Below are positions 1-64,000 of a stretch of DNA of 64,000 nucleotides, piece by piece. Position numbers and translations under genes: made by a program. Origin of the DNA: Ghiorsea bivora. Lineage in GTDB: Bacteria > Pseudomonadota > Zetaproteobacteria > Mariprofundales > Mariprofundaceae. Positions within the stretch are counted from its first letter, which is position 1, and each line of letters opens with the position of its first letter. The stretch is taken from positions 100,650-164,649 of the forward strand of contig NZ_JQLW01000005.1 of NCBI RefSeq assembly GCF_000744415.1, written 5' to 3'. Under the pieces are notes generated by a model. The model was not told where the DNA came from, searched no databases, and worked only from the letters and a program-made list of their open reading frames with translations.

Positions 1-1451
1 TGATGGATGATTATTGGTTAACATGGGATGATGCATGGGAGATTACCCAAAATACCATGGCATACACCAACCATACTTTGCTTCCCGAAGCTTTGGAGCG
101 TTGGCCCGTACATTTATTTAGCCGCTTATTGCCACGTGTATTGGATATTATTTATGAAATCAATGCCCGTTTCCTTCAAGATTTAGCAAAAAAATACCCT
201 GGTGATGTTGCGCGCCAACGCCGTATGTCTATCATTGAAGAGAGTGATGTGCAGCAAGTGCGCATGGCATATTTGGCGATTGTTGGTTCTTTTTCAATCA
301 ATGGTGTGGCGCAATTGCATTCAGATCTGTTGGCAGAAGGTTTATTCAATGATTTCTACCAATTATGGCCTGAAAAGTTTAACAACAAAACCAATGGTGT
401 GACCCAACGCCGTTGGATGGCATGGTGCAATAAACCATTGAGCAAGTTGATTACAACACATATTGGTGATGGCTGGATAACCCAATTGGATGAATTAAAA
501 CAGCTTGCACCATTGGCTGATAAACCTGCATTCCGCAAACAATGGGCTGCATGTAAACTTGAAAACAAAGAACGTTTGTCTGCTGTGGTTAAAGATGTTT
601 GCGGGGTTGCTTTTAGCCCGACTGCTATGTTTGATATTCAGGTCAAACGTATCCATGAATACAAACGCCAGTTGTTGAATGTATTACATGTGATTCATTT
701 GTATGACCGCATCAAACGCGGTGACACGGATAATTGGACCAATCGCTGTGTATTGATTGGGGGCAAAGCTGCACCTGGTTATTACATGGCAAAACAAATC
801 ATCAAATTAGTGAGCAATGTTGCCGATGTGGTGAACAGTGACCCTGATGTGGGTGACAAACTTAAAATGGTTTTCTTCCCAAATTACCGTGTATCCGCGA
901 TGGAAGTGATTGCACCTGCTGCCGATTTATCTGAGCAGATTTCAACTGCGGGCAAAGAAGCATCGGGCACGGGCAACATGAAGTTTATGATGAATGGTGC
1001 ATTAACCATTGGTACATTGGATGGTGCAAACATTGAAATTCGTGAAGAAGTTGGCGATAAAAACTTCTTCTTGTTTGGTTTAACTGCCGAAGAAGTCGAA
1101 GCCTCACGCGGTAATTATAATCCCAATACTATTATTGAAGCTGATGATGACTTTAAGCGGGTGATGAACTTGATTGAATGTGGGCATTTCAGCCAATTTG
1201 AACCGGGTTTATTTACTTCCATTACAGGGGCAATTCGTTGCAATGATGACCCATGGCTCACGGCTGCAGATTTCCGCTCATACATTGAAGCCCAACAAAA
1301 AGCATCCATGGCATATCAAGACAAAGAGCAATGGACAAAAATGAGTATTTATAACACTGCATACAGTGGCAAATTCTCAACAGACCGTACCATGCACGAT
1401 TACAATCGTGATATTTGGAAGTTGAAGCCCGTCAAACCACAAACGTCCTGA
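1..1451 (+). CDS. glgP: Glycogen phosphorylase, C-terminal part (5' end outside window)
   Basis: Releases glucose-1-phosphate from the non-reducing ends of glycogen with inorganic phosphate, using pyridoxal phosphate. About 482 residues are visible against a usual length near 820, and the reading frame is open to the left edge, so the gene is cut by the window rather than truncated. It contains the family motifs MAYTNHTLLPEALE near the start, VKRIHEYKRQLLN in the middle and EASGTGNMKFMMNGA, whose lysine (codon 981-983) is the expected PLP Schiff-base residue. It faces a minus-strand gene and sits at the edge of a glycogen gene group (glgA, glgC, pgm, glgB, malQ), which supports a role in storage-glycogen breakdown. 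Identification is firm; only the start is unknown. Confidence 0.96.
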   Translation, partial: MDDYWLTWDDAWEITQNTMAYTNHTLLPEALERWPVHLFSRLLPRVLDIIYEINARFLQDLAKKYPGDVARQRRMSIIEESDVQQVRMAYLAIVGSFSINGVAQLHSDLLAEGLFNDFYQLWPEKFNNKTNGVTQRRWMAWCNKPLSKLITTHIGDGWITQLDELKQLAPLADKPAFRKQWAACKLENKERLSAVVKDVCGVAFSPTAMFDIQVKRIHEYKRQLLNVLHVIHLYDRIKRGDTDNWTNRCVLIGGKAAPGYYMAKQIIKLVSNVADVVNSDPDVGDKLKMVFFPNYRVSAMEVIAPAADLSEQISTAGKEASGTGNMKFMMNGALTIGTLDGANIEIREEVGDKNFFLFGLTAEEVEASRGNYNPNTIIEADDDFKRVMNLIECGHFSQFEPGLFTSITGAIRCNDDPWLTAADFRSYIEAQQKASMAYQDKEQWTKMSIYNTAYSGKFSTDRTMHDYNRDIWKLKPVKPQTS

Positions 1452-1492
1452 ACCAACCCCACAGGTTAAGCATAGTTAACTCAATACTTCAA

Positions 1493-1509
1493 GCAGCTTA
1501 ACAAGCTGC
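1493..1509. terminator. Small inverted repeat between convergent glgP and the GDCCVxC gene
   Basis: A perfect 7-bp inverted repeat (GCAGCTT, 3-nt loop, AAGCTGC) overlaps the end of the minus-strand gene. It lies where the two convergent transcripts must end. Neither side has a good run of T, so a terminator role is only a possibility. Confidence 0.25.
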
Positions 1510-1707
1510 CTGTTGCTGTATGGGCGGGCATGGCACATCGCCATAAGAGCAGTATACACAGCAGTCCCCTACTTTGGGTTTAAGCACAACATGGCAAGCC
1601 GTACACTCATAAAACCATTGGCAAGCATCTGTTGGCATGGTTTCCTGTTTACTAAAGCCACATTCTGGGCATGTAATGGTTGAATTAGGAATAATTTCTT
1701 TTGTCAT
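1498..1707 (-). CDS. GDCCVxC-domain small cysteine-rich protein
   Basis: A 69-residue cytoplasmic protein with no signal peptide. It carries an N-terminal CPxCG knuckle (TCPECG), a second CxxC (ECTAC) and the family signature GDCCVYCSYGDVPCPPIQ near the C-terminus. The family is known as GDCCVxC (seleno)proteins; some members have selenocysteine at one of these cysteines, whereas here all are cysteine. The biochemical role is not established, but members commonly lie beside mercury or cation transport genes. The ATG at 1707 is chosen because an AAAGGAGA ribosome site lies just upstream; longer readings run back into the decayed merT. It is the last gene of a merR, merT-remnant, GDCCVxC unit, so a metal or thiol function is the reasonable inference. 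Confidence 0.8.
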   Translation of the reverse strand: MTKEIIPNSTITCPECGFSKQETMPTDACQWFYECTACHVVLKPKVGDCCVYCSYGDVPCPPIQQQAAC

Positions 1708-2049
1708 GATCATTCTCCTTTGATGAACCTTTGTTCCATAAAACATACAAAAACAAAGCTGTAAAAAATACCGATAAGGGTAATAAAACAACATCCAAGT
1801 AACCCACCCAAACTGAAAGAACAATACCTGCCAATAGCATAATTGCCATAACAGCCCGTACCCAAAACCATGTTACTTGGGGAGGTATACAACCCTGGTC
1901 AGCGCATCTTTTTTATGATTGCCCATGCTGCCAGCCGAGCCAAAACAACAAAACAAAGGACGAAACGGTTCAAAAAGCATAAAATACGATGCTAAGCCCC
2001 CTGCAAAAACAGCCCCAAACAATGATGTTTTCTGGCTGGATACCGTGTG
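1685..2049 (-). pseudogene. merT: Decayed mercuric transporter MerT
   Basis: Between merR and the GDCCVxC gene, the minus strand keeps two frame-broken pieces of a MerT-like inner-membrane transporter. The upstream piece reads SLFGAVFAGGLAS then FEPFRPLF, matching the MerT N-terminus (FAGGLAA) and its LEPYRP loop. The first-helix segment with the CC mercury-binding pair, about 20 residues, is missing between them. The downstream piece, one frame over, reads CADQGCIPPQVTW followed by hydrophobic helices, matching the MerT cytoplasmic Cys loop and third helix. The break falls in a run of six A; seven would restore the frame. No usable start codon opens the first piece. The order merR-merT is typical of mer operons, but merP and merA are absent here. 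Confidence 0.6.
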
Positions 2050-2051
2050 AA

Positions 2052-2447
2052 TTATTCATGATCGTGCGCCATCGCATTTAAAATCGGACACAAATCACCC
2101 TTATCTTTTTGCTCACATTGCTCTGCAAGTTCGAGTAATACATGCTGCATGCGTAAAAGACTTTGAATACGCAAAGCAATTTCACCCGCTTTGTTCGTAG
2201 CAATTTGGCGCACTTCTTCACAATTGCTTTCTCCCGAACGCAATGACAAAAGTATTTTGATTTCTTCAAGGGTAAAACCAAGTGTTTTAGCATGTACAAT
2301 AAATAATAATCGTTTGGCATCTGCTGCCGAATAAATACGGTAATCTGATGCTGATCGCTTAGGTTTGCTTAATAAACCTCGCCTCTCATAATAACGAATA
2401 GTATCAATATTAACGTTTGTTTTTTTTGCTAGCTCACCAATTTTCAT
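2052..2447 (-). CDS. merR: MerR-family mercury(II)-type transcriptional regulator
   Basis: A metal-responsive activator/repressor of 131 residues. The N-terminal winged helix-turn-helix (KIGELAKKTNVNIDTIRYYE) is followed by the dimerisation helix. The three cysteines that bind Hg(II) in Tn501 MerR are all present with the right spacing: NCEE, then QC and LCP nine residues apart. That pattern favours Hg(II) sensing over Zn, Pb or Cu members. The ATG at 2447 is preferred over one at 2465, which would sit inside the operator dyad. It precedes a merT remnant and a GDCCVxC gene in the same direction, and its stop overlaps the merT remnant. With merT decayed and no merA in view, it may now control only the downstream small gene or distant targets. 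Confidence 0.88.
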   Translation of the reverse strand: MKIGELAKKTNVNIDTIRYYERRGLLSKPKRSASDYRIYSAADAKRLLFIVHAKTLGFTLEEIKILLSLRSGESNCEEVRQIATNKAGEIALRIQSLLRMQHVLLELAEQCEQKDKGDLCPILNAMAHDHE

Positions 2448-2453
2448 GCTGCA

Positions 2454-2485
2454 ATGATAAACCATAAAGTATGGTCAAGGGTCAA
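2454..2485 (-). promoter_or_regulatory. MerR-type promoter and operator with 20-bp spacer
   Basis: On the minus strand a -35 TTGACC (2480-2485) and a -10 TATCAT (2454-2459) are separated by 20 bp, the over-long spacing typical of MerR-activated promoters. A perfect dyad ACCATA-3-TATGGT lies within that spacer (2461-2475). A start of transcription about 7 nt past the -10 would fall at the merR ATG, so the message may be leaderless. No Shine-Dalgarno sequence precedes the ATG, which agrees. Confidence 0.6.
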
Positions 2486-2494
2486 CCTATTTGT

Positions 2495-3430
2495 TTAAAC
2501 CCTATATTTTATTAAAGAAGAAGCTCCCAAAAGACCTGCATTATCTTTAAGTGCCGAAGGCAAAATGCGTACTTTGTTTTGTTGCGGTGGAATGAGCTGT
2601 GCATTCAGTGCATTCATCATGCTTGGGTGCAGCATGTCCCATGCGCCAATCAACCCTCCACTGATGGTGACGGTATGAATATCTAAGAGTTTGATGGCTT
2701 CGGCAATGGCTCGCCCAAGATAAGTGCCTGCGCTTTCGATGATGGCCTTGGCTTCTTTGTTTCCCTGCATGGCGCGTTCAAAAACGACTTTTGTTTCAAG
2801 TTTTTCACCTGAAATCTCAGCATATCGTGTGCTGATTGCTGTGGCTGAGGCATAAGCTTCAACACAACCATGATGACCACAGCCGCAAAGCCTTGCATCG
2901 TCATCATGCTCCACGCGCAAATGCCCAAACTCCATCGCCATGCCACTTTCACCTGTGTAAGGCTGATTGTTGAGGATTAAACCACCACCAATGCCTGTGC
3001 CAAGTGTGATATGTAATAGGTTATTCATGCCTTTGCCTGCACCAAAACTTTGTTCGCCAATGGCAGCACATAAGGCATCATTTTGCGCAAATACAGGCAT
3101 GCTGAGCTGTTGGGATAATGATTCGGCAAGCTTGAAATTGTGCAGTTGTGGAATATTGGGTGAGCTGGCTAAGATACCTGAATCACCCATGAAAAATCCT
3201 GGGAAACCGATGCCCAAACCAATGATATTCACATCCAACAGTGGTTTAGCAGCTTGGCTGATGGTATTCACAATAGCTTGCGCTGCTGCTTCACTGGAAA
3301 GCCCTGACAGTTGGCTAAACTGGGTTTGCACACGGACTTCTTGCACGATATGACCACCCGCTTGCACTCGCGCCAAACGTAAATTCGTGCCGCCAATGTC
3401 TGCGGCAAGTACATCACCCGCATTAGTCAT
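2495..3430 (-). CDS. ROK-family glucokinase
   Basis: Phosphorylates glucose to glucose-6-phosphate with ATP in the cytoplasm. The 311-residue protein opens with the ATP phosphate-binding motif AADIGGTNLRLA. It then shows FAQNDALCAA, GTGIGGGL and the ROK zinc motif CGCGHHGCVE, so it is a ROK kinase rather than an E. coli Glk-type enzyme. The start at 3430 is chosen by homology; the longer open frame runs antiparallel-free into glgA coding sequence and has no family match. Its ATG overlaps the glgA stop by 8 bp, so the two are translationally coupled. This position suggests it recycles glucose released during glycogen turnover. A fructokinase or N-acetylmannosamine kinase specificity cannot be excluded from sequence alone. 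Confidence 0.87.
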   Translation of the reverse strand: MTNAGDVLAADIGGTNLRLARVQAGGHIVQEVRVQTQFSQLSGLSSEAAAQAIVNTISQAAKPLLDVNIIGLGIGFPGFFMGDSGILASSPNIPQLHNFKLAESLSQQLSMPVFAQNDALCAAIGEQSFGAGKGMNNLLHITLGTGIGGGLILNNQPYTGESGMAMEFGHLRVEHDDDARLCGCGHHGCVEAYASATAISTRYAEISGEKLETKVVFERAMQGNKEAKAIIESAGTYLGRAIAEAIKLLDIHTVTISGGLIGAWDMLHPSMMNALNAQLIPPQQNKVRILPSALKDNAGLLGASSLIKYRV

Positions 3431-4880
3431 CCAAAAGCTCAGTGTATAGCTGCACATAAGCCTCTGCTGAAGCTTGCCATGATGAATCACGTTTAAGCGC
3501 ACGGCTGCGAATACGTGCCCATGTTGCTGGTTTCTGGAATACAGCAACAGCTTGTTCGACCGCAACATCAAATGCTTGCGGGGTGGCATCTTCAAAATGA
3601 AAACCTGTGCCTTGCTTGGCATTTTGATTGTAGTCCACCACGGTATCTTTTAAACCGCCAGTGGCGCGAACAATAGGGATATTTCCGTAGCGCATTGCCA
3701 TCAATTGCCCAAGTCCACACGGTTCAAAACGCGATGGCATGAGAAACATATCACCCGCCGCATAGATTTCGCGGGCAACACTTTCGCTAAACCCTTGATA
3801 AAAATACATTTGCGTCGGATTGGCAGCGGCAAGTGCTGTGAGTGCTGCTTCGCTACCTGTATCACCTGAACCAAGAATAGCCAACTGATAACCACGGTCT
3901 AACCATGTTTGGATGTTGGTAAGCAACAAATCAATGCCTTTTTGCTCAGCAAGGCGTGAAATCAAGGTTAATAGCGGTACTTTGGCATCCACAGTTAAAC
4001 CCGTTTGACTTTGTAATGCTTTTTTACATGCCTTTTTGCCTGTAATTTTACCCGCACCAAAGTTACTGTATATCACAGTATCAGTTTGAGGGTTCCAAGC
4101 ATCCAAATCCAAACCATTCACAATACCCGATAATTTATCCGCATGATGTTGTAAAAAACCTTCAAGCTGACAACCATATTCAGGTGTCATGATTTCTTTG
4201 GCATAAGTAGGGCTAACTGTGGTTAGCGCATGGGCAGCTTCAATACCTGCTTTCATGCAGTTGATTTGACCATGAAATTCATAACCATCCATATGAAAAT
4301 ATTGGCTAGGTAAACCCAAACGATGAATCCATTCAGGTGGGAATATGCCCTGATAAGCAAGGTTATGAATCGTATACACCGTCTTGGCGCGGCTTAAGTT
4401 GGGATGATGAATATATTGTGTTTTTTTGAGCAACGGAACCATACCTGTTTGCCAATCATGACAATGGATAATATCCACAGGAGCATCCATTTTAGCAATG
4501 GCTTCAAGGGCAACACGGTCAAACAAGGTAAAACGAAGCAGGTTGTCTTCATACGCACCACCTGCAAGGCCATAAATGCCTTCGCGGTCAAACAAATCAT
4601 CTTGCTCAACCAAAATGAACCTAAGTTTATCTACAACGGTTTCATGCAGTGGACACTGACGCTGAAAACCATCCACCCACATTTCAATACTGATGTTGAG
4701 TGGTTGGGTTGCAACATTGTTTTGATTTAGGTGTTGACGATAAAATGGTAGAATCACCGTCACCTGATGCCCCAAACTTTGCAACGCCAGAGGCAAGGAA
4801 CCTGCCACATCCGCAAGTCCTCCTGTTTTAGCAAGTGGTGTTGCTTCAGATGCAATAAATACAATGTTGAGTTGCCCCAT
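3423..4880 (-). CDS. glgA: Glycogen synthase (ADP-glucose)
   Basis: Transfers glucose from ADP-glucose to growing alpha-1,4-glucan (GT5 family), 485 residues. The N-terminal half has FIASEATPLAKTGGLADVAGSLP, which includes the KTGGL nucleotide-sugar loop. The C-terminal half has SRLAEQKGIDLL and the PSRFEPCGLGQL acidic motif that grips the donor. The ATG at 4880 has a strong GGAGG site six bases upstream, so it is preferred to one 33 bp earlier. It is the first gene of a two-gene unit with the ROK kinase and is divergent from pgi. Together with glgC, glgB and glgP in this window, it completes the classical bacterial glycogen route. Confidence 0.96.
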   Translation of the reverse strand: MGQLNIVFIASEATPLAKTGGLADVAGSLPLALQSLGHQVTVILPFYRQHLNQNNVATQPLNISIEMWVDGFQRQCPLHETVVDKLRFILVEQDDLFDREGIYGLAGGAYEDNLLRFTLFDRVALEAIAKMDAPVDIIHCHDWQTGMVPLLKKTQYIHHPNLSRAKTVYTIHNLAYQGIFPPEWIHRLGLPSQYFHMDGYEFHGQINCMKAGIEAAHALTTVSPTYAKEIMTPEYGCQLEGFLQHHADKLSGIVNGLDLDAWNPQTDTVIYSNFGAGKITGKKACKKALQSQTGLTVDAKVPLLTLISRLAEQKGIDLLLTNIQTWLDRGYQLAILGSGDTGSEAALTALAAANPTQMYFYQGFSESVAREIYAAGDMFLMPSRFEPCGLGQLMAMRYGNIPIVRATGGLKDTVVDYNQNAKQGTGFHFEDATPQAFDVAVEQAVAVFQKPATWARIRSRALKRDSSWQASAEAYVQLYTELLDD

Positions 4881-5043
4881 GTTTACCTCCAAATCCTTCA
4901 ATGACAAACGCACTTTAACAGATAAGTTTATTTTTTTCTTCTATCTATTACTTACATCAGAAAGGCTTTATAAACATTAGCTTTTATCTCTGTTTTAAGC
5001 TAAGTTGCACCTGTGATACAGTTTTTTTATTTGGAGGAACGGG

Positions 5044-6687
5044 ATGTCTAAGTTAACACAAATGGCAAGCTGGAAAGCATTGGAAGCGCATGCACAAGAG
5101 ATGAAAAAAGTACACATGCGCGACTTATTTGCCCAAGATCCCCAACGCTTTGAGAAATACTCCTTAAAACTCAATGATATCTTGGTGGATTATTCCAAGA
5201 ATATCATGAACGAAGAAACTAAAACCAAACTTTTGGATTTGGCGCGTGAGCGTAATCTCGAAAGCTGTATTGAACGTTTATTTTCCGCAAAAAAAGTTAA
5301 TATCACAGAAAACAGATTGGTACTGCACACAGCTCTGCGTAACCGCTCCAACCGCCCTATGATTGTTGATGGTGAAGATGTGATGCCTGATATTAATCGT
5401 GTACTGGCGCGTATGCGCAAACTTGTGGATACCGTGCGTTCAGGTGAATGGTTAGGCAGCACGGGAAAACCCATTACAGACATTGTAAACATTGGTATTG
5501 GTGGCTCAGATTTAGGGCCTGTGATGATGACAGAAGCACTCAAACCTTATGGGCGGGCTGGCGGGCTGGATATTCACTTTATCTCCAATGTCGATGGAAC
5601 ACATGCCGTTGAAGTATTGCGCCATTTACACAGGGAAACCACGCTGTTTGTCATCGCATCCAAAACATTCACCACCCAAGAAACCATGACCAATGCAAGA
5701 ACGGCCCGCGATTGGTTTCTAACCCGTGGCGGCACATTACAAGCCGTATCCAAACACTTTATTGCCGTATCCGCCAACACCAAAGCCGCGACCAACTTTG
5801 GTATAGACCCTGAAAATATTTTTGAATTTTGGGATTGGGTAGGTGGTCGCTATTCATTGTGGAGTGCAGTGGGTTTATCCACAGCATTGTATATTGGTAT
5901 GGACAATTTTGAGGCATTGCTTGAAGGCGCACATGAAATGGACGAACATTTCAGAACCGCCCCCTTAGAAGAAAATATACCTGTGATACTCGCCATGCTT
6001 GGCATTTGGTACAACAACTTCTTTGATGCAGATTCCCATGCCTTATTGCCGTATGACCAATATATGCATCGTTTTTCTGCTTATGTACAGCAATTGGACA
6101 TGGAAAGTAATGGTAAAAAAGTCACCACCGACGGTGAACAAGTGGATTACTCCACAGGGCCAATCATTTGGGGTGAACCAGGTACCAACGGGCAACATGC
6201 CTTCTATCAACTGATTCACCAAGGTACCAAACTTGTACCTTGTGATTTTATTGCTCCGATTGAAACCAAAAACCCAGTCGGTCGCCATCATCCTATCTTA
6301 TTAACCCACTTCTTTGCCCAAACAGAAGCCTTGATGCTGGGTAAAACTGAAGAAGAAGTACGCCAAGATTTAAGAAATAAAACAGAAGAAGAAATCGAAA
6401 TGTTACTGCCGCACATGGTCTTTGAAGGCAACCGCCCCACCAACTCCATCTTATTCCAAATGTTAACCCCCAAAACATTAGGTAGCTTGATTGCCATGTA
6501 TGAACAAAAAGTGTTCGTACAAGCCGAAATCTGGGGCTTAAATGCTTATGACCAATGGGGTGTTGAGCTTGGCAAAGTATTAGCGAAGAAAATCTTGGCA
6601 GAACTTGATGATTACGATGAAGTGACCAGCCATGATTCATCAACCAATGGTTTGCTGAACTATTATAAAGATAATCGTAAAGAATGA
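5044..6687 (+). CDS. pgi: Glucose-6-phosphate isomerase
   Basis: Interconverts glucose-6-phosphate and fructose-6-phosphate, linking gluconeogenesis to glycogen and the pentose phosphate branch. The 547-residue length is normal for the bacterial enzyme. Diagnostic motifs include [36 protein letters not shown] (signature 1), the catalytic-region QLDMESNGK, and the C-terminal [14 protein letters not shown] (signature 2). A GGAGG site lies just upstream of the ATG. It is transcribed away from glgA from a shared intergenic region of about 160 bp. Confidence 0.97.
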
Positions 6688-6728
6688 TTGTTTAAATGTT
6701 TGGCTGCATATAAAAAAACACATACTTT

Positions 6729-6763
6729 ATACGTATGTATATTTGGCATGATACGTGTATATT
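6729..6763. promoter_or_regulatory. Repeated ATACGT motifs upstream of a toxin-antitoxin pair
   Basis: Two closely related motifs, ATACGTATGTATATT (6729-6743) and ATACGTGTATATT (6751-6763), lie 22 bp apart directly before the antitoxin gene. The core ATACGTAT is itself palindromic. Toxin-antitoxin pairs usually autoregulate through such repeats, so these are plausible operator sites for the ribbon-helix-helix antitoxin. Confidence 0.4.
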
Positions 6764-6788
6764 AGTAATATTGTAGTTATGGAGATTT

Positions 6789-7034
6789 ATGATGGCTACG
6801 AAGTTAACACTTTCTCTCAACGAACAAACCATAAAAAAAGCAAAGGTTTGGGCAAAAGAACATCATGCCAGTTTGTCTGGGCTTGTTGAAAACTACTTTG
6901 AATCATTGGTTTCGAATCAAGCTGACTTGCCGCCTATCGCCCCAAAAACAAAGGCACTTTCAGGCATGTTTAAGGCAGATGATGAAGGGTTGTCATATAA
7001 ACAGTTGGTACAAAAATATAAAGGCAAGCCATGA
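6789..7034 (+). CDS. DUF6364-type antitoxin
   Basis: An 81-residue protein beginning with a short beta-strand/helix segment (TKLTLSLNEQTIKKAKVWAKEHHASLS) typical of ribbon-helix-helix DNA-binding antitoxins. The C-terminal tail (LSYKQLVQKYKGKP) probably wraps the toxin. A GGAG site precedes two adjacent ATG codons (6789 and 6792) and either may be used. The stop overlaps the ATG of the PIN gene by 4 bp (ATGA), the usual coupling in such pairs. The role is inferred from family and context. Confidence 0.75.
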   Translation: MMATKLTLSLNEQTIKKAKVWAKEHHASLSGLVENYFESLVSNQADLPPIAPKTKALSGMFKADDEGLSYKQLVQKYKGKP

Positions 7035-7451
7035 AAACTTATGTTGATTCCGATGTGATTTTAGATGTACTGCTAGGAAGAGAGGTATTCTTGATTGAAT
7101 CCAGTCAAATTCTTAACCTTTGCGAAACACATGAAATAACAGGCTGCACCACCACGCTAGCTATCGCAAACATCTATTATATTTTAACCCGTTATGATTC
7201 TAATTCAGCAAAGACAGCCATCAAGTCCTTGCGTGAAATACTACAGGTACTTCCCGTTACTGATGAAGACATTGGCAAGTCATTACACTCTAAGTTTAAA
7301 GATTTTGAAGATGGTGTGCAAAACTTTGTCGCTGAAAATCATGCCTGCAACTGCATCATTACACGAAACAAAAAAAGACTGTGCTCATAGCCATCTAAAA
7401 ATTTTTACACCCAAAGAATACTTATTAACCCATACTGAAAGTAATCATTAA
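7031..7451 (+). pseudogene. PIN-domain toxin, frameshifted near the 3' end
   Basis: PIN toxins are small Mg-dependent ribonucleases. The intact part has MKTYVDSDVILDVLLGRE with two of the acidic residues, then DFEDGVQ and ACNCIITRNKK, which carries the last conserved region. After codon 115 the frame reads RLCS and stops at 7390. Dropping one A from the seven-A run at about 7370-7376 restores KDCAHSHLKIFTPKEYLL, the normal PIN C-terminus, ending at 7451. The gene is therefore disrupted by a one-base insertion in a homopolymer, or this is a sequencing error. If the insertion is real, only about 20 residues are replaced and some activity could remain. It overlaps the malQ stop on the opposite strand. 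Confidence 0.75.
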
Positions 7452-8926
7452 CAACGGTCATACGTCTGATTAAGCCGCAAGCTCTTTTGCCAACATGCAT
7501 GCTTCATGTCTGGGATATTTTTTAATCGCCAAGACCAATTTCCTTCCAGTGTACCAGGTGTATTAAGTTTGGCTTCTGTGCCCAGTTCTAATAAGTCTTG
7601 CATGGGAATCACGCTTAAAAGTGCAGGTGAAGCCAAGGCTGCCTCAATCAATGCCCACGGCATATCTTCAGCTGTGGCGTGTAACACGTCTAAAGCGTGT
7701 TGTTGCACATGCGGCTCACTATGCTCAAACCAACCCATCGTCGTATCATTATCATGCGTTCCTGTATAAACCACACTGTCTTCTTCGTGGTTTTCAGGTA
7801 AATATGGGTTGTCGCTGTCGCCACCAAAGGCAAACTGTAGGATTTTCATGCCAGGCAACCCAAACTTTTTGCGAAGGGTAGTGACTTCATCAGTGATGAT
7901 ACCCAAATCTTCGGCAACTAAGGGCAGTTTACCCAGTTCATTCTGCAAGGTTTGCAATAAAGCATCCCCTGGCACAGTGCGCCATTTGCCAATCAAACCT
8001 GTGTCGCTATCGGCGGGAATCACCCAGCACGCTTCCAAGGCGCGGAAGTGGTCGATGCGTAACATATGCATCCATTCCAACTGACGAGAAACTCGCCTTA
8101 CCCACCACTTAAAACCATCTTGTTGCAATACGTCCCATTGGTACAAAGGGTTACCCCAGCGTTGCCCTGTTTCTGAGAAATAATCAGGGGGTACACCTGC
8201 AACTTCGGTGCATTCACCTTGTTCATTGAGGGTGAAGAATTGCGGGTTTGCCCAAACATCAGCCGAATCATGTGCTACATAAATGGGCAAATCGCCAAAG
8301 AGTTGCACACCTTTGCTTTCGGCATAGACCTTGATGGCTTGCCATTGTTCGGCAAAGATAAATTGCTCAAAAGTGACTTGTTGAATGCGTGTTTGATGTT
8401 CATTTCGCGCGACTTTTAACGCTTGTTCATCACGGTTACGTAAATCATCAGCCCATTGCCACCAAGCAGCACTATTGGTGGCTGATTTAAGCGCAGAAAA
8501 CAAAGCGAAATCATCCAACCAGTAAGCTTGTTGTGTTTGGAAAGCTGCGACTTGCTCGGCTAGCCCTGTATTATTCAGTACCTCTTGCCAAAACGATTGT
8601 GCAGCTTGTTGGCGGTATGCGGCATGTTGTTCAGCCGATACATTTTTTAACATGATGCCTTGGGGTAACCAGCCTGCAGCTAAACATGGGCGCAAATCAA
8701 TCAATTCGGGATTACCTGCAAAGGTGGATAAGGATTCATAGGGTGAACCATGCCCGTGGGTTGGCCCTAAGGGTAAAAACTGCCAAACGCGGAAACCACC
8801 TGCACTTATGCTGTCGATAAAGGTTAACGCTTCTTGCCCCAATACACCTTTATGAAAAGGACTTGGTAAGGATGTGATATGCAATAACACTGCAGAGCTG
8901 CGGCGGTCTATCCACTGGCTTTGCAT
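7448..8926 (-). CDS. malQ: 4-alpha-glucanotransferase (amylomaltase)
   Basis: A GH77 disproportionating enzyme that moves maltosyl or longer alpha-1,4-glucan segments between chains, acting on the short oligosaccharides left by glycogen phosphorolysis. About 492 residues, a normal length. Motifs include GVLLHITSLPSPFHKG-like start (SAVLLHITSLPSPFHKG), LFGDLPIYVAHDSADVWANP, MLRIDHFRALEACW with the catalytic aspartate, VAEDLGIITDEV with the acid/base glutamate, and YTGTHDNDTTMGW. The ATG at 8926 is given; an in-frame TTG at 8938 overlapping the upstream stop is an equally possible start. It follows the GH57 gene with overlap, so the two form one operon. Confidence 0.95.
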   Translation of the reverse strand: MQSQWIDRRSSAVLLHITSLPSPFHKGVLGQEALTFIDSISAGGFRVWQFLPLGPTHGHGSPYESLSTFAGNPELIDLRPCLAAGWLPQGIMLKNVSAEQHAAYRQQAAQSFWQEVLNNTGLAEQVAAFQTQQAYWLDDFALFSALKSATNSAAWWQWADDLRNRDEQALKVARNEHQTRIQQVTFEQFIFAEQWQAIKVYAESKGVQLFGDLPIYVAHDSADVWANPQFFTLNEQGECTEVAGVPPDYFSETGQRWGNPLYQWDVLQQDGFKWWVRRVSRQLEWMHMLRIDHFRALEACWVIPADSDTGLIGKWRTVPGDALLQTLQNELGKLPLVAEDLGIITDEVTTLRKKFGLPGMKILQFAFGGDSDNPYLPENHEEDSVVYTGTHDNDTTMGWFEHSEPHVQQHALDVLHATAEDMPWALIEAALASPALLSVIPMQDLLELGTEAKLNTPGTLEGNWSWRLKNIPDMKHACWQKSLRLNQTYDRC

Positions 8927-8934
8927 AGTTAAAC

Positions 8935-10629
8935 TCAACTACCTGCCCCGCCTCGGCGCATGGCTCCACCACCTTCTGCATCACCACCACCTGAAGAAAT
9001 CGATTCATCCAAAGATTGAGGTACTGCATGCCCGAGCAGTTGATACAACTTTTTCAAATGGGTACGATAAAGTTGGTCGAAATCACGCACCGCATTGCTG
9101 GGGTTGTAGTCGCCAAACCACCAACACCAATCCGAACCTTCGCAAATACGCAATTGTTCAATGGCTGCTTCTTGGGTGTCATGACTTAAACTTTCGTAGT
9201 GTGCATCAAAAGCTTTTTTGGCTTCAATCAACAATTCCCAAGCGCGTGTTTTGGCATGGTCGCCAATCCAAGTGGATAAATTGCCATAGACCCAAGAACC
9301 TGCGGTGAGGTTATCAAGTTTCTCTGTGGCTGGATGCTGCTCGAGATAATCACTGAATGTGGTGAGTTCAAATTCAGGGTGTTCAATCACTGCCTGATAA
9401 AGTTTGGTTAAGAAAGGTAAGGCATTCTCATGGTAATGTTCCCAAGCATTTTCACCATCCATGATGATGGCAACCACAGGGGCTTCCATACCTTGGGTGC
9501 GATGACGAATGCCTGCCAACTCATGCATAAAGTTGTTGATGGCATCATCGGTATTCCATTTGCTGTATTCAAAACCCAACAAGTCGGACAACCTATCATC
9601 TCGAAAAAAACAACTGATTTGATTCTCGCCTTCGCCCACCAACCAAGGGTGGTAAAGGTCGCGGTTGCCTTGTTGTTCGCGCAAATTGGTTTTGAGTGAA
9701 TGATGCAATACAGCTTCACCCGTAGCGCACCAGTCAAAACCGGATTGCCCCAGCAAAGCAAGGGTATCATTACACACAGCCCCTTCCGCAGGCCAGCAAC
9801 CTTTGGCTTGATGCCCAAACACTTGTTCATGGCTTTGTTGAGCTTTGTGAATATGGTCAAGCGCGCGTTCTTTACCACCTGGATATGGCTCATCAGGAAT
9901 CAAAGCATCAGCCACAGTTTGATGCGCCGATTCAAAATCGAGCATCAAAGGCATGATGGGATGAGCATAAGGTGTAGTGGTGAGCTCTAACTTACCTGAT
10001 TCCACAAGCCTACGATGCAAAGACGGAATATTTTCAAGTAAATCTGTAATAAGTGCAAGCAAATCATGGCGGTCTTGGGAGCTGAAATCACCTGCTTTTT
10101 CAATCAGGCGGCGGGCAACAAAGTTGTTTTGGCGCACTGTTTCACCCAGCCAAGCAAGATGATACCAAGTGACCAAATCGGTAAAGAAATTATCGCCCAG
10201 GTAATCAATTGTATTGATATTTTTTGCATGTTCTGCCATATGAAAAAGACTGGAATATGCAGTGTAGCGATGCATATTTCTATCGTGATTTAAACGAAAA
10301 CATGCATCTAACAAATAAGTTCGTGAAACCTTATCAAAACTTTGTTCCTGTGCCAAAAATGCCAATAAAGGGTCATTAATTTCTGTTGTTTTCCCATCCA
10401 AAAAATCGCGCAAATGTGCCGCATAATCTTTAATTTGATGGGTTAATGAGGGTACATAATTCATCACCGCTTTGGCATGAGGGATTTGCAGTAAAATTTC
10501 TGCCATATCGGTATAATCTTTCATGGCATGCAGATAAACCCACGGCAAATGATAGCGCCCAGTATCCGCCTCGCGGTAGAATGGCTGATGCATATGCCAG
10601 TAAAAAATAACGGATAATGGTTGGCTCAT
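8935..10629 (-). CDS. Glycoside hydrolase family 57 alpha-glucan enzyme
   Basis: A 564-residue GH57 protein of the alpha-amylase/alpha-mannosidase type. It starts with FYWHMHQPFYRE, then shows CWPAEGAVCNDTLALL, where the Glu is the expected nucleophile, and MDGENAWEHYH, where the Asp is the expected acid/base. The end is a low-complexity glycine-serine tail. The start at 10629 is supported by an AAAGGAA site; a GTG/ATG 15 bp earlier is not. It is coupled to malQ and surrounded by glycogen genes, so it probably trims or debranches alpha-glucan. No GlgX-type debranching enzyme is seen in the window, so this gene may fill that role. Exact specificity cannot be read from sequence. Confidence 0.88.
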   Translation of the reverse strand: MSQPLSVIFYWHMHQPFYREADTGRYHLPWVYLHAMKDYTDMAEILLQIPHAKAVMNYVPSLTHQIKDYAAHLRDFLDGKTTEINDPLLAFLAQEQSFDKVSRTYLLDACFRLNHDRNMHRYTAYSSLFHMAEHAKNINTIDYLGDNFFTDLVTWYHLAWLGETVRQNNFVARRLIEKAGDFSSQDRHDLLALITDLLENIPSLHRRLVESGKLELTTTPYAHPIMPLMLDFESAHQTVADALIPDEPYPGGKERALDHIHKAQQSHEQVFGHQAKGCWPAEGAVCNDTLALLGQSGFDWCATGEAVLHHSLKTNLREQQGNRDLYHPWLVGEGENQISCFFRDDRLSDLLGFEYSKWNTDDAINNFMHELAGIRHRTQGMEAPVVAIIMDGENAWEHYHENALPFLTKLYQAVIEHPEFELTTFSDYLEQHPATEKLDNLTAGSWVYGNLSTWIGDHAKTRAWELLIEAKKAFDAHYESLSHDTQEAAIEQLRICEGSDWCWWFGDYNPSNAVRDFDQLYRTHLKKLYQLLGHAVPQSLDESISSGGGDAEGGGAMRRGGAGS

Positions 10630-10664
10630 AGTGTTCCTTTGCATGGAATTTGAATCATTTGAAA

Positions 10665-10694
10665 GCAGCTAGGCTGCATGATGGATTATGCAGC
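10665..10694 (-). terminator. Overlapping hairpins after the sensor kinase
   Basis: Two mutually exclusive stems occur between the kinase stop and the GH57 start: GCAGC-3-GCTGC (10665-10677) and GCTGCAT-8-ATGCAGC (10673-10694). On the minus strand the last stem is followed by only a short TTTC, so it would be a weak terminator or attenuator at best. Confidence 0.3.
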
Positions 10695-10740
10695 GTCCAC
10701 CACATCGGCTTTTTACAAACTGAAAGCACCCAAATATATC

Positions 10741-13122
10741 TCAACTTGCCAGCACTTCCGTAAGTTTGGACAACAATTCATCTGGCATATATGGCTTTTG
10801 CACAAAACCCGCCAAACCTTTGCCAGTAAAACGTTGGGTTGCTATTTGCTGATTGTATCCCGAAGATAAAACAACTTTAATCTCAGGGCAAATACGGCGC
10901 ATTTCTGTAAATGCATCTTCACCACCCATACGTGGCATGGTCATATCCAGAAGCACACAGTCCACTTCATTGGCATGTTGCTTTAGCTTTTCAACAGCAT
11001 CAAGCCCATCCACTGCCGTAATCGTATGATAACCCACATCTTCAAGCATTATGGATGCTATTTCTCGAATTGATTCTTCATCATCGACAATTAACACCGT
11101 TCCACAATGTTGGTCTTCTTGCAGTTTTGTTTCCCTTTGTAAGGGTACAGCCTCTTGGTCAACGACTGGGAACAGGATTTTCAGGGTTGAGCCTTTACCC
11201 TGCTCAGAATATACCTTGATTACCCCATGATGCCCTCGCACAATGCCTAAAATAGCACTCATGCCTAGCCCCCTGCCTGTAAACTTGGTTGTGAAAAATG
11301 GTTCAAACAAACGCTTTTTGGTTTCCTCATCCATGCCGCAACCCGTATCACTCACTTCTAGGTAAACATAACGTCCCAATTTAAGCTGCTCTTCCTGCAA
11401 ATAAGTGCTTTGTAGGTAATCTTCATCTGCCCACATTACCCCCGTGGCAATACTAACATTACCACTGCGCTCACCAATTGCTTCATTGGCATTGATAACT
11501 AAGTTCATAATCACCTGTTGCATTTGTGCCAAGTCTGCCTCAATAGCAGGCAGATTGGGTGTCATTTCATAGCGCATGACCACGCTTTTATGAATCGAGA
11601 CTTCAAGCAAACGAATCATTTCCTCAACCAACTCAGAGAGGTTCACAGGCTGCACAACAAATTTACCCTTACCGGAATATGCCAGCATTTGTTTGCATAA
11701 ATCTGCAGCCCGTTGACTGGCTCCCTCAATAGCTGCAAGGTGTTCTGTCGTTGTATTTGTTACATCTGATTTACCTTTAGCTATAGCTGAATGTCCCATA
11801 ATAGCTGTCAAAATATTATTAAAATCATGCGCAATGCCACCAGCCAACACACCAAGTGATTCTAATCGTTGTACATGCTCCATCTTCTCTTGTTGCTGTC
11901 GTTCTTCGGTAATGTCTCGCACTGTACCAATGGAATATAGTGGCTTGCCCGCTTCATCAAATGTTGTTTGGCAACGCTCATGTACAAATTTGATGCGCTC
12001 TTTACCGCTATCATCAACAAACTGTAAACGATGCGTCAAGTCATATGGAACCTTTTCCTCAAGGTGTTTGGTAAACGCAGCATCCAACATGTCACTGTCT
12101 TCGGGGTGAACGCTTTCAAGAAACGCATCATAAGAAGCGGGGCTTTCATCACTATCGATTTCAAAAATACGGAAAACTTCTTCCGACCACCATAACTTAT
12201 TGTTTGCAGAATCAAGCTCCCAGCTCCCAATATGTGCTACCTTTTGGGCTTCACGTAAGTGTTTTGCACTGCGTTCAGCAGCCTGCATGAGATGCACCAT
12301 TTTTTCTTGTGATGCTTTCAAAGCTGAAATATCTCGAATGACGACCAATACACCACGCTGCTCACCAAACTCAACCGGCTCAGAAACCACCGTCCCAGTA
12401 AAAACCTCACCATTTTTACGCAAAAACCGTTCTTCTATCTCAGAAATAGGCTGACCTGTTTCTATAACTTGTTGTTTGCGTTGAACAGCAAGTTTGCGGT
12501 CATCTGGATGTATATAGTCTAACATAATAGTACCAATAATTTCATCAGGGCTCTTAAATCCCAACATCATAGTTAATGCTGGATTCGCATAAACAAGCTT
12601 GCCACCCACATTAACGCCAATGCCATCAGGCAAAAAATCAAGCAGCTTTCTGAACTTTGTTTCCGACGCTAGCTTTAACTTTTCTGCTTTTTTCACCTCC
12701 GATAAATCAGTAACCACTGCCTGTAATTCATAATGATCACCAACTTGGATAAATGAAAGTTGCACATTAGCTGGAAACTCAGAGCCATCCAAACGCTTAT
12801 GTACCCATTCAAAAGAGGTTTTCCCTTGTTCCACCGCAGCCTTCATATGCATGTCAGCTGCTACTTGAGATTCTGCACCATCTGGCTGAAGCTCAGGCGA
12901 TAGCTGTGCTGGTGTAAATTGATAAAATATTTGTTTGGATGAAAAGCCAAACATATCCAAAGCAGCTTGGTTACAGTCAACAAAGTGTTTATCCTTCAAT
13001 GTCATAATGGCAGCACCAGAAAACTGAAAAAGTGCTTCATACCGTTTCTTTGTCGCTTCCAAAGCTTCAATCAAACGATAGTTCTGCTGTAGCTGCAGTT
13101 CCTCTTTGCTTGAATAGCTCAT
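10741..13122 (-). CDS. Hybrid PAS sensor histidine kinase with receiver domain
   Basis: A 793-residue cytoplasmic signalling protein with no membrane segment. Three PAS/PAC domains (about residues 25-145, 150-270 and 290-405) precede a HisKA domain with phospho-acceptor His432 (GGIAHDFNNILTA). The HATPase domain follows, with NLVINANEA, DTGCGMDEE and GRGLGMSA. A C-terminal receiver (about 670-793) has phospho-acceptor Asp726 (VLLDMTMPRMGG). The architecture is that of NtrB-like soluble kinases that pass phosphate through an internal receiver to an unlinked phosphotransfer protein. It lies 7 bp after the isochorismatase-like gene and probably shares its transcript. The ligands of the PAS domains are unknown; neighbours suggest carbon or energy status only by position. 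Confidence 0.9.
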   Translation of the reverse strand: MSYSSKEELQLQQNYRLIEALEATKKRYEALFQFSGAAIMTLKDKHFVDCNQAALDMFGFSSKQIFYQFTPAQLSPELQPDGAESQVAADMHMKAAVEQGKTSFEWVHKRLDGSEFPANVQLSFIQVGDHYELQAVVTDLSEVKKAEKLKLASETKFRKLLDFLPDGIGVNVGGKLVYANPALTMMLGFKSPDEIIGTIMLDYIHPDDRKLAVQRKQQVIETGQPISEIEERFLRKNGEVFTGTVVSEPVEFGEQRGVLVVIRDISALKASQEKMVHLMQAAERSAKHLREAQKVAHIGSWELDSANNKLWWSEEVFRIFEIDSDESPASYDAFLESVHPEDSDMLDAAFTKHLEEKVPYDLTHRLQFVDDSGKERIKFVHERCQTTFDEAGKPLYSIGTVRDITEERQQQEKMEHVQRLESLGVLAGGIAHDFNNILTAIMGHSAIAKGKSDVTNTTTEHLAAIEGASQRAADLCKQMLAYSGKGKFVVQPVNLSELVEEMIRLLEVSIHKSVVMRYEMTPNLPAIEADLAQMQQVIMNLVINANEAIGERSGNVSIATGVMWADEDYLQSTYLQEEQLKLGRYVYLEVSDTGCGMDEETKKRLFEPFFTTKFTGRGLGMSAILGIVRGHHGVIKVYSEQGKGSTLKILFPVVDQEAVPLQRETKLQEDQHCGTVLIVDDEESIREIASIMLEDVGYHTITAVDGLDAVEKLKQHANEVDCVLLDMTMPRMGGEDAFTEMRRICPEIKVVLSSGYNQQIATQRFTGKGLAGFVQKPYMPDELLSKLTEVLAS

Positions 13123-13129
13123 AGTGCGC

Positions 13130-13723
13130 TCAAGTGACTTTGGATATAAAGGCTTGGTGGTTCATCACATTGGCATACAACGGAAAAATCTCATCACAAT
13201 AAAACTGTTGCTCCATATCAGTGCGCCCTGCAGTGACATCAGCAAGCACATGTACACGAAACCCTCGCTCATGTGCAGCGCGAGCTGTGGAATCAATACA
13301 AATTGAAGTCACAACCCCAGCAAGTACAACATCTTCGATATGGTTCTCTCGCAACACTTGCTCCAAATCAGTCTGAGCAAAAGCATTCAAGCCACGCTTG
13401 CCTGGTACTTCTATAATATGCTCGCCAAATTTCGCCAGCTCAACAATGGTTTGACTACCCGTTGAATTCTTCTTAAAAGCGCCAGATTCTTTAATAGCAG
13501 CAAGAATACCTACTGGCTCGATAAGCTCATGGTAATCATCGGTAAACAAAATTGGCGTGGATACCATCAACACCTTTGTATGCTGCAAGGCATGGAGTGT
13601 GTCTAGTGTGTTTGCAAGCACCCTATCGGCATCAGACTCAATCACACTTCGCAAAATCCCATCTTTTGCAAAATAATCATTCTGATAACCAATCATGATC
13701 AACGTTGTGGTATCTGCCCTCAT
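13130..13723 (-). CDS. Isochorismatase-family cysteine hydrolase
   Basis: A 197-residue alpha/beta hydrolase of the isochorismatase/nicotinamidase superfamily. The catalytic triad is visible: Asp in MIGYQNDYF, Lys in VPGKRGLNAF, and Cys in VVTSICIDSTARAA, next to the cis-peptide region GVVTS. Members cleave amides, nicotinamide, ureides or isochorismate, and the motifs do not decide the substrate. No siderophore or NAD salvage genes are nearby. It is upstream of and close to the hybrid kinase, with which it likely forms an operon. Confidence 0.85.
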   Translation of the reverse strand: MRADTTTLIMIGYQNDYFAKDGILRSVIESDADRVLANTLDTLHALQHTKVLMVSTPILFTDDYHELIEPVGILAAIKESGAFKKNSTGSQTIVELAKFGEHIIEVPGKRGLNAFAQTDLEQVLRENHIEDVVLAGVVTSICIDSTARAAHERGFRVHVLADVTAGRTDMEQQFYCDEIFPLYANVMNHQAFISKVT

Positions 13724-13838
13724 ATGCGGCCCCTTTGTTATGATTATAACTCACATGCTTCTGAAACCATAACCATTACTTTCTTATCTGTGTTTTAAGA
13801 GATGCAAGCATAATGCCAACATCGTCTAGCAGGCTCCT

Positions 13839-15116
13839 TTATAGCTCGTGTAACTTTTGCCCCAGCATTTCAGGTGTGACCAAGACAATACCTTTTTCAG
13901 ACACATAAAAACGTTTGGCATCATCTTCAGCATTCACGCCAATTTCTGTGCCCGCAGGAATCACTGAACCTTTATCAATCACACAACGTTTAATGGTGCA
14001 TTTTTGATGAATTTCCACATCAGGAAGAATCACTGAATCTTCAACATTGCTGTATGAATGCACCCGAACATTGGAAAATAATACAGAACGGCGCACCGTT
14101 GAACCTGTAATTAAACAACCTCCTGAAATCATAGAATCAACTGCCATACCACGACGTTTATCACTATCAAAAGCAAACTTTGCCGGTGGCAACTGATCGT
14201 GATACGTCCAAATTGGCCAATTATTATCATACAAATTTAATTCAGGTTCAATCTCGGCCAAATTGATATTGGCTTCCCAGTAGGAATCAACGGTTCCTAC
14301 ATCTTTCCAATAACCCGATGCACCTGTATTGGCATCCAAAAATGGAAAAGCAAATGCATTCGCATGTTCAATAGCATGCGGAATAAGGTCATGCCCGAAA
14401 TCGTGGGTAGATGCCTCATCTTTGGCATCTTTAATCAAACGCTCACGCAAATATTGGGCACTAAACACATAAATTCCCATGGATGCCAGCGCCTGACTTT
14501 CGTCACTGGGCATAGGTTTGGGTTGCGATGGTTTTTCGGCAAACTCCACAATACGCGATTCATCATTGATTGCCATCACACCAAACGCTTTGGCTTCATT
14601 CAAAGGTACTGGGATACAACCCACGGTAATATCAGCACCTTTGGCAACATGAGCTGCAATCATTTTACCATAATCCATTTTGTAAATATGATCACCTGCA
14701 AGAATCACCACATACTCTGGATTGTACTGACGGATAATATCCAAGTTTTGATACACAGCATCAGCAGTGCCTGTATACCAACCCTCACCCATACGTTGCT
14801 GAGCAGGAAGCACTTCTACAAACTCCCCAAACTGACCCGACATAAAGCTCCAACCACGCTGTAAATGGCGCTGCAAGGAATGCGATTTGTATTGGGTGAG
14901 CACGGAAATACGGCGAATACCTGAGTTAATACAATTGGACATAGGAAAGTCAATAATACGAAACTTTCCACCAAATGGCACAGCAGGTTTAGCACGCCAT
15001 TGGGTTAAAGCTTTCAGCCTAGAGCCCCGCCCGCCAGCGAGCACCAAAGCCACGGTATTGGCAGTAAGCTTACTAATATTACGTTCTACTATTACAGTTT
15101 GAGGTTGTTCTGACAT
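13839..15116 (-). CDS. glgC: Glucose-1-phosphate adenylyltransferase (ADP-glucose pyrophosphorylase)
   Basis: Makes ADP-glucose from ATP and glucose-1-phosphate, the committed and usually allosterically controlled step of glycogen synthesis. The 425-residue protein has the N-terminal nucleotide loop [16 protein letters not shown] with the activator-region lysine-rich segment just after it. It also has [20 protein letters not shown] (sugar-phosphate lysine), [14 protein letters not shown] and a C-terminal left-handed beta-helix. The ATG at 15116 has a GGGAG site nine bases upstream. It is divergent from pgm across about 155 bp, which must hold both promoters. Confidence 0.97.
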
Positions 15117-15248
15117 CGGATATTGCTCCCAAGAAACCATTAATATTTTTTAATAAAGCAAGACGGAGGTTAACAGTTTCTGTATGCTTTCGCTATCAAA
15201 GGATATTCATGCCGTGGTTTCGCTTATGGTAACATTGCTTTAGCCTAG

Positions 15249-16903
<1,655 letters not shown>

Positions 16904-16904
<1 letters not shown>

Positions 16905-19087
16905 TGATCGCGCCTACTTTATCCCCCGAAGCTTGGGCAGTGGTTGAAGCACGAAGCCACGACCCTTTTGCTTGGTTGGGCAGACATGAACATCCCGATG
17001 GCGGGGTAATCATCCGCACCTTAAAACCACAAGCAAAAAAGATGTGGCTTGTGCCCAAAGGTGGGCGCGCCCAAGCCATGACGCGCATTGAAGGCACGGA
17101 TGTGTTTGAGAAGCATTGGAAAAAAGGTAGCTTTGATAAGCACTACACTCTGCGCATTGAAAATCGCGAAGGCCATGTTTGGCAGCAAGAGGATGTTTAT
17201 CGCTTTTCACCCATGTTGGGTGATATGGATTTGCATCTGATTGGTGAAGGCAACCACTTTGAGAAGTATCGTATTTTGGGTGCACATGTGCGTGAGCATG
17301 AGGGCATCCAAGGTGTTGGTTTTGCTGTGTGGGCGCCTGCTGCCGAACGTGTGAGTGCGGTGGGTAATTTTAACCACTGGGATGGTAGAGAACATCAAAT
17401 GCGAGTGCGCGGTTCATCGGGAATTTGGGAAATATTTATTCCTGAATTATGCGAAGGTGAGACCTATAAATTTGAAATTCGTGCAAAAAATGGCGATGTG
17501 TTCCAAAAAACCGACCCGTATGCCCAACAAATGGAGCTACGCCCTGCCACAGCATCGGTAGTACATAATCCCAAGCATTATGTGTGGCAAGATGCCGATT
17601 GGGTAAACAAACGCCCTGAAACGCAAGCTTTGGATAAACCCATGAGCATTTATGAATTGCATCTTGGCTCGTGGCGCAGAGAACATGGCACGTATTTAAA
17701 CTACAAAGATTTAGCGCATCAGGTGGTCGAATATTGTAACTGGATGGGTTACACGCATATTGAATTGATGCCGATGACTGAGTTTCCCTATGATGGTTCG
17801 TGGGGTTATCAAACGGTAGGATATTTTGCGCCCACCAGTCGTTTTGGTTCGCCTGATGAGTTCCGTTATTTTGTCGATTATTGTCATCAGAATAATCTCG
17901 GCGTGTTCCTTGATTGGGTGCCTGCACATTTCCCTAAAGATGCGCATGGTTTGGCGCGATTTGATGGCACACCATTGTATGAACATGAAGACCCACGCCT
18001 TGGCGAGCATAAAGATTGGGGCACGTATATCTTCAACTTTGGGCGCAATGAAGTGCGCAATTTCTTGATTGCATCGGCATTGTTTTGGTTGGATGAATAT
18101 CATATCGATGGTTTAAGAGTAGATGCCGTAGCATCTATGTTATACTTGGATTATTCACGTGAAGAAGGCGAGTGGTTGCCCAATAAACACGGCGGCAGAG
18201 AAAATCTCGAAGCCATTGAATTTTTGAAACAATTCAACTGTCTTGTGCATGAGCGATTCCCTGGTGCGGTGACCATGGCAGAAGAATCCACATCTTTCCC
18301 TATGGTTTCACGCCCCACCTATTTGGGTGGATTGGGTTTCACCATGAAATGGAATATGGGCTGGATGAATGACACACTTTCTTATTTTAAGGAAGACCCG
18401 ATTAACCGATCTTACCATCATCATGCGCTGACATTCTCCGCCGTGTATGCGTTTACGGAAAACTTTATCCTTCCATTTTCACACGATGAAGTGGTGCATG
18501 GCAAAGGTTCTATGCCTGAAAAAATGCCGGGTGATGATTGGCAAAAATTTGCCAACCAACGTTTATTGTATGCATATATGTATGGCCATCCGGGCAAAAA
18601 ACTGCAGTTTATGGGTTTAGAGTTTGGGCAATGGCCAGAATGGGATTTTGATAGTTCACTGGCTTGGGAGCAGTCCAACTTTATGCCACATCGTGGTTTG
18701 CAATTGATGATGCGCGATTTGAATCATGTGTATAAAAATGAGCCTGCACTGTATGAAGTGGATTTTGATGGCGCTGGTTTCCAGTGGATTGATTGCAATG
18801 ATGCCGCGCAATCGGTGCTGAGTTTTATTCGCCGTGATAAAAATGGTGGTGAAGTGATTGTAGTGATGAACTTAACGCCAGTTCCGCGTGAGCATTATCG
18901 CTTGGGTGTTCCACAAGCTGGGCATTATCAAGAAATTATAAATACCGATGCGTATACGTATGGTGGTTCAAACCTTGGTAATACAGGTGGTGTACAATCA
19001 GATGCACAGCCTTGGATGGAACAAGGACATTCGATTGAGGTTACCTTGCCGCCATTGGCTTGTGTGATATTTAAGCTGAAAAGTTAA
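16904..19087 (+). CDS. glgB: 1,4-alpha-glucan branching enzyme
   Basis: A GH13 enzyme that creates alpha-1,6 branches in glycogen, 727 residues, the long form with an N-terminal beta-sandwich plus CBM48. CBM48 is marked by [20 protein letters not shown]. The catalytic barrel has [17 protein letters not shown], the nucleophile in [16 protein letters not shown], the acid/base in [12 protein letters not shown], and the transition-state residues in [13 protein letters not shown]. The C-terminal beta domain ends at ACVIFKLKS. The gene begins within the pgm stop codon. Confidence 0.98.
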
Positions 19088-19161
19088 TAGGGAGAATATG
19101 CCTACGGCATAGTAAGTATACAAACTTCTTTTCTTCGTAATGAAAATATCAGCGTAGAAAA

Positions 19162-19845
19162 TTAAGAAGTCTGCCAGGCAGCGTTATCAACCACCCATAC
19201 AGCATTTTCGATATGGGTAACAGGTAAATCAGCACCGTTTTGAATAGCTTGAAGGGGTTCTTTTTTTGATGCACCAGTTGCTAAAATAAAACACTGCTTA
19301 TGATTGTTTAAAGCTTTAAAACCCATGCTCACCCGCTCGGATGGGGGTTTGGGTGAATCAAATTCAGCTATAGTTAAATCGTTGCTTTGCAGTGTGTCAT
19401 GGTTTGGAAATAAACTAGCTGTGTGTCCATCTTCGCCCATACCAAGCATGACCAAATCAAAACCATCAATGCCTGCAATATCGTGAGCATAAATTGATGC
19501 GGCAGCTTGTGTACCGTTAGCAAAATCAATGCTATGAATATTTGCAGCAGGAATAGCTACACCATCTAATAGCGCGTTTCGTGCCATGGTTTCATTTCTA
19601 TCGGCATGCCCTAAAGGAAGTGCGCGTTCATCACCAAACCACACATGTACTTTAGCCCAATCCATATCTGCATCACGCAATAAGCGATAACATAATTCAG
19701 GTGTGCTACCACCTGCCAAAACCCAATGAAACACACCGCGTTCAGCAATGGATTTTGCACAAGCTCTAACTACTTCACCTGCCACAAAACTTGCGGCTTC
19801 TTCACCCGTAGCGAAGTGTTTTAATGTTTGTGGATTGAAAAACAT
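19162..19845 (-). CDS. pgl: 6-Phosphogluconolactonase
   Basis: Hydrolyses 6-phosphogluconolactone in the oxidative pentose phosphate branch. The 227-residue protein shows the family signature features HWVLAGGSTPELCYRLL, KVHVWFGDERALPLGHADRNE and LGMGEDGHTASLFPNH, with catalytic His in the last. The start at 19845 is chosen by homology; it lies 10 bp after the gnd stop. It is the third gene of a zwf-gnd-pgl operon and converges on glgB. Confidence 0.94.
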   Translation of the reverse strand: MFFNPQTLKHFATGEEAASFVAGEVVRACAKSIAERGVFHWVLAGGSTPELCYRLLRDADMDWAKVHVWFGDERALPLGHADRNETMARNALLDGVAIPAANIHSIDFANGTQAAASIYAHDIAGIDGFDLVMLGMGEDGHTASLFPNHDTLQSNDLTIAEFDSPKPPSERVSMGFKALNNHKQCFILATGASKKEPLQAIQNGADLPVTHIENAVWVVDNAAWQTS

Positions 19846-19855
19846 GTAAATTAGC

Positions 19856-20773
19856 TTATTTCTTCGCAGGTTTGATTTTATGACCACCAAAACCAGCACG
19901 TTGAGCATTCACGATTTTACCTGCATAAGCATCTTTCTGTCGGCTTCTAAAACGCATTTGCAAAGCCAATGTTAACACTGGGGCTGGGATACCCAAATCA
20001 ATGGATTCATTCACTGTCCAACGCCCTTCACCTGAGTCATCCATCCAATCGGACAATGATGAAAGCTCCACATCTTGCTCTAGAGCATCACCCGTTAAAT
20101 CCAATAACCACGAACTCACCACAGAACCATGTTGCCAAACACGAGAAATTTGAAACATATCCAAATCAAATTCTTTTTTGGCTTTCATGATGTCATAACC
20201 TTCGGCGAAGGCTTGCATCATGCCGTATTCAATGCCGTTATGAACCATTTTCACGAAATGCCCAGCGCCGATTGGCCCCATATGCCCCCAGCCTTTGCCA
20301 TCATCAGAAGCTAACGTGGTTAAAGCAGGTGCAATCAAATCAATGGCTTGTTTTTCGCCTCCAATCATCAATGAGTAACCATTTTTCAAGCCCCAAACGC
20401 CACCTGAAGTGCCGCAATCGGCAAACAAGATGCCTTGTTCTGCAAGCTCAATGCCACGGCGTTGCCCTTCTTTGTAGTTGGAGTTTCCACCATCAATGAT
20501 TAAATCGCCTGCTTCAACGCCTGCTTCAAGTAAATTGGCAATCGTGTCATCCACATATTCATGGGGAACCATCACCCAAAGCACGCGAGGAGTTGGAAGC
20601 TTGGTAATCACATCTTTTAAGTCGGATGCGGCTTGTACGCGGTCAAACTCAGCTTCTAAAGCCTTGCCGGGCGTGGCATCAACATCATAAGCCACCACTT
20701 CATGCTCGCCCTGCATCAAACGTTTGACCATATTGCCGCCCATACGACCCAAACCAATCATTGCTAATTTCAT
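19856..20773 (-). CDS. gnd: 6-Phosphogluconate dehydrogenase, decarboxylating (short GntZ/YqeC type)
   Basis: Oxidises 6-phosphogluconate to ribulose-5-phosphate and CO2. The 305-residue length marks the short class, not the 470-residue GndA class. The N-terminal Rossmann motif is MIGLGRMGGNMVKRL, followed by the dehydrogenase motif DGGNSNYKE and the catalytic-region GAGHFVKMVHNGIEYGMMQA. An AAGGAG site precedes the ATG, which lies two bases after the zwf stop. The short class is often NAD-dependent, so this enzyme could yield NADH rather than NADPH; this is an inference from class. Confidence 0.93.
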   Translation of the reverse strand: MKLAMIGLGRMGGNMVKRLMQGEHEVVAYDVDATPGKALEAEFDRVQAASDLKDVITKLPTPRVLWVMVPHEYVDDTIANLLEAGVEAGDLIIDGGNSNYKEGQRRGIELAEQGILFADCGTSGGVWGLKNGYSLMIGGEKQAIDLIAPALTTLASDDGKGWGHMGPIGAGHFVKMVHNGIEYGMMQAFAEGYDIMKAKKEFDLDMFQISRVWQHGSVVSSWLLDLTGDALEQDVELSSLSDWMDDSGEGRWTVNESIDLGIPAPVLTLALQMRFRSRQKDAYAGKIVNAQRAGFGGHKIKPAKK

Positions 20774-20775
20774 GT

Positions 20776-22776
20776 CTAAACTCCTTCCATACTTTCTGTT
20801 GCTGCAGAATCCACCCAATCTTTAGTATCAACAATGATATCATAACGCTCGCGCGCAACTTGCATCATACGCTCCGCAAACATGGGGTTATCCATAACCA
20901 CGCGACAAAAATCGCGTTTACTCATGGTATATAATGCACAATATGTTTTGGCATATGTGTTGGTGCTTAACTGCTCAGCACTCAGTAAACTTAACTCACC
21001 AAAAATATCGCCTTGCTGTAAGGTTTTGAGCAACTTGTTTTGTTTATTGCGCACTTCCACCATACCAATACGAATAATAAACAGCTCATGTGCCTCACTT
21101 TGCGCATCAACAATTTGGTCGCCTGCATCAAATACCACCGACTTCAACATAGAAGAAAATGCACTCAACATGGTTTCATCGCTGCCTTCAAACATGGGAA
21201 TGCTTCTTAATGCCAACTTGGATGAGCGGGTTGGCCAACGGCGTTTACAACGCGGTGACAACAAATCAAATGAGGCTTTAGGCCCCCACGAACCAAAGGG
21301 GTAATTGGGTAATGTTTCATCTTTTTCTTTGCCCCATACATCCAAGATAGGCTGCACAATTTTCCAAGATGTTTCCACCAAGTCAGAACGTGAGAACAGC
21401 GATGCATCACCACGCATACAATCAAACAACATGGTTTCATAACCCAAACCTGGTTGGGTGGTAAAAGCTTCATCATACTCAAAGTTCATGCTTACTTTGC
21501 GTAAGTTCATGGACGGTCCAGGACGTTTGGCTAGGAAATGCAATTCAATGCCTTCTTTGGGTTGAATACGAAAAATGAGCTGGTTGGCTTCGAGCTGCTC
21601 TGCTGCGGGCGTACCTCTAAATGTGAAGTCGGGCGCTTGTTTAAACTGCACCACGATTTCTGTGGATTTCCTGCTCATACCTTTACCTGAGCGTAAATAC
21701 ACAGGCACCCCATCCCAACGCCAGTTATCAATGCGAAGTTTAATGGCAGCAAAGGTTTCAGTGTTGGAATCTGGCGCGACATGAGGTTCATCGCGGTATG
21801 CTTTAGCAGGCGTACCATCAGGGTTAAAACCGGCATCGTATTGCCCGCGCACAGCATGGGTATGTACTTCTTCATGTTTTAAAATGCGAACCGTATTCAG
21901 TAGTTTATGTTTTTCATTGCGAATGGCTTCGGCATCAAAAGAAGTGGGCGGTTCCATGCATAAATATGCCATCATTTGAAACAGATGATTTTGAATCATA
22001 TCGCGGACAACACCCGCGTTATCATAATAACCACCGCGCCATTCCACACCAATTTGTTCATTGGCTGTGATTTGTATATGGTCAATATGAGTATGGTTCC
22101 ACAATGGCTCAAACATGCCATTGGCAAACCTAAACGACACAAGGTTTTGCACTGCTTCTTTGCCTAAATAATGATCAATACGATAAATCTGGCTTTCATC
22201 CCAATAGGTGAGAATAGCTTTGTTCAAGGCTTGGGCAGAACTTAAGTCATGACCAAATGGTTTTTCAACCACAATACGCCGCCAGCCTTCGTTTTCCTGG
22301 TTTAAACCAGCCTTTTGCAGACCTTCTGAAATCATACTTACAATACTGGGCGGCGTTGCCATATAAAATAGGACATTACCCTCAGTATCATACCGACCAT
22401 GAAAGGCATCAAGAAAACGATTGAGATTAGCATAAGTTTTATGGTCTTCAAACGAGCCTTGTAAATAATGAATATTTTCACAGAACTTATCCCAGGCCGC
22501 TTCATCAAACTTTTCTCTGCGTGAATGTTTATGTACATCCACACTGATTTTTTGGCGAAATGACTCCGTGCTAAAGTCGTCAAGCGACAAACCCAAAACC
22601 ACAAAACTCTCAGGCAATAAACCATCACTATAAAGGTTAAACAACGATGGAATAAGCAACCGCTTGGTTAAGTCACCCGATGCTCCAAAAATGACAAACA
22701 CACATGGGTCTGATGCTGAAACACGACCGCCTAAGGCGGGAAAGGAAGGTGAAGAATCTAGCGGTTTATGTATCAT
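20776..22776 (-). CDS. zwf: Glucose-6-phosphate dehydrogenase fused to a cyclic-nucleotide-binding-like domain
   Basis: The first enzyme of the oxidative pentose phosphate branch, but 666 residues long against the usual 480-510. Residues about 20-510 are a standard Zwf: FGASGDLTKRLL at 30-41, EKPFGHDL, and the substrate signature RIDHYLGKE at 199-207. Residues about 523-640 form a cNMP-binding/Crp-like beta-roll with VVFDAGDQIV, then GDIFGELSLL at 589-598. The arginine that normally contacts the cyclic phosphate (R in RTA) appears to be serine (about 604, LSTNTYAKT), so classical cAMP binding is doubtful. No stop or frameshift separates the parts. It leads the zwf-gnd-pgl operon. The extra domain suggests ligand control of NADPH production; the ligand is unknown. 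Confidence 0.93.
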   Translation of the reverse strand: MIHKPLDSSPSFPALGGRVSASDPCVFVIFGASGDLTKRLLIPSLFNLYSDGLLPESFVVLGLSLDDFSTESFRQKISVDVHKHSRREKFDEAAWDKFCENIHYLQGSFEDHKTYANLNRFLDAFHGRYDTEGNVLFYMATPPSIVSMISEGLQKAGLNQENEGWRRIVVEKPFGHDLSSAQALNKAILTYWDESQIYRIDHYLGKEAVQNLVSFRFANGMFEPLWNHTHIDHIQITANEQIGVEWRGGYYDNAGVVRDMIQNHLFQMMAYLCMEPPTSFDAEAIRNEKHKLLNTVRILKHEEVHTHAVRGQYDAGFNPDGTPAKAYRDEPHVAPDSNTETFAAIKLRIDNWRWDGVPVYLRSGKGMSRKSTEIVVQFKQAPDFTFRGTPAAEQLEANQLIFRIQPKEGIELHFLAKRPGPSMNLRKVSMNFEYDEAFTTQPGLGYETMLFDCMRGDASLFSRSDLVETSWKIVQPILDVWGKEKDETLPNYPFGSWGPKASFDLLSPRCKRRWPTRSSKLALRSIPMFEGSDETMLSAFSSMLKSVVFDAGDQIVDAQSEAHELFIIRIGMVEVRNKQNKLLKTLQQGDIFGELSLLSAEQLSTNTYAKTYCALYTMSKRDFCRVVMDNPMFAERMMQVARERYDIIVDTKDWVDSAATESMEGV

Positions 22777-22859
22777 ATATTTTCGCTTTTGCCATTTTCA
22801 AAATTCATGTTGCTGCCACAAGATAACAGTTTAACAGTATAAGGTCACTGCAAATAAAA

Positions 22860-22882
22860 AAGGCTCCGCTTACTGCAGAGCC
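22860..22882 (-). terminator. Rho-independent terminator of ppa
   Basis: On the minus strand the stem AAGGCTC / GAGCCTT with an 9-11-base loop is followed immediately by TTTTTTATTT. It sits about 20 bp after the ppa stop and before the zwf start, separating the two same-strand units. Confidence 0.85.
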
Positions 22883-22902
22883 TTAATCAACAAAAGAATC
22901 AA

Positions 22903-23430
22903 TTAATCATTATAACGCGCAATTGAATCCATAATTTCTTTTTTAGCTGCGGCAGCATCTGCCCAACCTGTAACTTTTACCCACTTATTCGGCTCCAAGT
23001 CTTTATAATGTTCAAAGAAATGTTCGATTTGATTAAGCAAAAACTTGGGTAAACCTTCTGGACCTGTTACATCTTTGTACACAGGGGTCAGCTTTGTAAT
23101 CGGCACTGCCAATACTTTTGCATCTATGCCCGCTTCATCTTCCATTTGCAACACTGCCACAGGGCGACATGCCACCACACAACCGGGCACCAAAGCAAAC
23201 TCAGAGACCACCAATACATCTACAGGGTCACCATCTTCCGACAATGTATTGGGCACAAAACCATAGTTGCATGGGTAATGCATGGCTGTATGCATAAAAC
23301 GGTCAACAAACACCGCACCAGAATCTTTATCCAACTCATATTTGATAGGGTCGGCATGCTGTGGCACTTCAATCACCACATTTACTTCTTCGGGGGCATC
23401 TTTACCCGCTGGGATTTTACTGAGATCCAT
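22903..23430 (-). CDS. ppa: Inorganic pyrophosphatase (family I)
   Basis: Hydrolyses pyrophosphate released by reactions such as GlgC. The 175-residue length fits the bacterial hexameric class. Visible motifs are [13 protein letters not shown], the metal-binding [10 protein letters not shown] signature and KVLAVP. It is a single-gene unit with its own downstream terminator, next to the pentose phosphate operon. Confidence 0.96.
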
Positions 23431-23493
23431 AATATACTCCTAAAACACTTTGCCACGCATTGTAAGAAGCTTTACATATAAAGAAAGCCTAGA

Positions 23494-25596
23494 TTACAAT
23501 ACTGTAAGAGCTGCGTACTTAAGCATCAAGCGTTTTAAACCCACGGCATCAAACTCAATAGCTACACGCACTGCATCCCCATCACCTTCTAAGTCTACAA
23601 TCAAACCATCTCCAAAGCTTGGGTGATTCACATAAGCACCCACAGCAATCCCTTGAACTGCTGACGCAGCTTGCGCTTGTTTAAACATATTTGGCTGCTT
23701 CACTTTTTCCGACTTAAACAATACACCATCATCCAAATCAGCAATAAAACGACTTGGCATAGGGTAAGTCATATCACCAAAAATACGGCGCAACCTTGCT
23801 GAAGTGAGATGTAAAATATTTTCCGCCCGCGTCACCCCTACATACAAAAGCCTGCGTTCTTCAGCAATACCAGCTTCGCCTTCATCCAACGCCCGCTGGT
23901 GTGGCAACATACCATCTTCCACACCTGCCAAGACTACGGTATCAAATTCCAAACCTTTGGCTCGGTGTAAACTCATCAAATTAACCGCATCTTCATCATC
24001 ATTATCTTCTTCACCACTGACCATCAAGGCTGCTCTGTCCATAAATTCAATGGGCGTGATACCCGATGCCAAAGACAACTCGATATAATTTTGTAATGTT
24101 TTGATGTTTTCCATGCGCGATTCACCTTCCACATCACCCAATGCTTTAAGGCTGTCGATATACCCCGTTTTTTCCAGCAATAACATCAGCCCTTTATCGG
24201 GCATATCCTCACTTTCAGATTTCATAGCGTGAATCAACTGCAACAAAGGAAGCAGCTTTTTCATAGGTGCAGGCATGGATGTTGCCTGTAACATACTCGC
24301 TATCCAGTCTACCACCCTTAAACCACTTGCACTTAACAAAGCAGCAATGGTTTCTTGCCCCTTTGCACCAATACCACGCTTGGGTTTGTTACAAATGCGT
24401 AACAAGTGCATGCTATCAGCGCAGTCATTAAGCATTGCCCAAAATGCCAAAGCATCTTTGATTTCCATGCGTGCAAAAAAACTTAAACCACCAATGATAC
24501 GGTATGGAATGTCTTCCTCTCGGAATATCTGTTCAATGGCTAAAGATTGACGATTTGAGCGATACAACACCGCCATCTTTGACCACTGCACGTTGGCATA
24601 ACGCGCATTAAACAATTTTGCCATATGCCGTGCCTCAGCATATTCATCCACGCACACATGAAATTCAGGTGTTAAACCACCTTCTCGGGTTGCATGAAGC
24701 GTTTTGGCATGTCTATCTTCATTATTGCAAATAATTGCATTGGCAAGTTTGAGTATTGCTTCAGTGGAGCGGTAATTTTCTTCTAACCTATGCACCTTTG
24801 CATTGTGCCACACACGTTCAAAATCTAATATATGACGCACATCAGCACCACGCCAACCATAAATGGACTGGTCATCATCACCAACAACAGTGAGATTTTG
24901 ATGCTCTTGGGCAAGCAGACACAACCATTCATGTTGCAAAGGGTTGGTATCTTGGTATTCATCCACCAAAATATGGTCAAAGCGGGTAAACATGGCTGTC
25001 GCCACATCTTTATAATCTCTAAGTAATACCACGCAATTAAGAATTAAATCTGAGAAATCCATACGCTCAAGCGTTTTCAGCTCATCTTGGTAAGCGATGT
25101 ATAAATCTTTGAGGTCTAAACCGCTCCATAACATAGACTCAGCTTGTTCAGGTAAATAACCTGCATTTTTTTGTTGCTCAATCCAGCTGCTCAGAAACGA
25201 AGGATGCAGTCTATCAGAAGGGATATTACGCGCTTTTAAAATACGCTTGATCAACGTTTTTTGGTCATCACTATCAATAACTTGAAAACTTTTTGGATAA
25301 CCCAATACATCAGCATAACTTCTCAGAAAACGCAGTGAAATCGAGTGGAATGTGCCTGAAATAACACCACCGCCACCATCACCAATCAAATCAGATAAAC
25401 GTTGCTGTAATTCTTTGGCTGCCTTGTTGGTAAACGTAACAGCTAAAATCCGATGTGGTGCATAACCGCGGTTGGCAATCAAATGCCCAATGCGATGCAC
25501 CACGGTACGTGTTTTCCCAGAACCTGCCCCTGCCAAAATAAGCTGGGGGCCATCTTCAGCTTCAACTGCGGCTTGTTGTGCTGTATTTAAACTCAA
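23494..25596 (-). CDS. UvrD/Rep-type superfamily 1 DNA helicase
   Basis: A 3'-5' ATP-dependent helicase of 700 residues. Motif I is ILAGAGSGKTRTVVHR, motif Ia AVTFTNKAA, motif II ILVDEYQDTN, motif III VVGDDDQSIYGWRGAD, and motif VI LLYVGVTRAENILHL. Length and the C-terminal region (VGAYVNHPSFGDGLIV, a Tudor-like end) resemble the UvrD/PcrA branch. Rep cannot be fully excluded. UvrD family members act in mismatch and excision repair and clear proteins from DNA. It is followed directly on the same strand after the CLC channel. Confidence 0.92.
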   Translation of the reverse strand: MSLNTAQQAAVEAEDGPQLILAGAGSGKTRTVVHRIGHLIANRGYAPHRILAVTFTNKAAKELQQRLSDLIGDGGGGVISGTFHSISLRFLRSYADVLGYPKSFQVIDSDDQKTLIKRILKARNIPSDRLHPSFLSSWIEQQKNAGYLPEQAESMLWSGLDLKDLYIAYQDELKTLERMDFSDLILNCVVLLRDYKDVATAMFTRFDHILVDEYQDTNPLQHEWLCLLAQEHQNLTVVGDDDQSIYGWRGADVRHILDFERVWHNAKVHRLEENYRSTEAILKLANAIICNNEDRHAKTLHATREGGLTPEFHVCVDEYAEARHMAKLFNARYANVQWSKMAVLYRSNRQSLAIEQIFREEDIPYRIIGGLSFFARMEIKDALAFWAMLNDCADSMHLLRICNKPKRGIGAKGQETIAALLSASGLRVVDWIASMLQATSMPAPMKKLLPLLQLIHAMKSESEDMPDKGLMLLLEKTGYIDSLKALGDVEGESRMENIKTLQNYIELSLASGITPIEFMDRAALMVSGEEDNDDEDAVNLMSLHRAKGLEFDTVVLAGVEDGMLPHQRALDEGEAGIAEERRLLYVGVTRAENILHLTSARLRRIFGDMTYPMPSRFIADLDDGVLFKSEKVKQPNMFKQAQAASAVQGIAVGAYVNHPSFGDGLIVDLEGDGDAVRVAIEFDAVGLKRLMLKYAALTVL

Positions 25597-27396
25597 TTAC
25601 CAGCTCTTGGTGGCGTGATCTTCACCATGTTTCACAATCAATTTATGGTACGTAGAGAACACCGCATTACGGGATACAATGCCTAAAACTCTTTTGGGAT
25701 TATCTGCATCAGTCACAGGCATTTGTTCAAAAGCAGCCCGGTCTAAAATATCAATAGCATCAAGTAAACTGTCATTTTCTGATAAACTAATCACATTTTT
25801 ATTGGCGACCTCTTCAGCCACCACTACTTGATCGAGTGAGGAATCGAGAAGCCACTTTTGTAAATCGAAAAAGGTAACCATGCCCACCATTTCCCCTTCA
25901 TCATTGGTCACAATCACACAACCTTTACCCGATGAAATATATACTTTCTTCAACACTTCTAATTTATCTGATACATGAACTGACGGCACAGAACGCCATG
26001 GTAATCGCGATACAGGAACTGCACGCATCCATGAGCGCTCAAGTGACCATTCGGTATTCACACCTTTTTCCGACAACACTTCTGTTAAAATGGAATCACT
26101 ACCAAATGCGCGTTTGGTCAGTGCTGCAACAACACATGCGGTCATCAATGGCACCATAATATGATAATCATTGGACAGCTCAAAAATCATCAGAATAGAA
26201 CTCATCGGTGCTTGAATCGTAGCAGCCACCATCGCACCACATGCAACCAATGCATATGCACCATACGATTCTGTCCATGTGGGAAACATACCATGCACAA
26301 GCCCACCATAAAGTGCACCTGCCGTTGCCCCGATAAACACAGATGGACCAATCATACCGCCACCAAACTTACCACCTGAACAAATAATGCTGACAACCAA
26401 TTTCATCACCAATAAAATACTTAAAAACAGTATCAAGGGTAAATGCTGACCGACCATGTTGGTTTCCACATTTTCCAAGAGAATGCCATCCACAGTACCA
26501 TAACCAATGGACATAATTTCTGGAATCACCAATGCACATAAACCCAACAACAAACCTGCCACAGCAGGTCTTGCAATTGGAAATGAGATATAACGCTCAT
26601 ACATATGTCGCGCAGTAGGCACACCTTTCACAATCAGCGTTGCCAATAAACCACAAAAAATACCTAGTCCAATATAAGCAGGGATTTCCCATGATGAAAC
26701 AAGACGAAATTCAGGAATCGTAAACATGGGGAAATTTCCCAATTCAGAGCGAGTAATCACCGTAGCAATCACTGCTGACATGACAATGGGTGTAAATGTG
26801 GCAATCGCATAATCAGCAAGAATCACTTCTAGGGCAAACAATACCCCTGCAATCGGTGCATTAAAGGATGCTGCGATACCACCTGCTACACCGCAGCCAA
26901 TAAGTGTACGTATTTGTTTTTCCGACAACTTAAACCATTGCCCAATCAATGAAGACAAAGCCGCACCGAGCGCCACGGTTGGTGCTTCACGCCCCATCGA
27001 TGCACCACTTCCCACGGACAAAATATTGGCAACAAATTCACCACTACTCTTACGAAATGATATTTTACCGCCCCGCTCTGCCAACGCTTCAATCACGCCT
27101 GGAATCACCCGTTCTTCAGTCACAGGTAACCAACGATTATTAATCCAGCCTACAATCAAACCAGCAATTGATGGTGCGAGAATAAAAATAGACCAATGGA
27201 TTTCATGTAAACCTTCAGACCATGATGCTTCACCTGTCCAAATTCGGCTCACCCACTCAATGCCAAAACGCACCAATAACGCGCCATAACCCGCCAAAAC
27301 ACCCACAACCAAGGACCAAAGCCCCAAATACAGTGTATCATGGTTACGTAGCCACTTGGGCATCATACGCAAACGTATATGTAATTGACGCAACAT
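25597..27396 (-). CDS. CLC-type chloride channel/antiporter with C-terminal CBS pair
   Basis: An inner-membrane protein of about 599 residues with some ten to twelve hydrophobic helices, followed by two CBS domains (from about residue 465). The gating-glutamate motif is present as SMGREAPTVALG, and the third anion motif is GKFGGGMIGPSVFIG. The first motif (GSGIP in E. coli ClcA) is degenerate here, reading RVIPGVIEAL. CBS domains usually bind adenosine nucleotides and may gate the protein. The start at 27396 lies four bases after the phosphatase stop. Whether it is a channel or a H+/Cl- exchanger cannot be told. Confidence 0.88.
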   Translation of the reverse strand: MLRQLHIRLRMMPKWLRNHDTLYLGLWSLVVGVLAGYGALLVRFGIEWVSRIWTGEASWSEGLHEIHWSIFILAPSIAGLIVGWINNRWLPVTEERVIPGVIEALAERGGKISFRKSSGEFVANILSVGSGASMGREAPTVALGAALSSLIGQWFKLSEKQIRTLIGCGVAGGIAASFNAPIAGVLFALEVILADYAIATFTPIVMSAVIATVITRSELGNFPMFTIPEFRLVSSWEIPAYIGLGIFCGLLATLIVKGVPTARHMYERYISFPIARPAVAGLLLGLCALVIPEIMSIGYGTVDGILLENVETNMVGQHLPLILFLSILLVMKLVVSIICSGGKFGGGMIGPSVFIGATAGALYGGLVHGMFPTWTESYGAYALVACGAMVAATIQAPMSSILMIFELSNDYHIMVPLMTACVVAALTKRAFGSDSILTEVLSEKGVNTEWSLERSWMRAVPVSRLPWRSVPSVHVSDKLEVLKKVYISSGKGCVIVTNDEGEMVGMVTFFDLQKWLLDSSLDQVVVAEEVANKNVISLSENDSLLDAIDILDRAAFEQMPVTDADNPKRVLGIVSRNAVFSTYHKLIVKHGEDHATKSW

Positions 27397-27400
27397 CAGC

Positions 27401-27883
27401 TTAATTTTGTTGTTTGAATTGTTGTAAATATTGAAGCAGACCTTGCGCATTCAATATTAACATTTGGTATGCATCTTCAAAACCTGAAGCGCCACCATAA
27501 TAAGGGTCTGGCACATCGGGTGCTTGTGCAGTACCTTCAAAAGCTCGCATCATCACCACTTGTTCAGGTTTTGCCCCCATCGCAATCAAATTGCGTTGGT
27601 TTTCGCTATCCATAGCGACAAATATATCCCAATCACCAATATTTTTTCGTGTAATTTGTTGGGCTTGATGATTTTCTAAACTTAAACCTTTTTCCAAAGC
27701 TTTGCTTGCTGAACGTGGGTCTGCACCTTTTCCCACATGCCAATCACCAGTACCCGCCGATTCAAAATGAAACTGATGCAATAACCCCTGTTCTTGGGCA
27801 ACAGATTTGACCACCACTTCTGCCAGTGGTGAGCGACAAATATTACCTAAACAAACAAAAAGAACACGTAATGGTTGGCTCAT
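27401..27883 (-). CDS. Low-molecular-weight protein-tyrosine phosphatase
   Basis: A 160-residue cytoplasmic phosphatase. The P-loop CLGNICRS, with the nucleophile cysteine and arginine, opens the protein, and the general-acid DPYYGG motif is near the C-terminus. In bacteria such enzymes often act with tyrosine kinases of polysaccharide export or on metabolic proteins, but no kinase is nearby. Its ATG overlaps the tsaB stop, and the CLC gene follows closely, so the genes are co-transcribed. Confidence 0.93.
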   Translation of the reverse strand: MSQPLRVLFVCLGNICRSPLAEVVVKSVAQEQGLLHQFHFESAGTGDWHVGKGADPRSASKALEKGLSLENHQAQQITRKNIGDWDIFVAMDSENQRNLIAMGAKPEQVVMMRAFEGTAQAPDVPDPYYGGASGFEDAYQMLILNAQGLLQYLQQFKQQN

Positions 27884-28518
27884 ACTAAATTTTTCTCCGC
27901 TTGCGAAGGCTGTAAATATAGCGGTTCAACCCACATTTTAGCATCCATTTCGGGTTGAAGTTGACGCACTTGGGCGATTAACGCTTGCTCACGCATTTGC
28001 TGTAAAGGCAACGCCTTCCAACCTGGCAAATCAAACGTAATCTCTGATAAAGCAATATATTGCGCAGCGGGCAATGTTAAGAATGCTTCCCAAGTTAAAC
28101 ATTGTGGCGGCACAATACATTGACCTGCTGAAAACTTGGCTGCATAAACCAGCCCAGAACGCGCATCTTCAATTGCCCACAGCTCATCTTCTACCAAAGC
28201 TTGTTGTGCCGTAATAGCTAAAGAAGACAAAGCGTACACAGGTTTATGCAACGATGCATTCATGCCTGCAATGGTTGCACATGCTACCCGCAAACCAGTG
28301 AAAGAACCTGGTCCTGTACCAACAGCAAATGCACCAATATCCTGCCACTGCAAACCTTGCTTTTGTACAACCTGCTCCAACAGCGGAAGCAGCTCACGCG
28401 AATGCGCACGCGGTGTGTTCATGTTTGCAGAAACACTTTCTCCATCTGGAAAAAATAAACACACTGACGCACCCGCCGCTGTATCCAAAGCTAAGATAGG
28501 TTTAGAAAACAGCGACAT
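27880..28518 (-). CDS. tsaB: tRNA threonylcarbamoyladenosine biosynthesis protein TsaB
   Basis: A partner of TsaD and TsaE in making t6A37 on ANN-decoding tRNAs. The 212-residue protein has the ASKHA nucleotide fold: ILALDTAAGASVCLF at the start and AVGTGPGSFTGLRV in the middle, both diagnostic for TsaB. It lacks the metal-binding histidines of TsaD, as expected. The ATG is at 28518; its stop overlaps the next gene. Confidence 0.93.
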   Translation of the reverse strand: MSLFSKPILALDTAAGASVCLFFPDGESVSANMNTPRAHSRELLPLLEQVVQKQGLQWQDIGAFAVGTGPGSFTGLRVACATIAGMNASLHKPVYALSSLAITAQQALVEDELWAIEDARSGLVYAAKFSAGQCIVPPQCLTWEAFLTLPAAQYIALSEITFDLPGWKALPLQQMREQALIAQVRQLQPEMDAKMWVEPLYLQPSQAEKNLV

Positions 28519-28537
28519 AGAAAAAAGACAGTTTAAA

Positions 28538-29779
28538 TCAGGTAAGCTGACCGTATGAATGCAAACCAGACAAATACATGTTTACACCCACGAAACAGAA
28601 AATAGTCACCAAGAAACCTAACACAGCCCACCATGCCAAGGTTTTACCCTGTAAACCATGCGAGAAACGTGCATGCAAATATGCGCCATACACAAGCCAT
28701 ACAATCAATGCCCAAGTTTCTTTAGGGTCCCAAGACCAGTAACCACCCCAAGCTTCTGCTGCCCAAGCTGCACCCAAAATAGTTGCCAAAGTAAATGCTG
28801 GGAAACCAATCGCAACAGCTTTATATGCTAAGTTATCCAATTGTTTTAATGATGGGAATACAGACAACAATCTTGATTGCGAACCACTTTCTTCCAAACG
28901 ATTACGGAACAACCAAGCCATACCCGCAGCACAAGCCACCGCAAATGAGCCATAACCCACAAAGTTTAGTGGTACATGAATCTTCATCCAGTAGGACTGT
29001 AATGCAGGTACAAGTGGTTTGATATCCGATTGTCCAATCGACTCTAACCAGATAGAGAAGAAAATACCTGCTGCCACAATCGGCATTACAAATGCACCAA
29101 GACCACGCGCATTATGGCGGCTTTCAAGGGTTAAATAAATTACACAAATCACACAAAACAATAAGATGAACACTTCATACAAGTTTGATACAGGTGCATG
29201 ACCAATATCACCACCCATCAACAAATACGATTCATACCAACGCAATAATAATGCAGAACCACCAGCATACACACCAATCCAAGCAGTTGCTGTACCCAAT
29301 TTACCAATAAATGAATCAGGTGCAAAAAGGTATGCAATATAACACAATGCTGAAAATAACATCACCACATTCATGGTCATAACCACATTGCCTGAGAATA
29401 AGTTGGATTGATCTTCATAGGTAATCATCGCTTCAGACGGTTCAAATAAGGTATATAATCCCATCAATGCTACCATCAACACTGCACCATCAAACCAAGG
29501 CACTAAAATTTCAGAAAAACGAAATGCGCGGAACTTGGATTCTGATGTTGTGAAGGCATAACCCATACCAACCACAGCACCACCAGCCATCCACTTCACA
29601 CCTTCAAGGCTAAACATTTGGAATACAAAGTTATCTTCTACATAACCACCACCTGCAAACATGGCCATCGCCGCCAGACCTGCCAGTAAACCCAAATAAG
29701 CCCAGTTACGTACATGGGCGATCCGCCCTTTATACATCGAACTGGTAAAGCTAACTTTATCTGCTGTTATCGCTGTCAT
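28538..29779 (-). CDS. ccsB: System II cytochrome c biogenesis protein CcsB (CcsA/ResC family)
   Basis: A 413-residue polytopic inner-membrane protein that, with ResB, carries haem across the membrane and attaches it to apocytochrome c. The tryptophan-rich haem-binding segment reads WGGYWSWDPKETWALIVWL, and several periplasmic/membrane histidines are present (for example KIHVPLNFVGYGSF). The ATG overlaps the resB stop by 4 bp. The presence of System II rather than Ccm is a useful lineage trait. Confidence 0.94.
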   Translation of the reverse strand: MTAITADKVSFTSSMYKGRIAHVRNWAYLGLLAGLAAMAMFAGGGYVEDNFVFQMFSLEGVKWMAGGAVVGMGYAFTTSESKFRAFRFSEILVPWFDGAVLMVALMGLYTLFEPSEAMITYEDQSNLFSGNVVMTMNVVMLFSALCYIAYLFAPDSFIGKLGTATAWIGVYAGGSALLLRWYESYLLMGGDIGHAPVSNLYEVFILLFCVICVIYLTLESRHNARGLGAFVMPIVAAGIFFSIWLESIGQSDIKPLVPALQSYWMKIHVPLNFVGYGSFAVACAAGMAWLFRNRLEESGSQSRLLSVFPSLKQLDNLAYKAVAIGFPAFTLATILGAAWAAEAWGGYWSWDPKETWALIVWLVYGAYLHARFSHGLQGKTLAWWAVLGFLVTIFCFVGVNMYLSGLHSYGQLT

Positions 29780-31548
29780 ACTTTCACTCCTTGTTCATAC
29801 GCAGTTTTGATTTGTTTTTCTAAATCATCAAACTCTTGTTCAAAAGCAACAGGATTACGATTACTTAAACCGGTGACTTCTACTTTCACTTGACCGTCTT
29901 CTTGCTCTTGGATTTTCACCCATACTTTACGGTGCGCGACATAGAACATAATGCACAAGCCGCCAACAAGCAACCCACTGCCAATCCAAACCACATCCAT
30001 ACCAGGGTCTTTGGCAAGTTGCAAACCTGTATAATATGTTTGATCATAATCTTCTAACACGGGCACAAATGGCCAAGGCATATCAGGCAACACTTTCAAC
30101 GCTTGGATAACGCGATTACCCAACATAGGTAAATCACTCGGTCTTCCCTCAGGGTAAACTTCATCCAAAGATGCGCGGAATGCATTCAAGTTATCTTCTT
30201 GTGTTGCACCTTGTTGTGTTGGTAAACGGTGTACAAATGCCTGAAACAACTGCCATTCTTTAGGCTCTGAAAAATCCAAGCCCAATAAAAATGTTTCAAA
30301 ATCACGCGCATCGCCCGTTTTTGAAATCATCATATAAGAACCCTGGTTTTTACCATTGATGATGAAAGGATTCATAAAGCTGCGCACCAATACTGGCGTC
30401 AAACCCTTACCACGAATCACAAAGTCAACCGATGGACCCATGTCCTTAAAGTCTTTAGGTTCACCTGCAGCTGCCATATTTTCAATATTATACGGACGGA
30501 AATCTTTTAACTCTAAGCTCACATCAGAATATGGATCTTCAAACATGCTGTAAACTCTAGCTTTGGCTACATCAACATTACCCTTCTTATTTAAGCGATA
30601 AAGGTTCAATGTAATCGCCGAACCACCATCACCAAAAGATGCTTGGTAAATGCGCACACCTTTATACAACAACGGTTCATTCACGATAATATCTTTGGTC
30701 ATCATTTCTTTACCATTTTCAATAATGGTTAGCGTACTACGAAACTCAGATGGTGCACCTGTGGAGAAAAAGTTAATACTAAAATCATCACAGCGAATTT
30801 CAAATGGCATCTTCAAGTATTCGATGCCTGTGCCTTTAAGAAAAGATATTTCACTTTCTTTACCACCTTCGGGCACTGCCATATTACCACGGAAACCAAA
30901 TTGAACACTCATCCAGCCACCAATCAAAATGACCAACATGGCAGCATGAACGGTAATATAACCCCACTTATGGAAACGCCCTTTATCCCCACGTAACCAA
31001 AGCACATCACCCACTTTGGTTTCCATCCATTTCCAATCAGGTAACGACTCTTTAATACTCGCTACTGCTTTTTCTTTATCATCAAAGGTCAAATCAAACT
31101 TATGTTCAATATGTTTGCGTGCATTTTCATTCATGGTGCCTTTACGATTTTTCATTTCTTGCAAGAAACGTGGTGTATTGCGCAGCAGACACGCTGCCAA
31201 AGAAAACATCAATAAACCCAGAATGGTTAAGAACCACCAAGTATGGTACATATCGAACAGACCTAAAGCGCGGAACGTCCAATACCATGTTGGCCCAAAC
31301 TGATGCAAATAGTCGGCTTGATCTTGGTTTTGTTGTAATACTGTGCCAATCACGGATGCAACGGACAATAGTAATAGTAGTAGAATCGCGACGGGCATAG
31401 AGCCAACACGATTAAGAATGGGTTTGAGTGTATGGTGATAGAATATCATGGTGGCGTAGCATAGCCACATCAAGATAAAGATTACATTAAAAAAAAATAC
31501 CCTTAATTTTAACATATATATTATACGCTCAAAGTGTTTTGCTTGCAT
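29776..31548 (-). CDS. resB: System II cytochrome c biogenesis protein ResB (Ccs1)
   Basis: The ResB half of the haem-delivery complex. Up to 590 residues, with hydrophobic helices near the N-terminus (VGSMPVAILLLLLLSVASVIGTVLQQ), a large periplasmic domain and a last helix (DVVWIGSGLLVGGLCIMFYVAHR). The family motif NEPLLYKGVRIYQASF is present. The start is uncertain: the ATG at 31548 has a loose AAGGGTG upstream, but a -10-like TATAAT lies just inside it, so ATGs at 31515 or 31470 are also possible. The gene is divergent from yqeY. Confidence 0.9.
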   Translation of the reverse strand: MQAKHFERIIYMLKLRVFFFNVIFILMWLCYATMIFYHHTLKPILNRVGSMPVAILLLLLLSVASVIGTVLQQNQDQADYLHQFGPTWYWTFRALGLFDMYHTWWFLTILGLLMFSLAACLLRNTPRFLQEMKNRKGTMNENARKHIEHKFDLTFDDKEKAVASIKESLPDWKWMETKVGDVLWLRGDKGRFHKWGYITVHAAMLVILIGGWMSVQFGFRGNMAVPEGGKESEISFLKGTGIEYLKMPFEIRCDDFSINFFSTGAPSEFRSTLTIIENGKEMMTKDIIVNEPLLYKGVRIYQASFGDGGSAITLNLYRLNKKGNVDVAKARVYSMFEDPYSDVSLELKDFRPYNIENMAAAGEPKDFKDMGPSVDFVIRGKGLTPVLVRSFMNPFIINGKNQGSYMMISKTGDARDFETFLLGLDFSEPKEWQLFQAFVHRLPTQQGATQEDNLNAFRASLDEVYPEGRPSDLPMLGNRVIQALKVLPDMPWPFVPVLEDYDQTYYTGLQLAKDPGMDVVWIGSGLLVGGLCIMFYVAHRKVWVKIQEQEDGQVKVEVTGLSNRNPVAFEQEFDDLEKQIKTAYEQGVKV

Positions 31549-31604
31549 GGTTTGATAACACCCTTAATATCTCTGCCCTAAACTACATTAAAGGTGTTAA
31601 ACTT

Positions 31605-32045
31605 ATGCTGATTCAACAAATTACAGACGATATGAAGACCGCTATGAAAGCAAAAGATAAAGTGGCACTCGGTGTTATTCGCATGCTTAGGGCTGCAATT
31701 AAAGATAAAGAAATAGAGCTGGGTATAACTTTAGAAAACACAGAAACACTTGCTGTTATCGGAAAACTTATCAAACAACGTAAAGACTCAGCAAGCCAAT
31801 ACCGTGAAGCAGACCGCCCTGAATTGGCTGAAAAAGAAGAAGCCGAAATTAAAGTATTAGAAGTTTACTTGCCTGAACAAATGAATGATGCTGAAATCAA
31901 GCAACTGGTTGCTGATGCCGTTGCAGAAGCAGGTGCAACATCGATGAAGGATATGGGCAAAGTGATGGGTATTGTCCGCCCTAAAGCACAAGGCAAGGCA
32001 GACATGAGCAAAGTCTCCGCCGAAGTGAAAGCTGCGCTTCAATAG
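31605..32045 (+). CDS. GatB/YqeY domain protein
   Basis: A 146-residue soluble protein matching the YqeY family throughout: QQITDDMKTAMKAKDKVALGVIRMLRAAIKDKEIE at the N-terminus and LPEQMNDAEIK and KDMGKVMGIVRPKAQGKADMS towards the end. The family resembles the tail of GatB and is thought to touch tRNA, but its cellular task is not settled. In many proteobacteria it is next to dnaG, which is not seen here. AAGGTG lies upstream of the ATG at 31605. Confidence 0.9.
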   Translation: MLIQQITDDMKTAMKAKDKVALGVIRMLRAAIKDKEIELGITLENTETLAVIGKLIKQRKDSASQYREADRPELAEKEEAEIKVLEVYLPEQMNDAEIKQLVADAVAEAGATSMKDMGKVMGIVRPKAQGKADMSKVSAEVKAALQ

Positions 32046-32064
32046 ACAACACTTAATGTAAACC

Positions 32065-32730
32065 ATGCATATCCCAGCGGGCTTTTATCCAGACTTTCTC
32101 CTCATATTAGGTAATACCATTACTATTCCCTTTATTTTGATTGCCATTTGGCGAACAGAAACACGGTTTTGGTCGGGTTGGTCAGAAGGTTTACAAATTT
32201 CCGCTATTTTTGTCGCGCTTACTGGTCTGTATATGCTTCAAGCCGACATCAAACCAGGTATGGCAGTGCACTGGTTAGGCGTTATGCTGACGGTGATGAT
32301 GATTGGCCCCTGGACTGCCATTGTGACCTTATCCGCCGTCCATTTATTTCTTCTTATTGCGTTTGGTATTGGTGATATATCCACATTAGGTTTTAATATC
32401 AGCACATCGGTATTGCTTCCTGTCGCTATTGCTTCAGCTATTCATTTACTTTTCTATTATAAATTCCCACGCATTGTTCCAGTATATTTTGCCAAAGTCG
32501 GTTTTGGTGACCTGCTCTGCATGTGGGGCGTGGATGCTGTGCTTACCTTATGCTTATTAACATGGTCAGATTACCCATCTTTTCATATTTACCAGGACTT
32601 CACCTTGGTTTTAGCCTTGATGGGTGGCATGGAGGCTGTAATTAGCACATGGGTTGTGGCAGGTTTAGTCTGTTACTTTCCTACCTGGTTGGTTACTTTT
32701 AACGATGAAGAATATATCAACGGCAAATAA
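32065..32730 (+). CDS. CbiM-like energy-coupling-factor permease
   Basis: A 221-residue membrane protein with six or so helices. The N-terminal MHIPAGFYP resembles the CbiM/NikM start (MHI..GF.P), where the N-terminal amine and His2 bind Co or Ni. The rest resembles COG3235-type permeases. No partner CbiQ/CbiO or CbiN genes are next to it. A role in cobalt/nickel uptake fits the nearby CbiZ but remains an inference. It follows yqeY and precedes the TRIC channel on the same strand. Confidence 0.65.
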   Translation: MHIPAGFYPDFLLILGNTITIPFILIAIWRTETRFWSGWSEGLQISAIFVALTGLYMLQADIKPGMAVHWLGVMLTVMMIGPWTAIVTLSAVHLFLLIAFGIGDISTLGFNISTSVLLPVAIASAIHLLFYYKFPRIVPVYFAKVGFGDLLCMWGVDAVLTLCLLTWSDYPSFHIYQDFTLVLALMGGMEAVISTWVVAGLVCYFPTWLVTFNDEEYINGK

Positions 32731-32751
32731 TATGAGAACATTTCACGCTTG

Positions 32752-33387
32752 ATGACTTTAGAAATAACCCCGCTTCTCCTGCAAAACCTCTACTGGATAA
32801 CATTGCTTGCCGTGATTGTATCCTCAGCATCGGGTGTGCTCAAAGCAGGATTTAAACAATTTGATTTATTTGGTGTTATTATGATTGCGGTCACCACAGG
32901 TTTGGGTGGCGGATCTTTGCGCGATATGCTGCTCGACCGTGATGTTTTTTGGATTGCTGACCAAGTCTTTTTTATCGCATCTATAGGTAGTGCTATTGCC
33001 ATCTTTATAGCAGCACGATTCATCATTATTTCACCCAAATACTTTCTTATCGCTGATGCTGCTGGTTTAGCCACCTTTGCCATTGCAGGCACATTGGTTT
33101 CATTGATGTTAGGCACATCACCCTTGGTTGCCAGTTTTATGGGGGTCATCACAGGCGCAATGGGTGGTGTATTTCGTGATGTGTTATGCAATGAAACACC
33201 CGTTGTCTTTTCTAGCTCGCTTTATGCGACAGTATCATGGTTGGGTTCTTTGCTTTTTATCGGGCTGCTCGCCTTCGGAATTGAAACCACCTACGCCGCT
33301 ACCATTGCCGGTGTAAGTATCTTTATTGCACGTCTACTTGCCATTTATTACAAACTAAAACTGCCACGATTCCGTTTTAAAGCTTAA
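32752..33387 (+). CDS. Trimeric intracellular cation (TRIC) channel family protein
   Basis: A 211-residue inner-membrane protein (UPF0126, YicG/YadS type) with seven hydrophobic helices formed by an internal repeat. The two family motifs GGGSLRDMLLDRDVFW and MGGVFRDVLCNETPVVF are both visible and are the pore-lining repeat signatures. Bacterial members conduct potassium in vitro. Both TTG (32749) and ATG (32752) are possible starts; ATG is chosen. Confidence 0.9.
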   Translation: MTLEITPLLLQNLYWITLLAVIVSSASGVLKAGFKQFDLFGVIMIAVTTGLGGGSLRDMLLDRDVFWIADQVFFIASIGSAIAIFIAARFIIISPKYFLIADAAGLATFAIAGTLVSLMLGTSPLVASFMGVITGAMGGVFRDVLCNETPVVFSSSLYATVSWLGSLLFIGLLAFGIETTYAATIAGVSIFIARLLAIYYKLKLPRFRFKA

Positions 33388-34422
33388 TCATGGTGCTGGA
33401 TTAGGGTATTGTTGGTGTACCGTCTCAATTCTATGCAATGTTTCATCACTTAATACAACACTTACACTGCCTAAATTTTCTTTGAGTTGTTCCAAGTTGG
33501 TTGCGCCAATAATAGTGCTGGCTGTAAACCACCGACTGCGCACAAATGCCAGCGCAAGTTGTGTGAGTGTTAAGCCTGCATCTGCTGCAACGTCCGCATA
33601 AGCTTGCAAGGCTTCAGGCACATTCACTTTGCTGTATCGCTGGGTGAATTGAGGAAATTGTGTTACCCGCCCTTGGGTTTGTGGATTTTCAAGGTATTTT
33701 CCTGATAAATGTCCAAAAGCAAGCGGACTATACGCCAACAAACCTACCTGTTCATGCCGACAAGTTTCAGCAAGCCCTGCTTCAAATGTGCGGTTTAATA
33801 AATGATATGCGTTTTGAATGCTTACAATGTGCGGCAAACCCAATGTTTTGGCATATTGATTGAATGTACTCACACCATAGGGTGTCTCATTGCTCAAACC
33901 AATATAACGCACTTTCCCTGCATCCACCAAAGCAGCCAAAGCCTGCAACTGTTCCACAATTGGCGTGGTCTCATGTTCTTGTGTGATATCATAACTGGTA
34001 GCACCAAACATAGGCACATAGCGGTCTGGCCAATGAATTTGATACAAATCCACATAATCGGTTTGCAGGCGTTTTAAACTTGCATCAATCGCCTCATTGA
34101 TATGTTCCACAGTGATTCGAGGGCCACCTCGGATCCATTCAAACCCACGCGAAGGGCCTGTGATTTTAGTGGCAAGAATCAACTTATCCCGCGGCCGATC
34201 TTTCAGCCATGAACCCACATATGATTCCGTTCTGCCTTGGGTCTCCGCACGCGGTGCAACGGGATACATTTCCGCCGTATCAATAAAATTTACACCATAA
34301 TCGATTGCCATATCCAGTTGGGCATGGGCATCACTTTCACTGTTTTGCTCGCCAAATGTCATGGTTCCCAAACAAATTTCAGATACTTCTAAATCGCCGC
34401 TGCCCAGTTGGTTCTTTTTCAT
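33388..34422 (-). CDS. Aldo/keto reductase (Tas-like)
   Basis: A 344-residue NADPH-dependent oxidoreductase with the AKR barrel. The catalytic tetrad is visible as Asp in FIDTAEMY, Tyr in the same segment, Lys in LILATKIT, and His in DLYQIHWPDRY. The GPSRGFEWIRGGPR insertion is typical of the E. coli Tas group. The physiological substrate is unknown. It is a single gene, divergent from cbiZ. Confidence 0.9.
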   Translation of the reverse strand: MKKNQLGSGDLEVSEICLGTMTFGEQNSESDAHAQLDMAIDYGVNFIDTAEMYPVAPRAETQGRTESYVGSWLKDRPRDKLILATKITGPSRGFEWIRGGPRITVEHINEAIDASLKRLQTDYVDLYQIHWPDRYVPMFGATSYDITQEHETTPIVEQLQALAALVDAGKVRYIGLSNETPYGVSTFNQYAKTLGLPHIVSIQNAYHLLNRTFEAGLAETCRHEQVGLLAYSPLAFGHLSGKYLENPQTQGRVTQFPQFTQRYSKVNVPEALQAYADVAADAGLTLTQLALAFVRSRWFTASTIIGATNLEQLKENLGSVSVVLSDETLHRIETVHQQYPNPAP

Positions 34423-34549
34423 GGTGTCACCTCTTGGGCAAGCTTATAGGTTTCCCTGCACATTTTGAACCACCATGAACATAAGGCGGTGTGCATAAAC
34501 ACAAGCACTATTGCCTTTCCCAACTTAAGCACCTTACAATCTCGAACCT

Positions 34550-35233
34550 ATGAGCATAACGATGAACACTTTTACCAAACTAGAACACAATGATGACCAT
34601 ATCCACCTCGCCTTTTCATCTCCACAGCGGGTCATAAGTTCTGCTATTTTGAACGGAGGTTTGATAAAAGCCGACCATATTGTAAATCGAAAAGTACCCA
34701 AACATTCATCCTCTTGTGAAGCTCCTGAAAAAAGCCTAAGCGACTATGCCAAGGCTCGAGGCTGGCAAGGTCATGTGGTTGGTATGATGACAGCCGCTTC
34801 AATGTCTTCATTGCGTATTGAGCAGGCTTGTGTTGAAGGCATGAATATAACTGTGCTCGTCACCACAGGAATAAGCAACGCACGGCGTGCTGGCGACAAA
34901 GCGGATATACAAGAATTATTAGGCACAACAGGTGAGGTCGGTACAATTAACCTTATCCTCATATTTTCAGCGCAATTAACGGATGCTGCATTGGTAGAAG
35001 CCATGATGATTGCCACAGAAGCCAAAGCCGCAGCCTTGCAAAATGCTAAGGTTTTAAGCCCTGTCTCTGGTTTCTTCGCCACTGGAACGGGAACCGATGC
35101 TATCGCTGTCGTCTGCAGCGATGATACGCAAAAAATAAAATTCTGTGGCAAACATGTCTTACTCGGTGAGTGGATTGGGCGCTTGGTTATCAAAGCTGTG
35201 ACCCGTTCATTAAAAGCCGAGGCTTCTGTGTGA
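34550..35233 (+). CDS. cbiZ: Adenosylcobinamide amidohydrolase CbiZ
   Basis: CbiZ removes the aminopropanol tail of adenosylcobinamide to give adenosylcobyric acid, allowing salvage of incomplete corrinoids. The 227-residue protein has the family pattern GMMTAASMSSLRI, LVTTGISNARRAGD, TGTGTDAIAVV and GKHVLLGEWIGRLV. The rest of the cobalamin pathway is not in the window, so the organism probably imports or remodels corrinoids. No cobalamin riboswitch is visible in the 127 bp upstream. An inverted-repeat terminator follows. Confidence 0.85.
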   Translation: MSITMNTFTKLEHNDDHIHLAFSSPQRVISSAILNGGLIKADHIVNRKVPKHSSSCEAPEKSLSDYAKARGWQGHVVGMMTAASMSSLRIEQACVEGMNITVLVTTGISNARRAGDKADIQELLGTTGEVGTINLILIFSAQLTDAALVEAMMIATEAKAAALQNAKVLSPVSGFFATGTGTDAIAVVCSDDTQKIKFCGKHVLLGEWIGRLVIKAVTRSLKAEASV

Positions 35234-35243
35234 TATAAAAAAA

Positions 35244-35271
35244 TAGCCTTGATGCTTTCACATCAAGGCTA
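35244..35271. terminator. Bidirectional terminator between cbiZ and the DEAD-box helicase
   Basis: A perfect 11-bp stem (TAGCCTTGATG / CATCAAGGCTA) with a six-base loop sits between the two convergent genes. A-rich sequence lies on the left and ATATTATTTT on the right, so it can end transcripts from both sides. Confidence 0.9.
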
Positions 35272-35290
35272 ATATTATTTTAAAGGTTAA

Positions 35291-37144
35291 TTAACGTCCG
35301 CGTCTTGGTGCACCGCGACCGCGACCACCACCTGAGCGTTCACCACCACCGCTTCTGCTACCACGGTTATTACCCGGGCGACCTCTACCACCACCGCTGC
35401 GTCCGCCTCTATCACCACCACGACCGCCGCCTCGGAAGTTACCACGGCGTTTACGCGGCTCATCACCACCAAATTCCACTTCAACCTGTTCCAAATTAAT
35501 CGCTTTGCCTGCAATACGTGTTTTCTTCAGTGTCTTGAAAATTGAATCGGGCATACCTTCAGGCAAATCAACCGTTGAATGGTCATCACGAATCACGATA
35601 TTATTGATAAACTCACTATCAATACCCGCTTCATTGGCAATCGCACCCACGATATTACCAGAGCGAACATCCAAATCAGAGCCCACTTCTAAACGGTAAC
35701 GACTAAAACCTTTCGCCAACGGTTTATCATGATATTCACGGTTGCCACCATGGCTACGCAAGTCTCTAGGTTCATCGCGTCCAGCACGAACCTTTGGCAT
35801 ATCTTTCAGCAAGAAAGGCTCAGAACCTTGTACCATTTTTGCCAACGCTGCCGCAATTTCTTGGGCTGGAATATTGTGTTCTTCTTCATATTCTTCAATG
35901 ATTTTAGAAAACAACTCCAAACCATTGGCTTCCAAGGTTGTTGTGATTTTTTGTTTAAAGTCTTCAATGCGTTTATTGTTAATATCTTCTGTAGAAGGCA
36001 TCACATACAATTCAACGCGTTGGTTGGTTGCGCGCTCAATGGCATACAACATACGCTTTTCACGCGGTGCAACAAACAAAATCGCTTCACCCGAACGACC
36101 CGCACGACCTGTACGACCAATACGGTGAACATAAGACTCCGTATCATGCGGTACATCATAGTTAATCACATGCGAAATACGCTCAACATCCAAGCCACGC
36201 GCTACAACGTCTGTACCAATCAGAATATCAATTTGACCTTTTTTCAGTTTGTTCACAATTTGTTCGCGCTGATTTTGCGCAATATCACCATTAAGTGCTG
36301 CCGCAGAATAACCACGCGCTTGAAGCTTCTCAGCAAGCTCAACCGTTGCCGTTTTGGTGCGTACAAAAATGATAATACCATCAAATGTTTCCGCTTCTAA
36401 AATGCGGGTTAATGCATCCAGCTTATGGCGGCCGCTAACCATCCAATAACGCTGACGAATGGTCACCGCAGTGGTTGCTTTGCCTTTAATGGTAACGTGC
36501 ACAGGTTTGTTCAAGTAATTGTTGGTGATTTTACGAATTTGGGTAGGCATGGTTGCAGAGAACAATGCAATTTGACGCGTTGGTGGCGTTTGCTCAAGCA
36601 CCCACTCTACATCATCAATAAAACCCATGCGTAGCATTTCATCTGCTTCATCAAGTACCAGTGTTTTAAGGTTGTCCAACTTCAATGTTTTGCGACGCAT
36701 ATGATCCATCACGCGCCCTGGTGTACCCACCACAACATGTACACCGCGTTTTAACTGACGTAATTGTCCATCATAACTTGAACCGCCATAAATCGGTAGC
36801 ACATGAAAACCTTTCATATGTTTTGCATATTTTTGGAATGCTTCTGCAACCTGAATTGCAAGTTCACGCGTTGGTGCAAGCACCAACACTTGTGGCGTTT
36901 TAATGCTCATGTCGATTTTAGATAGAATCGGTAGTGCAAATGCAGCCGTTTTACCCGTGCCTGTTTGCGCTTGACCCAACACATCTCTACCCGCACTCAC
37001 ATGCGGGATAATTTCTGCTTGAATCGGTGATGGTTTTTCATAACCCACATCGTCCAATGATTTTAGAATCTCTGGGCTTAAGTCCAAATCCTTGAAGGTA
37101 ATCTCTGAAGGTGTTTCTGGGTTAATTTCTGTAGTTTCTGTCAT
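35291..37144 (-). CDS. deaD: DEAD-box RNA helicase (CsdA/DeaD type)
   Basis: A 617-residue RNA helicase with the full motif set: Q motif PSPIQAEIIP, motif I AQTGTGKTAAF, PTRELA, TPGRVMDH, DEADEML, SATMP and HRIGRTGRAGR. A DbpA-like RNA-binding fold (about residues 485-560) and a long glycine-arginine-rich tail follow. That layout matches CsdA/DeaD, which unwinds rRNA precursors and structured mRNA, especially in the cold. The tail's DNA is repetitive on the minus strand. A 329-bp gene-free stretch upstream may hold a regulated leader. Confidence 0.92.
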   Translation of the reverse strand: MTETTEINPETPSEITFKDLDLSPEILKSLDDVGYEKPSPIQAEIIPHVSAGRDVLGQAQTGTGKTAAFALPILSKIDMSIKTPQVLVLAPTRELAIQVAEAFQKYAKHMKGFHVLPIYGGSSYDGQLRQLKRGVHVVVGTPGRVMDHMRRKTLKLDNLKTLVLDEADEMLRMGFIDDVEWVLEQTPPTRQIALFSATMPTQIRKITNNYLNKPVHVTIKGKATTAVTIRQRYWMVSGRHKLDALTRILEAETFDGIIIFVRTKTATVELAEKLQARGYSAAALNGDIAQNQREQIVNKLKKGQIDILIGTDVVARGLDVERISHVINYDVPHDTESYVHRIGRTGRAGRSGEAILFVAPREKRMLYAIERATNQRVELYVMPSTEDINNKRIEDFKQKITTTLEANGLELFSKIIEEYEEEHNIPAQEIAAALAKMVQGSEPFLLKDMPKVRAGRDEPRDLRSHGGNREYHDKPLAKGFSRYRLEVGSDLDVRSGNIVGAIANEAGIDSEFINNIVIRDDHSTVDLPEGMPDSIFKTLKKTRIAGKAINLEQVEVEFGGDEPRKRRGNFRGGGRGGDRGGRSGGGRGRPGNNRGSRSGGGERSGGGRGRGAPRRGR

Positions 37145-37473
37145 TATTTTTTCCTAACTTCTCGTCTTTTATTAAAATTCAAGGGAAATCAGGTTATCGC
37201 CTAAACATATATCAGCGCAGAAGCCAAAAGCTCTGCAACTTCGTTATATTTAAGGATACATGTACAAAGGGTTTGAACCTGTATCTCCACGTGTACGCCA
37301 CAACAAATCATACCTTAACGGTTATGTTTTGTGTGTTTACGTGAAGACCAGGATTGAATATTTATATCGCTATTTCACATGCGCACAACAAACTTGAACG
37401 CCCCAATATAACGAGCTAAAGCCATATAGCGAGAATAAAATTATTAAAAAACTTTCATTATTCGGCACTTCAA
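37145..37473. other. Gene-free stretch upstream of the DEAD-box helicase
   Basis: This 329-bp interval holds no open frame of note. About the first 200 bp (in minus-strand sense) form the helicase leader and may include a long 5' untranslated region; a weak stem GCAGAGC/GCTTCTGC is seen near 37218-37240. I cannot identify a named RNA element. The rest separates it from the end of the metal ABC operon, where no clear terminator hairpin was found. Confidence 0.4.
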
Positions 37474-38202
37474 TCACTTTTGTTTGCTAATATTCCAAAT
37501 AAACATAGGTGCACCACATATAAATAGGGCTAAGACAACACTGGATGAAGGTGGAAGATCAAGAAATTCAGCAGCCATAACTCCCGCCACCGCCCCAAAC
37601 ATTCCTACGAGTAAAGCCTGCCATACTGGGCCATTATTCTCTCCCTGCCACGCTGCCAAAGCAGGAAGCAGCAACATACCAAACACCAGCACAATACCAA
37701 CAGCATGAATAGCGGGCACAACGGCTAGTGCCAATGCCATATAAAACATGACACGTTGTATATAGGTATCATTTCCAGCAAAACGAAGCATAATAATCGC
37801 AAGTAGTCCCAAAGCAGCCAATACAGCAAGGTCGAAATAACTTGCCCCAAGCAATGACCCAAACATCAAGTCTGTCATATGCCCTTCAGCATGTGGCAAT
37901 TGCGTTAGAACAACCATTCCCGCTGCGGCTGCCACCGCGTACATCGCTCCCATCACAGCTTCCTTGGGTAGCTTGGAAGCATAGGGTAATGCTGCAAAAG
38001 CCAGCACAGCGACCACCGTAATACCGCCTGCCCATAATGGACCAGAGGTATCCGAAGCCAAGCCAATGGCATAACCCGTTGCTGCAAATTGTGCCAGTGC
38101 CAAATCGACAAATACAATGCGTCGCTCCAGCACGCGCCTTCCTAAAAAAGGCATTACACATGCCAGAATCATACAGGCTATTAAACTGGTTAATAAAAAC
38201 AT
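37474..38202 (-). CDS. Metal ABC transporter permease (ZnuB-like)
   Basis: A 242-residue inner-membrane permease of the Zn/Mn/Fe ABC-3 family. It has eight or so helices, with LLTSLIACMILACVMPFLGRRV at the start and VGIVLVFGMLLLPALAAW near the end. The cytoplasmic VFVDLALAQFAATGYAIG segment matches the ABC-3 coupling region (normally DxLAH.xxPG), though less conserved. The ATG at 38202 has a strong GGAGGGG site inside the end of the binding-protein gene. No ATPase gene of this transporter is present in the window. Confidence 0.88.
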   Translation of the reverse strand: MFLLTSLIACMILACVMPFLGRRVLERRIVFVDLALAQFAATGYAIGLASDTSGPLWAGGITVVAVLAFAALPYASKLPKEAVMGAMYAVAAAAGMVVLTQLPHAEGHMTDLMFGSLLGASYFDLAVLAALGLLAIIMLRFAGNDTYIQRVMFYMALALAVVPAIHAVGIVLVFGMLLLPALAAWQGENNGPVWQALLVGMFGAVAGVMAAEFLDLPPSSSVVLALFICGAPMFIWNISKQK

Positions 38203-38203
38203 A

Positions 38204-39100
38204 TTATTCCCCTCCAGAAGCAAGTAAATCAAACATGCTTATATAAGCCTCAAAACCTTCTCCTTTGACTGCATCAGGCATCAAACGACATGAAGTATGG
38301 GTTAGTTCGCACAATTTTCTGGCAATTGGGCCATCATGATAAGGTTCAAGCCATACACCCTGCACATCATTTTGTTGAACATTTGACACCAGTGCATCCA
38401 AGTGGAATGTGGAAGGTTCGATACCTGGTTTAGGCTCAACATAATCTATCACTTGTAGCCCAAAGCGTCGCGTGAGATATAAGTAAGAATTGTGATACGC
38501 AACCAATGGACTGAGCTCCTGAAAAGATATTTTCCATTGAGGCATACGTTGTTTGATTTGTTCTGTAAATTTTGACGCACGTTTGCGATAAACCTCAGCG
38601 TGTGTTGGGTCAAGTTTTGATAACCGTTCCGCAATAATCTCAGCAAGTCTCACCCCATTAAGTGGATCCATCCACCAATGTGGGTTTCCTTCTGGGTGAA
38701 TATCACCCAACTCCCTCGTAATTTTACCATGGGGTTTACCAAGCACCTTTGTGAGTATACTCCTACCATCCAAATATCCTTGGCTACCTTGTCGAATATT
38801 ATCGTTGCGCGATGCATCAACCAAAGGTGGTAACCAACCTATTTCTAGACCAAGACCAGCTGCAATCAACAAGTCAGCACGCGCAAGATGGCGGGCTAAA
38901 GTTGGCTTAGGGGGAACAAAATGTGGGTCTTGTCCAACATGCGCCAACACCTTCACCTCAGCAAAATCACCCGCTACCCCCTGAGCTATTTGACCCAAGG
39001 CAGGTAAGCTAGCGACAATGCGTAAATCACCTGCCATCGCAGTTGTTTGTGCAAGTATAAGTGTAATAGTTAATATCAATAATTTTTGTAAATACTTCAT
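38204..39100 (-). CDS. Metal ABC transporter periplasmic binding protein (ZnuA-like)
   Basis: A 298-residue secreted protein with an N-terminal signal peptide (LLILTITLILAQTTAMA, cleavage likely before GDLR). The family layout of two lobes joined by a helix is visible. Candidate metal ligands are His in GQDPHFVPPKP, GNPHWWMDP and VAYHNSY, plus a C-terminal Asp/Glu region. It lacks the long His-rich loop of many ZnuA proteins, so Zn or Mn specificity is open. It overlaps or abuts the permease and follows the porin by ten bases, so all are in one operon. Confidence 0.88.
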   Translation of the reverse strand: MKYLQKLLILTITLILAQTTAMAGDLRIVASLPALGQIAQGVAGDFAEVKVLAHVGQDPHFVPPKPTLARHLARADLLIAAGLGLEIGWLPPLVDASRNDNIRQGSQGYLDGRSILTKVLGKPHGKITRELGDIHPEGNPHWWMDPLNGVRLAEIIAERLSKLDPTHAEVYRKRASKFTEQIKQRMPQWKISFQELSPLVAYHNSYLYLTRRFGLQVIDYVEPKPGIEPSTFHLDALVSNVQQNDVQGVWLEPYHDGPIARKLCELTHTSCRLMPDAVKGEGFEAYISMFDLLASGGE

Positions 39101-39109
39101 AAGTTCTCC

Positions 39110-40288
39110 TTAATAACTATGAGGGCGATGTGGTCCAATCGCCACTACCCATCTAAAAAACACTTCGTTGGCACTTTCTCCTAGCCCAATGCTTAGATTG
39201 CTTGCTGTCTGCGTAAGTGCATTGCTTGTATGTTTATATTGCAGGGTAATACTTTGAAACTCACTTAGCTTCCAGCCAACTCCTGCGCTGTAAGCATGTT
39301 CGTTATTAACAATTCCAGTCATGCCACTAAAATCATAACGCGCAAAAGCAAGCCAATTACGATTAAAGTCATATTCACCAAGTAGGTATGCCCCATCTGT
39401 AAAGTTCTGGCTGACACCTTTATCGATTTTATTACGATTCCATTCACCTTGTAGTGACCAGCCACTATGGTCAAATTGACTATTTTTAATGGCAAAGTGC
39501 CCACCCAGAATATCACTTCGGCTGCTGCCCGATATACCATTGCGAGCACGAATAAAGGTGCTTCCCAGCTCCAAGGTAGTGGCATCATCCATATCCCACA
39601 TACCAGTCCAACCAAGCATAGCACCAAAACGATTGCTACCCGTTGGGTCAAACGCCACATCATTCGTATTTTGAAAGAAACCAAATAATAACGAATGTGC
39701 TGAATCCCCAATGTAAAGCGGACGATCAATAAATGCCCCTTCACCAATCAGCTTTTCACCACCAAATAGATTAACCAAACCATTGGGAGTGTCCGCATAA
39801 ACTAGGGCATGTGGGTGTACACCATTGGCACGACCAAGCGGTATAAACTTGCGCCCAACCCGTAAGCGGAATCCATCAGGTAACTTGGATGTTAAATAAC
39901 CTTCTTCTATACCCATACTACCATTGGCGGCTGTAACGGTGACATCCAGACGCGTATGTGCATCAACGGCTGCACCAAAAACAAATTCGCCTTCTGACAA
40001 TGGTAAAAAGCTGTCTGAATGTGCTCCATTCTCACCACTCATAGATGACCCTGCAAAAGTGCCAATAACAGAGATAGATGGATTACCTGTATTTTCTGAT
40101 GTTGTAGGCATGAATTGTTGCATGGATGTTCCATCAGTATTTGTTTGTTTACTTTCTGCTACCTCAATACGTTGCATAAGCAGTTTAACTTGTGTTTTCA
40201 AAACATTGATTTCATCGCTTTCTGCCGCATGAGCAGGCAATGCATTGATTAGGCATGGCAATAGCCACAGCAGTTTTCGTGTGTTCAT
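39110..40288 (-). CDS. Outer-membrane beta-barrel porin linked to metal uptake
   Basis: A 392-residue exported protein with a signal peptide ending ALPAHA, then a short coiled-coil segment (EINVLKTQVKLLMQRIEVAESKQ) that probably projects into the periplasm. A barrel of alternating strands and a terminal aromatic residue follow (final WVVAIGPHRPHSY). Proteins with this ending commonly sit beside zinc ABC genes, so it is likely the outer-membrane entry route. The ATG at 40288 has AAGGAG seven bases upstream. The substrate is inferred from operon context only. Confidence 0.75.
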   Translation of the reverse strand: MNTRKLLWLLPCLINALPAHAAESDEINVLKTQVKLLMQRIEVAESKQTNTDGTSMQQFMPTTSENTGNPSISVIGTFAGSSMSGENGAHSDSFLPLSEGEFVFGAAVDAHTRLDVTVTAANGSMGIEEGYLTSKLPDGFRLRVGRKFIPLGRANGVHPHALVYADTPNGLVNLFGGEKLIGEGAFIDRPLYIGDSAHSLLFGFFQNTNDVAFDPTGSNRFGAMLGWTGMWDMDDATTLELGSTFIRARNGISGSSRSDILGGHFAIKNSQFDHSGWSLQGEWNRNKIDKGVSQNFTDGAYLLGEYDFNRNWLAFARYDFSGMTGIVNNEHAYSAGVGWKLSEFQSITLQYKHTSNALTQTASNLSIGLGESANEVFFRWVVAIGPHRPHSY

Positions 40289-40311
40289 CTTCAAACTCCT
40301 TCAAGAACCCT

Positions 40312-40326
40312 ATAACCAAATGTTAT
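40312..40326. promoter_or_regulatory. ATAAC-5-GTTAT dyad before the porin gene
   Basis: A perfect inverted repeat ATAAC-CAAAT-GTTAT lies 24 bp before the porin start. It shares the GTTAT/ATAAC half-sites of Zur-type operators, though spacing differs from the E. coli consensus. A Zur-like repressor site is plausible given the gene content. Confidence 0.35.
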
Positions 40327-40350
40327 GGGCAGGCTTGTTAAATAATTATT

Positions 40351-40656
40351 TTAGTTAGTGAAGTTAAAAGATGGCGGAGCGCGAATAGAAAACAATTGAA
40401 CATCTGAGAATATTCCATCCTCTGCCTGCCAATTATCTAAAGTTAGAAGCTGCCATGTCATTGTAGGCAAAACAGCAGCATGTGGGATGAAGAACCCACT
40501 TGCGATAGGCTTTTCTAAAGAACATGTAACACACTGAGCAGATAGGCCTTCTTGATGTTGATGCAAATCTATGTTTGCCCACATAGCCCCAAGCAAAGCC
40601 AAGGTAACCATGACAAAATGCAAACGCGAATACCCTTGACTTAAAGTGTGTTTCAT
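40351..40656 (-). CDS. DUF2946-like small exported protein
   Basis: A 101-residue protein with an N-terminal hydrophobic segment (LHFVMVTLALLGAMWANI) that could be a signal or anchor, then HQHQEG and a CVTC motif, and a C-terminal SIRAPPSF. Short length, His and CxxC residues and the RAPP ending resemble DUF2946 proteins found beside metal-transport genes. No enzymatic role is evident. It is the first gene of the porin-ABC unit; a metal-binding accessory function is an inference. Confidence 0.5.
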   Translation of the reverse strand: MKHTLSQGYSRLHFVMVTLALLGAMWANIDLHQHQEGLSAQCVTCSLEKPIASGFFIPHAAVLPTMTWQLLTLDNWQAEDGIFSDVQLFSIRAPPSFNFTN

Positions 40657-40818
40657 CCGTCATATGTTTGCTTGTCTTTAATGCAAGTCAAGCGTGTGTC
40701 ACAGTTTTAAATACAAATTGAAAACATGTCTACACTATATATTCAATGGCTAGATAATTAATTGTTTAGTTCCGAACTCTTATAGCTTTAATTATAGTTT
40801 CCTAAAAGGAGTTAATTT

Positions 40819-40992
40819 ATGGGAAGTATACAGCATGTACTAACGCCAAGACCACGGCGGCTGGTAAAGCAAAATAGCAGCGCTATTTGCAAGACAGACA
40901 ACACAGGTATCGATGCTTTTAGACACATCAAAAGCTACATACACTTGACATTCTGTATTCCAGATTCAAGAATTCAGAATAACAGGTGCTAA
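40819..40992 (+). CDS. Possible 57-residue leader ORF before the HTH gene
   Basis: An open frame of 57 codons starts at an ATG with a very strong AAAAGGAG site and ends one base before the HTH gene's ATG, so the two would be translationally coupled. The peptide is basic (RPRRLVK near residue 11) with three cysteines. I recognise no family. It could be a real small gene or a leader; the strong ribosome site is the main support. Confidence 0.35.
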   Translation: MGSIQHVLTPRPRRLVKQNSSAICKTDNTGIDAFRHIKSYIHLTFCIPDSRIQNNRC

Positions 40993-40993
40993 A

Positions 40994-41509
40994 ATGGAAT
41001 TAAAACCACAAGATATTTATATTGCTTCAAAGTTGTTTGTTCTGAGGAACGAGCCTTGGTCTATGCAGCGGCTGGGGGAATCTTTAGGGCTTAGTGCATC
41101 CCAAATTCATAGTTCAATCCAAAGATTGATAAAAGCACAGCTTATTCGTAAAGACAAGGGCTATAAAATTATCTCTGCCAACCTCAAAGAATTTCTTGTG
41201 CATGGTATTCGCTTTGCGTTTGTTCCTGAACTGGGAGAGCCATGCCGAGGTATGCCAACAGCATCCTTTGCACTTCCCCTTAACCAATTTTTTGTGCAAA
41301 ATCAAGAGTTGCCCCATGTATGGCCAGACCCTCAAGGTGAAGTTCGGGGCATATCCTTTTCACCCTTACACAAACATGCGCCCAAAGGAGCACGAAATGA
41401 TGTTAAACTTCACGCATTTCTTGCGCTTATTGATGCCGTGCGTGGTGGTCGTGCTCGTGAAAGAAAAATGGCTATTGAGCATATTCAACACATATTATCT
41501 TCAGCATGA
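40994..41509 (+). CDS. Winged-helix protein paired with an AbiEii-like nucleotidyltransferase
   Basis: A 171-residue protein. Residues about 5-65 form a winged helix-turn-helix (WSMQRLGESLGLSASQIHSSIQRLIKAQLIRKDKGYKI). The C-terminal part is conserved-looking but unnamed, with GISFSPLHKHAPKGA and the helix DAVRGGRARERKMAIEHIQ. Its TGA overlaps the ATG of the nucleotidyltransferase gene by 4 bp. By analogy with AbiE-type systems it would be the antitoxin and autorepressor, but its sequence is unlike AbiEi apart from the HTH. AGGTG precedes the ATG. Confidence 0.7.
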   Translation: MELKPQDIYIASKLFVLRNEPWSMQRLGESLGLSASQIHSSIQRLIKAQLIRKDKGYKIISANLKEFLVHGIRFAFVPELGEPCRGMPTASFALPLNQFFVQNQELPHVWPDPQGEVRGISFSPLHKHAPKGARNDVKLHAFLALIDAVRGGRARERKMAIEHIQHILSSA

Positions 41510-42219
41510 ATCATAACCATCCAAACATAGCAATGTTGAAGCAGGTTGCTACAGGGCTTGGCTCTCTGGTTGATGACGTTGTTTTTCTTGGCGGATGTAC
41601 CACAGGTTTATTAATCACTGACCCTGCATCACCCACCATAAGAGAAACGGATGATGTGGATATGATTGTTGAAATCAGCACCCATCATGCTTACCACGAC
41701 TTTACAAAGCAGCTCAAAACCAAAGGCTTTAAAGAAGATACAAGTGAACATGCACCGATATGTCGTTTATTGTACGGGTTACTCAAGATCGATGTGATGC
41801 CTACACACGAAGATATCCTTGGGTTTACAAACCTATGGTATGCAGAAGCCATGACTCATGCCGCAAAAATCCAGCTATCAAACCAGCTTCATATTCAAAT
41901 GGTGACAGCGCCCTACTTCTTAGCCACTAAACTCGAAGCATTCTATAACCGTGGTCAACATGACTACATAGCTAGCCATGACCTTGAGGATTTGGTTGCC
42001 GTGATTGATGGACGAGCTTCTATTATTGAAGACATTCAGGGCAGCTCCAAATCATTACAGGATTATTTAGCACATGAATTTAACAACTTAATACATGTTG
42101 ATGATTTCCAAGACGCTCTTTCTGGTCACTTACCCCCTGATGCAGCAAGTCAAGCACGGTTGCCATTGCTGCAAGAGCGGCTAAAGCAAATATCCCAACT
42201 TAACAGCAGTAGCTGTTAG
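41506..42219 (+). CDS. AbiEii/AbiGii-like nucleotidyltransferase (putative toxin)
   Basis: A 237-residue soluble protein of the DNA polymerase beta-like nucleotidyltransferase superfamily. The active-site pattern is present: GG at 29-30 (FLGGCTTGLL), then Asp-Asp-Val-Asp at 49-52 (RETDDVDMIVE) and a third acidic strand in LLKIDVMP. In AbiE systems the equivalent protein transfers nucleotides to RNA and halts growth. The gene is coupled to the HTH partner. A metabolic nucleotidyltransferase is possible, but the paired HTH gene favours a toxin or defence module. Confidence 0.75.
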   Translation: MNHNHPNIAMLKQVATGLGSLVDDVVFLGGCTTGLLITDPASPTIRETDDVDMIVEISTHHAYHDFTKQLKTKGFKEDTSEHAPICRLLYGLLKIDVMPTHEDILGFTNLWYAEAMTHAAKIQLSNQLHIQMVTAPYFLATKLEAFYNRGQHDYIASHDLEDLVAVIDGRASIIEDIQGSSKSLQDYLAHEFNNLIHVDDFQDALSGHLPPDAASQARLPLLQERLKQISQLNSSSC

Positions 42220-42228
42220 CATCCTTTC

Positions 42229-42651
42229 CTAGTTTGTATGACCGTGCGCCATTTGGCTCACTTGATTGATACGATTGGCAGGAAACGCCAACTGCTCCAT
42301 CAAATAATCTTTTAAAGATTGCGGGTAGTCGGATTTATCCAAAGCTTGCTGCATGCATGTTAACCACGCTTGCGCATCTTCAGCCGTGATTTTAATGTGC
42401 TGATGTGCCATAGGTAAACTTAAACCTTTGCCATATTTTTCAGGGTATATGCGTGGTCCACCTGTCCAACCTGAGAGAAAATAAACCAACTTATCTTTTG
42501 CCACTTCCAAATCGTCAGGGTGCATGTCTCGAATACGCTTGGCTTCAGGCAAAGTATCCATCACATCATAAAAATCATCCACCAGCTTCACCAAGCCATC
42601 ATAGCCGCCTACTGCTTTATATGTTGTATCTTCAAATCCGTATTTACTCAT
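42229..42651 (-). CDS. Group II truncated haemoglobin
   Basis: A 140-residue haem protein with the 2-on-2 globin pattern: DDFYDVMDTLPEAKRIRDMH, FLSGWTGGPRIYPEKYG and the proximal histidine His83 in LPMAHQHIKI, placed 13 residues before the AW pair as in other TrHb2 proteins. Such proteins bind O2, NO or peroxide and often help with NO or oxidative stress. The ATG at 42651 has AAGGTAAGG upstream; a longer reading to 42717 would begin inside an operator-like dyad. It is divergent from a metal-type MerR regulator. Confidence 0.9.
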   Translation of the reverse strand: MSKYGFEDTTYKAVGGYDGLVKLVDDFYDVMDTLPEAKRIRDMHPDDLEVAKDKLVYFLSGWTGGPRIYPEKYGKGLSLPMAHQHIKITAEDAQAWLTCMQQALDKSDYPQSLKDYLMEQLAFPANRINQVSQMAHGHTN

Positions 42652-42701
42652 AACCTTACCTTTAACATGGAATAAGAGCGCAACATACATGACAAGTAAG
42701 T

Positions 42702-42717
42702 ATGATACGAGTATCAT
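42702..42717. promoter_or_regulatory. ATGATAC-2-GTATCAT dyad in a divergent promoter
   Basis: A perfect 7-bp inverted repeat with a two-base spacer lies between the divergent truncated-haemoglobin and merR genes, where the promoters of both must be. It is a good candidate operator for the adjacent MerR-family protein or another regulator. Confidence 0.45.
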
Positions 42718-42747
42718 TTTTTTGATTCTTCAAGCCAAGAGGTGATG

Positions 42748-43161
42748 ATGTTTACGGTTAGCCAACTTGCCAAACACTGCAATGTAACACCTGAAACAGT
42801 CCGTTTTTACAGTAAAAAGAAACTTTTAGAGCCAACCAAGAACCCAAGCAATGGTTATCAAATGTTTACCATAGATGATGTGCCTAAGCTGAAGTTCATT
42901 CGTCAGGCAAAATTACTCGGATACACTTTAAATGAAATCGAAGAAATCCTACATCATAGCATGCAAGCCAACTCACCTTGCCCTATTGTGCGCGAATTTC
43001 TTGAACGTCGCATTGCCGATAACCAACAAAAGATTAAAGACTTAATAGCCTTACAAAAACGAATGGAAACTGCTCTAAAAGACTGGAAAAACAAACCCGA
43101 TAGCATGCCTGATGGCAATTCGGTTTGTCACTTGATTGAATCTTTTTCAGAAGACACTTGA
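42748..43161 (+). CDS. MerR-family metal-responsive regulator beside copA
   Basis: A 137-residue regulator with the MerR winged helix (FTVSQLAKHCNVTPETVRFYSKKKLLEP) and dimer helix. Candidate metal ligands are Cys in SPCPIVREF and Cys-His in SVCHLIE. The CHLIE ending is seen in MerR proteins next to copper-exporting ATPases. The ATG at 42748 is the third of three adjacent start candidates and best spaced from AGAGG. It probably activates copA, which begins 61 bp downstream, in response to Cu(I) or Ag(I). Confidence 0.85.
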   Translation: MFTVSQLAKHCNVTPETVRFYSKKKLLEPTKNPSNGYQMFTIDDVPKLKFIRQAKLLGYTLNEIEEILHHSMQANSPCPIVREFLERRIADNQQKIKDLIALQKRMETALKDWKNKPDSMPDGNSVCHLIESFSEDT

Positions 43162-43222
43162 CCTAGGTGTTACACTTAGGTTTTAGTATTCGCCAGCAAG
43201 CATCAAAAGCAGGAGATAAGGC

Positions 43223-45445
43223 ATGAAAAACCAAGAGATTCGTTTATCGATTGAAGGCATGGGCTGCGCATCATGTGTGGGCAAGATTGAGAAAAAGCTG
43301 GCTGCTGTGGATGGTATTGTGTCGGCAAATATCAATTTGGTGGACAGAACGGCAAGGGTGGAAGCCCGCCCAGATACTTCGGGAACAATCGAAGCCAATA
43401 TCATTGATGCCATTGAATCAGCAGGTTCATACCATGCGAAAATCTTGGTGTCTGCAGCCGATGAATCCAAGAAACATGAAGCCGAAGCAGCACACCTTCA
43501 ATATCGTATCAAACAAAGCGCCCTAGCCATACTTACTGGTTTCCCACTGATGGCTGCCAGCATGTTAGATTTACTACCCAGCCTAGACGCGCAAGGTTTT
43601 TGGTTATTAATTACCGTGGCAACACTTGGTGTTATGGCATATTCAGGTTCCCATTATTTCCAAGGAGCTTGGAATGGTTTGAAACATAAAAATACCAGTA
43701 TGGATACGCTGGTTGCTATGGGTACAGGGGTTGCATGGTTATATTCCATGGCTGTCGTTGTATTTCCAGAGCTTATCCCTGAAGCCAGCCGTCACGTCTA
43801 TTTTGAAGCGGCACTTATCGTCATTGCACTGGTCAATATCGGACATGTTTTAGAAGCACGCGCACGTGGAAAAACCAACCAAGCCATTGAAAAACTACTA
43901 TCATTGCAAGCCAAAACCGCACGCGTACTTAGAGATGGTAAAGAAGTTGATATTCCTATTGAGGACGTGGCAATCGGTGATGTGGTGCGCGTACGCCCTG
44001 GCGAAAAAGTTCCCGTGGATGGTAATATCATTGAAGGTTCATCTTTTATTGATGAATCCATGCTTACGGGTGAACCCATGCCTGTAGCCAAGTCAATCAA
44101 TGACGAAGTGATTGCAGGCACCATGAATGATAGTGGCACATTTTTATACACTGCCACACGTATTGGTGCTGAGACCACACTTGCGCAAATCATTGAAACT
44201 GTGCGCCGCGCCCAAAGTGCCAAGCCTGATATTGCACGTTTGGTTGATAAGGTTGCATCCATTTTTGTACCTATCGTGTTAATTGTCGCTTTATCTACAG
44301 CCCTATTTTGGTGGTTATACATGGATAATATTACCTTGGCATTGGTGACCAGCATGAGTATTTTACTGATTGCCTGTCCATGCGCCTTGGGCTTGGCAAC
44401 CCCCATTTCTATGATTGTGGGTATAGGTAAAGCCGCTGAATTTGGCATTCTTATTCGCAAAGGCGAAGCACTAGAACGCGCATCTCACGTGACCACAATC
44501 GTGTTGGATAAAACAGGGACAATCACTGAAGGTAAACCGCAAGTCACTGATATTATAACAGAGGCAATCAGTGAGGATGATGCTTTGCTATTTGCCGCAG
44601 CAGTGGAAAAAGGCTCAGAGCACCCGTTGGGCAAAGCCATTGTCCAAGCTGCTGAACATAAAGGATTAAGCATTGCCAACGCTGAAAACTTTGAAGCCAG
44701 CTTTGGTGGTGGTGTATCAGCAAACGTGGATGGCGCAAACATCCTGATTGGAAATCAGGCATTCTTACGTGCAAACAGCATAAAAATAGATGAAAACTGG
44801 CAGAACCATGCTGAAAAATTAGCAAAACAAGCCAAAACACCCGTTTTTCTAGCCAAAGACCATCAAATCGTAGCTATTATCGCTATTGCTGATCCTATCA
44901 AATCTGATGCTAAAGCAGCGATTCAAGCCTTGCATCATTTGGGTTTAAAGGTGCAAATGCTAACGGGTGACCATCAACAAACCGCCTTGGCAGTTGCAAA
45001 AGAAGTCGGTATTGATGATGTAACAGCCGAAGTAAAACCCGATGACAAAGACAATGTGATTGCAAAACTGCAAGAACAAGGCGAAACCGTAGCTATGGTA
45101 GGCGATGGTATCAACGATGCCGCAGCTTTAGCCCGCGCTGATGTTGGTTTTGCCATTGCCCATGGCTCTGATATTGCGATTGAAAGTGCCGATGTGGTAT
45201 TAATGCGCTCTAGCCTTACCGCTATCCCCGATGCCATTCGTATTTCATCAGCCACCTTGACCAATATCAAACAGAATCTACTTGGTGCATTTATTTATAA
45301 CACTTTAGCAATTCCTATTGCTGCAGGTGTTTTATTTATACCTATGGGCATTTTGCTAAACCCCATGCTTGCAGGAGCTGCTATGGCGATGTCATCTGTG
45401 ACCGTTGTCTCCAACGCAAATCGCTTACGTTTCTTCAAAGTTTAA
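43223..45445 (+). CDS. copA: Copper-exporting P1B-type ATPase
   Basis: A 740-residue heavy-metal pump. One N-terminal HMA domain has the GMGCASC binding motif (Cys15 and Cys18). Helices follow, then the actuator motif TGEPMPV, the CPC motif in IACPCALGLATP that marks Cu+/Ag+ transport, the phosphorylation site DKTGTITEGKP, the SEHPLGKA histidine of P1B pumps and the hinge VGDGINDAAALA. The trailing NxxxxY.N and MxxSS residues of Cu+ pumps are suggested by FIYNTLAIPIA and MAMSSVTVVSNANRL. An AGGAG site precedes the ATG. Confidence 0.95.
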   Translation: MKNQEIRLSIEGMGCASCVGKIEKKLAAVDGIVSANINLVDRTARVEARPDTSGTIEANIIDAIESAGSYHAKILVSAADESKKHEAEAAHLQYRIKQSALAILTGFPLMAASMLDLLPSLDAQGFWLLITVATLGVMAYSGSHYFQGAWNGLKHKNTSMDTLVAMGTGVAWLYSMAVVVFPELIPEASRHVYFEAALIVIALVNIGHVLEARARGKTNQAIEKLLSLQAKTARVLRDGKEVDIPIEDVAIGDVVRVRPGEKVPVDGNIIEGSSFIDESMLTGEPMPVAKSINDEVIAGTMNDSGTFLYTATRIGAETTLAQIIETVRRAQSAKPDIARLVDKVASIFVPIVLIVALSTALFWWLYMDNITLALVTSMSILLIACPCALGLATPISMIVGIGKAAEFGILIRKGEALERASHVTTIVLDKTGTITEGKPQVTDIITEAISEDDALLFAAAVEKGSEHPLGKAIVQAAEHKGLSIANAENFEASFGGGVSANVDGANILIGNQAFLRANSIKIDENWQNHAEKLAKQAKTPVFLAKDHQIVAIIAIADPIKSDAKAAIQALHHLGLKVQMLTGDHQQTALAVAKEVGIDDVTAEVKPDDKDNVIAKLQEQGETVAMVGDGINDAAALARADVGFAIAHGSDIAIESADVVLMRSSLTAIPDAIRISSATLTNIKQNLLGAFIYNTLAIPIAAGVLFIPMGILLNPMLAGAAMAMSSVTVVSNANRLRFFKV

Positions 45446-45475
45446 CAGATTAGGATAAAAAAAATCACCAAGGGG

Positions 45476-45504
45476 TTGAATTCCTGATTCCGCGTTCTTA
45501 TATA
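45476..45504 (+). promoter_or_regulatory. Promoter of groES-groEL
   Basis: TTGAAT and TATATA are separated by exactly 17 bp, a good sigma-70-type promoter about 40 bp before groES. The -35 region (GGTTGAA) also resembles the heat-shock sigma-32 element, but no clear CCCCAT-type -10 is present. No CIRCE inverted repeat is seen. Confidence 0.6.
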
Positions 45505-45542
45505 GAGCATACTTTTAGATTCTTATAAGAAGGAGAAACAAA

Positions 45543-45833
45543 ATGGCAAACATTCGCCCATTACACGATCGTGTTATCGTTCGTCGCTTAGCTGAAGAAG
45601 AAAAAACTGCAGGCGGCATCATTATTCCTGACGCAGCAAAAGAAAAACCATTACAAGGCGAAATCATCGCTGTTGGTAAAGGTAAACTATTGGATAATGG
45701 CGACCTTCGCGCATTGGACGTTAAAGAAGGCGATACTGTTATCTTCTCAACTTACGCTGGCACGGAAATCAAGATTGATGGTGAAACACTTCTCTTGATG
45801 CGTGAAGACGACATTCTTGGCGTTATCGCTTAA
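45543..45833 (+). CDS. groES: Co-chaperonin GroES
   Basis: The lid of the GroEL folding chamber. The 96-residue length is standard. It has [12 protein letters not shown], the mobile loop [19 protein letters not shown] and the C-terminal [18 protein letters not shown] precedes the ATG, and groEL follows after 41 bp in the same operon. Confidence 0.99.
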
Positions 45834-45862
45834 ACACACAATCATTCTAATTTTATAATTAA

Positions 45863-47512
<1,650 letters not shown>

Positions 47513-47523
47513 ATTGCTTACTT

Positions 47524-47571
47524 TGTCATATCGAGCGTAACCGAGACATCTCCACTTCATTCGATGTGACA
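47524..47571. repeat. REP-like imperfect palindrome after groEL
   Basis: TGTCATATCGA (47524-47534) and TCGATGTGACA (47561-47571) are imperfect inverted copies enclosing GCG...GAGACATCTC. The TGTCAT-TCGA...GAGA pattern is found as short dispersed repeats in many bacterial genomes. Only one copy is seen in this window, so family status needs the whole genome. Confidence 0.5.
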
Positions 47572-47606
47572 GCGAGCAAACGCGCAACCCTTAGCAACAC
47601 AAAGCA

Positions 47607-47638
47607 AAGGCGACTTCTTTATGAAGTCGCCTTTTTTA
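47607..47638 (+). terminator. Rho-independent terminator of groESL
   Basis: A perfect 11-bp stem (AAGGCGACTTC / GAAGTCGCCTT) with a five-base loop is followed by TTTTATTTG. It ends the groESL transcript just before the oligopeptidase gene. Confidence 0.92.
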
Positions 47639-47669
47639 TTTGTTTTCATCATCATTTACCTGCAAACTT

Positions 47670-49703
47670 ATGACCATGAATATCATTGCAAACCAACTCC
47701 CCCCTTTTGACGTACTCGACCCTAAAAATAACATCCAAACACTTGAGCAAACACTTGCCGATGCTAAACAACGCATCGATACTTTAGCAGCCCAATCCAC
47801 ACCCACTTGGGAAAGCCTCATGTTGCCCTTAGCAGAGATTGACGAGAGCATTTCAAGGCTATGGAGCCCCGTGTCTCACCTGCATTCAGTGTGCGACACC
47901 GAAAGCATTCGCCCGGTGTATGAACAAGGTGTACAAATCATGACCCAATGGGGCACTTGGATTGCAGGGCATCAAGATTTATTCAAAGCCATCCAAGCTT
48001 TAAGCCAAAGCGCCAGTTTTAAAGACTTGAGCGAGCCACAACAAACAGCCATCACCAATACGTTGCGCGATTTTAAACTGGCAGGCTCTGCACTGGAAGG
48101 CGCTGACAAAAAACGTTTTGCTGAAATCAAAATGCGTTTGGCTGAATTGGGCACATTATTTTCACAACATGTGCTCGATGCCACCCAAGCTTTCACCTTA
48201 CACATTGAAGATAAAAACAAGCTTGCAGGTTTACCTGAGTCTGCCATAGATGCTGCTGCACAACGTGCCCAAGATGATGGTAACCAAGGTTATCTATTCA
48301 CCTTAGATATCCCATCTTATTTGCCTTTAATGCAATACTTGGACGACTCAAACATTAGAGAAACCATGTATAAAGCTTATGTGACCCGCGCCAGTGAAGG
48401 TGAGTTAGATAATACGCCAGTCATTGAAGAAACCTTAAAATTACGCAAAGAAATGGCACAGCTTCTAGGTTTCGATAGTTATGCCGACTACTCACTTGCC
48501 GATAAAATGGCATCCAGCGTGGATGAAGTGAGTTCGTTTTTGCGCGATTTAGCACATAAATCGAAGAAAATGGCAAAAAAAGACCTAAAAGAACTACGAA
48601 ACTTTGCCGAAAACACCTTAAATATGCAAAAACTTGAAGCATGGGATATTCCTTACGCCTCTGAAAAGCTACGCCAAGAAAAATACGCCATATCCCAAGA
48701 TGAATTAAAACCGTGGTTTCCTGAATCATATGTTAAACAAGGTATGTTTACCTTGGCTGAAAAGTTATATGGCATTCAAATTGTGCCAGCTGATTCACCT
48801 GTATGGCATGAAAATGTGTGTTATTACGATGTGCTTGATAAACAAGGCAACAAAAAAGCAGGTTTTTATCTCGATCCTTATGCCCGCAAAGGTAAACGCG
48901 GTGGCGCATGGATGGATGAAGCTTTGGTGTCATGGCGTTTTGCCGATAACACATTACAACACCCTGTGGCTTATTTGGTGTGCAACTTCGATGCACCCGT
49001 CGGCAATAAACCTGCATTATGGACGCACGATGAAGTCATCACCCTATTCCACGAGTTTGGGCATGGTTTGCATCATATGATGACGGCTGTGGATGTACGC
49101 GAAGTGTCAGGCATCAATGGTGTGCCTTGGGATGCTGTGGAATTACCAAGCCAATTCATGGAAAATTTCTGTTGGGAACGCGAAGTACTCGACTTATTCG
49201 CCAAACATTATGAAACGGGCGAACCGTTGCCTCAAGCCATGTTTGAAAAAATGACCGCCGCAAAAAACTTCCAATCTGCCATGCAAATGCTGCGTCAGAT
49301 TGAGTTTTCGTTGTTTGATTTATTGCTTCATACTGATTTTGACCCCGAGGGCGAACAAACGGTGCAAGACAAGTTGGATGAAATCCGCGCAGAAGTGTCG
49401 GTACTTACCCCGCCATCGTTTAATAAATTCCAAAATAGCTTCTCGCATATCTTTGCAGGTGGTTATGCCGCAGGATATTTCAGCTACAAATGGGCGGAAG
49501 TATTGTCTGCCGATGCGTATGCTGCATTTGAAGAGGCATCGCTTGGCAAAAGTATCATCAATACTGAAGTGGCAAGCCAATTCCTTGATGAAGTCTTATC
49601 GCGTGGCGGCAGCAGAGATATGATGCAAAGCTATCAAAGCTTCCGAGGCAAAGCCCCAACGGTGGATGCCCTGCTTAAACACAATGGTATTCAGACGAAC
49701 TAA
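47670..49703 (+). CDS. prlC: Oligopeptidase A (M3 metallopeptidase)
   Basis: A 677-residue cytoplasmic zinc peptidase that degrades short peptides, including cleaved signal peptides. The zinc site HEFGHGLHHMM is in TLFHEFGHG, with the third ligand in VELPSQFMENFCWE. The family motif FSHIFAGGYAAGYFSYKWAEVLSADA is near the C-terminus. Start at 47670 or 47676; no strong ribosome site marks either. A single gene after the groESL terminator. Confidence 0.94.
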   Translation: MTMNIIANQLPPFDVLDPKNNIQTLEQTLADAKQRIDTLAAQSTPTWESLMLPLAEIDESISRLWSPVSHLHSVCDTESIRPVYEQGVQIMTQWGTWIAGHQDLFKAIQALSQSASFKDLSEPQQTAITNTLRDFKLAGSALEGADKKRFAEIKMRLAELGTLFSQHVLDATQAFTLHIEDKNKLAGLPESAIDAAAQRAQDDGNQGYLFTLDIPSYLPLMQYLDDSNIRETMYKAYVTRASEGELDNTPVIEETLKLRKEMAQLLGFDSYADYSLADKMASSVDEVSSFLRDLAHKSKKMAKKDLKELRNFAENTLNMQKLEAWDIPYASEKLRQEKYAISQDELKPWFPESYVKQGMFTLAEKLYGIQIVPADSPVWHENVCYYDVLDKQGNKKAGFYLDPYARKGKRGGAWMDEALVSWRFADNTLQHPVAYLVCNFDAPVGNKPALWTHDEVITLFHEFGHGLHHMMTAVDVREVSGINGVPWDAVELPSQFMENFCWEREVLDLFAKHYETGEPLPQAMFEKMTAAKNFQSAMQMLRQIEFSLFDLLLHTDFDPEGEQTVQDKLDEIRAEVSVLTPPSFNKFQNSFSHIFAGGYAAGYFSYKWAEVLSADAYAAFEEASLGKSIINTEVASQFLDEVLSRGGSRDMMQSYQSFRGKAPTVDALLKHNGIQTN

Positions 49704-49710
49704 AATATGT

Positions 49711-50655
49711 CTAAGGGCTAACCATAGCCCCTAAATTCTGCTGCAACACATACGTATAAGTCTCTGTCGTTTTCACATCCGCATGACCAAGAAGCTTTTG
49801 CACCACCCGAATGTTCGTACCAGCTTCCAACAGGTGCGTGGCAAAGGAATGGCGCAGCGTATGCGATGTTACCCTTTTGTTGATGCCTGCTTTTTCTTTT
49901 GCGCTTTTTATTGCTTTTTGTAAGTTGGATTGATTCACATGGTGACGACGAACCTCTCCATTCTCAGAGTCTTTTGATAGCGTTTTGGGTGGGGAAATAA
50001 ATTGCCATGCCCACGTTCTTGGCGCGTTCGGATATTTTCTTGCCAAAAAATCAGGCAGCCAAACATTGGCAATCCCATGCGATCAAATAAAGTTCGAATA
50101 ACATGCAGCTGCGCTTTTAAGTCGTCATACAAAGCCTTCATTAACAAGCTTGTACGGTCTTTATTTCCTTTGCCTGCGTGGACAGGTAAACAACCGTAGT
50201 CACAACCAATATCCTGAACCCGCAAACGAAGCAGCTCATTCAGACTCAACCCCACACGATACATCAGACGTGCCATCAACAGCATTCCCCCCTTGCATGG
50301 CATCGAAAAGATAACTTATTTCTTTTTAACATAACGAGCAAGCGCGGTGACCTTTTCGAGCGAACCGCAGTAATATCATCAGCAAAGGGTAAATGAAGAA
50401 CATTTTCATACAAAAAAAGCAGTGCATTAAACGCCTAATTTTGCGTTGATACAGCAACATGTTTCTCTACCACCAAATGACTCAAATAAGATTCAACCTC
50501 GGGCTTCCCCATATCTTTTGGATGTCGTTTTTGATGAAAAATATAAAGTCTTTAATCCAATAAGTAATATGCCTCTTCTGTGCGCTTCCCATAATGATAA
50601 TAGGCATGACCTCACTCACCTGATCCATCAAACGCACAGCTTGAGAACGAAAAGA
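49711..50655 (-). pseudogene. intI: Integron integrase, decayed
   Basis: Pieces of one tyrosine recombinase are spread over three frames. In order they read [45 protein letters not shown], then VSTQN followed by a TAG stop (50435-50437) where family members have Gln. FNALLFLYENVL, LMARLMYRVGLSLNELL and GKGNKDRTS follow. After another shift come [16 protein letters not shown] and [14 protein letters not shown], the extra segment found only in integron integrases, then [13 protein letters not shown] and [16 protein letters not shown] with the catalytic His, Arg, His and Tyr. At least four frame breaks plus the stop mean it cannot be active. It reads away from the cassette genes at 50.8-52 kb, as intI normally does. 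Confidence 0.85.
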
Positions 50656-50794
50656 TGATTAACCTTGACCTTAGATGAGTATGTCGGCATTGTAGTTCCT
50701 GCTCCACTTTCAATCTTTAATATGCAATATAGTGGAAACATTGTCCACCTATAAGAGTTTATAATGAGGAATGATGCTTACTCCTATTCGGATA

Positions 50795-50801
50795 GTTAGG
50801 C
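50795..50801 (+). other. GTTAGGC recombination core (attI/cassette junction)
   Basis: The heptamer fits the integron core GTTRRRY and lies between the intI remnant and the first cassette gene, 27 bp before its ATG. Its last six bases are exactly complementary to the GCCTAAC left arm of the attC site at the other end of the same cassette, as expected for a circularising cassette. Confidence 0.65.
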
Positions 50802-50827
50802 AATACGGAATCAAAAAGGGAACCTAC

Positions 50828-51508
50828 ATGAAAATACTCCTTGTACTTACATCACATAATCAACTTGGAAATACAGGACAGAAAACTGGATTCTGGCTAG
50901 AGGAGTTTGCTACGCCTTACTACATATTCAAGGATGCAAATGCAGATATCACACTTGTCTCTCCTAATGGAGGGCAACCACCTCTGGATCCCAAAAGTGA
51001 CGAGCCAGACTTCCAAACAGAAGCAACTGAACGCTTCAAGGGGGACGATGACGCTCAAGCGGCGCTAGCAAATACGTTGAAACTATCAGATATTTCACCT
51101 GATGATTACGATGCTGTATTTTATGCTGGTGGACATGGTCCACTGTGGGATTTGGCCGAAGATCGTAACTCTATAGCCTTAATTGAAACAATGTATACCT
51201 CTGGGAAACCGGTTGCTGCAGTTTGTCACGCACCTGCGGTACTCCGTCATACCAAAACCCCGGATGGTTCCCCCTTAATAAAGGGCAAGTCTGTAACTGG
51301 TTTTAGCAACACTGAAGAAGACGCTGTTCAACTTTCAGAGGTTGTGCCGTTTCTGCTGGAAGATGAGTTAAAAGCGAAAGGAGCAAGCTATTCAAAGGCC
51401 GACGACTGGCATCCATATGCCATTACTGACGGCAACTTGATAACCGGCCAAAACCCGGCCTCATCAGATCCTGTGGCGAGGGCTGTGCTAGAGAAATTAA
51501 AACAATAA
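50828..51508 (+). CDS. DJ-1/PfpI-family (Hsp31-like) protein, integron cassette gene
   Basis: A 226-residue protein of the class I glutamine amidotransferase-like fold. VLTSHNQLGNTGQKTGFWLEEFATPY opens the fold; YAGGHGPLWDL and the nucleophile elbow AAVCHAPAVL with the catalytic Cys follow. Hsp31-type relatives act as chaperones, glyoxalase III or deglycases, and the exact activity is unknown. The ATG at 50828 has AAAGGGA upstream and is preferred to an earlier ATG at 50771 that lies outside the cassette core. The gene is bounded by an integron core and an attC site, so it was most likely acquired as a cassette. Confidence 0.88.
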   Translation: MKILLVLTSHNQLGNTGQKTGFWLEEFATPYYIFKDANADITLVSPNGGQPPLDPKSDEPDFQTEATERFKGDDDAQAALANTLKLSDISPDDYDAVFYAGGHGPLWDLAEDRNSIALIETMYTSGKPVAAVCHAPAVLRHTKTPDGSPLIKGKSVTGFSNTEEDAVQLSEVVPFLLEDELKAKGASYSKADDWHPYAITDGNLITGQNPASSDPVARAVLEKLKQ

Positions 51509-51510
51509 AT

Positions 51511-51612
51511 GCCTAACAAACTCATCCAGCGGGACTTTCATAAGGTTCACAATTTTGGGCATTCGTAAAAATCGTGCCCCTTCTGAAAGCCCCTAATGAG
51601 GGCGTTATATGC
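51511..51612 (+). repeat. attC recombination site of the first cassette
   Basis: GCCTAAC at the left and GTTATAT at the right are the outer core sites. Inside them, AAACTCAT pairs with ATGAGGGC, and GGGACTTTCA pairs with TGAAAGCCCC, giving the long folded hairpin of attC sites. Length about 102 bp. The left core is the exact complement of the cassette's 5' core (GTTAGGC). It starts three bases after the DJ-1 gene stop. Confidence 0.8.
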
Positions 51613-51626
51613 AATAGGGAGTTACA

Positions 51627-51980
51627 ATATCATCTGACGCATACGAAGAGCAAAAAGCATCAAGTGGTTCACTAGCTACGATAATTTTTATAATTTCTGG
51701 CCTATATCTGTTCATAGATAATCTTGGCTTTGGTTCATTGATATCACTAAGAGCATTAAGCTTTTTCGTTGTTGGTATGTTTGCTGCGGCAATTATAATC
51801 GGTGTGCCGGCTTATTTACTACAACGAGCTGTAGGAAAAGTTCTTATAAAAACGGTGTCAGATCCATATTCAGAAGCTGCAATTAACAAAATCAAATTAA
51901 TCGGCGTGGCTTTATTGCTAGTTCAGGTAATGGTCATCTTCGTAATCACGAAGCTTGCGTTCCAGTGGTTAATGCTATGA
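51627..51980 (+). CDS. Small three-helix membrane protein, integron cassette gene, ATA-like start
   Basis: A frame open from a TAG at 51615-51617 to 51980 encodes up to 117 residues. Three hydrophobic segments are predicted: LATIIFIISGLYLFI, ALSFFVVGMFAAAIIIGV and IKLIGVALLLVQVMVIFVITKLAF. No ATG, GTG or TTG occurs before the first helix. An AGGGAG ribosome site is well placed before an ATA codon at 51627, suggesting a non-standard or mutated ATG start. The first standard start (TTG at 51738) would drop the first helix. No family recognised. It fills the second integron cassette. Confidence 0.55.
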   Translation: MSSDAYEEQKASSGSLATIIFIISGLYLFIDNLGFGSLISLRALSFFVVGMFAAAIIIGVPAYLLQRAVGKVLIKTVSDPYSEAAINKIKLIGVALLLVQVMVIFVITKLAFQWLML

Positions 51981-51984
51981 GGTC

Positions 51985-52045
51985 GCATACAACAAATCAA
52001 TCAAGTACGCCTGCAAAAATCAGGTCTTGATGCAGGGTAAAATGC
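51985..52045 (+). repeat. Degenerate short attC site of the second cassette
   Basis: GCATACAAC at the left matches the complement of the cassette's own 5' core GTTATATGC except for one base. Inside, ATCAAG pairs with CTTGAT and GCCTG with CAGG. The right core GTAAAATGC has drifted from GTTRRRY. About 61 bp, a short attC. Confidence 0.6.
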
Positions 52046-52200
52046 ATTTCTTGACAGAGGTTCTCAAGAAAGTATCTGACCCCTATCTTCATTTAAAGGA
52101 GACTAAGGGTAGCCTAAAATATATCATGAAGTCATCATCTTCAGATGTTGATACTCCTGAATGGCATCTTTTAAGCAGCTCTAAGAAAGGCTGGCGCTGA
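52042..52200 (+). CDS. Possible 52-residue ORF after the integron cassettes
   Basis: An ATG within the right core of the second attC, with AGGG six bases upstream, opens a 52-codon frame ending at TGA 52198-52200. The peptide starts MHFLTEVLKKVSDPYLHLKE and ends KKGWR. I recognise no family. It may be a remnant of a third cassette or an unrelated small gene. Confidence 0.3.
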   Translation: MHFLTEVLKKVSDPYLHLKETKGSLKYIMKSSSSDVDTPEWHLLSSSKKGWR

Positions 52201-52219
52201 TACAAGTTCTTATGAATCA

Positions 52220-52247
52220 TTGACACCAAAGATGCGCCGATTATGAT
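52220..52247 (+). promoter_or_regulatory. Promoter of the rpmH-rnpA operon
   Basis: A consensus TTGACA and TATGAT are separated by 16 bp, about 35 bp before the rpmH ATG. This is a strong sigma-70 promoter, as expected for a ribosomal-protein gene. Confidence 0.8.
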
Positions 52248-52281
52248 GCGCTTCCTTTTTTCGGATTAGTAGGAGTTTCAA

Positions 52282-52416
52282 ATGAGTTTTACATACAAAC
52301 CAAGTCGTATTCGTCGCGCTCGCACATGTGGATTCCGTGCTCGCATGGCAACTCGTGGTGGTCGCGCTGTACTTAACCGTCGCCGTGCTAAAGGCCGCAA
52401 ACGTCTATCTGCATAA
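52282..52416 (+). CDS. rpmH: Ribosomal protein L34
   Basis: A 44-residue, highly basic large-subunit protein. [22 protein letters not shown] and the ending [13 protein letters not shown] match L34 over its whole length. AGGAG precedes the ATG. First gene of rpmH-rnpA-yidD-yidC-mnmE, the usual operon near the chromosomal replication origin in many proteobacteria, though no dnaA or oriC is seen here. Confidence 0.97.
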
Positions 52417-52748
52417 AAACAGATTTCCCTCGTGAATTCCGTTTAATCAGTAAAACTGATTTTGCGCGAATGAAACAAGGCAAACGTTTTAGAGTTTTAG
52501 GATTGAATTTGATAGTGGCCCCAAATGCTTGTAATCATGCACGTTTGGGGCTTGCTGTATCTACAAAGTATGGCAACGCTGTGCAACGCAATCGGCTCAA
52601 ACGATGTCTAAGAAGTGCATTTCGCCAACACCCAATTCGTAATAAACACATGGATATATTGGCCATACCAACACCACAATTACAAAGCAACCAGGTCTCA
52701 GAACAGACCATGAATACTTGCTTTGATAAGCTACTTAGTCGCATTTAA
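52413..52748 (+). CDS. rnpA: Ribonuclease P protein component
   Basis: The protein subunit that helps RNase P bind pre-tRNA leaders. The conserved core includes [13 protein letters not shown] (the RNR signature, here VQRNRLKR) and [13 protein letters not shown]. The family N-terminus [22 protein letters not shown] is fully encoded, but its first part lies before the first ATG (52470). No ATG, GTG or TTG exists upstream in frame back to a TAA at about 52387. An ATA at 52413, overlapping the rpmH stop, would give 111 residues; starting at 52470 gives a 92-residue protein lacking a conserved RNA-contact region. The start therefore appears to be non-standard. Confidence 0.88.
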
Positions 52749-52749
52749 T

Positions 52750-52962
52750 ATGCAGTGGATTTTAATCAAAATAGTACAGTTCTACCGCTATATTATTTCA
52801 CCCATGTTGCCTTCGCGCTGTCGTTTTATGCCCACTTGTTCCGAGTATGCACTTGAAGCACTGCAAAAATACGGAGCCATCAAAGGTGGTTGGTTGGCGC
52901 TCAAACGTATTCTACGTTGCCATCCGTTCTCATCATGTCATGGTTACGACCCGCTGCCGTAG
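52750..52962 (+). CDS. yidD: Membrane protein insertion efficiency factor YidD
   Basis: A 70-residue membrane-associated protein with the family pattern [29 protein letters not shown] and [14 protein letters not shown], including conserved cysteines. It aids YidC-dependent insertion by an undefined mechanism. The ATG at 52750 follows the rnpA stop by one base. Confidence 0.95.
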
Positions 52963-53006
52963 GCAGCAACCTTTTTTAACACATTTAAACATATAGGATT
53001 TATCGA

Positions 53007-54605
53007 ATGGACAACAAAAACCTGATTTTAGCTTTTGCACTTTCCATGTTTGTTCTCATGGCTTGGGGCTGGATGTTTCCGCAACAAGAAGTTATAAAAC
53101 CTGTGACACAACAGGATGTTCCAAGCCCAATCGATGCTGAACACACCATAGCGCCACTTACCGCTACAGCCCAAGCACCAAACAATGCTACACAAGCAAC
53201 CGTCACCAAACCTGCAACAAGCAAAGAGGTTTTAGCAACCAACATTATTTCTGAATTTGGCAATGATGTGTTATCCTTGAAAATCAATGCCCGCGGTTGG
53301 TTAACTGAAGCCACACTGCTTCAATACCAACAAGCACTCGACAACCCAGAAAAAATCAAACTTCTTTTGCAAAATGAATTTCATCAAGCTTATATCAACA
53401 GCGGCGTACTTACGCAAAAACTCGTTGAACCCTTCAAACTTGTTTCACTTCAAGATAACAATGGTACAACAGTGGCTCAATTTGAAGGTAAATTGAGCGA
53501 TGGTTACATCTGGCAACGTACTTACACTTTAGAACAAGGTTCGTATGTTCTTAAAACAGAAGACCGTATCAAAGGCGGTGCTGGGCTTAAATTATACCTA
53601 CAAGTCGTTGAGAAAAATCCAATTGAAGCTGCAACAAAAAATTACAATGAACATGATGGTCCGATTGGGTTGTTTAACGGTGATTTAGTTGAAGTGACTT
53701 ATGACGAGTTGGATGAAACGGGTGAGAAAAAATTTGCATCCGTTGGCGGTTGGACTGGCATGATGACCCGCTATTTCATGAACACAATTTATGCTGCAGA
53801 CCAAGAAGAACACTACCGTTATTATTTTAAAGGTGATGGCAGAGCATATCAAGCTGGGCTTATCCATGATGGTGTCGTGGATAATGGTGACATGGTATTT
53901 GAAAATAATATCTTTGTTGGCCCTAAATCTGTGCCCGAGTTAGAAAAACTTGGTGTAGGTCTTGATCGAGCGGTTGATTTCGGATGGTTAACGGTTATCG
54001 CCAAACCATTACACGAAGTCATGCTTTGGTTGCACCAATATATCCCTAACTATGGTTTGATTATCATCTTGATGGTGCTTGCCCTAAAAGCGATATTATT
54101 TATCCCAACACAAAGTGGTTATCGCTCTATGGCGAATATGCGCAAACTTCAGCCTGAAATGGCAAGGCTCAAAGACCGCTACGGTGATGATAGACAAAAA
54201 ATGGGCCAAGAAGTAATGGCACTGTATAAGAAAAACAAAGTAAACCCACTGGGTGGCTGCCTACCTATCTTAGCACAAATGCCTATATTCTTTGCGCTTT
54301 ATAAAGTACTCCTTATTTCTATCGAATTGCGCCAAGCGCCTTTCTACGGTTGGATACATGATTTATCCGTACAAGACCCTTATTTCGTATTACCTGTGTT
54401 AATGGGTATATCGATGTTTATCCAAATGCAGCTTAACCCTGCACCAACTGACCCAATCCAAGCTAAGGTAATGAAATTCTTACCCTTGTTTATGACGGCG
54501 ATGTTCTTGTTCTTCCCTGCAGGTTTGGTCTTGTATTGGGTTGTGAATAATATTCTTTCCATCATTCAGCAACGTTTGGTTATGCGGAGCATGAATGTTG
54601 ACTAA
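53007..54605 (+). CDS. yidC: Membrane protein insertase YidC
   Basis: A 532-residue inner-membrane insertase. First helix NLILAFALSMFVLMAWGWMF, then a large periplasmic beta domain (about residues 60-330), then the five-helix core with LHQYIPNYGLIIILMVLALKAILF, NPLGGCLPILAQMPIFFALY and the tail NNILSIIQQRLVM. It inserts proteins alone or with SecYEG. AGGA is found upstream of the ATG. Confidence 0.97.
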   Translation: MDNKNLILAFALSMFVLMAWGWMFPQQEVIKPVTQQDVPSPIDAEHTIAPLTATAQAPNNATQATVTKPATSKEVLATNIISEFGNDVLSLKINARGWLTEATLLQYQQALDNPEKIKLLLQNEFHQAYINSGVLTQKLVEPFKLVSLQDNNGTTVAQFEGKLSDGYIWQRTYTLEQGSYVLKTEDRIKGGAGLKLYLQVVEKNPIEAATKNYNEHDGPIGLFNGDLVEVTYDELDETGEKKFASVGGWTGMMTRYFMNTIYAADQEEHYRYYFKGDGRAYQAGLIHDGVVDNGDMVFENNIFVGPKSVPELEKLGVGLDRAVDFGWLTVIAKPLHEVMLWLHQYIPNYGLIIILMVLALKAILFIPTQSGYRSMANMRKLQPEMARLKDRYGDDRQKMGQEVMALYKKNKVNPLGGCLPILAQMPIFFALYKVLLISIELRQAPFYGWIHDLSVQDPYFVLPVLMGISMFIQMQLNPAPTDPIQAKVMKFLPLFMTAMFLFFPAGLVLYWVVNNILSIIQQRLVMRSMNVD

Positions 54606-54697
54606 GTTCCGAGCTTCATAGCTATTGCTCCCAATGACATCATGATCAAGGCAAAGGAGAGAAGTTTGCTAACACAGCAAATGAATAGCGCGTTACG

Positions 54698-56023
54698 ATG
54701 AATGATACTATTTCTGCGATTGCTACCCCACATGGTCGGGGTGGCATTGGTATCATCCGTTTATCGGGGCCACAGGCTGCTAGCATCGCTTTAAAGCTAT
54801 GCCAACGTGATAAACCCTTCACACCTCGCTTTGCCCACTTTCACCACTGGTACGATGATCAAGGTGAAACCATTGATCATGGCTTAACCATTTATTTTGC
54901 AGGCTCGAACGCTTATACAGGTGAAGATACTGTAGAACTACAAGCTCATGGTAGCCCTATGCTGCTGAAAGCCTTATTCGAACGCACCTTAATGCTTGGC
55001 TGTCGTGCTGCTGAGCCTGGTGAATTTACCCGCCGCGCAGTTGAACATGGCAAGATTGATTTATCCCAAGCTGAAGCTGTGGTGGCATGTATTGATGCAG
55101 CCACCCTAAGAGCTGCCAAACAAGCCCAAAAACAATTGGATGGCACATTTGGTCGCCGTATATCCCAGTATATGGATGATTTAACTTCTGTGGTGGCACA
55201 TGTAGAAGCATGTTTAGATTTCCCAGAAGATGAAGTACCAGAACTTTTTTATGGGCAACTTCGCCAACGTGTTGAATCCGAACTCATAACGCCTATTCAG
55301 CAACAGTTAAACAGTAAACTTGGCGAACGTTTATTTGAAGGGGCAACCGTTGCCATTATTGGTGAACCCAATGTTGGTAAATCCAGTTTATTAAATGCAT
55401 TGTCGGGGCGTGACCGAGCCATTGTCACAGATATTGCAGGTACTACCCGTGATACCCTAGAAGTTGATTTTGAAGTGCATGGTATCCCTATCCGCCTGAC
55501 CGATACCGCAGGTTTGCGGCAAACTGATGATATTGTTGAACAAGAAGGGGTAAGACGCGCCAAACAAACTGCCGAAACAGCAGACTTGGTTATTTTTATT
55601 GCTGACGCTTCTCGACCTGAAACTTGGACACCCGAAACACATTTTGAAAACCTTCATATTCACCTCAAAGTCATGAATAAGGTCGATAAAACCAAAACCT
55701 TAGATGCCAAAGACTTCTTACCCATCTCCATCAAACAAAACCAAGGTTTAGAAACACTGATTGAAGTCATGGCAACCCAATTGGGAGACACTGATTTGAC
55801 AGATGAGTCCGCCTTAGTGACCTCCTCCAGACATCGCGCAGCGCTTGAAGTATCACTCGCCCATATTGTTGCGGGTTTAGACATGTTAGGGCGAGAAGAA
55901 ATGATTGACTTAACAGCCATGGAATGGCGCAGGGCATGGTCTACGCTTGGTGAAATTCTTGGTATTGGTGATGTAGAGTTTATTCTCGACAAAGTTTTTT
56001 CTGAATTTTGTATCGGCAAATAA
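54698..56023 (+). CDS. mnmE: tRNA modification GTPase MnmE
   Basis: Works with MnmG to make (c)mnm5U34 on tRNA. The 441-residue protein has the formyl-tetrahydrofolate-binding N-terminal domain (TISAIATPHGRGGIGIIRLSG), a helical domain, the inserted G domain with GEPNVGKSSLLNAL, DIAGTTRD, DTAGLRQT and NKVD, and the essential C-terminal FCIGK. Last gene of the rpmH operon; a terminator follows. Confidence 0.97.
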   Translation: MNDTISAIATPHGRGGIGIIRLSGPQAASIALKLCQRDKPFTPRFAHFHHWYDDQGETIDHGLTIYFAGSNAYTGEDTVELQAHGSPMLLKALFERTLMLGCRAAEPGEFTRRAVEHGKIDLSQAEAVVACIDAATLRAAKQAQKQLDGTFGRRISQYMDDLTSVVAHVEACLDFPEDEVPELFYGQLRQRVESELITPIQQQLNSKLGERLFEGATVAIIGEPNVGKSSLLNALSGRDRAIVTDIAGTTRDTLEVDFEVHGIPIRLTDTAGLRQTDDIVEQEGVRRAKQTAETADLVIFIADASRPETWTPETHFENLHIHLKVMNKVDKTKTLDAKDFLPISIKQNQGLETLIEVMATQLGDTDLTDESALVTSSRHRAALEVSLAHIVAGLDMLGREEMIDLTAMEWRRAWSTLGEILGIGDVEFILDKVFSEFCIGK

Positions 56024-56033
56024 ACACATAAAA

Positions 56034-56061
56034 AAAGACCTAAGCTTTGGCTTAGATCTTT
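56034..56061. terminator. Bidirectional terminator after mnmE
   Basis: A near-perfect stem (AAAGACCTAAGC / GCTTAGATCTTT, one mismatch) with a four-base loop is flanked by AAAAAA and TTTAAA. It serves mnmE and the convergent exported-protein gene. Confidence 0.8.
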
Positions 56062-56091
56062 AAATCAACCACAACCACAACAGTGGGTGTA

Positions 56092-56598
56092 TTAGTCTTC
56101 AACACTCACATTGGCATAAAAAGCAATACCAGTATTTTCATCTTCATCCAACATAAACCATCCATCAAAACCTTGTGAAGTATCTGGAATATTCGTATGT
56201 GGAATAAACAATGTTTTGCGCAAGTTTTCACCACGCCCTACTTTAATAATTTTACAAAGACCACCCAATAAAAACGAGGTATCTTCTTTGGTACTTTCAT
56301 CTTTATAACTCAGCTGACAATCCACACCAAAATCACCAAGGCTGCCTGACTCATCACGCAATACGCTGGTCTGCAGAGTAATCACATCACCATCAATAGC
56401 ACCTGCAGTGTGTGCTAAGGCAAGAATTTGTGAACCCTCCATCGCCGAAATAAAATCACTAAACGTTCCTTCTACAATCGGTGAAAATTCAAAACCTTTA
56501 TCCACCTTCTGAAATGCCGCAAAATTCACGCTTCTAACCTCACCGGCTAAGCTTAAAGTTGGAATAAACAGAATGAAAACCAATAGATATTTAAACAT
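56092..56598 (-). CDS. Exported protein of unknown function, paralogue B
   Basis: A 168-residue protein with a signal peptide (FKYLLVFILFIPTLSLAG). The mature part has two cysteines (VDCQLSY and GGLCKII), probably disulphide-bonded, and a DEDENTGIAFYANVSVED C-terminus. It closely resembles the neighbouring upstream gene over the whole length, with long identical stretches such as GDVITLQTSVLRDESG and the shared ending motif DTSQGFDGWFMLDEDE. The fold may be an OB-like barrel, but I recognise no family. GGGAGG precedes the ATG at 56598. It lies 66 bp after its paralogue. Confidence 0.85.
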   Translation of the reverse strand: MFKYLLVFILFIPTLSLAGEVRSVNFAAFQKVDKGFEFSPIVEGTFSDFISAMEGSQILALAHTAGAIDGDVITLQTSVLRDESGSLGDFGVDCQLSYKDESTKEDTSFLLGGLCKIIKVGRGENLRKTLFIPHTNIPDTSQGFDGWFMLDEDENTGIAFYANVSVED

Positions 56599-56664
56599 CA
56601 AAAACCTCCCATAAACATAGCACTATGCGTTAAATGATAACCTGAATCAAATAATCAGTAATAA

Positions 56665-57171
56665 CTAATCAGATACACTTACATTTGCATAAAATGCAAT
56701 ACCTGTTTTTTCATCTTCATCCAACATAAACCATCCATCAAAACCTTGTGAAGTATCTGGGATATTTGTATGTGGAATGAATAATGTTTCACGAACATTC
56801 TTACCGCGCCCTACTTGAATAATTTTACAAAGACCACCCAGTAAGTATGACGGGTCAGTGCCTACACTTTCATCTTTAAAACTCAATTGGCAATCAATAC
56901 CAAAGTCTCCAAGGTTACCTGATTCATCACGCAATACGCTGGTCTGCAAAGTAATCACATCACCATCAATAGCACCTGCCGTGTGCGCTAAGGCAAGAAT
57001 TTGTGAGCCACGCATTGCTGTAATAAAATCACTAAATTTACCTTCTACAACCGCTTCAAACTCAAAGTCTTTATCCACCTTCTGAAATGCCGCAAAATTG
57101 ACGTTGCGGGCTTCACCTGCTGTCGCTAAATGTGGTAATAGCAACAACAAACCCAATACATATTTTAACAT
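56665..57171 (-). CDS. Exported protein of unknown function, paralogue A
   Basis: A 168-residue secreted protein with a signal peptide (LKYVLGLLLLLPHLATAG), of the same length as its paralogue. Both keep VNFAAFQKVDK, SQILALAHTAGAIDGD and the two cysteines. Differences cluster in the middle loop (DESVGTDPSY here against DESTKEDTSF), as expected after a tandem duplication with divergence. GGGGAG lies within the purN stop region, so it is the last gene of the corC-fetB-purN transcript or has its own promoter. Function unknown. Confidence 0.85.
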   Translation of the reverse strand: MLKYVLGLLLLLPHLATAGEARNVNFAAFQKVDKDFEFEAVVEGKFSDFITAMRGSQILALAHTAGAIDGDVITLQTSVLRDESGNLGDFGIDCQLSFKDESVGTDPSYLLGGLCKIIQVGRGKNVRETLFIPHTNIPDTSQGFDGWFMLDEDEKTGIAFYANVSVSD

Positions 57172-57182
57172 TTTCTCTCCCC

Positions 57183-57758
57183 TCAACTATCTTTTATAAG
57201 TTTATCAATCACATCAGGATAAATCTCATATTCTTTTTCTTGAATCCGAGCATGCAATGAAGCATGGTCGTCTTCAATTAACACAGGCACACAAGATTGA
57301 GCAAGTATAGGCCCACTGTCTAGTTCTTTTGTGACAATATGCACCGTACAGCCTGAAACCTTTACCCCATACCGCAGTGCATCACCTACAGCATCCGCCC
57401 CAATGAAAGACGGAAGCAGCGAAGGATGAATATTAATAATGTGCTGTGGAAAGGTCTGAATAAAACTTTCAGATAAAATGCGCATATAACCTGCCAGTAC
57501 AATCAACTTACAATCAGCATCTTGAATCACTTGGCTACACGCTGCATCAAATGCTTCTCGTCCTACATAATCTTTTGGATTAATAAAATAAACATGGGGC
57601 ACCCCAGCCTTTTTAGCAATTTGCAAAGCACCCGCATCCGCTTTATTACAAATCACCACTTCAACTTTTGCGCAACAGTCGCCACGCGCAACAGCTTCTA
57701 AGATTGCTTTTAAATTACTTCCTTTGCCTGATGCCAATACTGCAATTTTATTGTTCAT
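57183..57758 (-). CDS. purN: Phosphoribosylglycinamide formyltransferase
   Basis: Uses 10-formyltetrahydrofolate for the third step of purine synthesis. The 191-residue protein has VLASGKGSNLKAI (GAR phosphate loop), the catalytic IINIHPSLLPSF with the Asn-His pair, and GCTVHIVTKELDSGPI with the catalytic Asp. The ATG overlaps the end of the upstream permease gene by 11 bp. purM, its usual neighbour, is not present. Confidence 0.96.
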   Translation of the reverse strand: MNNKIAVLASGKGSNLKAILEAVARGDCCAKVEVVICNKADAGALQIAKKAGVPHVYFINPKDYVGREAFDAACSQVIQDADCKLIVLAGYMRILSESFIQTFPQHIINIHPSLLPSFIGADAVGDALRYGVKVSGCTVHIVTKELDSGPILAQSCVPVLIEDDHASLHARIQEKEYEIYPDVIDKLIKDS

Positions 57759-58455
57759 TTTTTACTTCTACAACCCCTTTATGCAAATGTTGCATCATTA
57801 AAAAGCTGACCACACAGGCCGTAAAGCTGGAAGCAACAATCATATACAATACCACCAATTGCGCTGATGCAGCCGCAAACACTGTGCTCCCTGCTAAAAT
57901 CATGCCAACAAAAATTCCCGGCATATGTACCAAACCCACTACTTTAAGCGTATTAATCGGTGAAATCATCGCTGTTCTCAACCCTTCTTTGACTGTGGTT
58001 ACCGCTACACCCTCAACAGGTTTTACACGTTCAAACATAATCGAGATAGCGTTCATACCATTGGCTGCAACCATACTGCCCAAAGGAATAAGTGTGCGCG
58101 CATTATCTTCAAAGGCTTGTACAAAAATAAGCCAAGGTAATGTCACCAAACAAGCTACAGCAAGCCCAAAACTCGACGATAACCAAGCATGTCCAAAGCG
58201 ATAATGGTAGCCCGCGGAAGTATAACCAGCGAGAATACAAAAGCCTAAAATAATACCCGCTTGTGCCCAATACGATTGAATATCAAACAACCAATGCAAC
58301 ACAAACGCCAACAATAACAACTGGAGTGGTGCGCGAACCGAAGCAATGAGCATGTCTTTGGTTAATCCCAACGCTTGTCGGTGTGCCCAATACCCAACGG
58401 CTACCAATAACAGCCAAGCTGCCATAATCGTAGCAACGACTTCTAAACCATCCAT
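57748..58455 (-). CDS. FetB/UPF0014-type ABC transporter permease
   Basis: A 235-residue inner-membrane protein with about seven helices and the UPF0014 motif LIPLGSMVAANGMNAISI and VKEGLRTAMISPINTLKVVGLVHMPGI. In E. coli FetB works with the ATPase FetA in iron export or peroxide resistance. No FetA-like ATPase is in the window. The gene overlaps both neighbours, corC upstream and purN downstream. Confidence 0.82.
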   Translation of the reverse strand: MDGLEVVATIMAAWLLLVAVGYWAHRQALGLTKDMLIASVRAPLQLLLLAFVLHWLFDIQSYWAQAGIILGFCILAGYTSAGYHYRFGHAWLSSSFGLAVACLVTLPWLIFVQAFEDNARTLIPLGSMVAANGMNAISIMFERVKPVEGVAVTTVKEGLRTAMISPINTLKVVGLVHMPGIFVGMILAGSTVFAAASAQLVVLYMIVASSFTACVVSFLMMQHLHKGVVEVKNEQ

Positions 58456-59261
58456 CAATCTTGCGTTTGTGGACGAATACGAACCCGTATCACTCGCCTT
58501 GGGTCTGCCTCAACAATCAACATATGAAGCCCTGCAATCTGCACCCGCTCTCGACTCACAGGGATACGCCCAAGTTCACTGGTAATTAAACCTGCCACGG
58601 TATCGTAATCACCCTCAGCAAATTCCATGTTCAAAGCCTCGCCAAGCTCTTCAATGTGTACACGCGCCAATACTTCAATATCACCATTCTCAAGCCGAGT
58701 AATACCTGCATCATCCTCTTGGGTATCTTCATCAATCGAGCCTACAATTTCTTCCAGTAAATCAGACAATGTTACCAAACCCGCCGTGCCGCCAAACTCA
58801 TCTTGTACAATGGCAATATGGCTGCCTTCGCGCATTTCTGACAATAATCCTGCAACCCGTTGCAGCTCAGATATTTTAGGGCATGGACGCAACATATCCG
58901 ACAAAACAATCGTTTGGTTTTTGATACGCGCCGCAAACAAATCCCAAAGATAAACAACACCAACAACCTTATCCAAATCACCATCCGTCACGGGCAACCG
59001 AGTAACTTTGGCATTCATCATTTCTTCTTCTAAATCAGCGGCTGAAATGGATAAGTCTATGGTGTGGAGATTTGAACGCGGTGTCATGATTTCACGCACC
59101 CGTGTATCATGAAACTCTACAGCTTGAATCAGCATACGTCTTTGCTCATCCGAACGAATAAACTCAGCACGTTGCACAATATTTAACAACTCTTCCTCTG
59201 TTTCACCAGGTCGCAGCCAATCCAGCAATTTTTTGCGTAATTTACAGCGCCATTGGCTCAT
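58455..59261 (-). CDS. corC: CorC/HlyC-type CBS protein
   Basis: A 268-residue cytoplasmic protein: an N-terminal helix, then a CBS pair (REIMTPRSNLHTIDLS and DMLRPCPKISELQ), then the CorC_HlyC C-terminal domain (VLARVHIEELGEALNMEF, DTVAGLITSELGRIP). It is linked to Mg/Co efflux in enterics. In the conserved order miaB-phoH-ybeY-corC it takes the YbeX place. ATG at 59261 overlaps the ybeY stop. Confidence 0.93.
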   Translation of the reverse strand: MSQWRCKLRKKLLDWLRPGETEEELLNIVQRAEFIRSDEQRRMLIQAVEFHDTRVREIMTPRSNLHTIDLSISAADLEEEMMNAKVTRLPVTDGDLDKVVGVVYLWDLFAARIKNQTIVLSDMLRPCPKISELQRVAGLLSEMREGSHIAIVQDEFGGTAGLVTLSDLLEEIVGSIDEDTQEDDAGITRLENGDIEVLARVHIEELGEALNMEFAEGDYDTVAGLITSELGRIPVSRERVQIAGLHMLIVEADPRRVIRVRIRPQTQD

Positions 59262-59731
59262 CAATTCACCTCATCGGAGTATTCAGGGTATGGCTGGTGT
59301 AATCCGAGCTTTAACATCACTTGATTCTCTAACCGCTGCATCACTTGCGCTTCATCATCGGCAATATGGTCATACCCCAACAAATGCAATATTGCATGTG
59401 CTATCAAATGCATACTATGTGCCTCTACAGATAAGTTTAGACGCATCGCTTCTGATTGTACAAAAGGTACAGCTAAAATAATATCACCAAGCGATTCATC
59501 AGCATCAAAACTAGCCCCATCTTGCATGGGAAAGGATAACACATCAGTGACTTTATCTTTTTCGCGCCATTGTGCATTCAGTTGCTGTACCACTTCATCA
59601 CTGGAAAAACGAATACAAACGGATGGTTGTCTGATGTTTCTAGCTTCTAAACAACTTACTTTCACTGCGCTTTCAATATTTTGCTGTGAAACCAGTAAAT
59701 TCACATCATCATCTACAATAATATCAATCAT
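59261..59731 (-). CDS. ybeY: Endoribonuclease YbeY
   Basis: A metal-dependent RNase for 16S rRNA 3'-end maturation and ribosome quality control. The 156-residue protein has the zinc site HAILHLLGYDH. VLSFPM and GDIILAVPFV are the other family blocks. The ATG at 59731 overlaps the phoH stop; an earlier ATG at 59740 is possible. Confidence 0.95.
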   Translation of the reverse strand: MIDIIVDDDVNLLVSQQNIESAVKVSCLEARNIRQPSVCIRFSSDEVVQQLNAQWREKDKVTDVLSFPMQDGASFDADESLGDIILAVPFVQSEAMRLNLSVEAHSMHLIAHAILHLLGYDHIADDEAQVMQRLENQVMLKLGLHQPYPEYSDEVN

Positions 59732-60680
59732 ATTTATCATAAGCATGTACAATGCTTTCAACCAACCTATGCCGAACCACATCTTCGGCACTCATACGAC
59801 AAATACCAATATCTTTCACACCAGCCAACACCGTCAATACTTGCAATAAACCACTGTCTTGCTCGCGTGGTAAATCCACCTGTGTTACATCACCCGTAAC
59901 CACCATTTTTGAGCCAAAACCCAGACGCGTTAAAAACATTTTCATTTGTGCTTTGGTTGTATTTTGCGCTTCATCCAAAATGACAAAGGCATCATTGAGT
60001 GTACGCCCACGCATATAGGCTAAAGGTGCAATTTCAATCACCCCTTGCTCCATCAAAGCTGCCATTTTCTCTGTGCCAATCATATCCGAAAGGGCATCAA
60101 AAAGAGGGCGCAAATAAGGATCAACCTTTTGCTGTAAATCACCTGGCAAAAAACCAAGGTTTTCACCGGCTTCTACAGCGGGTCGTGTTAAAATAATCTT
60201 CTCAACTTGATGGGTTTGCAAAGCAACAACGGCATGTGCCACTGCCAAATATGTCTTCCCACAGCCAGCAGGCCCTACACCAATACTTAAAGTTTTATCG
60301 GCAATGGTTTGTAAATATTTACGCTGATTCGGTGTTTTACCTTGAATATTCCTGCGCCCTGCTGCCAATACAATAGCATTCACCTTTTCATCATAACTTT
60401 CTTTTGACACAGCACCGCTCCGAAATTCGCGCAACATATCTTCCACGCCTTGTTTTTCTATCTTGCCCTGACTGACTTGTTGTTTCAAAGCTTCAAGTGC
60501 CAATACGGCATCTTCAGCCTGCTCACCCAAGATAAACCATTTACCCATTTGACCGCGCAAACTGACATGAAATGTATCTTCAATTTTTTTGATATGCTGA
60601 TTATTCGTACCACAAAACAGCGCCAATGTTGCAGCATCAAGCTCACTACACTCAAATAAAACAGGCTCTTTAATCTTCAA
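59724..60680 (-). CDS. ybeZ: PhoH-family ATPase (YbeZ)
   Basis: A 318-residue P-loop protein. Walker A is GPAGCGKTYLAVAHA, Walker B AFVILDEAQN and the sensor region VVTGDVTQVDLP. An N-terminal KH-like or RNA-binding part precedes it. It partners YbeY in rRNA processing in several bacteria. It overlaps miaB by 11 bp in the conserved gene string. Confidence 0.94.
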   Translation of the reverse strand: MKIKEPVLFECSELDAATLALFCGTNNQHIKKIEDTFHVSLRGQMGKWFILGEQAEDAVLALEALKQQVSQGKIEKQGVEDMLREFRSGAVSKESYDEKVNAIVLAAGRRNIQGKTPNQRKYLQTIADKTLSIGVGPAGCGKTYLAVAHAVVALQTHQVEKIILTRPAVEAGENLGFLPGDLQQKVDPYLRPLFDALSDMIGTEKMAALMEQGVIEIAPLAYMRGRTLNDAFVILDEAQNTTKAQMKMFLTRLGFGSKMVVTGDVTQVDLPREQDSGLLQVLTVLAGVKDIGICRMSAEDVVRHRLVESIVHAYDKYD

Positions 60681-62040
60681 TGAGCAACTCGCCCCTTAAC
60701 GACATATTATAGGCAGCTGTAATTTTTACTGGCATGGTTTGTCCAATCAAACGTGGATTACCTTTAAAATGTACAATTCGGAAATCAGGTGTGCGCCCTT
60801 GCAGGTCACCTTCATTTTTACCTTTGCTTTCCACCAATACTTGGCTGGTTTTACCCACTTGTTTTTCCATGCGCTCTCGTGATTGCTCGCGCAACAAAGC
60901 CAATAAACGTTGCAAACGCTCATCTTTTACATGCTCCGGCACATCATCTTCCGCTTTGGCTGCGGGTGTACCTGGTCGCGGTGAATACTTGAAGGAAAAA
61001 GCAGAGTCGTAACCTACTTTACGAACCAAGTCTAAAGTCATCTCAAAGTCTTCTTCTGTTTCACCAGGGAAACCCACGATAAAATCTGAAGACAAAGCAA
61101 TATCAGGTGTATGCAAGCGCAACTCATCAATCGCCTTAAAATAATCATCCCGTTTATGTCCACGGTGCATGGCTTTGAGAATAACATCTGAACCCGACTG
61201 CACAGGTAAATGTAAATATGGCATCAAGGTTGGAATCTCAGCAAATGCTTCACAAAGCTCAGTGGTCATTTCCATAGGGTGAGAAGTGGAAAAACGCAAA
61301 CGCTCCATACCTTCTAAACCACCCACCAAATGCAATAAATCCGCAAAACCTACTGTTTCACCATCTTCATTTTCACAGTGGTAAGCATTCACATTTTGCC
61401 CTAGCAATGAAATGTCTTTTGCCCCCGCATCAATCAGTTGTTGGCATTCTTTTAAAATATCTTCTGGCGGACGTGAAATTTCAGCACCCCGTGTATAAGG
61501 CACAATACAGAAAGTACAAAACTTATCACAACCCTCCATAATCGTGACATAACCCGTCAAACCTTCCACTTTGGGTTTAGGTAAATGGTCAAATTTCTCA
61601 ATTTCGGGCATGTCTGTTTCTGTAAGATTCACACGATTCCGGCGAATCTCTTTCACCATTTCAGGTAAACGATGGTAAGTCTGCGGTCCAAACACAATAT
61701 CCACATATGGCGCACGTTGTTGAATGCGCTCGCCTTCTTGCTGCCCTACGCAGCCACCTACACCAATAATCAAGTCAGGGCGTTTATCTTTAATCTTTTT
61801 GTAACGCCCCAGCTCTGAATACACTTTATTTTCAGCATTTTCGCGAATCGAACAGGTATTCATCAAAATCACATCTGCATCAGCAGGTTCATCAACAATA
61901 CGTAAACCATAAGCTGATTGCATCAAATCACTCATGCGGGAGCTATCATAAACATTCATAGCGCAGCCATAAGTTTTAATAAATAATGTATCTAAACTTT
62001 TAAGCTTGGACTTTTTTTCGGTTGTTTCGGTGACTAACAT
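60670..62040 (-). CDS. miaB: tRNA-2-methylthio-N6-isopentenyladenosine synthase MiaB
   Basis: A radical-SAM methylthiotransferase that modifies A37 of tRNAs reading UNN codons. The 456-residue protein has the UPF0004 domain with three cysteines (TYGCAMN, NTCSIRENA, GGCVGQ), the radical SAM cluster CDKFCTFC, and the C-terminal TRAM domain (VLVESKGKN and DFRIVHFKG). It leads the miaB-ybeZ-ybeY-corC cluster. Confidence 0.97.
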   Translation of the reverse strand: MLVTETTEKKSKLKSLDTLFIKTYGCAMNVYDSSRMSDLMQSAYGLRIVDEPADADVILMNTCSIRENAENKVYSELGRYKKIKDKRPDLIIGVGGCVGQQEGERIQQRAPYVDIVFGPQTYHRLPEMVKEIRRNRVNLTETDMPEIEKFDHLPKPKVEGLTGYVTIMEGCDKFCTFCIVPYTRGAEISRPPEDILKECQQLIDAGAKDISLLGQNVNAYHCENEDGETVGFADLLHLVGGLEGMERLRFSTSHPMEMTTELCEAFAEIPTLMPYLHLPVQSGSDVILKAMHRGHKRDDYFKAIDELRLHTPDIALSSDFIVGFPGETEEDFEMTLDLVRKVGYDSAFSFKYSPRPGTPAAKAEDDVPEHVKDERLQRLLALLREQSRERMEKQVGKTSQVLVESKGKNEGDLQGRTPDFRIVHFKGNPRLIGQTMPVKITAAYNMSLRGELLIED

Positions 62041-62089
62041 GCCCGCAAACTAAAAGGCTAAAGGCAATAGTGCAACGTATGGCTATGAT

Positions 62090-62250
62090 GTATCAATAAA
62101 ACGGCCTACCCACAGAACCCTTTTCGCTTAAGTGGGTTATCGTACTCAGGCATTAGGCAACCCAACCAGTGGGCTTCACACAGCAAAAGTAACATCAAAC
62201 CCCTACAGAGCTTATCGACTCAAGTGGGTAGGCCGCAAAACCTATCGCCA
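62090..62250 (-). ncRNA. ssrS: Candidate 6S RNA
   Basis: A non-coding interval with its own strong minus-strand promoter. A perfect 12-bp closing stem (CGGCCTACCCAC at 62235-62224, GTGGGTAGGCCG at 62113-62102) encloses about 110 nt and is followed by TTTTATT. Inside, TTGAGTCGATAAG resembles the 6S element CTGAGCCGATA. A 3' part beginning GCCTAATGCCTGAG and ending in a GGGTT hairpin lines up with the E. coli GCCTTAAAACTG...AAGGGTT side. The open central bulge flanked by long stems is the expected shape of 6S RNA, which binds sigma-70 RNA polymerase in stationary phase. The primary match is modest, and the exact ends are estimated. Confidence 0.6.
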
Positions 62251-62256
62251 AGTTTT

Positions 62257-62284
62257 ATCATACGCAAAATCGTGGAAAAGTCAA
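62257..62284 (-). promoter_or_regulatory. Promoter of the candidate 6S RNA
   Basis: On the minus strand TTGACT (62279-62284) and TATGAT (62257-62262) are 16 bp apart. Transcription would start near 62250 and read into the structured, non-coding interval rather than a gene. Confidence 0.65.
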
Positions 62285-62299
62285 CCTTAAACGTAACAG

Positions 62300-62578
62300 T
62301 TAGTTCCTGAAATATACGACAATAAGGTGGTAGCCAAACTTGGATTTAATAGGGCCATGCACTTGTGATAAAGGCTTTTTAAAGACAACTTGCTCTACAG
62401 CTTTCACCAGCTGCCCTTGAAATACTTCGCCCAAATCTCCACCTCGCTTGGCAGTAGGGCAAATAGAAAATTTTCGTGCTAACTTGGCAAAGTCTTCGCC
62501 TTTATTCAACTTAATCTTAATAGAATCTGCTTCAGCTTTGTTTTTGACCAATATATGTTTTGCCATTGCACTTTTCAT
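62300..62578 (-). CDS. ppiC: Parvulin-type peptidyl-prolyl isomerase
   Basis: A single-domain 92-residue cytoplasmic rotamase. AKHILVKNKAEADSI, FSICPTAKRGGDLG and the ending FGYHLIVV are the PpiC blocks, including both active-site histidines. Its length equals E. coli PpiC, so it has no chaperone or membrane extension. AAGGAG precedes the ATG at 62578. Confidence 0.94.
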   Translation of the reverse strand: MKSAMAKHILVKNKAEADSIKIKLNKGEDFAKLARKFSICPTAKRGGDLGEVFQGQLVKAVEQVVFKKPLSQVHGPIKSKFGYHLIVVYFRN

Positions 62579-62698
62579 ACATGCTCCTTTTTGCTATATA
62601 AATTAGCAAACCCTAAACCCATATTATAAAGGCAAGTGATTTTTTCTATGCGCAATGCTACGATTCGACAGGGTGGGATAGTAACTAATGGAGGGCCT

Positions 62699-64000
62699 AT
62701 GGACACTATTAACACCACACAAGCCCTTAAAATCCGTAAAGAGCAAGTATATTTACTCTACAACTCCTCCTTCAAGGCTGCTATAGCCACAACTATAGCC
62801 GCTTGCGTACTAACCTATATGCAATGGTCTTACATTACACATATCACCCTTATACTATGGTTAAGCCTTATAGCTGTCATTAGTATAGCTCGTATTGTTT
62901 TTTACTTCGCATTTAAACAAAAACAACCTGCGGCTCAAGATATTAAATTTTGGGAAATGTCTTATACTTCCTTAACTATAGGTGCAGGTCTTGCTTGGGG
63001 GGCTGCAGGTATATTCTTGCTCCCCGAAAACAACTTTGAGTACCAAGCTGCTACGATTATTCTTTTAGCAGGTATGGCAGCAGGCGCTACCACTACCCAT
63101 TCCATATTACGTACACCTGTTTTTATTTTTCTTTTCTTAACCATGGTACCACTTACCATTAATTTACTTCTTGATTATACAAAGTTATCACTCTCCTCTG
63201 CTTTCATGTGCTCTCTTTATACGGTCTTTTTAGCCATCACCGCCAACAACCTTTATAAAACACATTTACAAAACATTACCCTACGTTTGCAAAGCGTGAC
63301 CCGTGAAAAATTCATGCGGGCGTCCCAAGATATGGTGCATCAAACATCCAAAATATTAGAGATGATTGCTAGGGGGGTGCCCGCAACTGAAGTATATAAT
63401 GCCGTCGCCCTGCTTTATGAAAGCAGACATCCTGGCATGCGCTGCTCATTATTAGAGCTAAAAGGAGATACACTCATTCACGGTGGTGCACCAAGTTTAC
63501 CCAAGCCCTATTGTGATGCCATCAACGGCTTAAAAAATGGGCCGAATATAGGTTCATGTGGCACATCAACCTATACCGGGGAACGTGTACTCGTGGAGGA
63601 TATTGCCACAGATCCTAAATGGGAAAACCTCAAGGATGTTGCTCTGCCCCACGGTATGCGCTGCTGTTGGTCTGAGCCAATCAAAAACAACAAAGGGAAG
63701 GTGTTGGGTGCATTTGGCATGTATTATAATCACCCCGCGCTACCCAATGAACTTGAACTGGCAGACTTAGAATCAGGCGCAAGGCTTGCCGGCATAGTCA
63801 TGGAGCGCCAGCAACATGAAGACCTGTTACAAAAGCTTTATGGTGCCTTTGAGCATACCCAAGATGCCATCATGATCTGTGATTTAGAAGCGAAATTGGA
63901 GTATGTGAACCCCGCTTTTGAAAAGATGACGGGGTATTCAGCGCAAGAAGCTGTCGGTCAGTATATCAAAATACTACGCAGCGACCAGCATCCACCAAGT
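62699..64000 (+). CDS. Membrane-bound GAF-PAS sensor protein (3' end outside window)
   Basis: An open frame of 434 codons runs to the right edge. Five or six hydrophobic segments fill residues about 25-195, resembling a MASE-type sensory membrane region. A GAF domain (about 225-380) has the canonical GSCGTSTYTGERVLVEDIA and LPHGMRCCWSEPI blocks. A PAS domain starts near 390 with YGAFEHTQDAIMICD and YVNPAFEKMTGYSAQEA. This layout usually ends in GGDEF/EAL or a histidine kinase domain, which lies beyond the window. GGAGG is four bases before the ATG. Confidence 0.85.
   Translation, partial: MDTINTTQALKIRKEQVYLLYNSSFKAAIATTIAACVLTYMQWSYITHITLILWLSLIAVISIARIVFYFAFKQKQPAAQDIKFWEMSYTSLTIGAGLAWGAAGIFLLPENNFEYQAATIILLAGMAAGATTTHSILRTPVFIFLFLTMVPLTINLLLDYTKLSLSSAFMCSLYTVFLAITANNLYKTHLQNITLRLQSVTREKFMRASQDMVHQTSKILEMIARGVPATEVYNAVALLYESRHPGMRCSLLELKGDTLIHGGAPSLPKPYCDAINGLKNGPNIGSCGTSTYTGERVLVEDIATDPKWENLKDVALPHGMRCCWSEPIKNNKGKVLGAFGMYYNHPALPNELELADLESGARLAGIVMERQQHEDLLQKLYGAFEHTQDAIMICDLEAKLEYVNPAFEKMTGYSAQEAVGQYIKILRSDQHPPS

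Follow-up and report, generated by a model that had tools for sequence, protein, structure and literature searches.

As marine iron oxidizers the Zetaproteobacteria serve as model organisms, and a large part of their cell envelope is uncharacterised. One described set of conserved genes of unknown function from this class is the Sfz stalk-formation cluster, whose genes range from 929 to 7,352 bp according to the available text of its description (PMC8250860, Table 2). The same text reports that the cluster is missing from stalk-less Zetaproteobacteria and that Ghiorsea is stalk-less. The gene family treated here, which we call B, resembles Sfz in being conserved in Zetaproteobacteria and of unknown function, but at 507 bp its genes are shorter. 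Since B is present in Ghiorsea, we rejected a role for it in stalk formation, given the stalk-less state reported in that text.

Among described proteins, the small outer-membrane barrels of the OmpX/Ail/Opa type resemble B in apparent export, in a mature length of about 150 residues and in the eight long strands seen in a model of B. However, B differs from them in having an invariant cysteine pair, in lacking a terminal aromatic residue and in its weaker membrane-type faces, and a sequence match to them was not found. The barrel shared by allene oxide cyclases and dirigent proteins is all-beta like B. One of 14 B members matched the Pfam model PF18678 (AOC_like) at E 0.12, and dirigent chains took ranks 2 and 6 in a Foldseek search and reached a VIA-align Z of 3.8, all of these scores being within the range of chance. 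Genes for OprB porins and PstS-like solute-binding proteins adjoin B in some loci of other Zetaproteobacteria; these proteins are not relatives of B or of its partner family, H, and their genes do not lie beside the B genes described here.

These B genes form a pair within a 64,000-nucleotide stretch of the Ghiorsea bivora genome (the window). Judging from sequence comparisons, the two genes are probably part of a cell-envelope module that has so far gone unrecognised. Our preferred reading, which we put forward tentatively and would place just short of probable, is that B and H make up a two-protein periplasmic module, an accessory of envelope uptake in which B is the variable all-beta part and H the shared part. 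The larger find, beyond the pair itself, is an unnamed and strongly lineage-restricted pair of apparently exported families.

The gene pair and its family

The two genes lie in tandem on the minus strand. The upstream copy (P0002) occupies positions 56665-57171 and the downstream copy (P0001) positions 56092-56598, with a 66-bp spacer between them (56599-56664), and each open reading frame runs from an ATG to a stop and encodes 168 amino acids. Directly upstream, on the same strand, is a purN-like gene (57183-57758; like the mnmE-like gene below, named by eye), and as only 11 bp separate its stop from the ATG of P0002, the two genes are likely to share one transcript. The same order of purN-like gene and B is found in three further loci (L036, L105 and L108). 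The pair is followed by a terminator-like hairpin on the minus strand (56034-56061), with a 12-pair stem and a T-run; two such sites occur in the region compared with 1.4 (sd 1.2) in shuffles, a count that is not in itself significant. On the plus strand an mnmE-like gene (54698-56023) converges on the pair, and serves to mark the site in relatives.

The tandem paralogy claimed in a preliminary description of this DNA holds: the copies are identical at 128 of 153 positions (84%) over residues 16-168, and at 80% over all 168. Both have signal-peptide-like starts, MLKYVLGLLLLLPHLATA and MFKYLLVFILFIPTLSLA, each followed by GE, and this by-eye reading supports the proposed export by appearance. 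Both copies also carry Cys 94 and Cys 115, the two conserved cysteines pointed out earlier, and the described alternation of identical blocks with a differing loop is seen at residues ~100-107, which diverge between near-identical flanks. In the mature part the copies share at most 17 identical codons in a row, a length matched in 43 of 5000 shuffles. The source genome (G000; 2,154,483 bases in 13 contigs) has a third, distant B copy on contig C6, with 28% identity, and P0002 has a relative in genome G027 that is 98% identical.

We defined the B family with a profile, A1, of 14 members, and searched 78 Zetaproteobacteria genomes and a phylum sample of 398 genomes. B was found in 53 of the 78 genomes of the class and in 54 of the 398 in the phylum sample, at least 320 of which (398 less 78) lie outside the class. 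Among the genomes searched B is thus nearly confined to Zetaproteobacteria, with one genome outside (G078). On contig C67 of that genome (L074) there are two B genes and one H gene. G078 is the sole out-of-class positive for either family, and the only representative of its own class and family in the sample. Within Zetaproteobacteria B is absent from 25 of the 78 genomes, including two single-contig assemblies, and from 13 of the 39 that have at least 90% completeness and at most 5% contamination.

The 137 hits in the searched open reading frames gave an alignment of 133 rows once four had been dropped: L003, a duplicate of L075, and three others that were shorter than 120 residues or contained X. 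Residues G91, C94, G113 and C115 are invariant in all 133 rows, window copies included, as is W147 in 131 of 131. Both window copies were recovered by A1, carry these five residues and are members of B on that basis. Conservation is also high at D71 (99%), Y161 (98%) and G157 (96%), and reaches 89% at D153 and 77% at H63.

The near-confinement of B to an iron-oxidizing class might be taken to mean that B and H act in iron or redox handling at the surface, by binding Fe(II)/Fe(III) or protecting against peroxide, and not in general uptake. The acidic character of B would fit such a role, as would the rubrerythrin-like gene that follows B in three loci and the OprB-like porins of cyanobacteria, which are described as iron-uptake porins in the available text of PMC9723758. 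We nevertheless regard this idea as unlikely: a clear metal site is absent among the conserved residues (H63, D71 and D153 being the ones considered), and as B is missing from those 25 genomes of the class, the two single-contig ones among them, it is not needed for iron oxidation.

The pair had been described as being of unknown function, and profile searches with both sequences bore this out, Pfam and NCBIfam giving no match to a characterised family above cut-off for either protein. Across the 14 B members Pfam yielded weak matches alone (best E 0.013, Acyltransf_C; MCH at E 0.016), the best PHROGs match was at E 0.065, and the best match among PDB sequences was at E 1.5. In the available text of the literature on Ghiorsea, Mariprofundus proteomes, Zetaproteobacteria signature proteins and OprB, neither B nor H is named, and they may well be tabled there as hypothetical proteins.

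In one relative (G028) the second B copy of the genome lies on contig C31 (L103) among transposase-like open reading frames, as named by eye, which suggests that this copy moved with insertion sequences.

Age of the duplication

The divergence of the two copies had been ascribed to a recent duplication. The mature parts have dS 0.70 and dN 0.10, and the signal peptides dS 0.40 and dN 0.45. A quick tree was built from 133 members of the family, with SH-aLRT as its only support. In it the upstream copy groups with copies from G027 and G026 (SH-aLRT 87), and the downstream copy with copies from G026, G023 and G029 (SH-aLRT 98), the copies in L095, L096 and L097 being in its group. G026 has both copies, each clustering with its counterpart in the window, which rules out a duplication confined to the present strain. 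The pair is therefore an older tandem duplication, and the word 'recent' has to be given up.

In G023, 60-base windows along the two copies are 88-100% identical over the first 300 mature bases and 67-92% identical over the rest; the corresponding range for the window copies is 71-95%. That the early mature part is more alike than the rest suggests gene conversion between the G023 copies, and exchange between copies has probably taken place in this relative.

The pair is under selection, as had been proposed, and this selection is purifying. We rejected the differing loop as a mark of diversifying selection in view of the mature dN of 0.10 against a dS of 0.70; dN comes close to dS in the signal peptide alone.

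Fold of B and its cysteines

A model of P0002 residues 19-168, built from 18 sequences, has a mean pLDDT of 87.5. Two helices, spanning model residues 28-34 and, more briefly, 122-124, interrupt an otherwise all-beta structure with nine strand elements, eight of them long. On this model B would be an exported all-beta protein of about 150 residues after removal of the signal peptide, located in the periplasm or at the surface. Cys 94 and Cys 115 occupy matching positions of a predicted hairpin (89-100/109-121, with the register obtained by arithmetic), and for this reason a disulphide between them is likely; it would be the single disulphide of B, holding two paired strands together.

Foldseek searches with the model reached E 0.001 or better in neither the PDB nor BFVD, so we assign B to no fold. 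The preliminary description had suggested comparison with OB-fold or lipocalin-like proteins. B is modelled as all-beta, with its eight long strands, but a PDB match at that level is absent: a single lipocalin chain (6tlb) appeared among the fold matches, at E 0.72 and probability 0.08, and the searches gave no confident match of any kind, OB-folds included, an absence that does not exclude the fold. The top VIA-align rows were secretins, with Z up to 8.9 at 5 to 14% identity. We rejected a secretin relationship, as most secretins are far longer and these Z values lie near the level seen where nothing matches.

Alternatively, B might be one of the very small beta-barrels of the outer membrane, of the OmpX/Ail/Opa type, with H as a helper in the periplasm or attached to the membrane, in which case the two would form a surface system and not an accessory of periplasmic uptake. 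Eight long strands within 150 residues are what such a barrel would have, and near-whole-length VIA-align rows were obtained for Ail (Z 6.6, 130 residues aligned), OmpX (Z 6.5, 124) and OmpA (Z 5.8, 132). The best viral match of the model is a phage protein annotated 'outer membrane protein beta-barrel' (E 0.019, probability 0.94), and the last strand has the conserved G157 (96%) together with a hydrophobic position at 160. However, VIA-align Z values below 8 are common without kinship, a best Z of 7 to 8 being typical where there is no clear match, and the secretin rows score higher than the barrels. A C-terminal aromatic residue is part of the beta signal of outer-membrane barrels; the two proteins here end in VSVED and VSVSD and have no such residue. 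Several strands fit the pattern expected of a barrel, but neither face of strand 124-137 is hydrophobic throughout, and both faces of strand 56-67 are hydrophobic. Cys 94 and Cys 115 sit on hydrophobic faces, which would be odd for a surface facing lipid. Taken together, we think a barrel improbable.

The partner family H and neighbouring uptake genes

In many neighbourhoods B lies next to a small gene of about 100 codons for an apparently exported protein, H. A model of H from 3 sequences (mean pLDDT 74; 77-92 in the mature blocks) predicts a helical hairpin for the mature part, and H has no cysteine. The profile used to find H was seeded from H genes near B, taken by a text motif from loci fetched for B, and therefore leans towards linked genes. 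It identified 79 H genes in 52 of the 78 Zetaproteobacteria genomes and, in the phylum sample outside the class, one in G078, beside B.

Family searches with 14 H members gave best matches at E 0.0042 in Pfam and E 0.00071 in NCBIfam (spore_III_AF, one member), and the best match among PDB sequences was at E 0.17; in searches of PDB folds the H model did not reach E 0.001 or better. Six of the 14 members matched NF033672, 'copper uptake system-associated protein', with a best E of 0.01. That family would fit an uptake role, but the family-search matches are scattered and we treat all of them, NF033672 included, as chance. The two families usually differ in charge, B being acidic (median pI of the mature part 4.71, with 2 of 133 over 7) and H mostly basic (median 9.11 for the last 66 residues, with 45 of 58 over 7).

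H and B are closely linked. In the class 54 of the 79 H genes lie no more than 200 bp from a B gene of the same strand, and no H gene is that close to a B gene of the opposite strand; extending the distance to 700 bp leaves the same-strand count at 54 of 79 and adds one opposite-strand case, against a chance expectation below 1 by a rough estimate that assumes about 1.8 B genes per 2-Mb genome. Among the fetched loci there are 57 linked cases, and in 51 of these H lies upstream of the B closest to it. Of the 53 class genomes with B, 42 contain a same-strand H-B pair within 1500 bp. The families also come and go together. Both are found in 50 of the 78 class genomes, B alone in 3 (G002, G038 and G047), H alone in 2 (G011, and G058 by a weak match) and neither in 23, so that presence or absence agrees in 73 of 78 (Fisher p 2e-14, a value which, like all the counts, is inflated by related genomes). 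Linked genes make up 59 of the 133 B rows and are spread over many parts of the B tree, with 24 state changes, and some clades have no linked member. As two unnamed and apparently exported families that appear and disappear together, B and H are clearly a candidate for envelope biology specific to this lineage.

The linkage might also have come about through gathering at permissive sites and joint inheritance, with the two proteins not acting together. Each does occur alone: within 1500 bp on the same strand 24 of the 79 H genes have no B, and 78 of the 138 B hits have no H (fragments at contig ends included), leaving 60 with one. The sites also differ between genomes, and the correlation of H and B distances (Mantel r 0.63, 0 of 2000 shuffles) is what joint inheritance alone would yield. 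Against this account stand the closeness on one strand of 54 of the 79 H genes to B and the concordance of the two families, which holds for 73 of the 78 genomes of the class and again for the out-of-class part of the phylum sample. We consider the account very unlikely.

Under the reading that we prefer, a two-protein module, B would work with H, a small exported helical-hairpin protein usually of opposite charge; B would vary between paralogues, and a common H could serve several of them. Two genomes illustrate this last point. In G053 two H proteins are identical over their last 60 residues and their B partners are 28% identical, and in G077 two H proteins match at 56 of the last 60 residues, with B partners at 34%. 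In most other genomes with two modules both B and H have diverged, and a shared H is therefore not general.

The pair in the window has no nearby H on its strand, and the H profile found none anywhere in the window. In relatives the same site, between the mnmE-like and purN-like genes, holds B, H and B in L106, and two B genes, H and a further B on the other strand, 237 bp from H, in L109; L107 has H and B beside mnmE, the purN side being missing at a contig end. B stands alone at this site in the window and in L094-L098. The simplest account of this comparison would be that H was lost at the window's site, and both B copies may then use H made elsewhere in the genome. G000 has two H genes, at C10:83404 and C6:119236, the latter adjoining the third B. 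When their final 60 residues are compared with those of the H proteins in L106, L107 and L109, the C10 copy agrees at 47-49 positions and the C6 copy at 20-21. The C10 gene (G000:C10:83404-83673; L191 8402-8683) lies without B between purC-like and carB-like genes, as do its counterparts in L192 and L195, and in G029 (L122) the purC-carB site has both B and H.

The neighbours of B in other genomes point to uptake. The class has about 52 OprB (PF04966) genes, joined from 56 matches by counting as one gene the two pieces in G013, the two in G047 and the three in G018. For nine of these genes a B lies on the same strand at a distance of up to 1500 bp, and for a tenth, in G053, on the other strand; the four OprB genes beside B that were scanned with Pfam all scored above the PF04966 cut-off. 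On the B tree the genes that adjoin OprB occupy no fewer than three separate places, or five by a strict count. Few B genes have H and a porin both nearby, namely those in L076, L178, L180 and, with the porin on the other strand, L088. One clade of B has 11 members, and in 10 of them a PstS-like (PF12849) gene lies next to B and on its strand, the eleventh locus (L133) ending there at a contig end. The two PstS-like genes scanned matched PF12849 at E 4.8e-39 and 5.3e-31. No H was found beside the B members of this clade.

These links to OprB-type porins and PstS-like proteins provide testable ideas about solute uptake, in which the B-H pair would act as an accessory of such envelope systems. 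As OprB-like porins of cyanobacteria are described as serving in iron uptake, the solute might be iron, phosphate or something else. G000 has no PF04966 match and no H at the site, so that for the window both the uptake and the H links are drawn by analogy with relatives. A broader proposal, which we find doubtful, is that B and H form a lineage-specific envelope system in which one helical adaptor, H, serves divergent B proteins, each matched to its own uptake route (an OprB porin, a PstS-like binding protein or others). This would amount to a modular solute-capture set for cells living in iron-oxide mats, with the B copies in the window sharing adaptors from other sites.

In L162-L164 B is followed by a rubrerythrin-like gene with a signal-peptide-like start. 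Some further genes of the window were named by eye. A ZnuA-like binding-protein open reading frame adjoins a porin-like one on the minus strand (38204-40294), and on the same strand, at 49711-50303, two overlapping open reading frames in different frames resemble a frameshifted tyrosine recombinase of the integron type.
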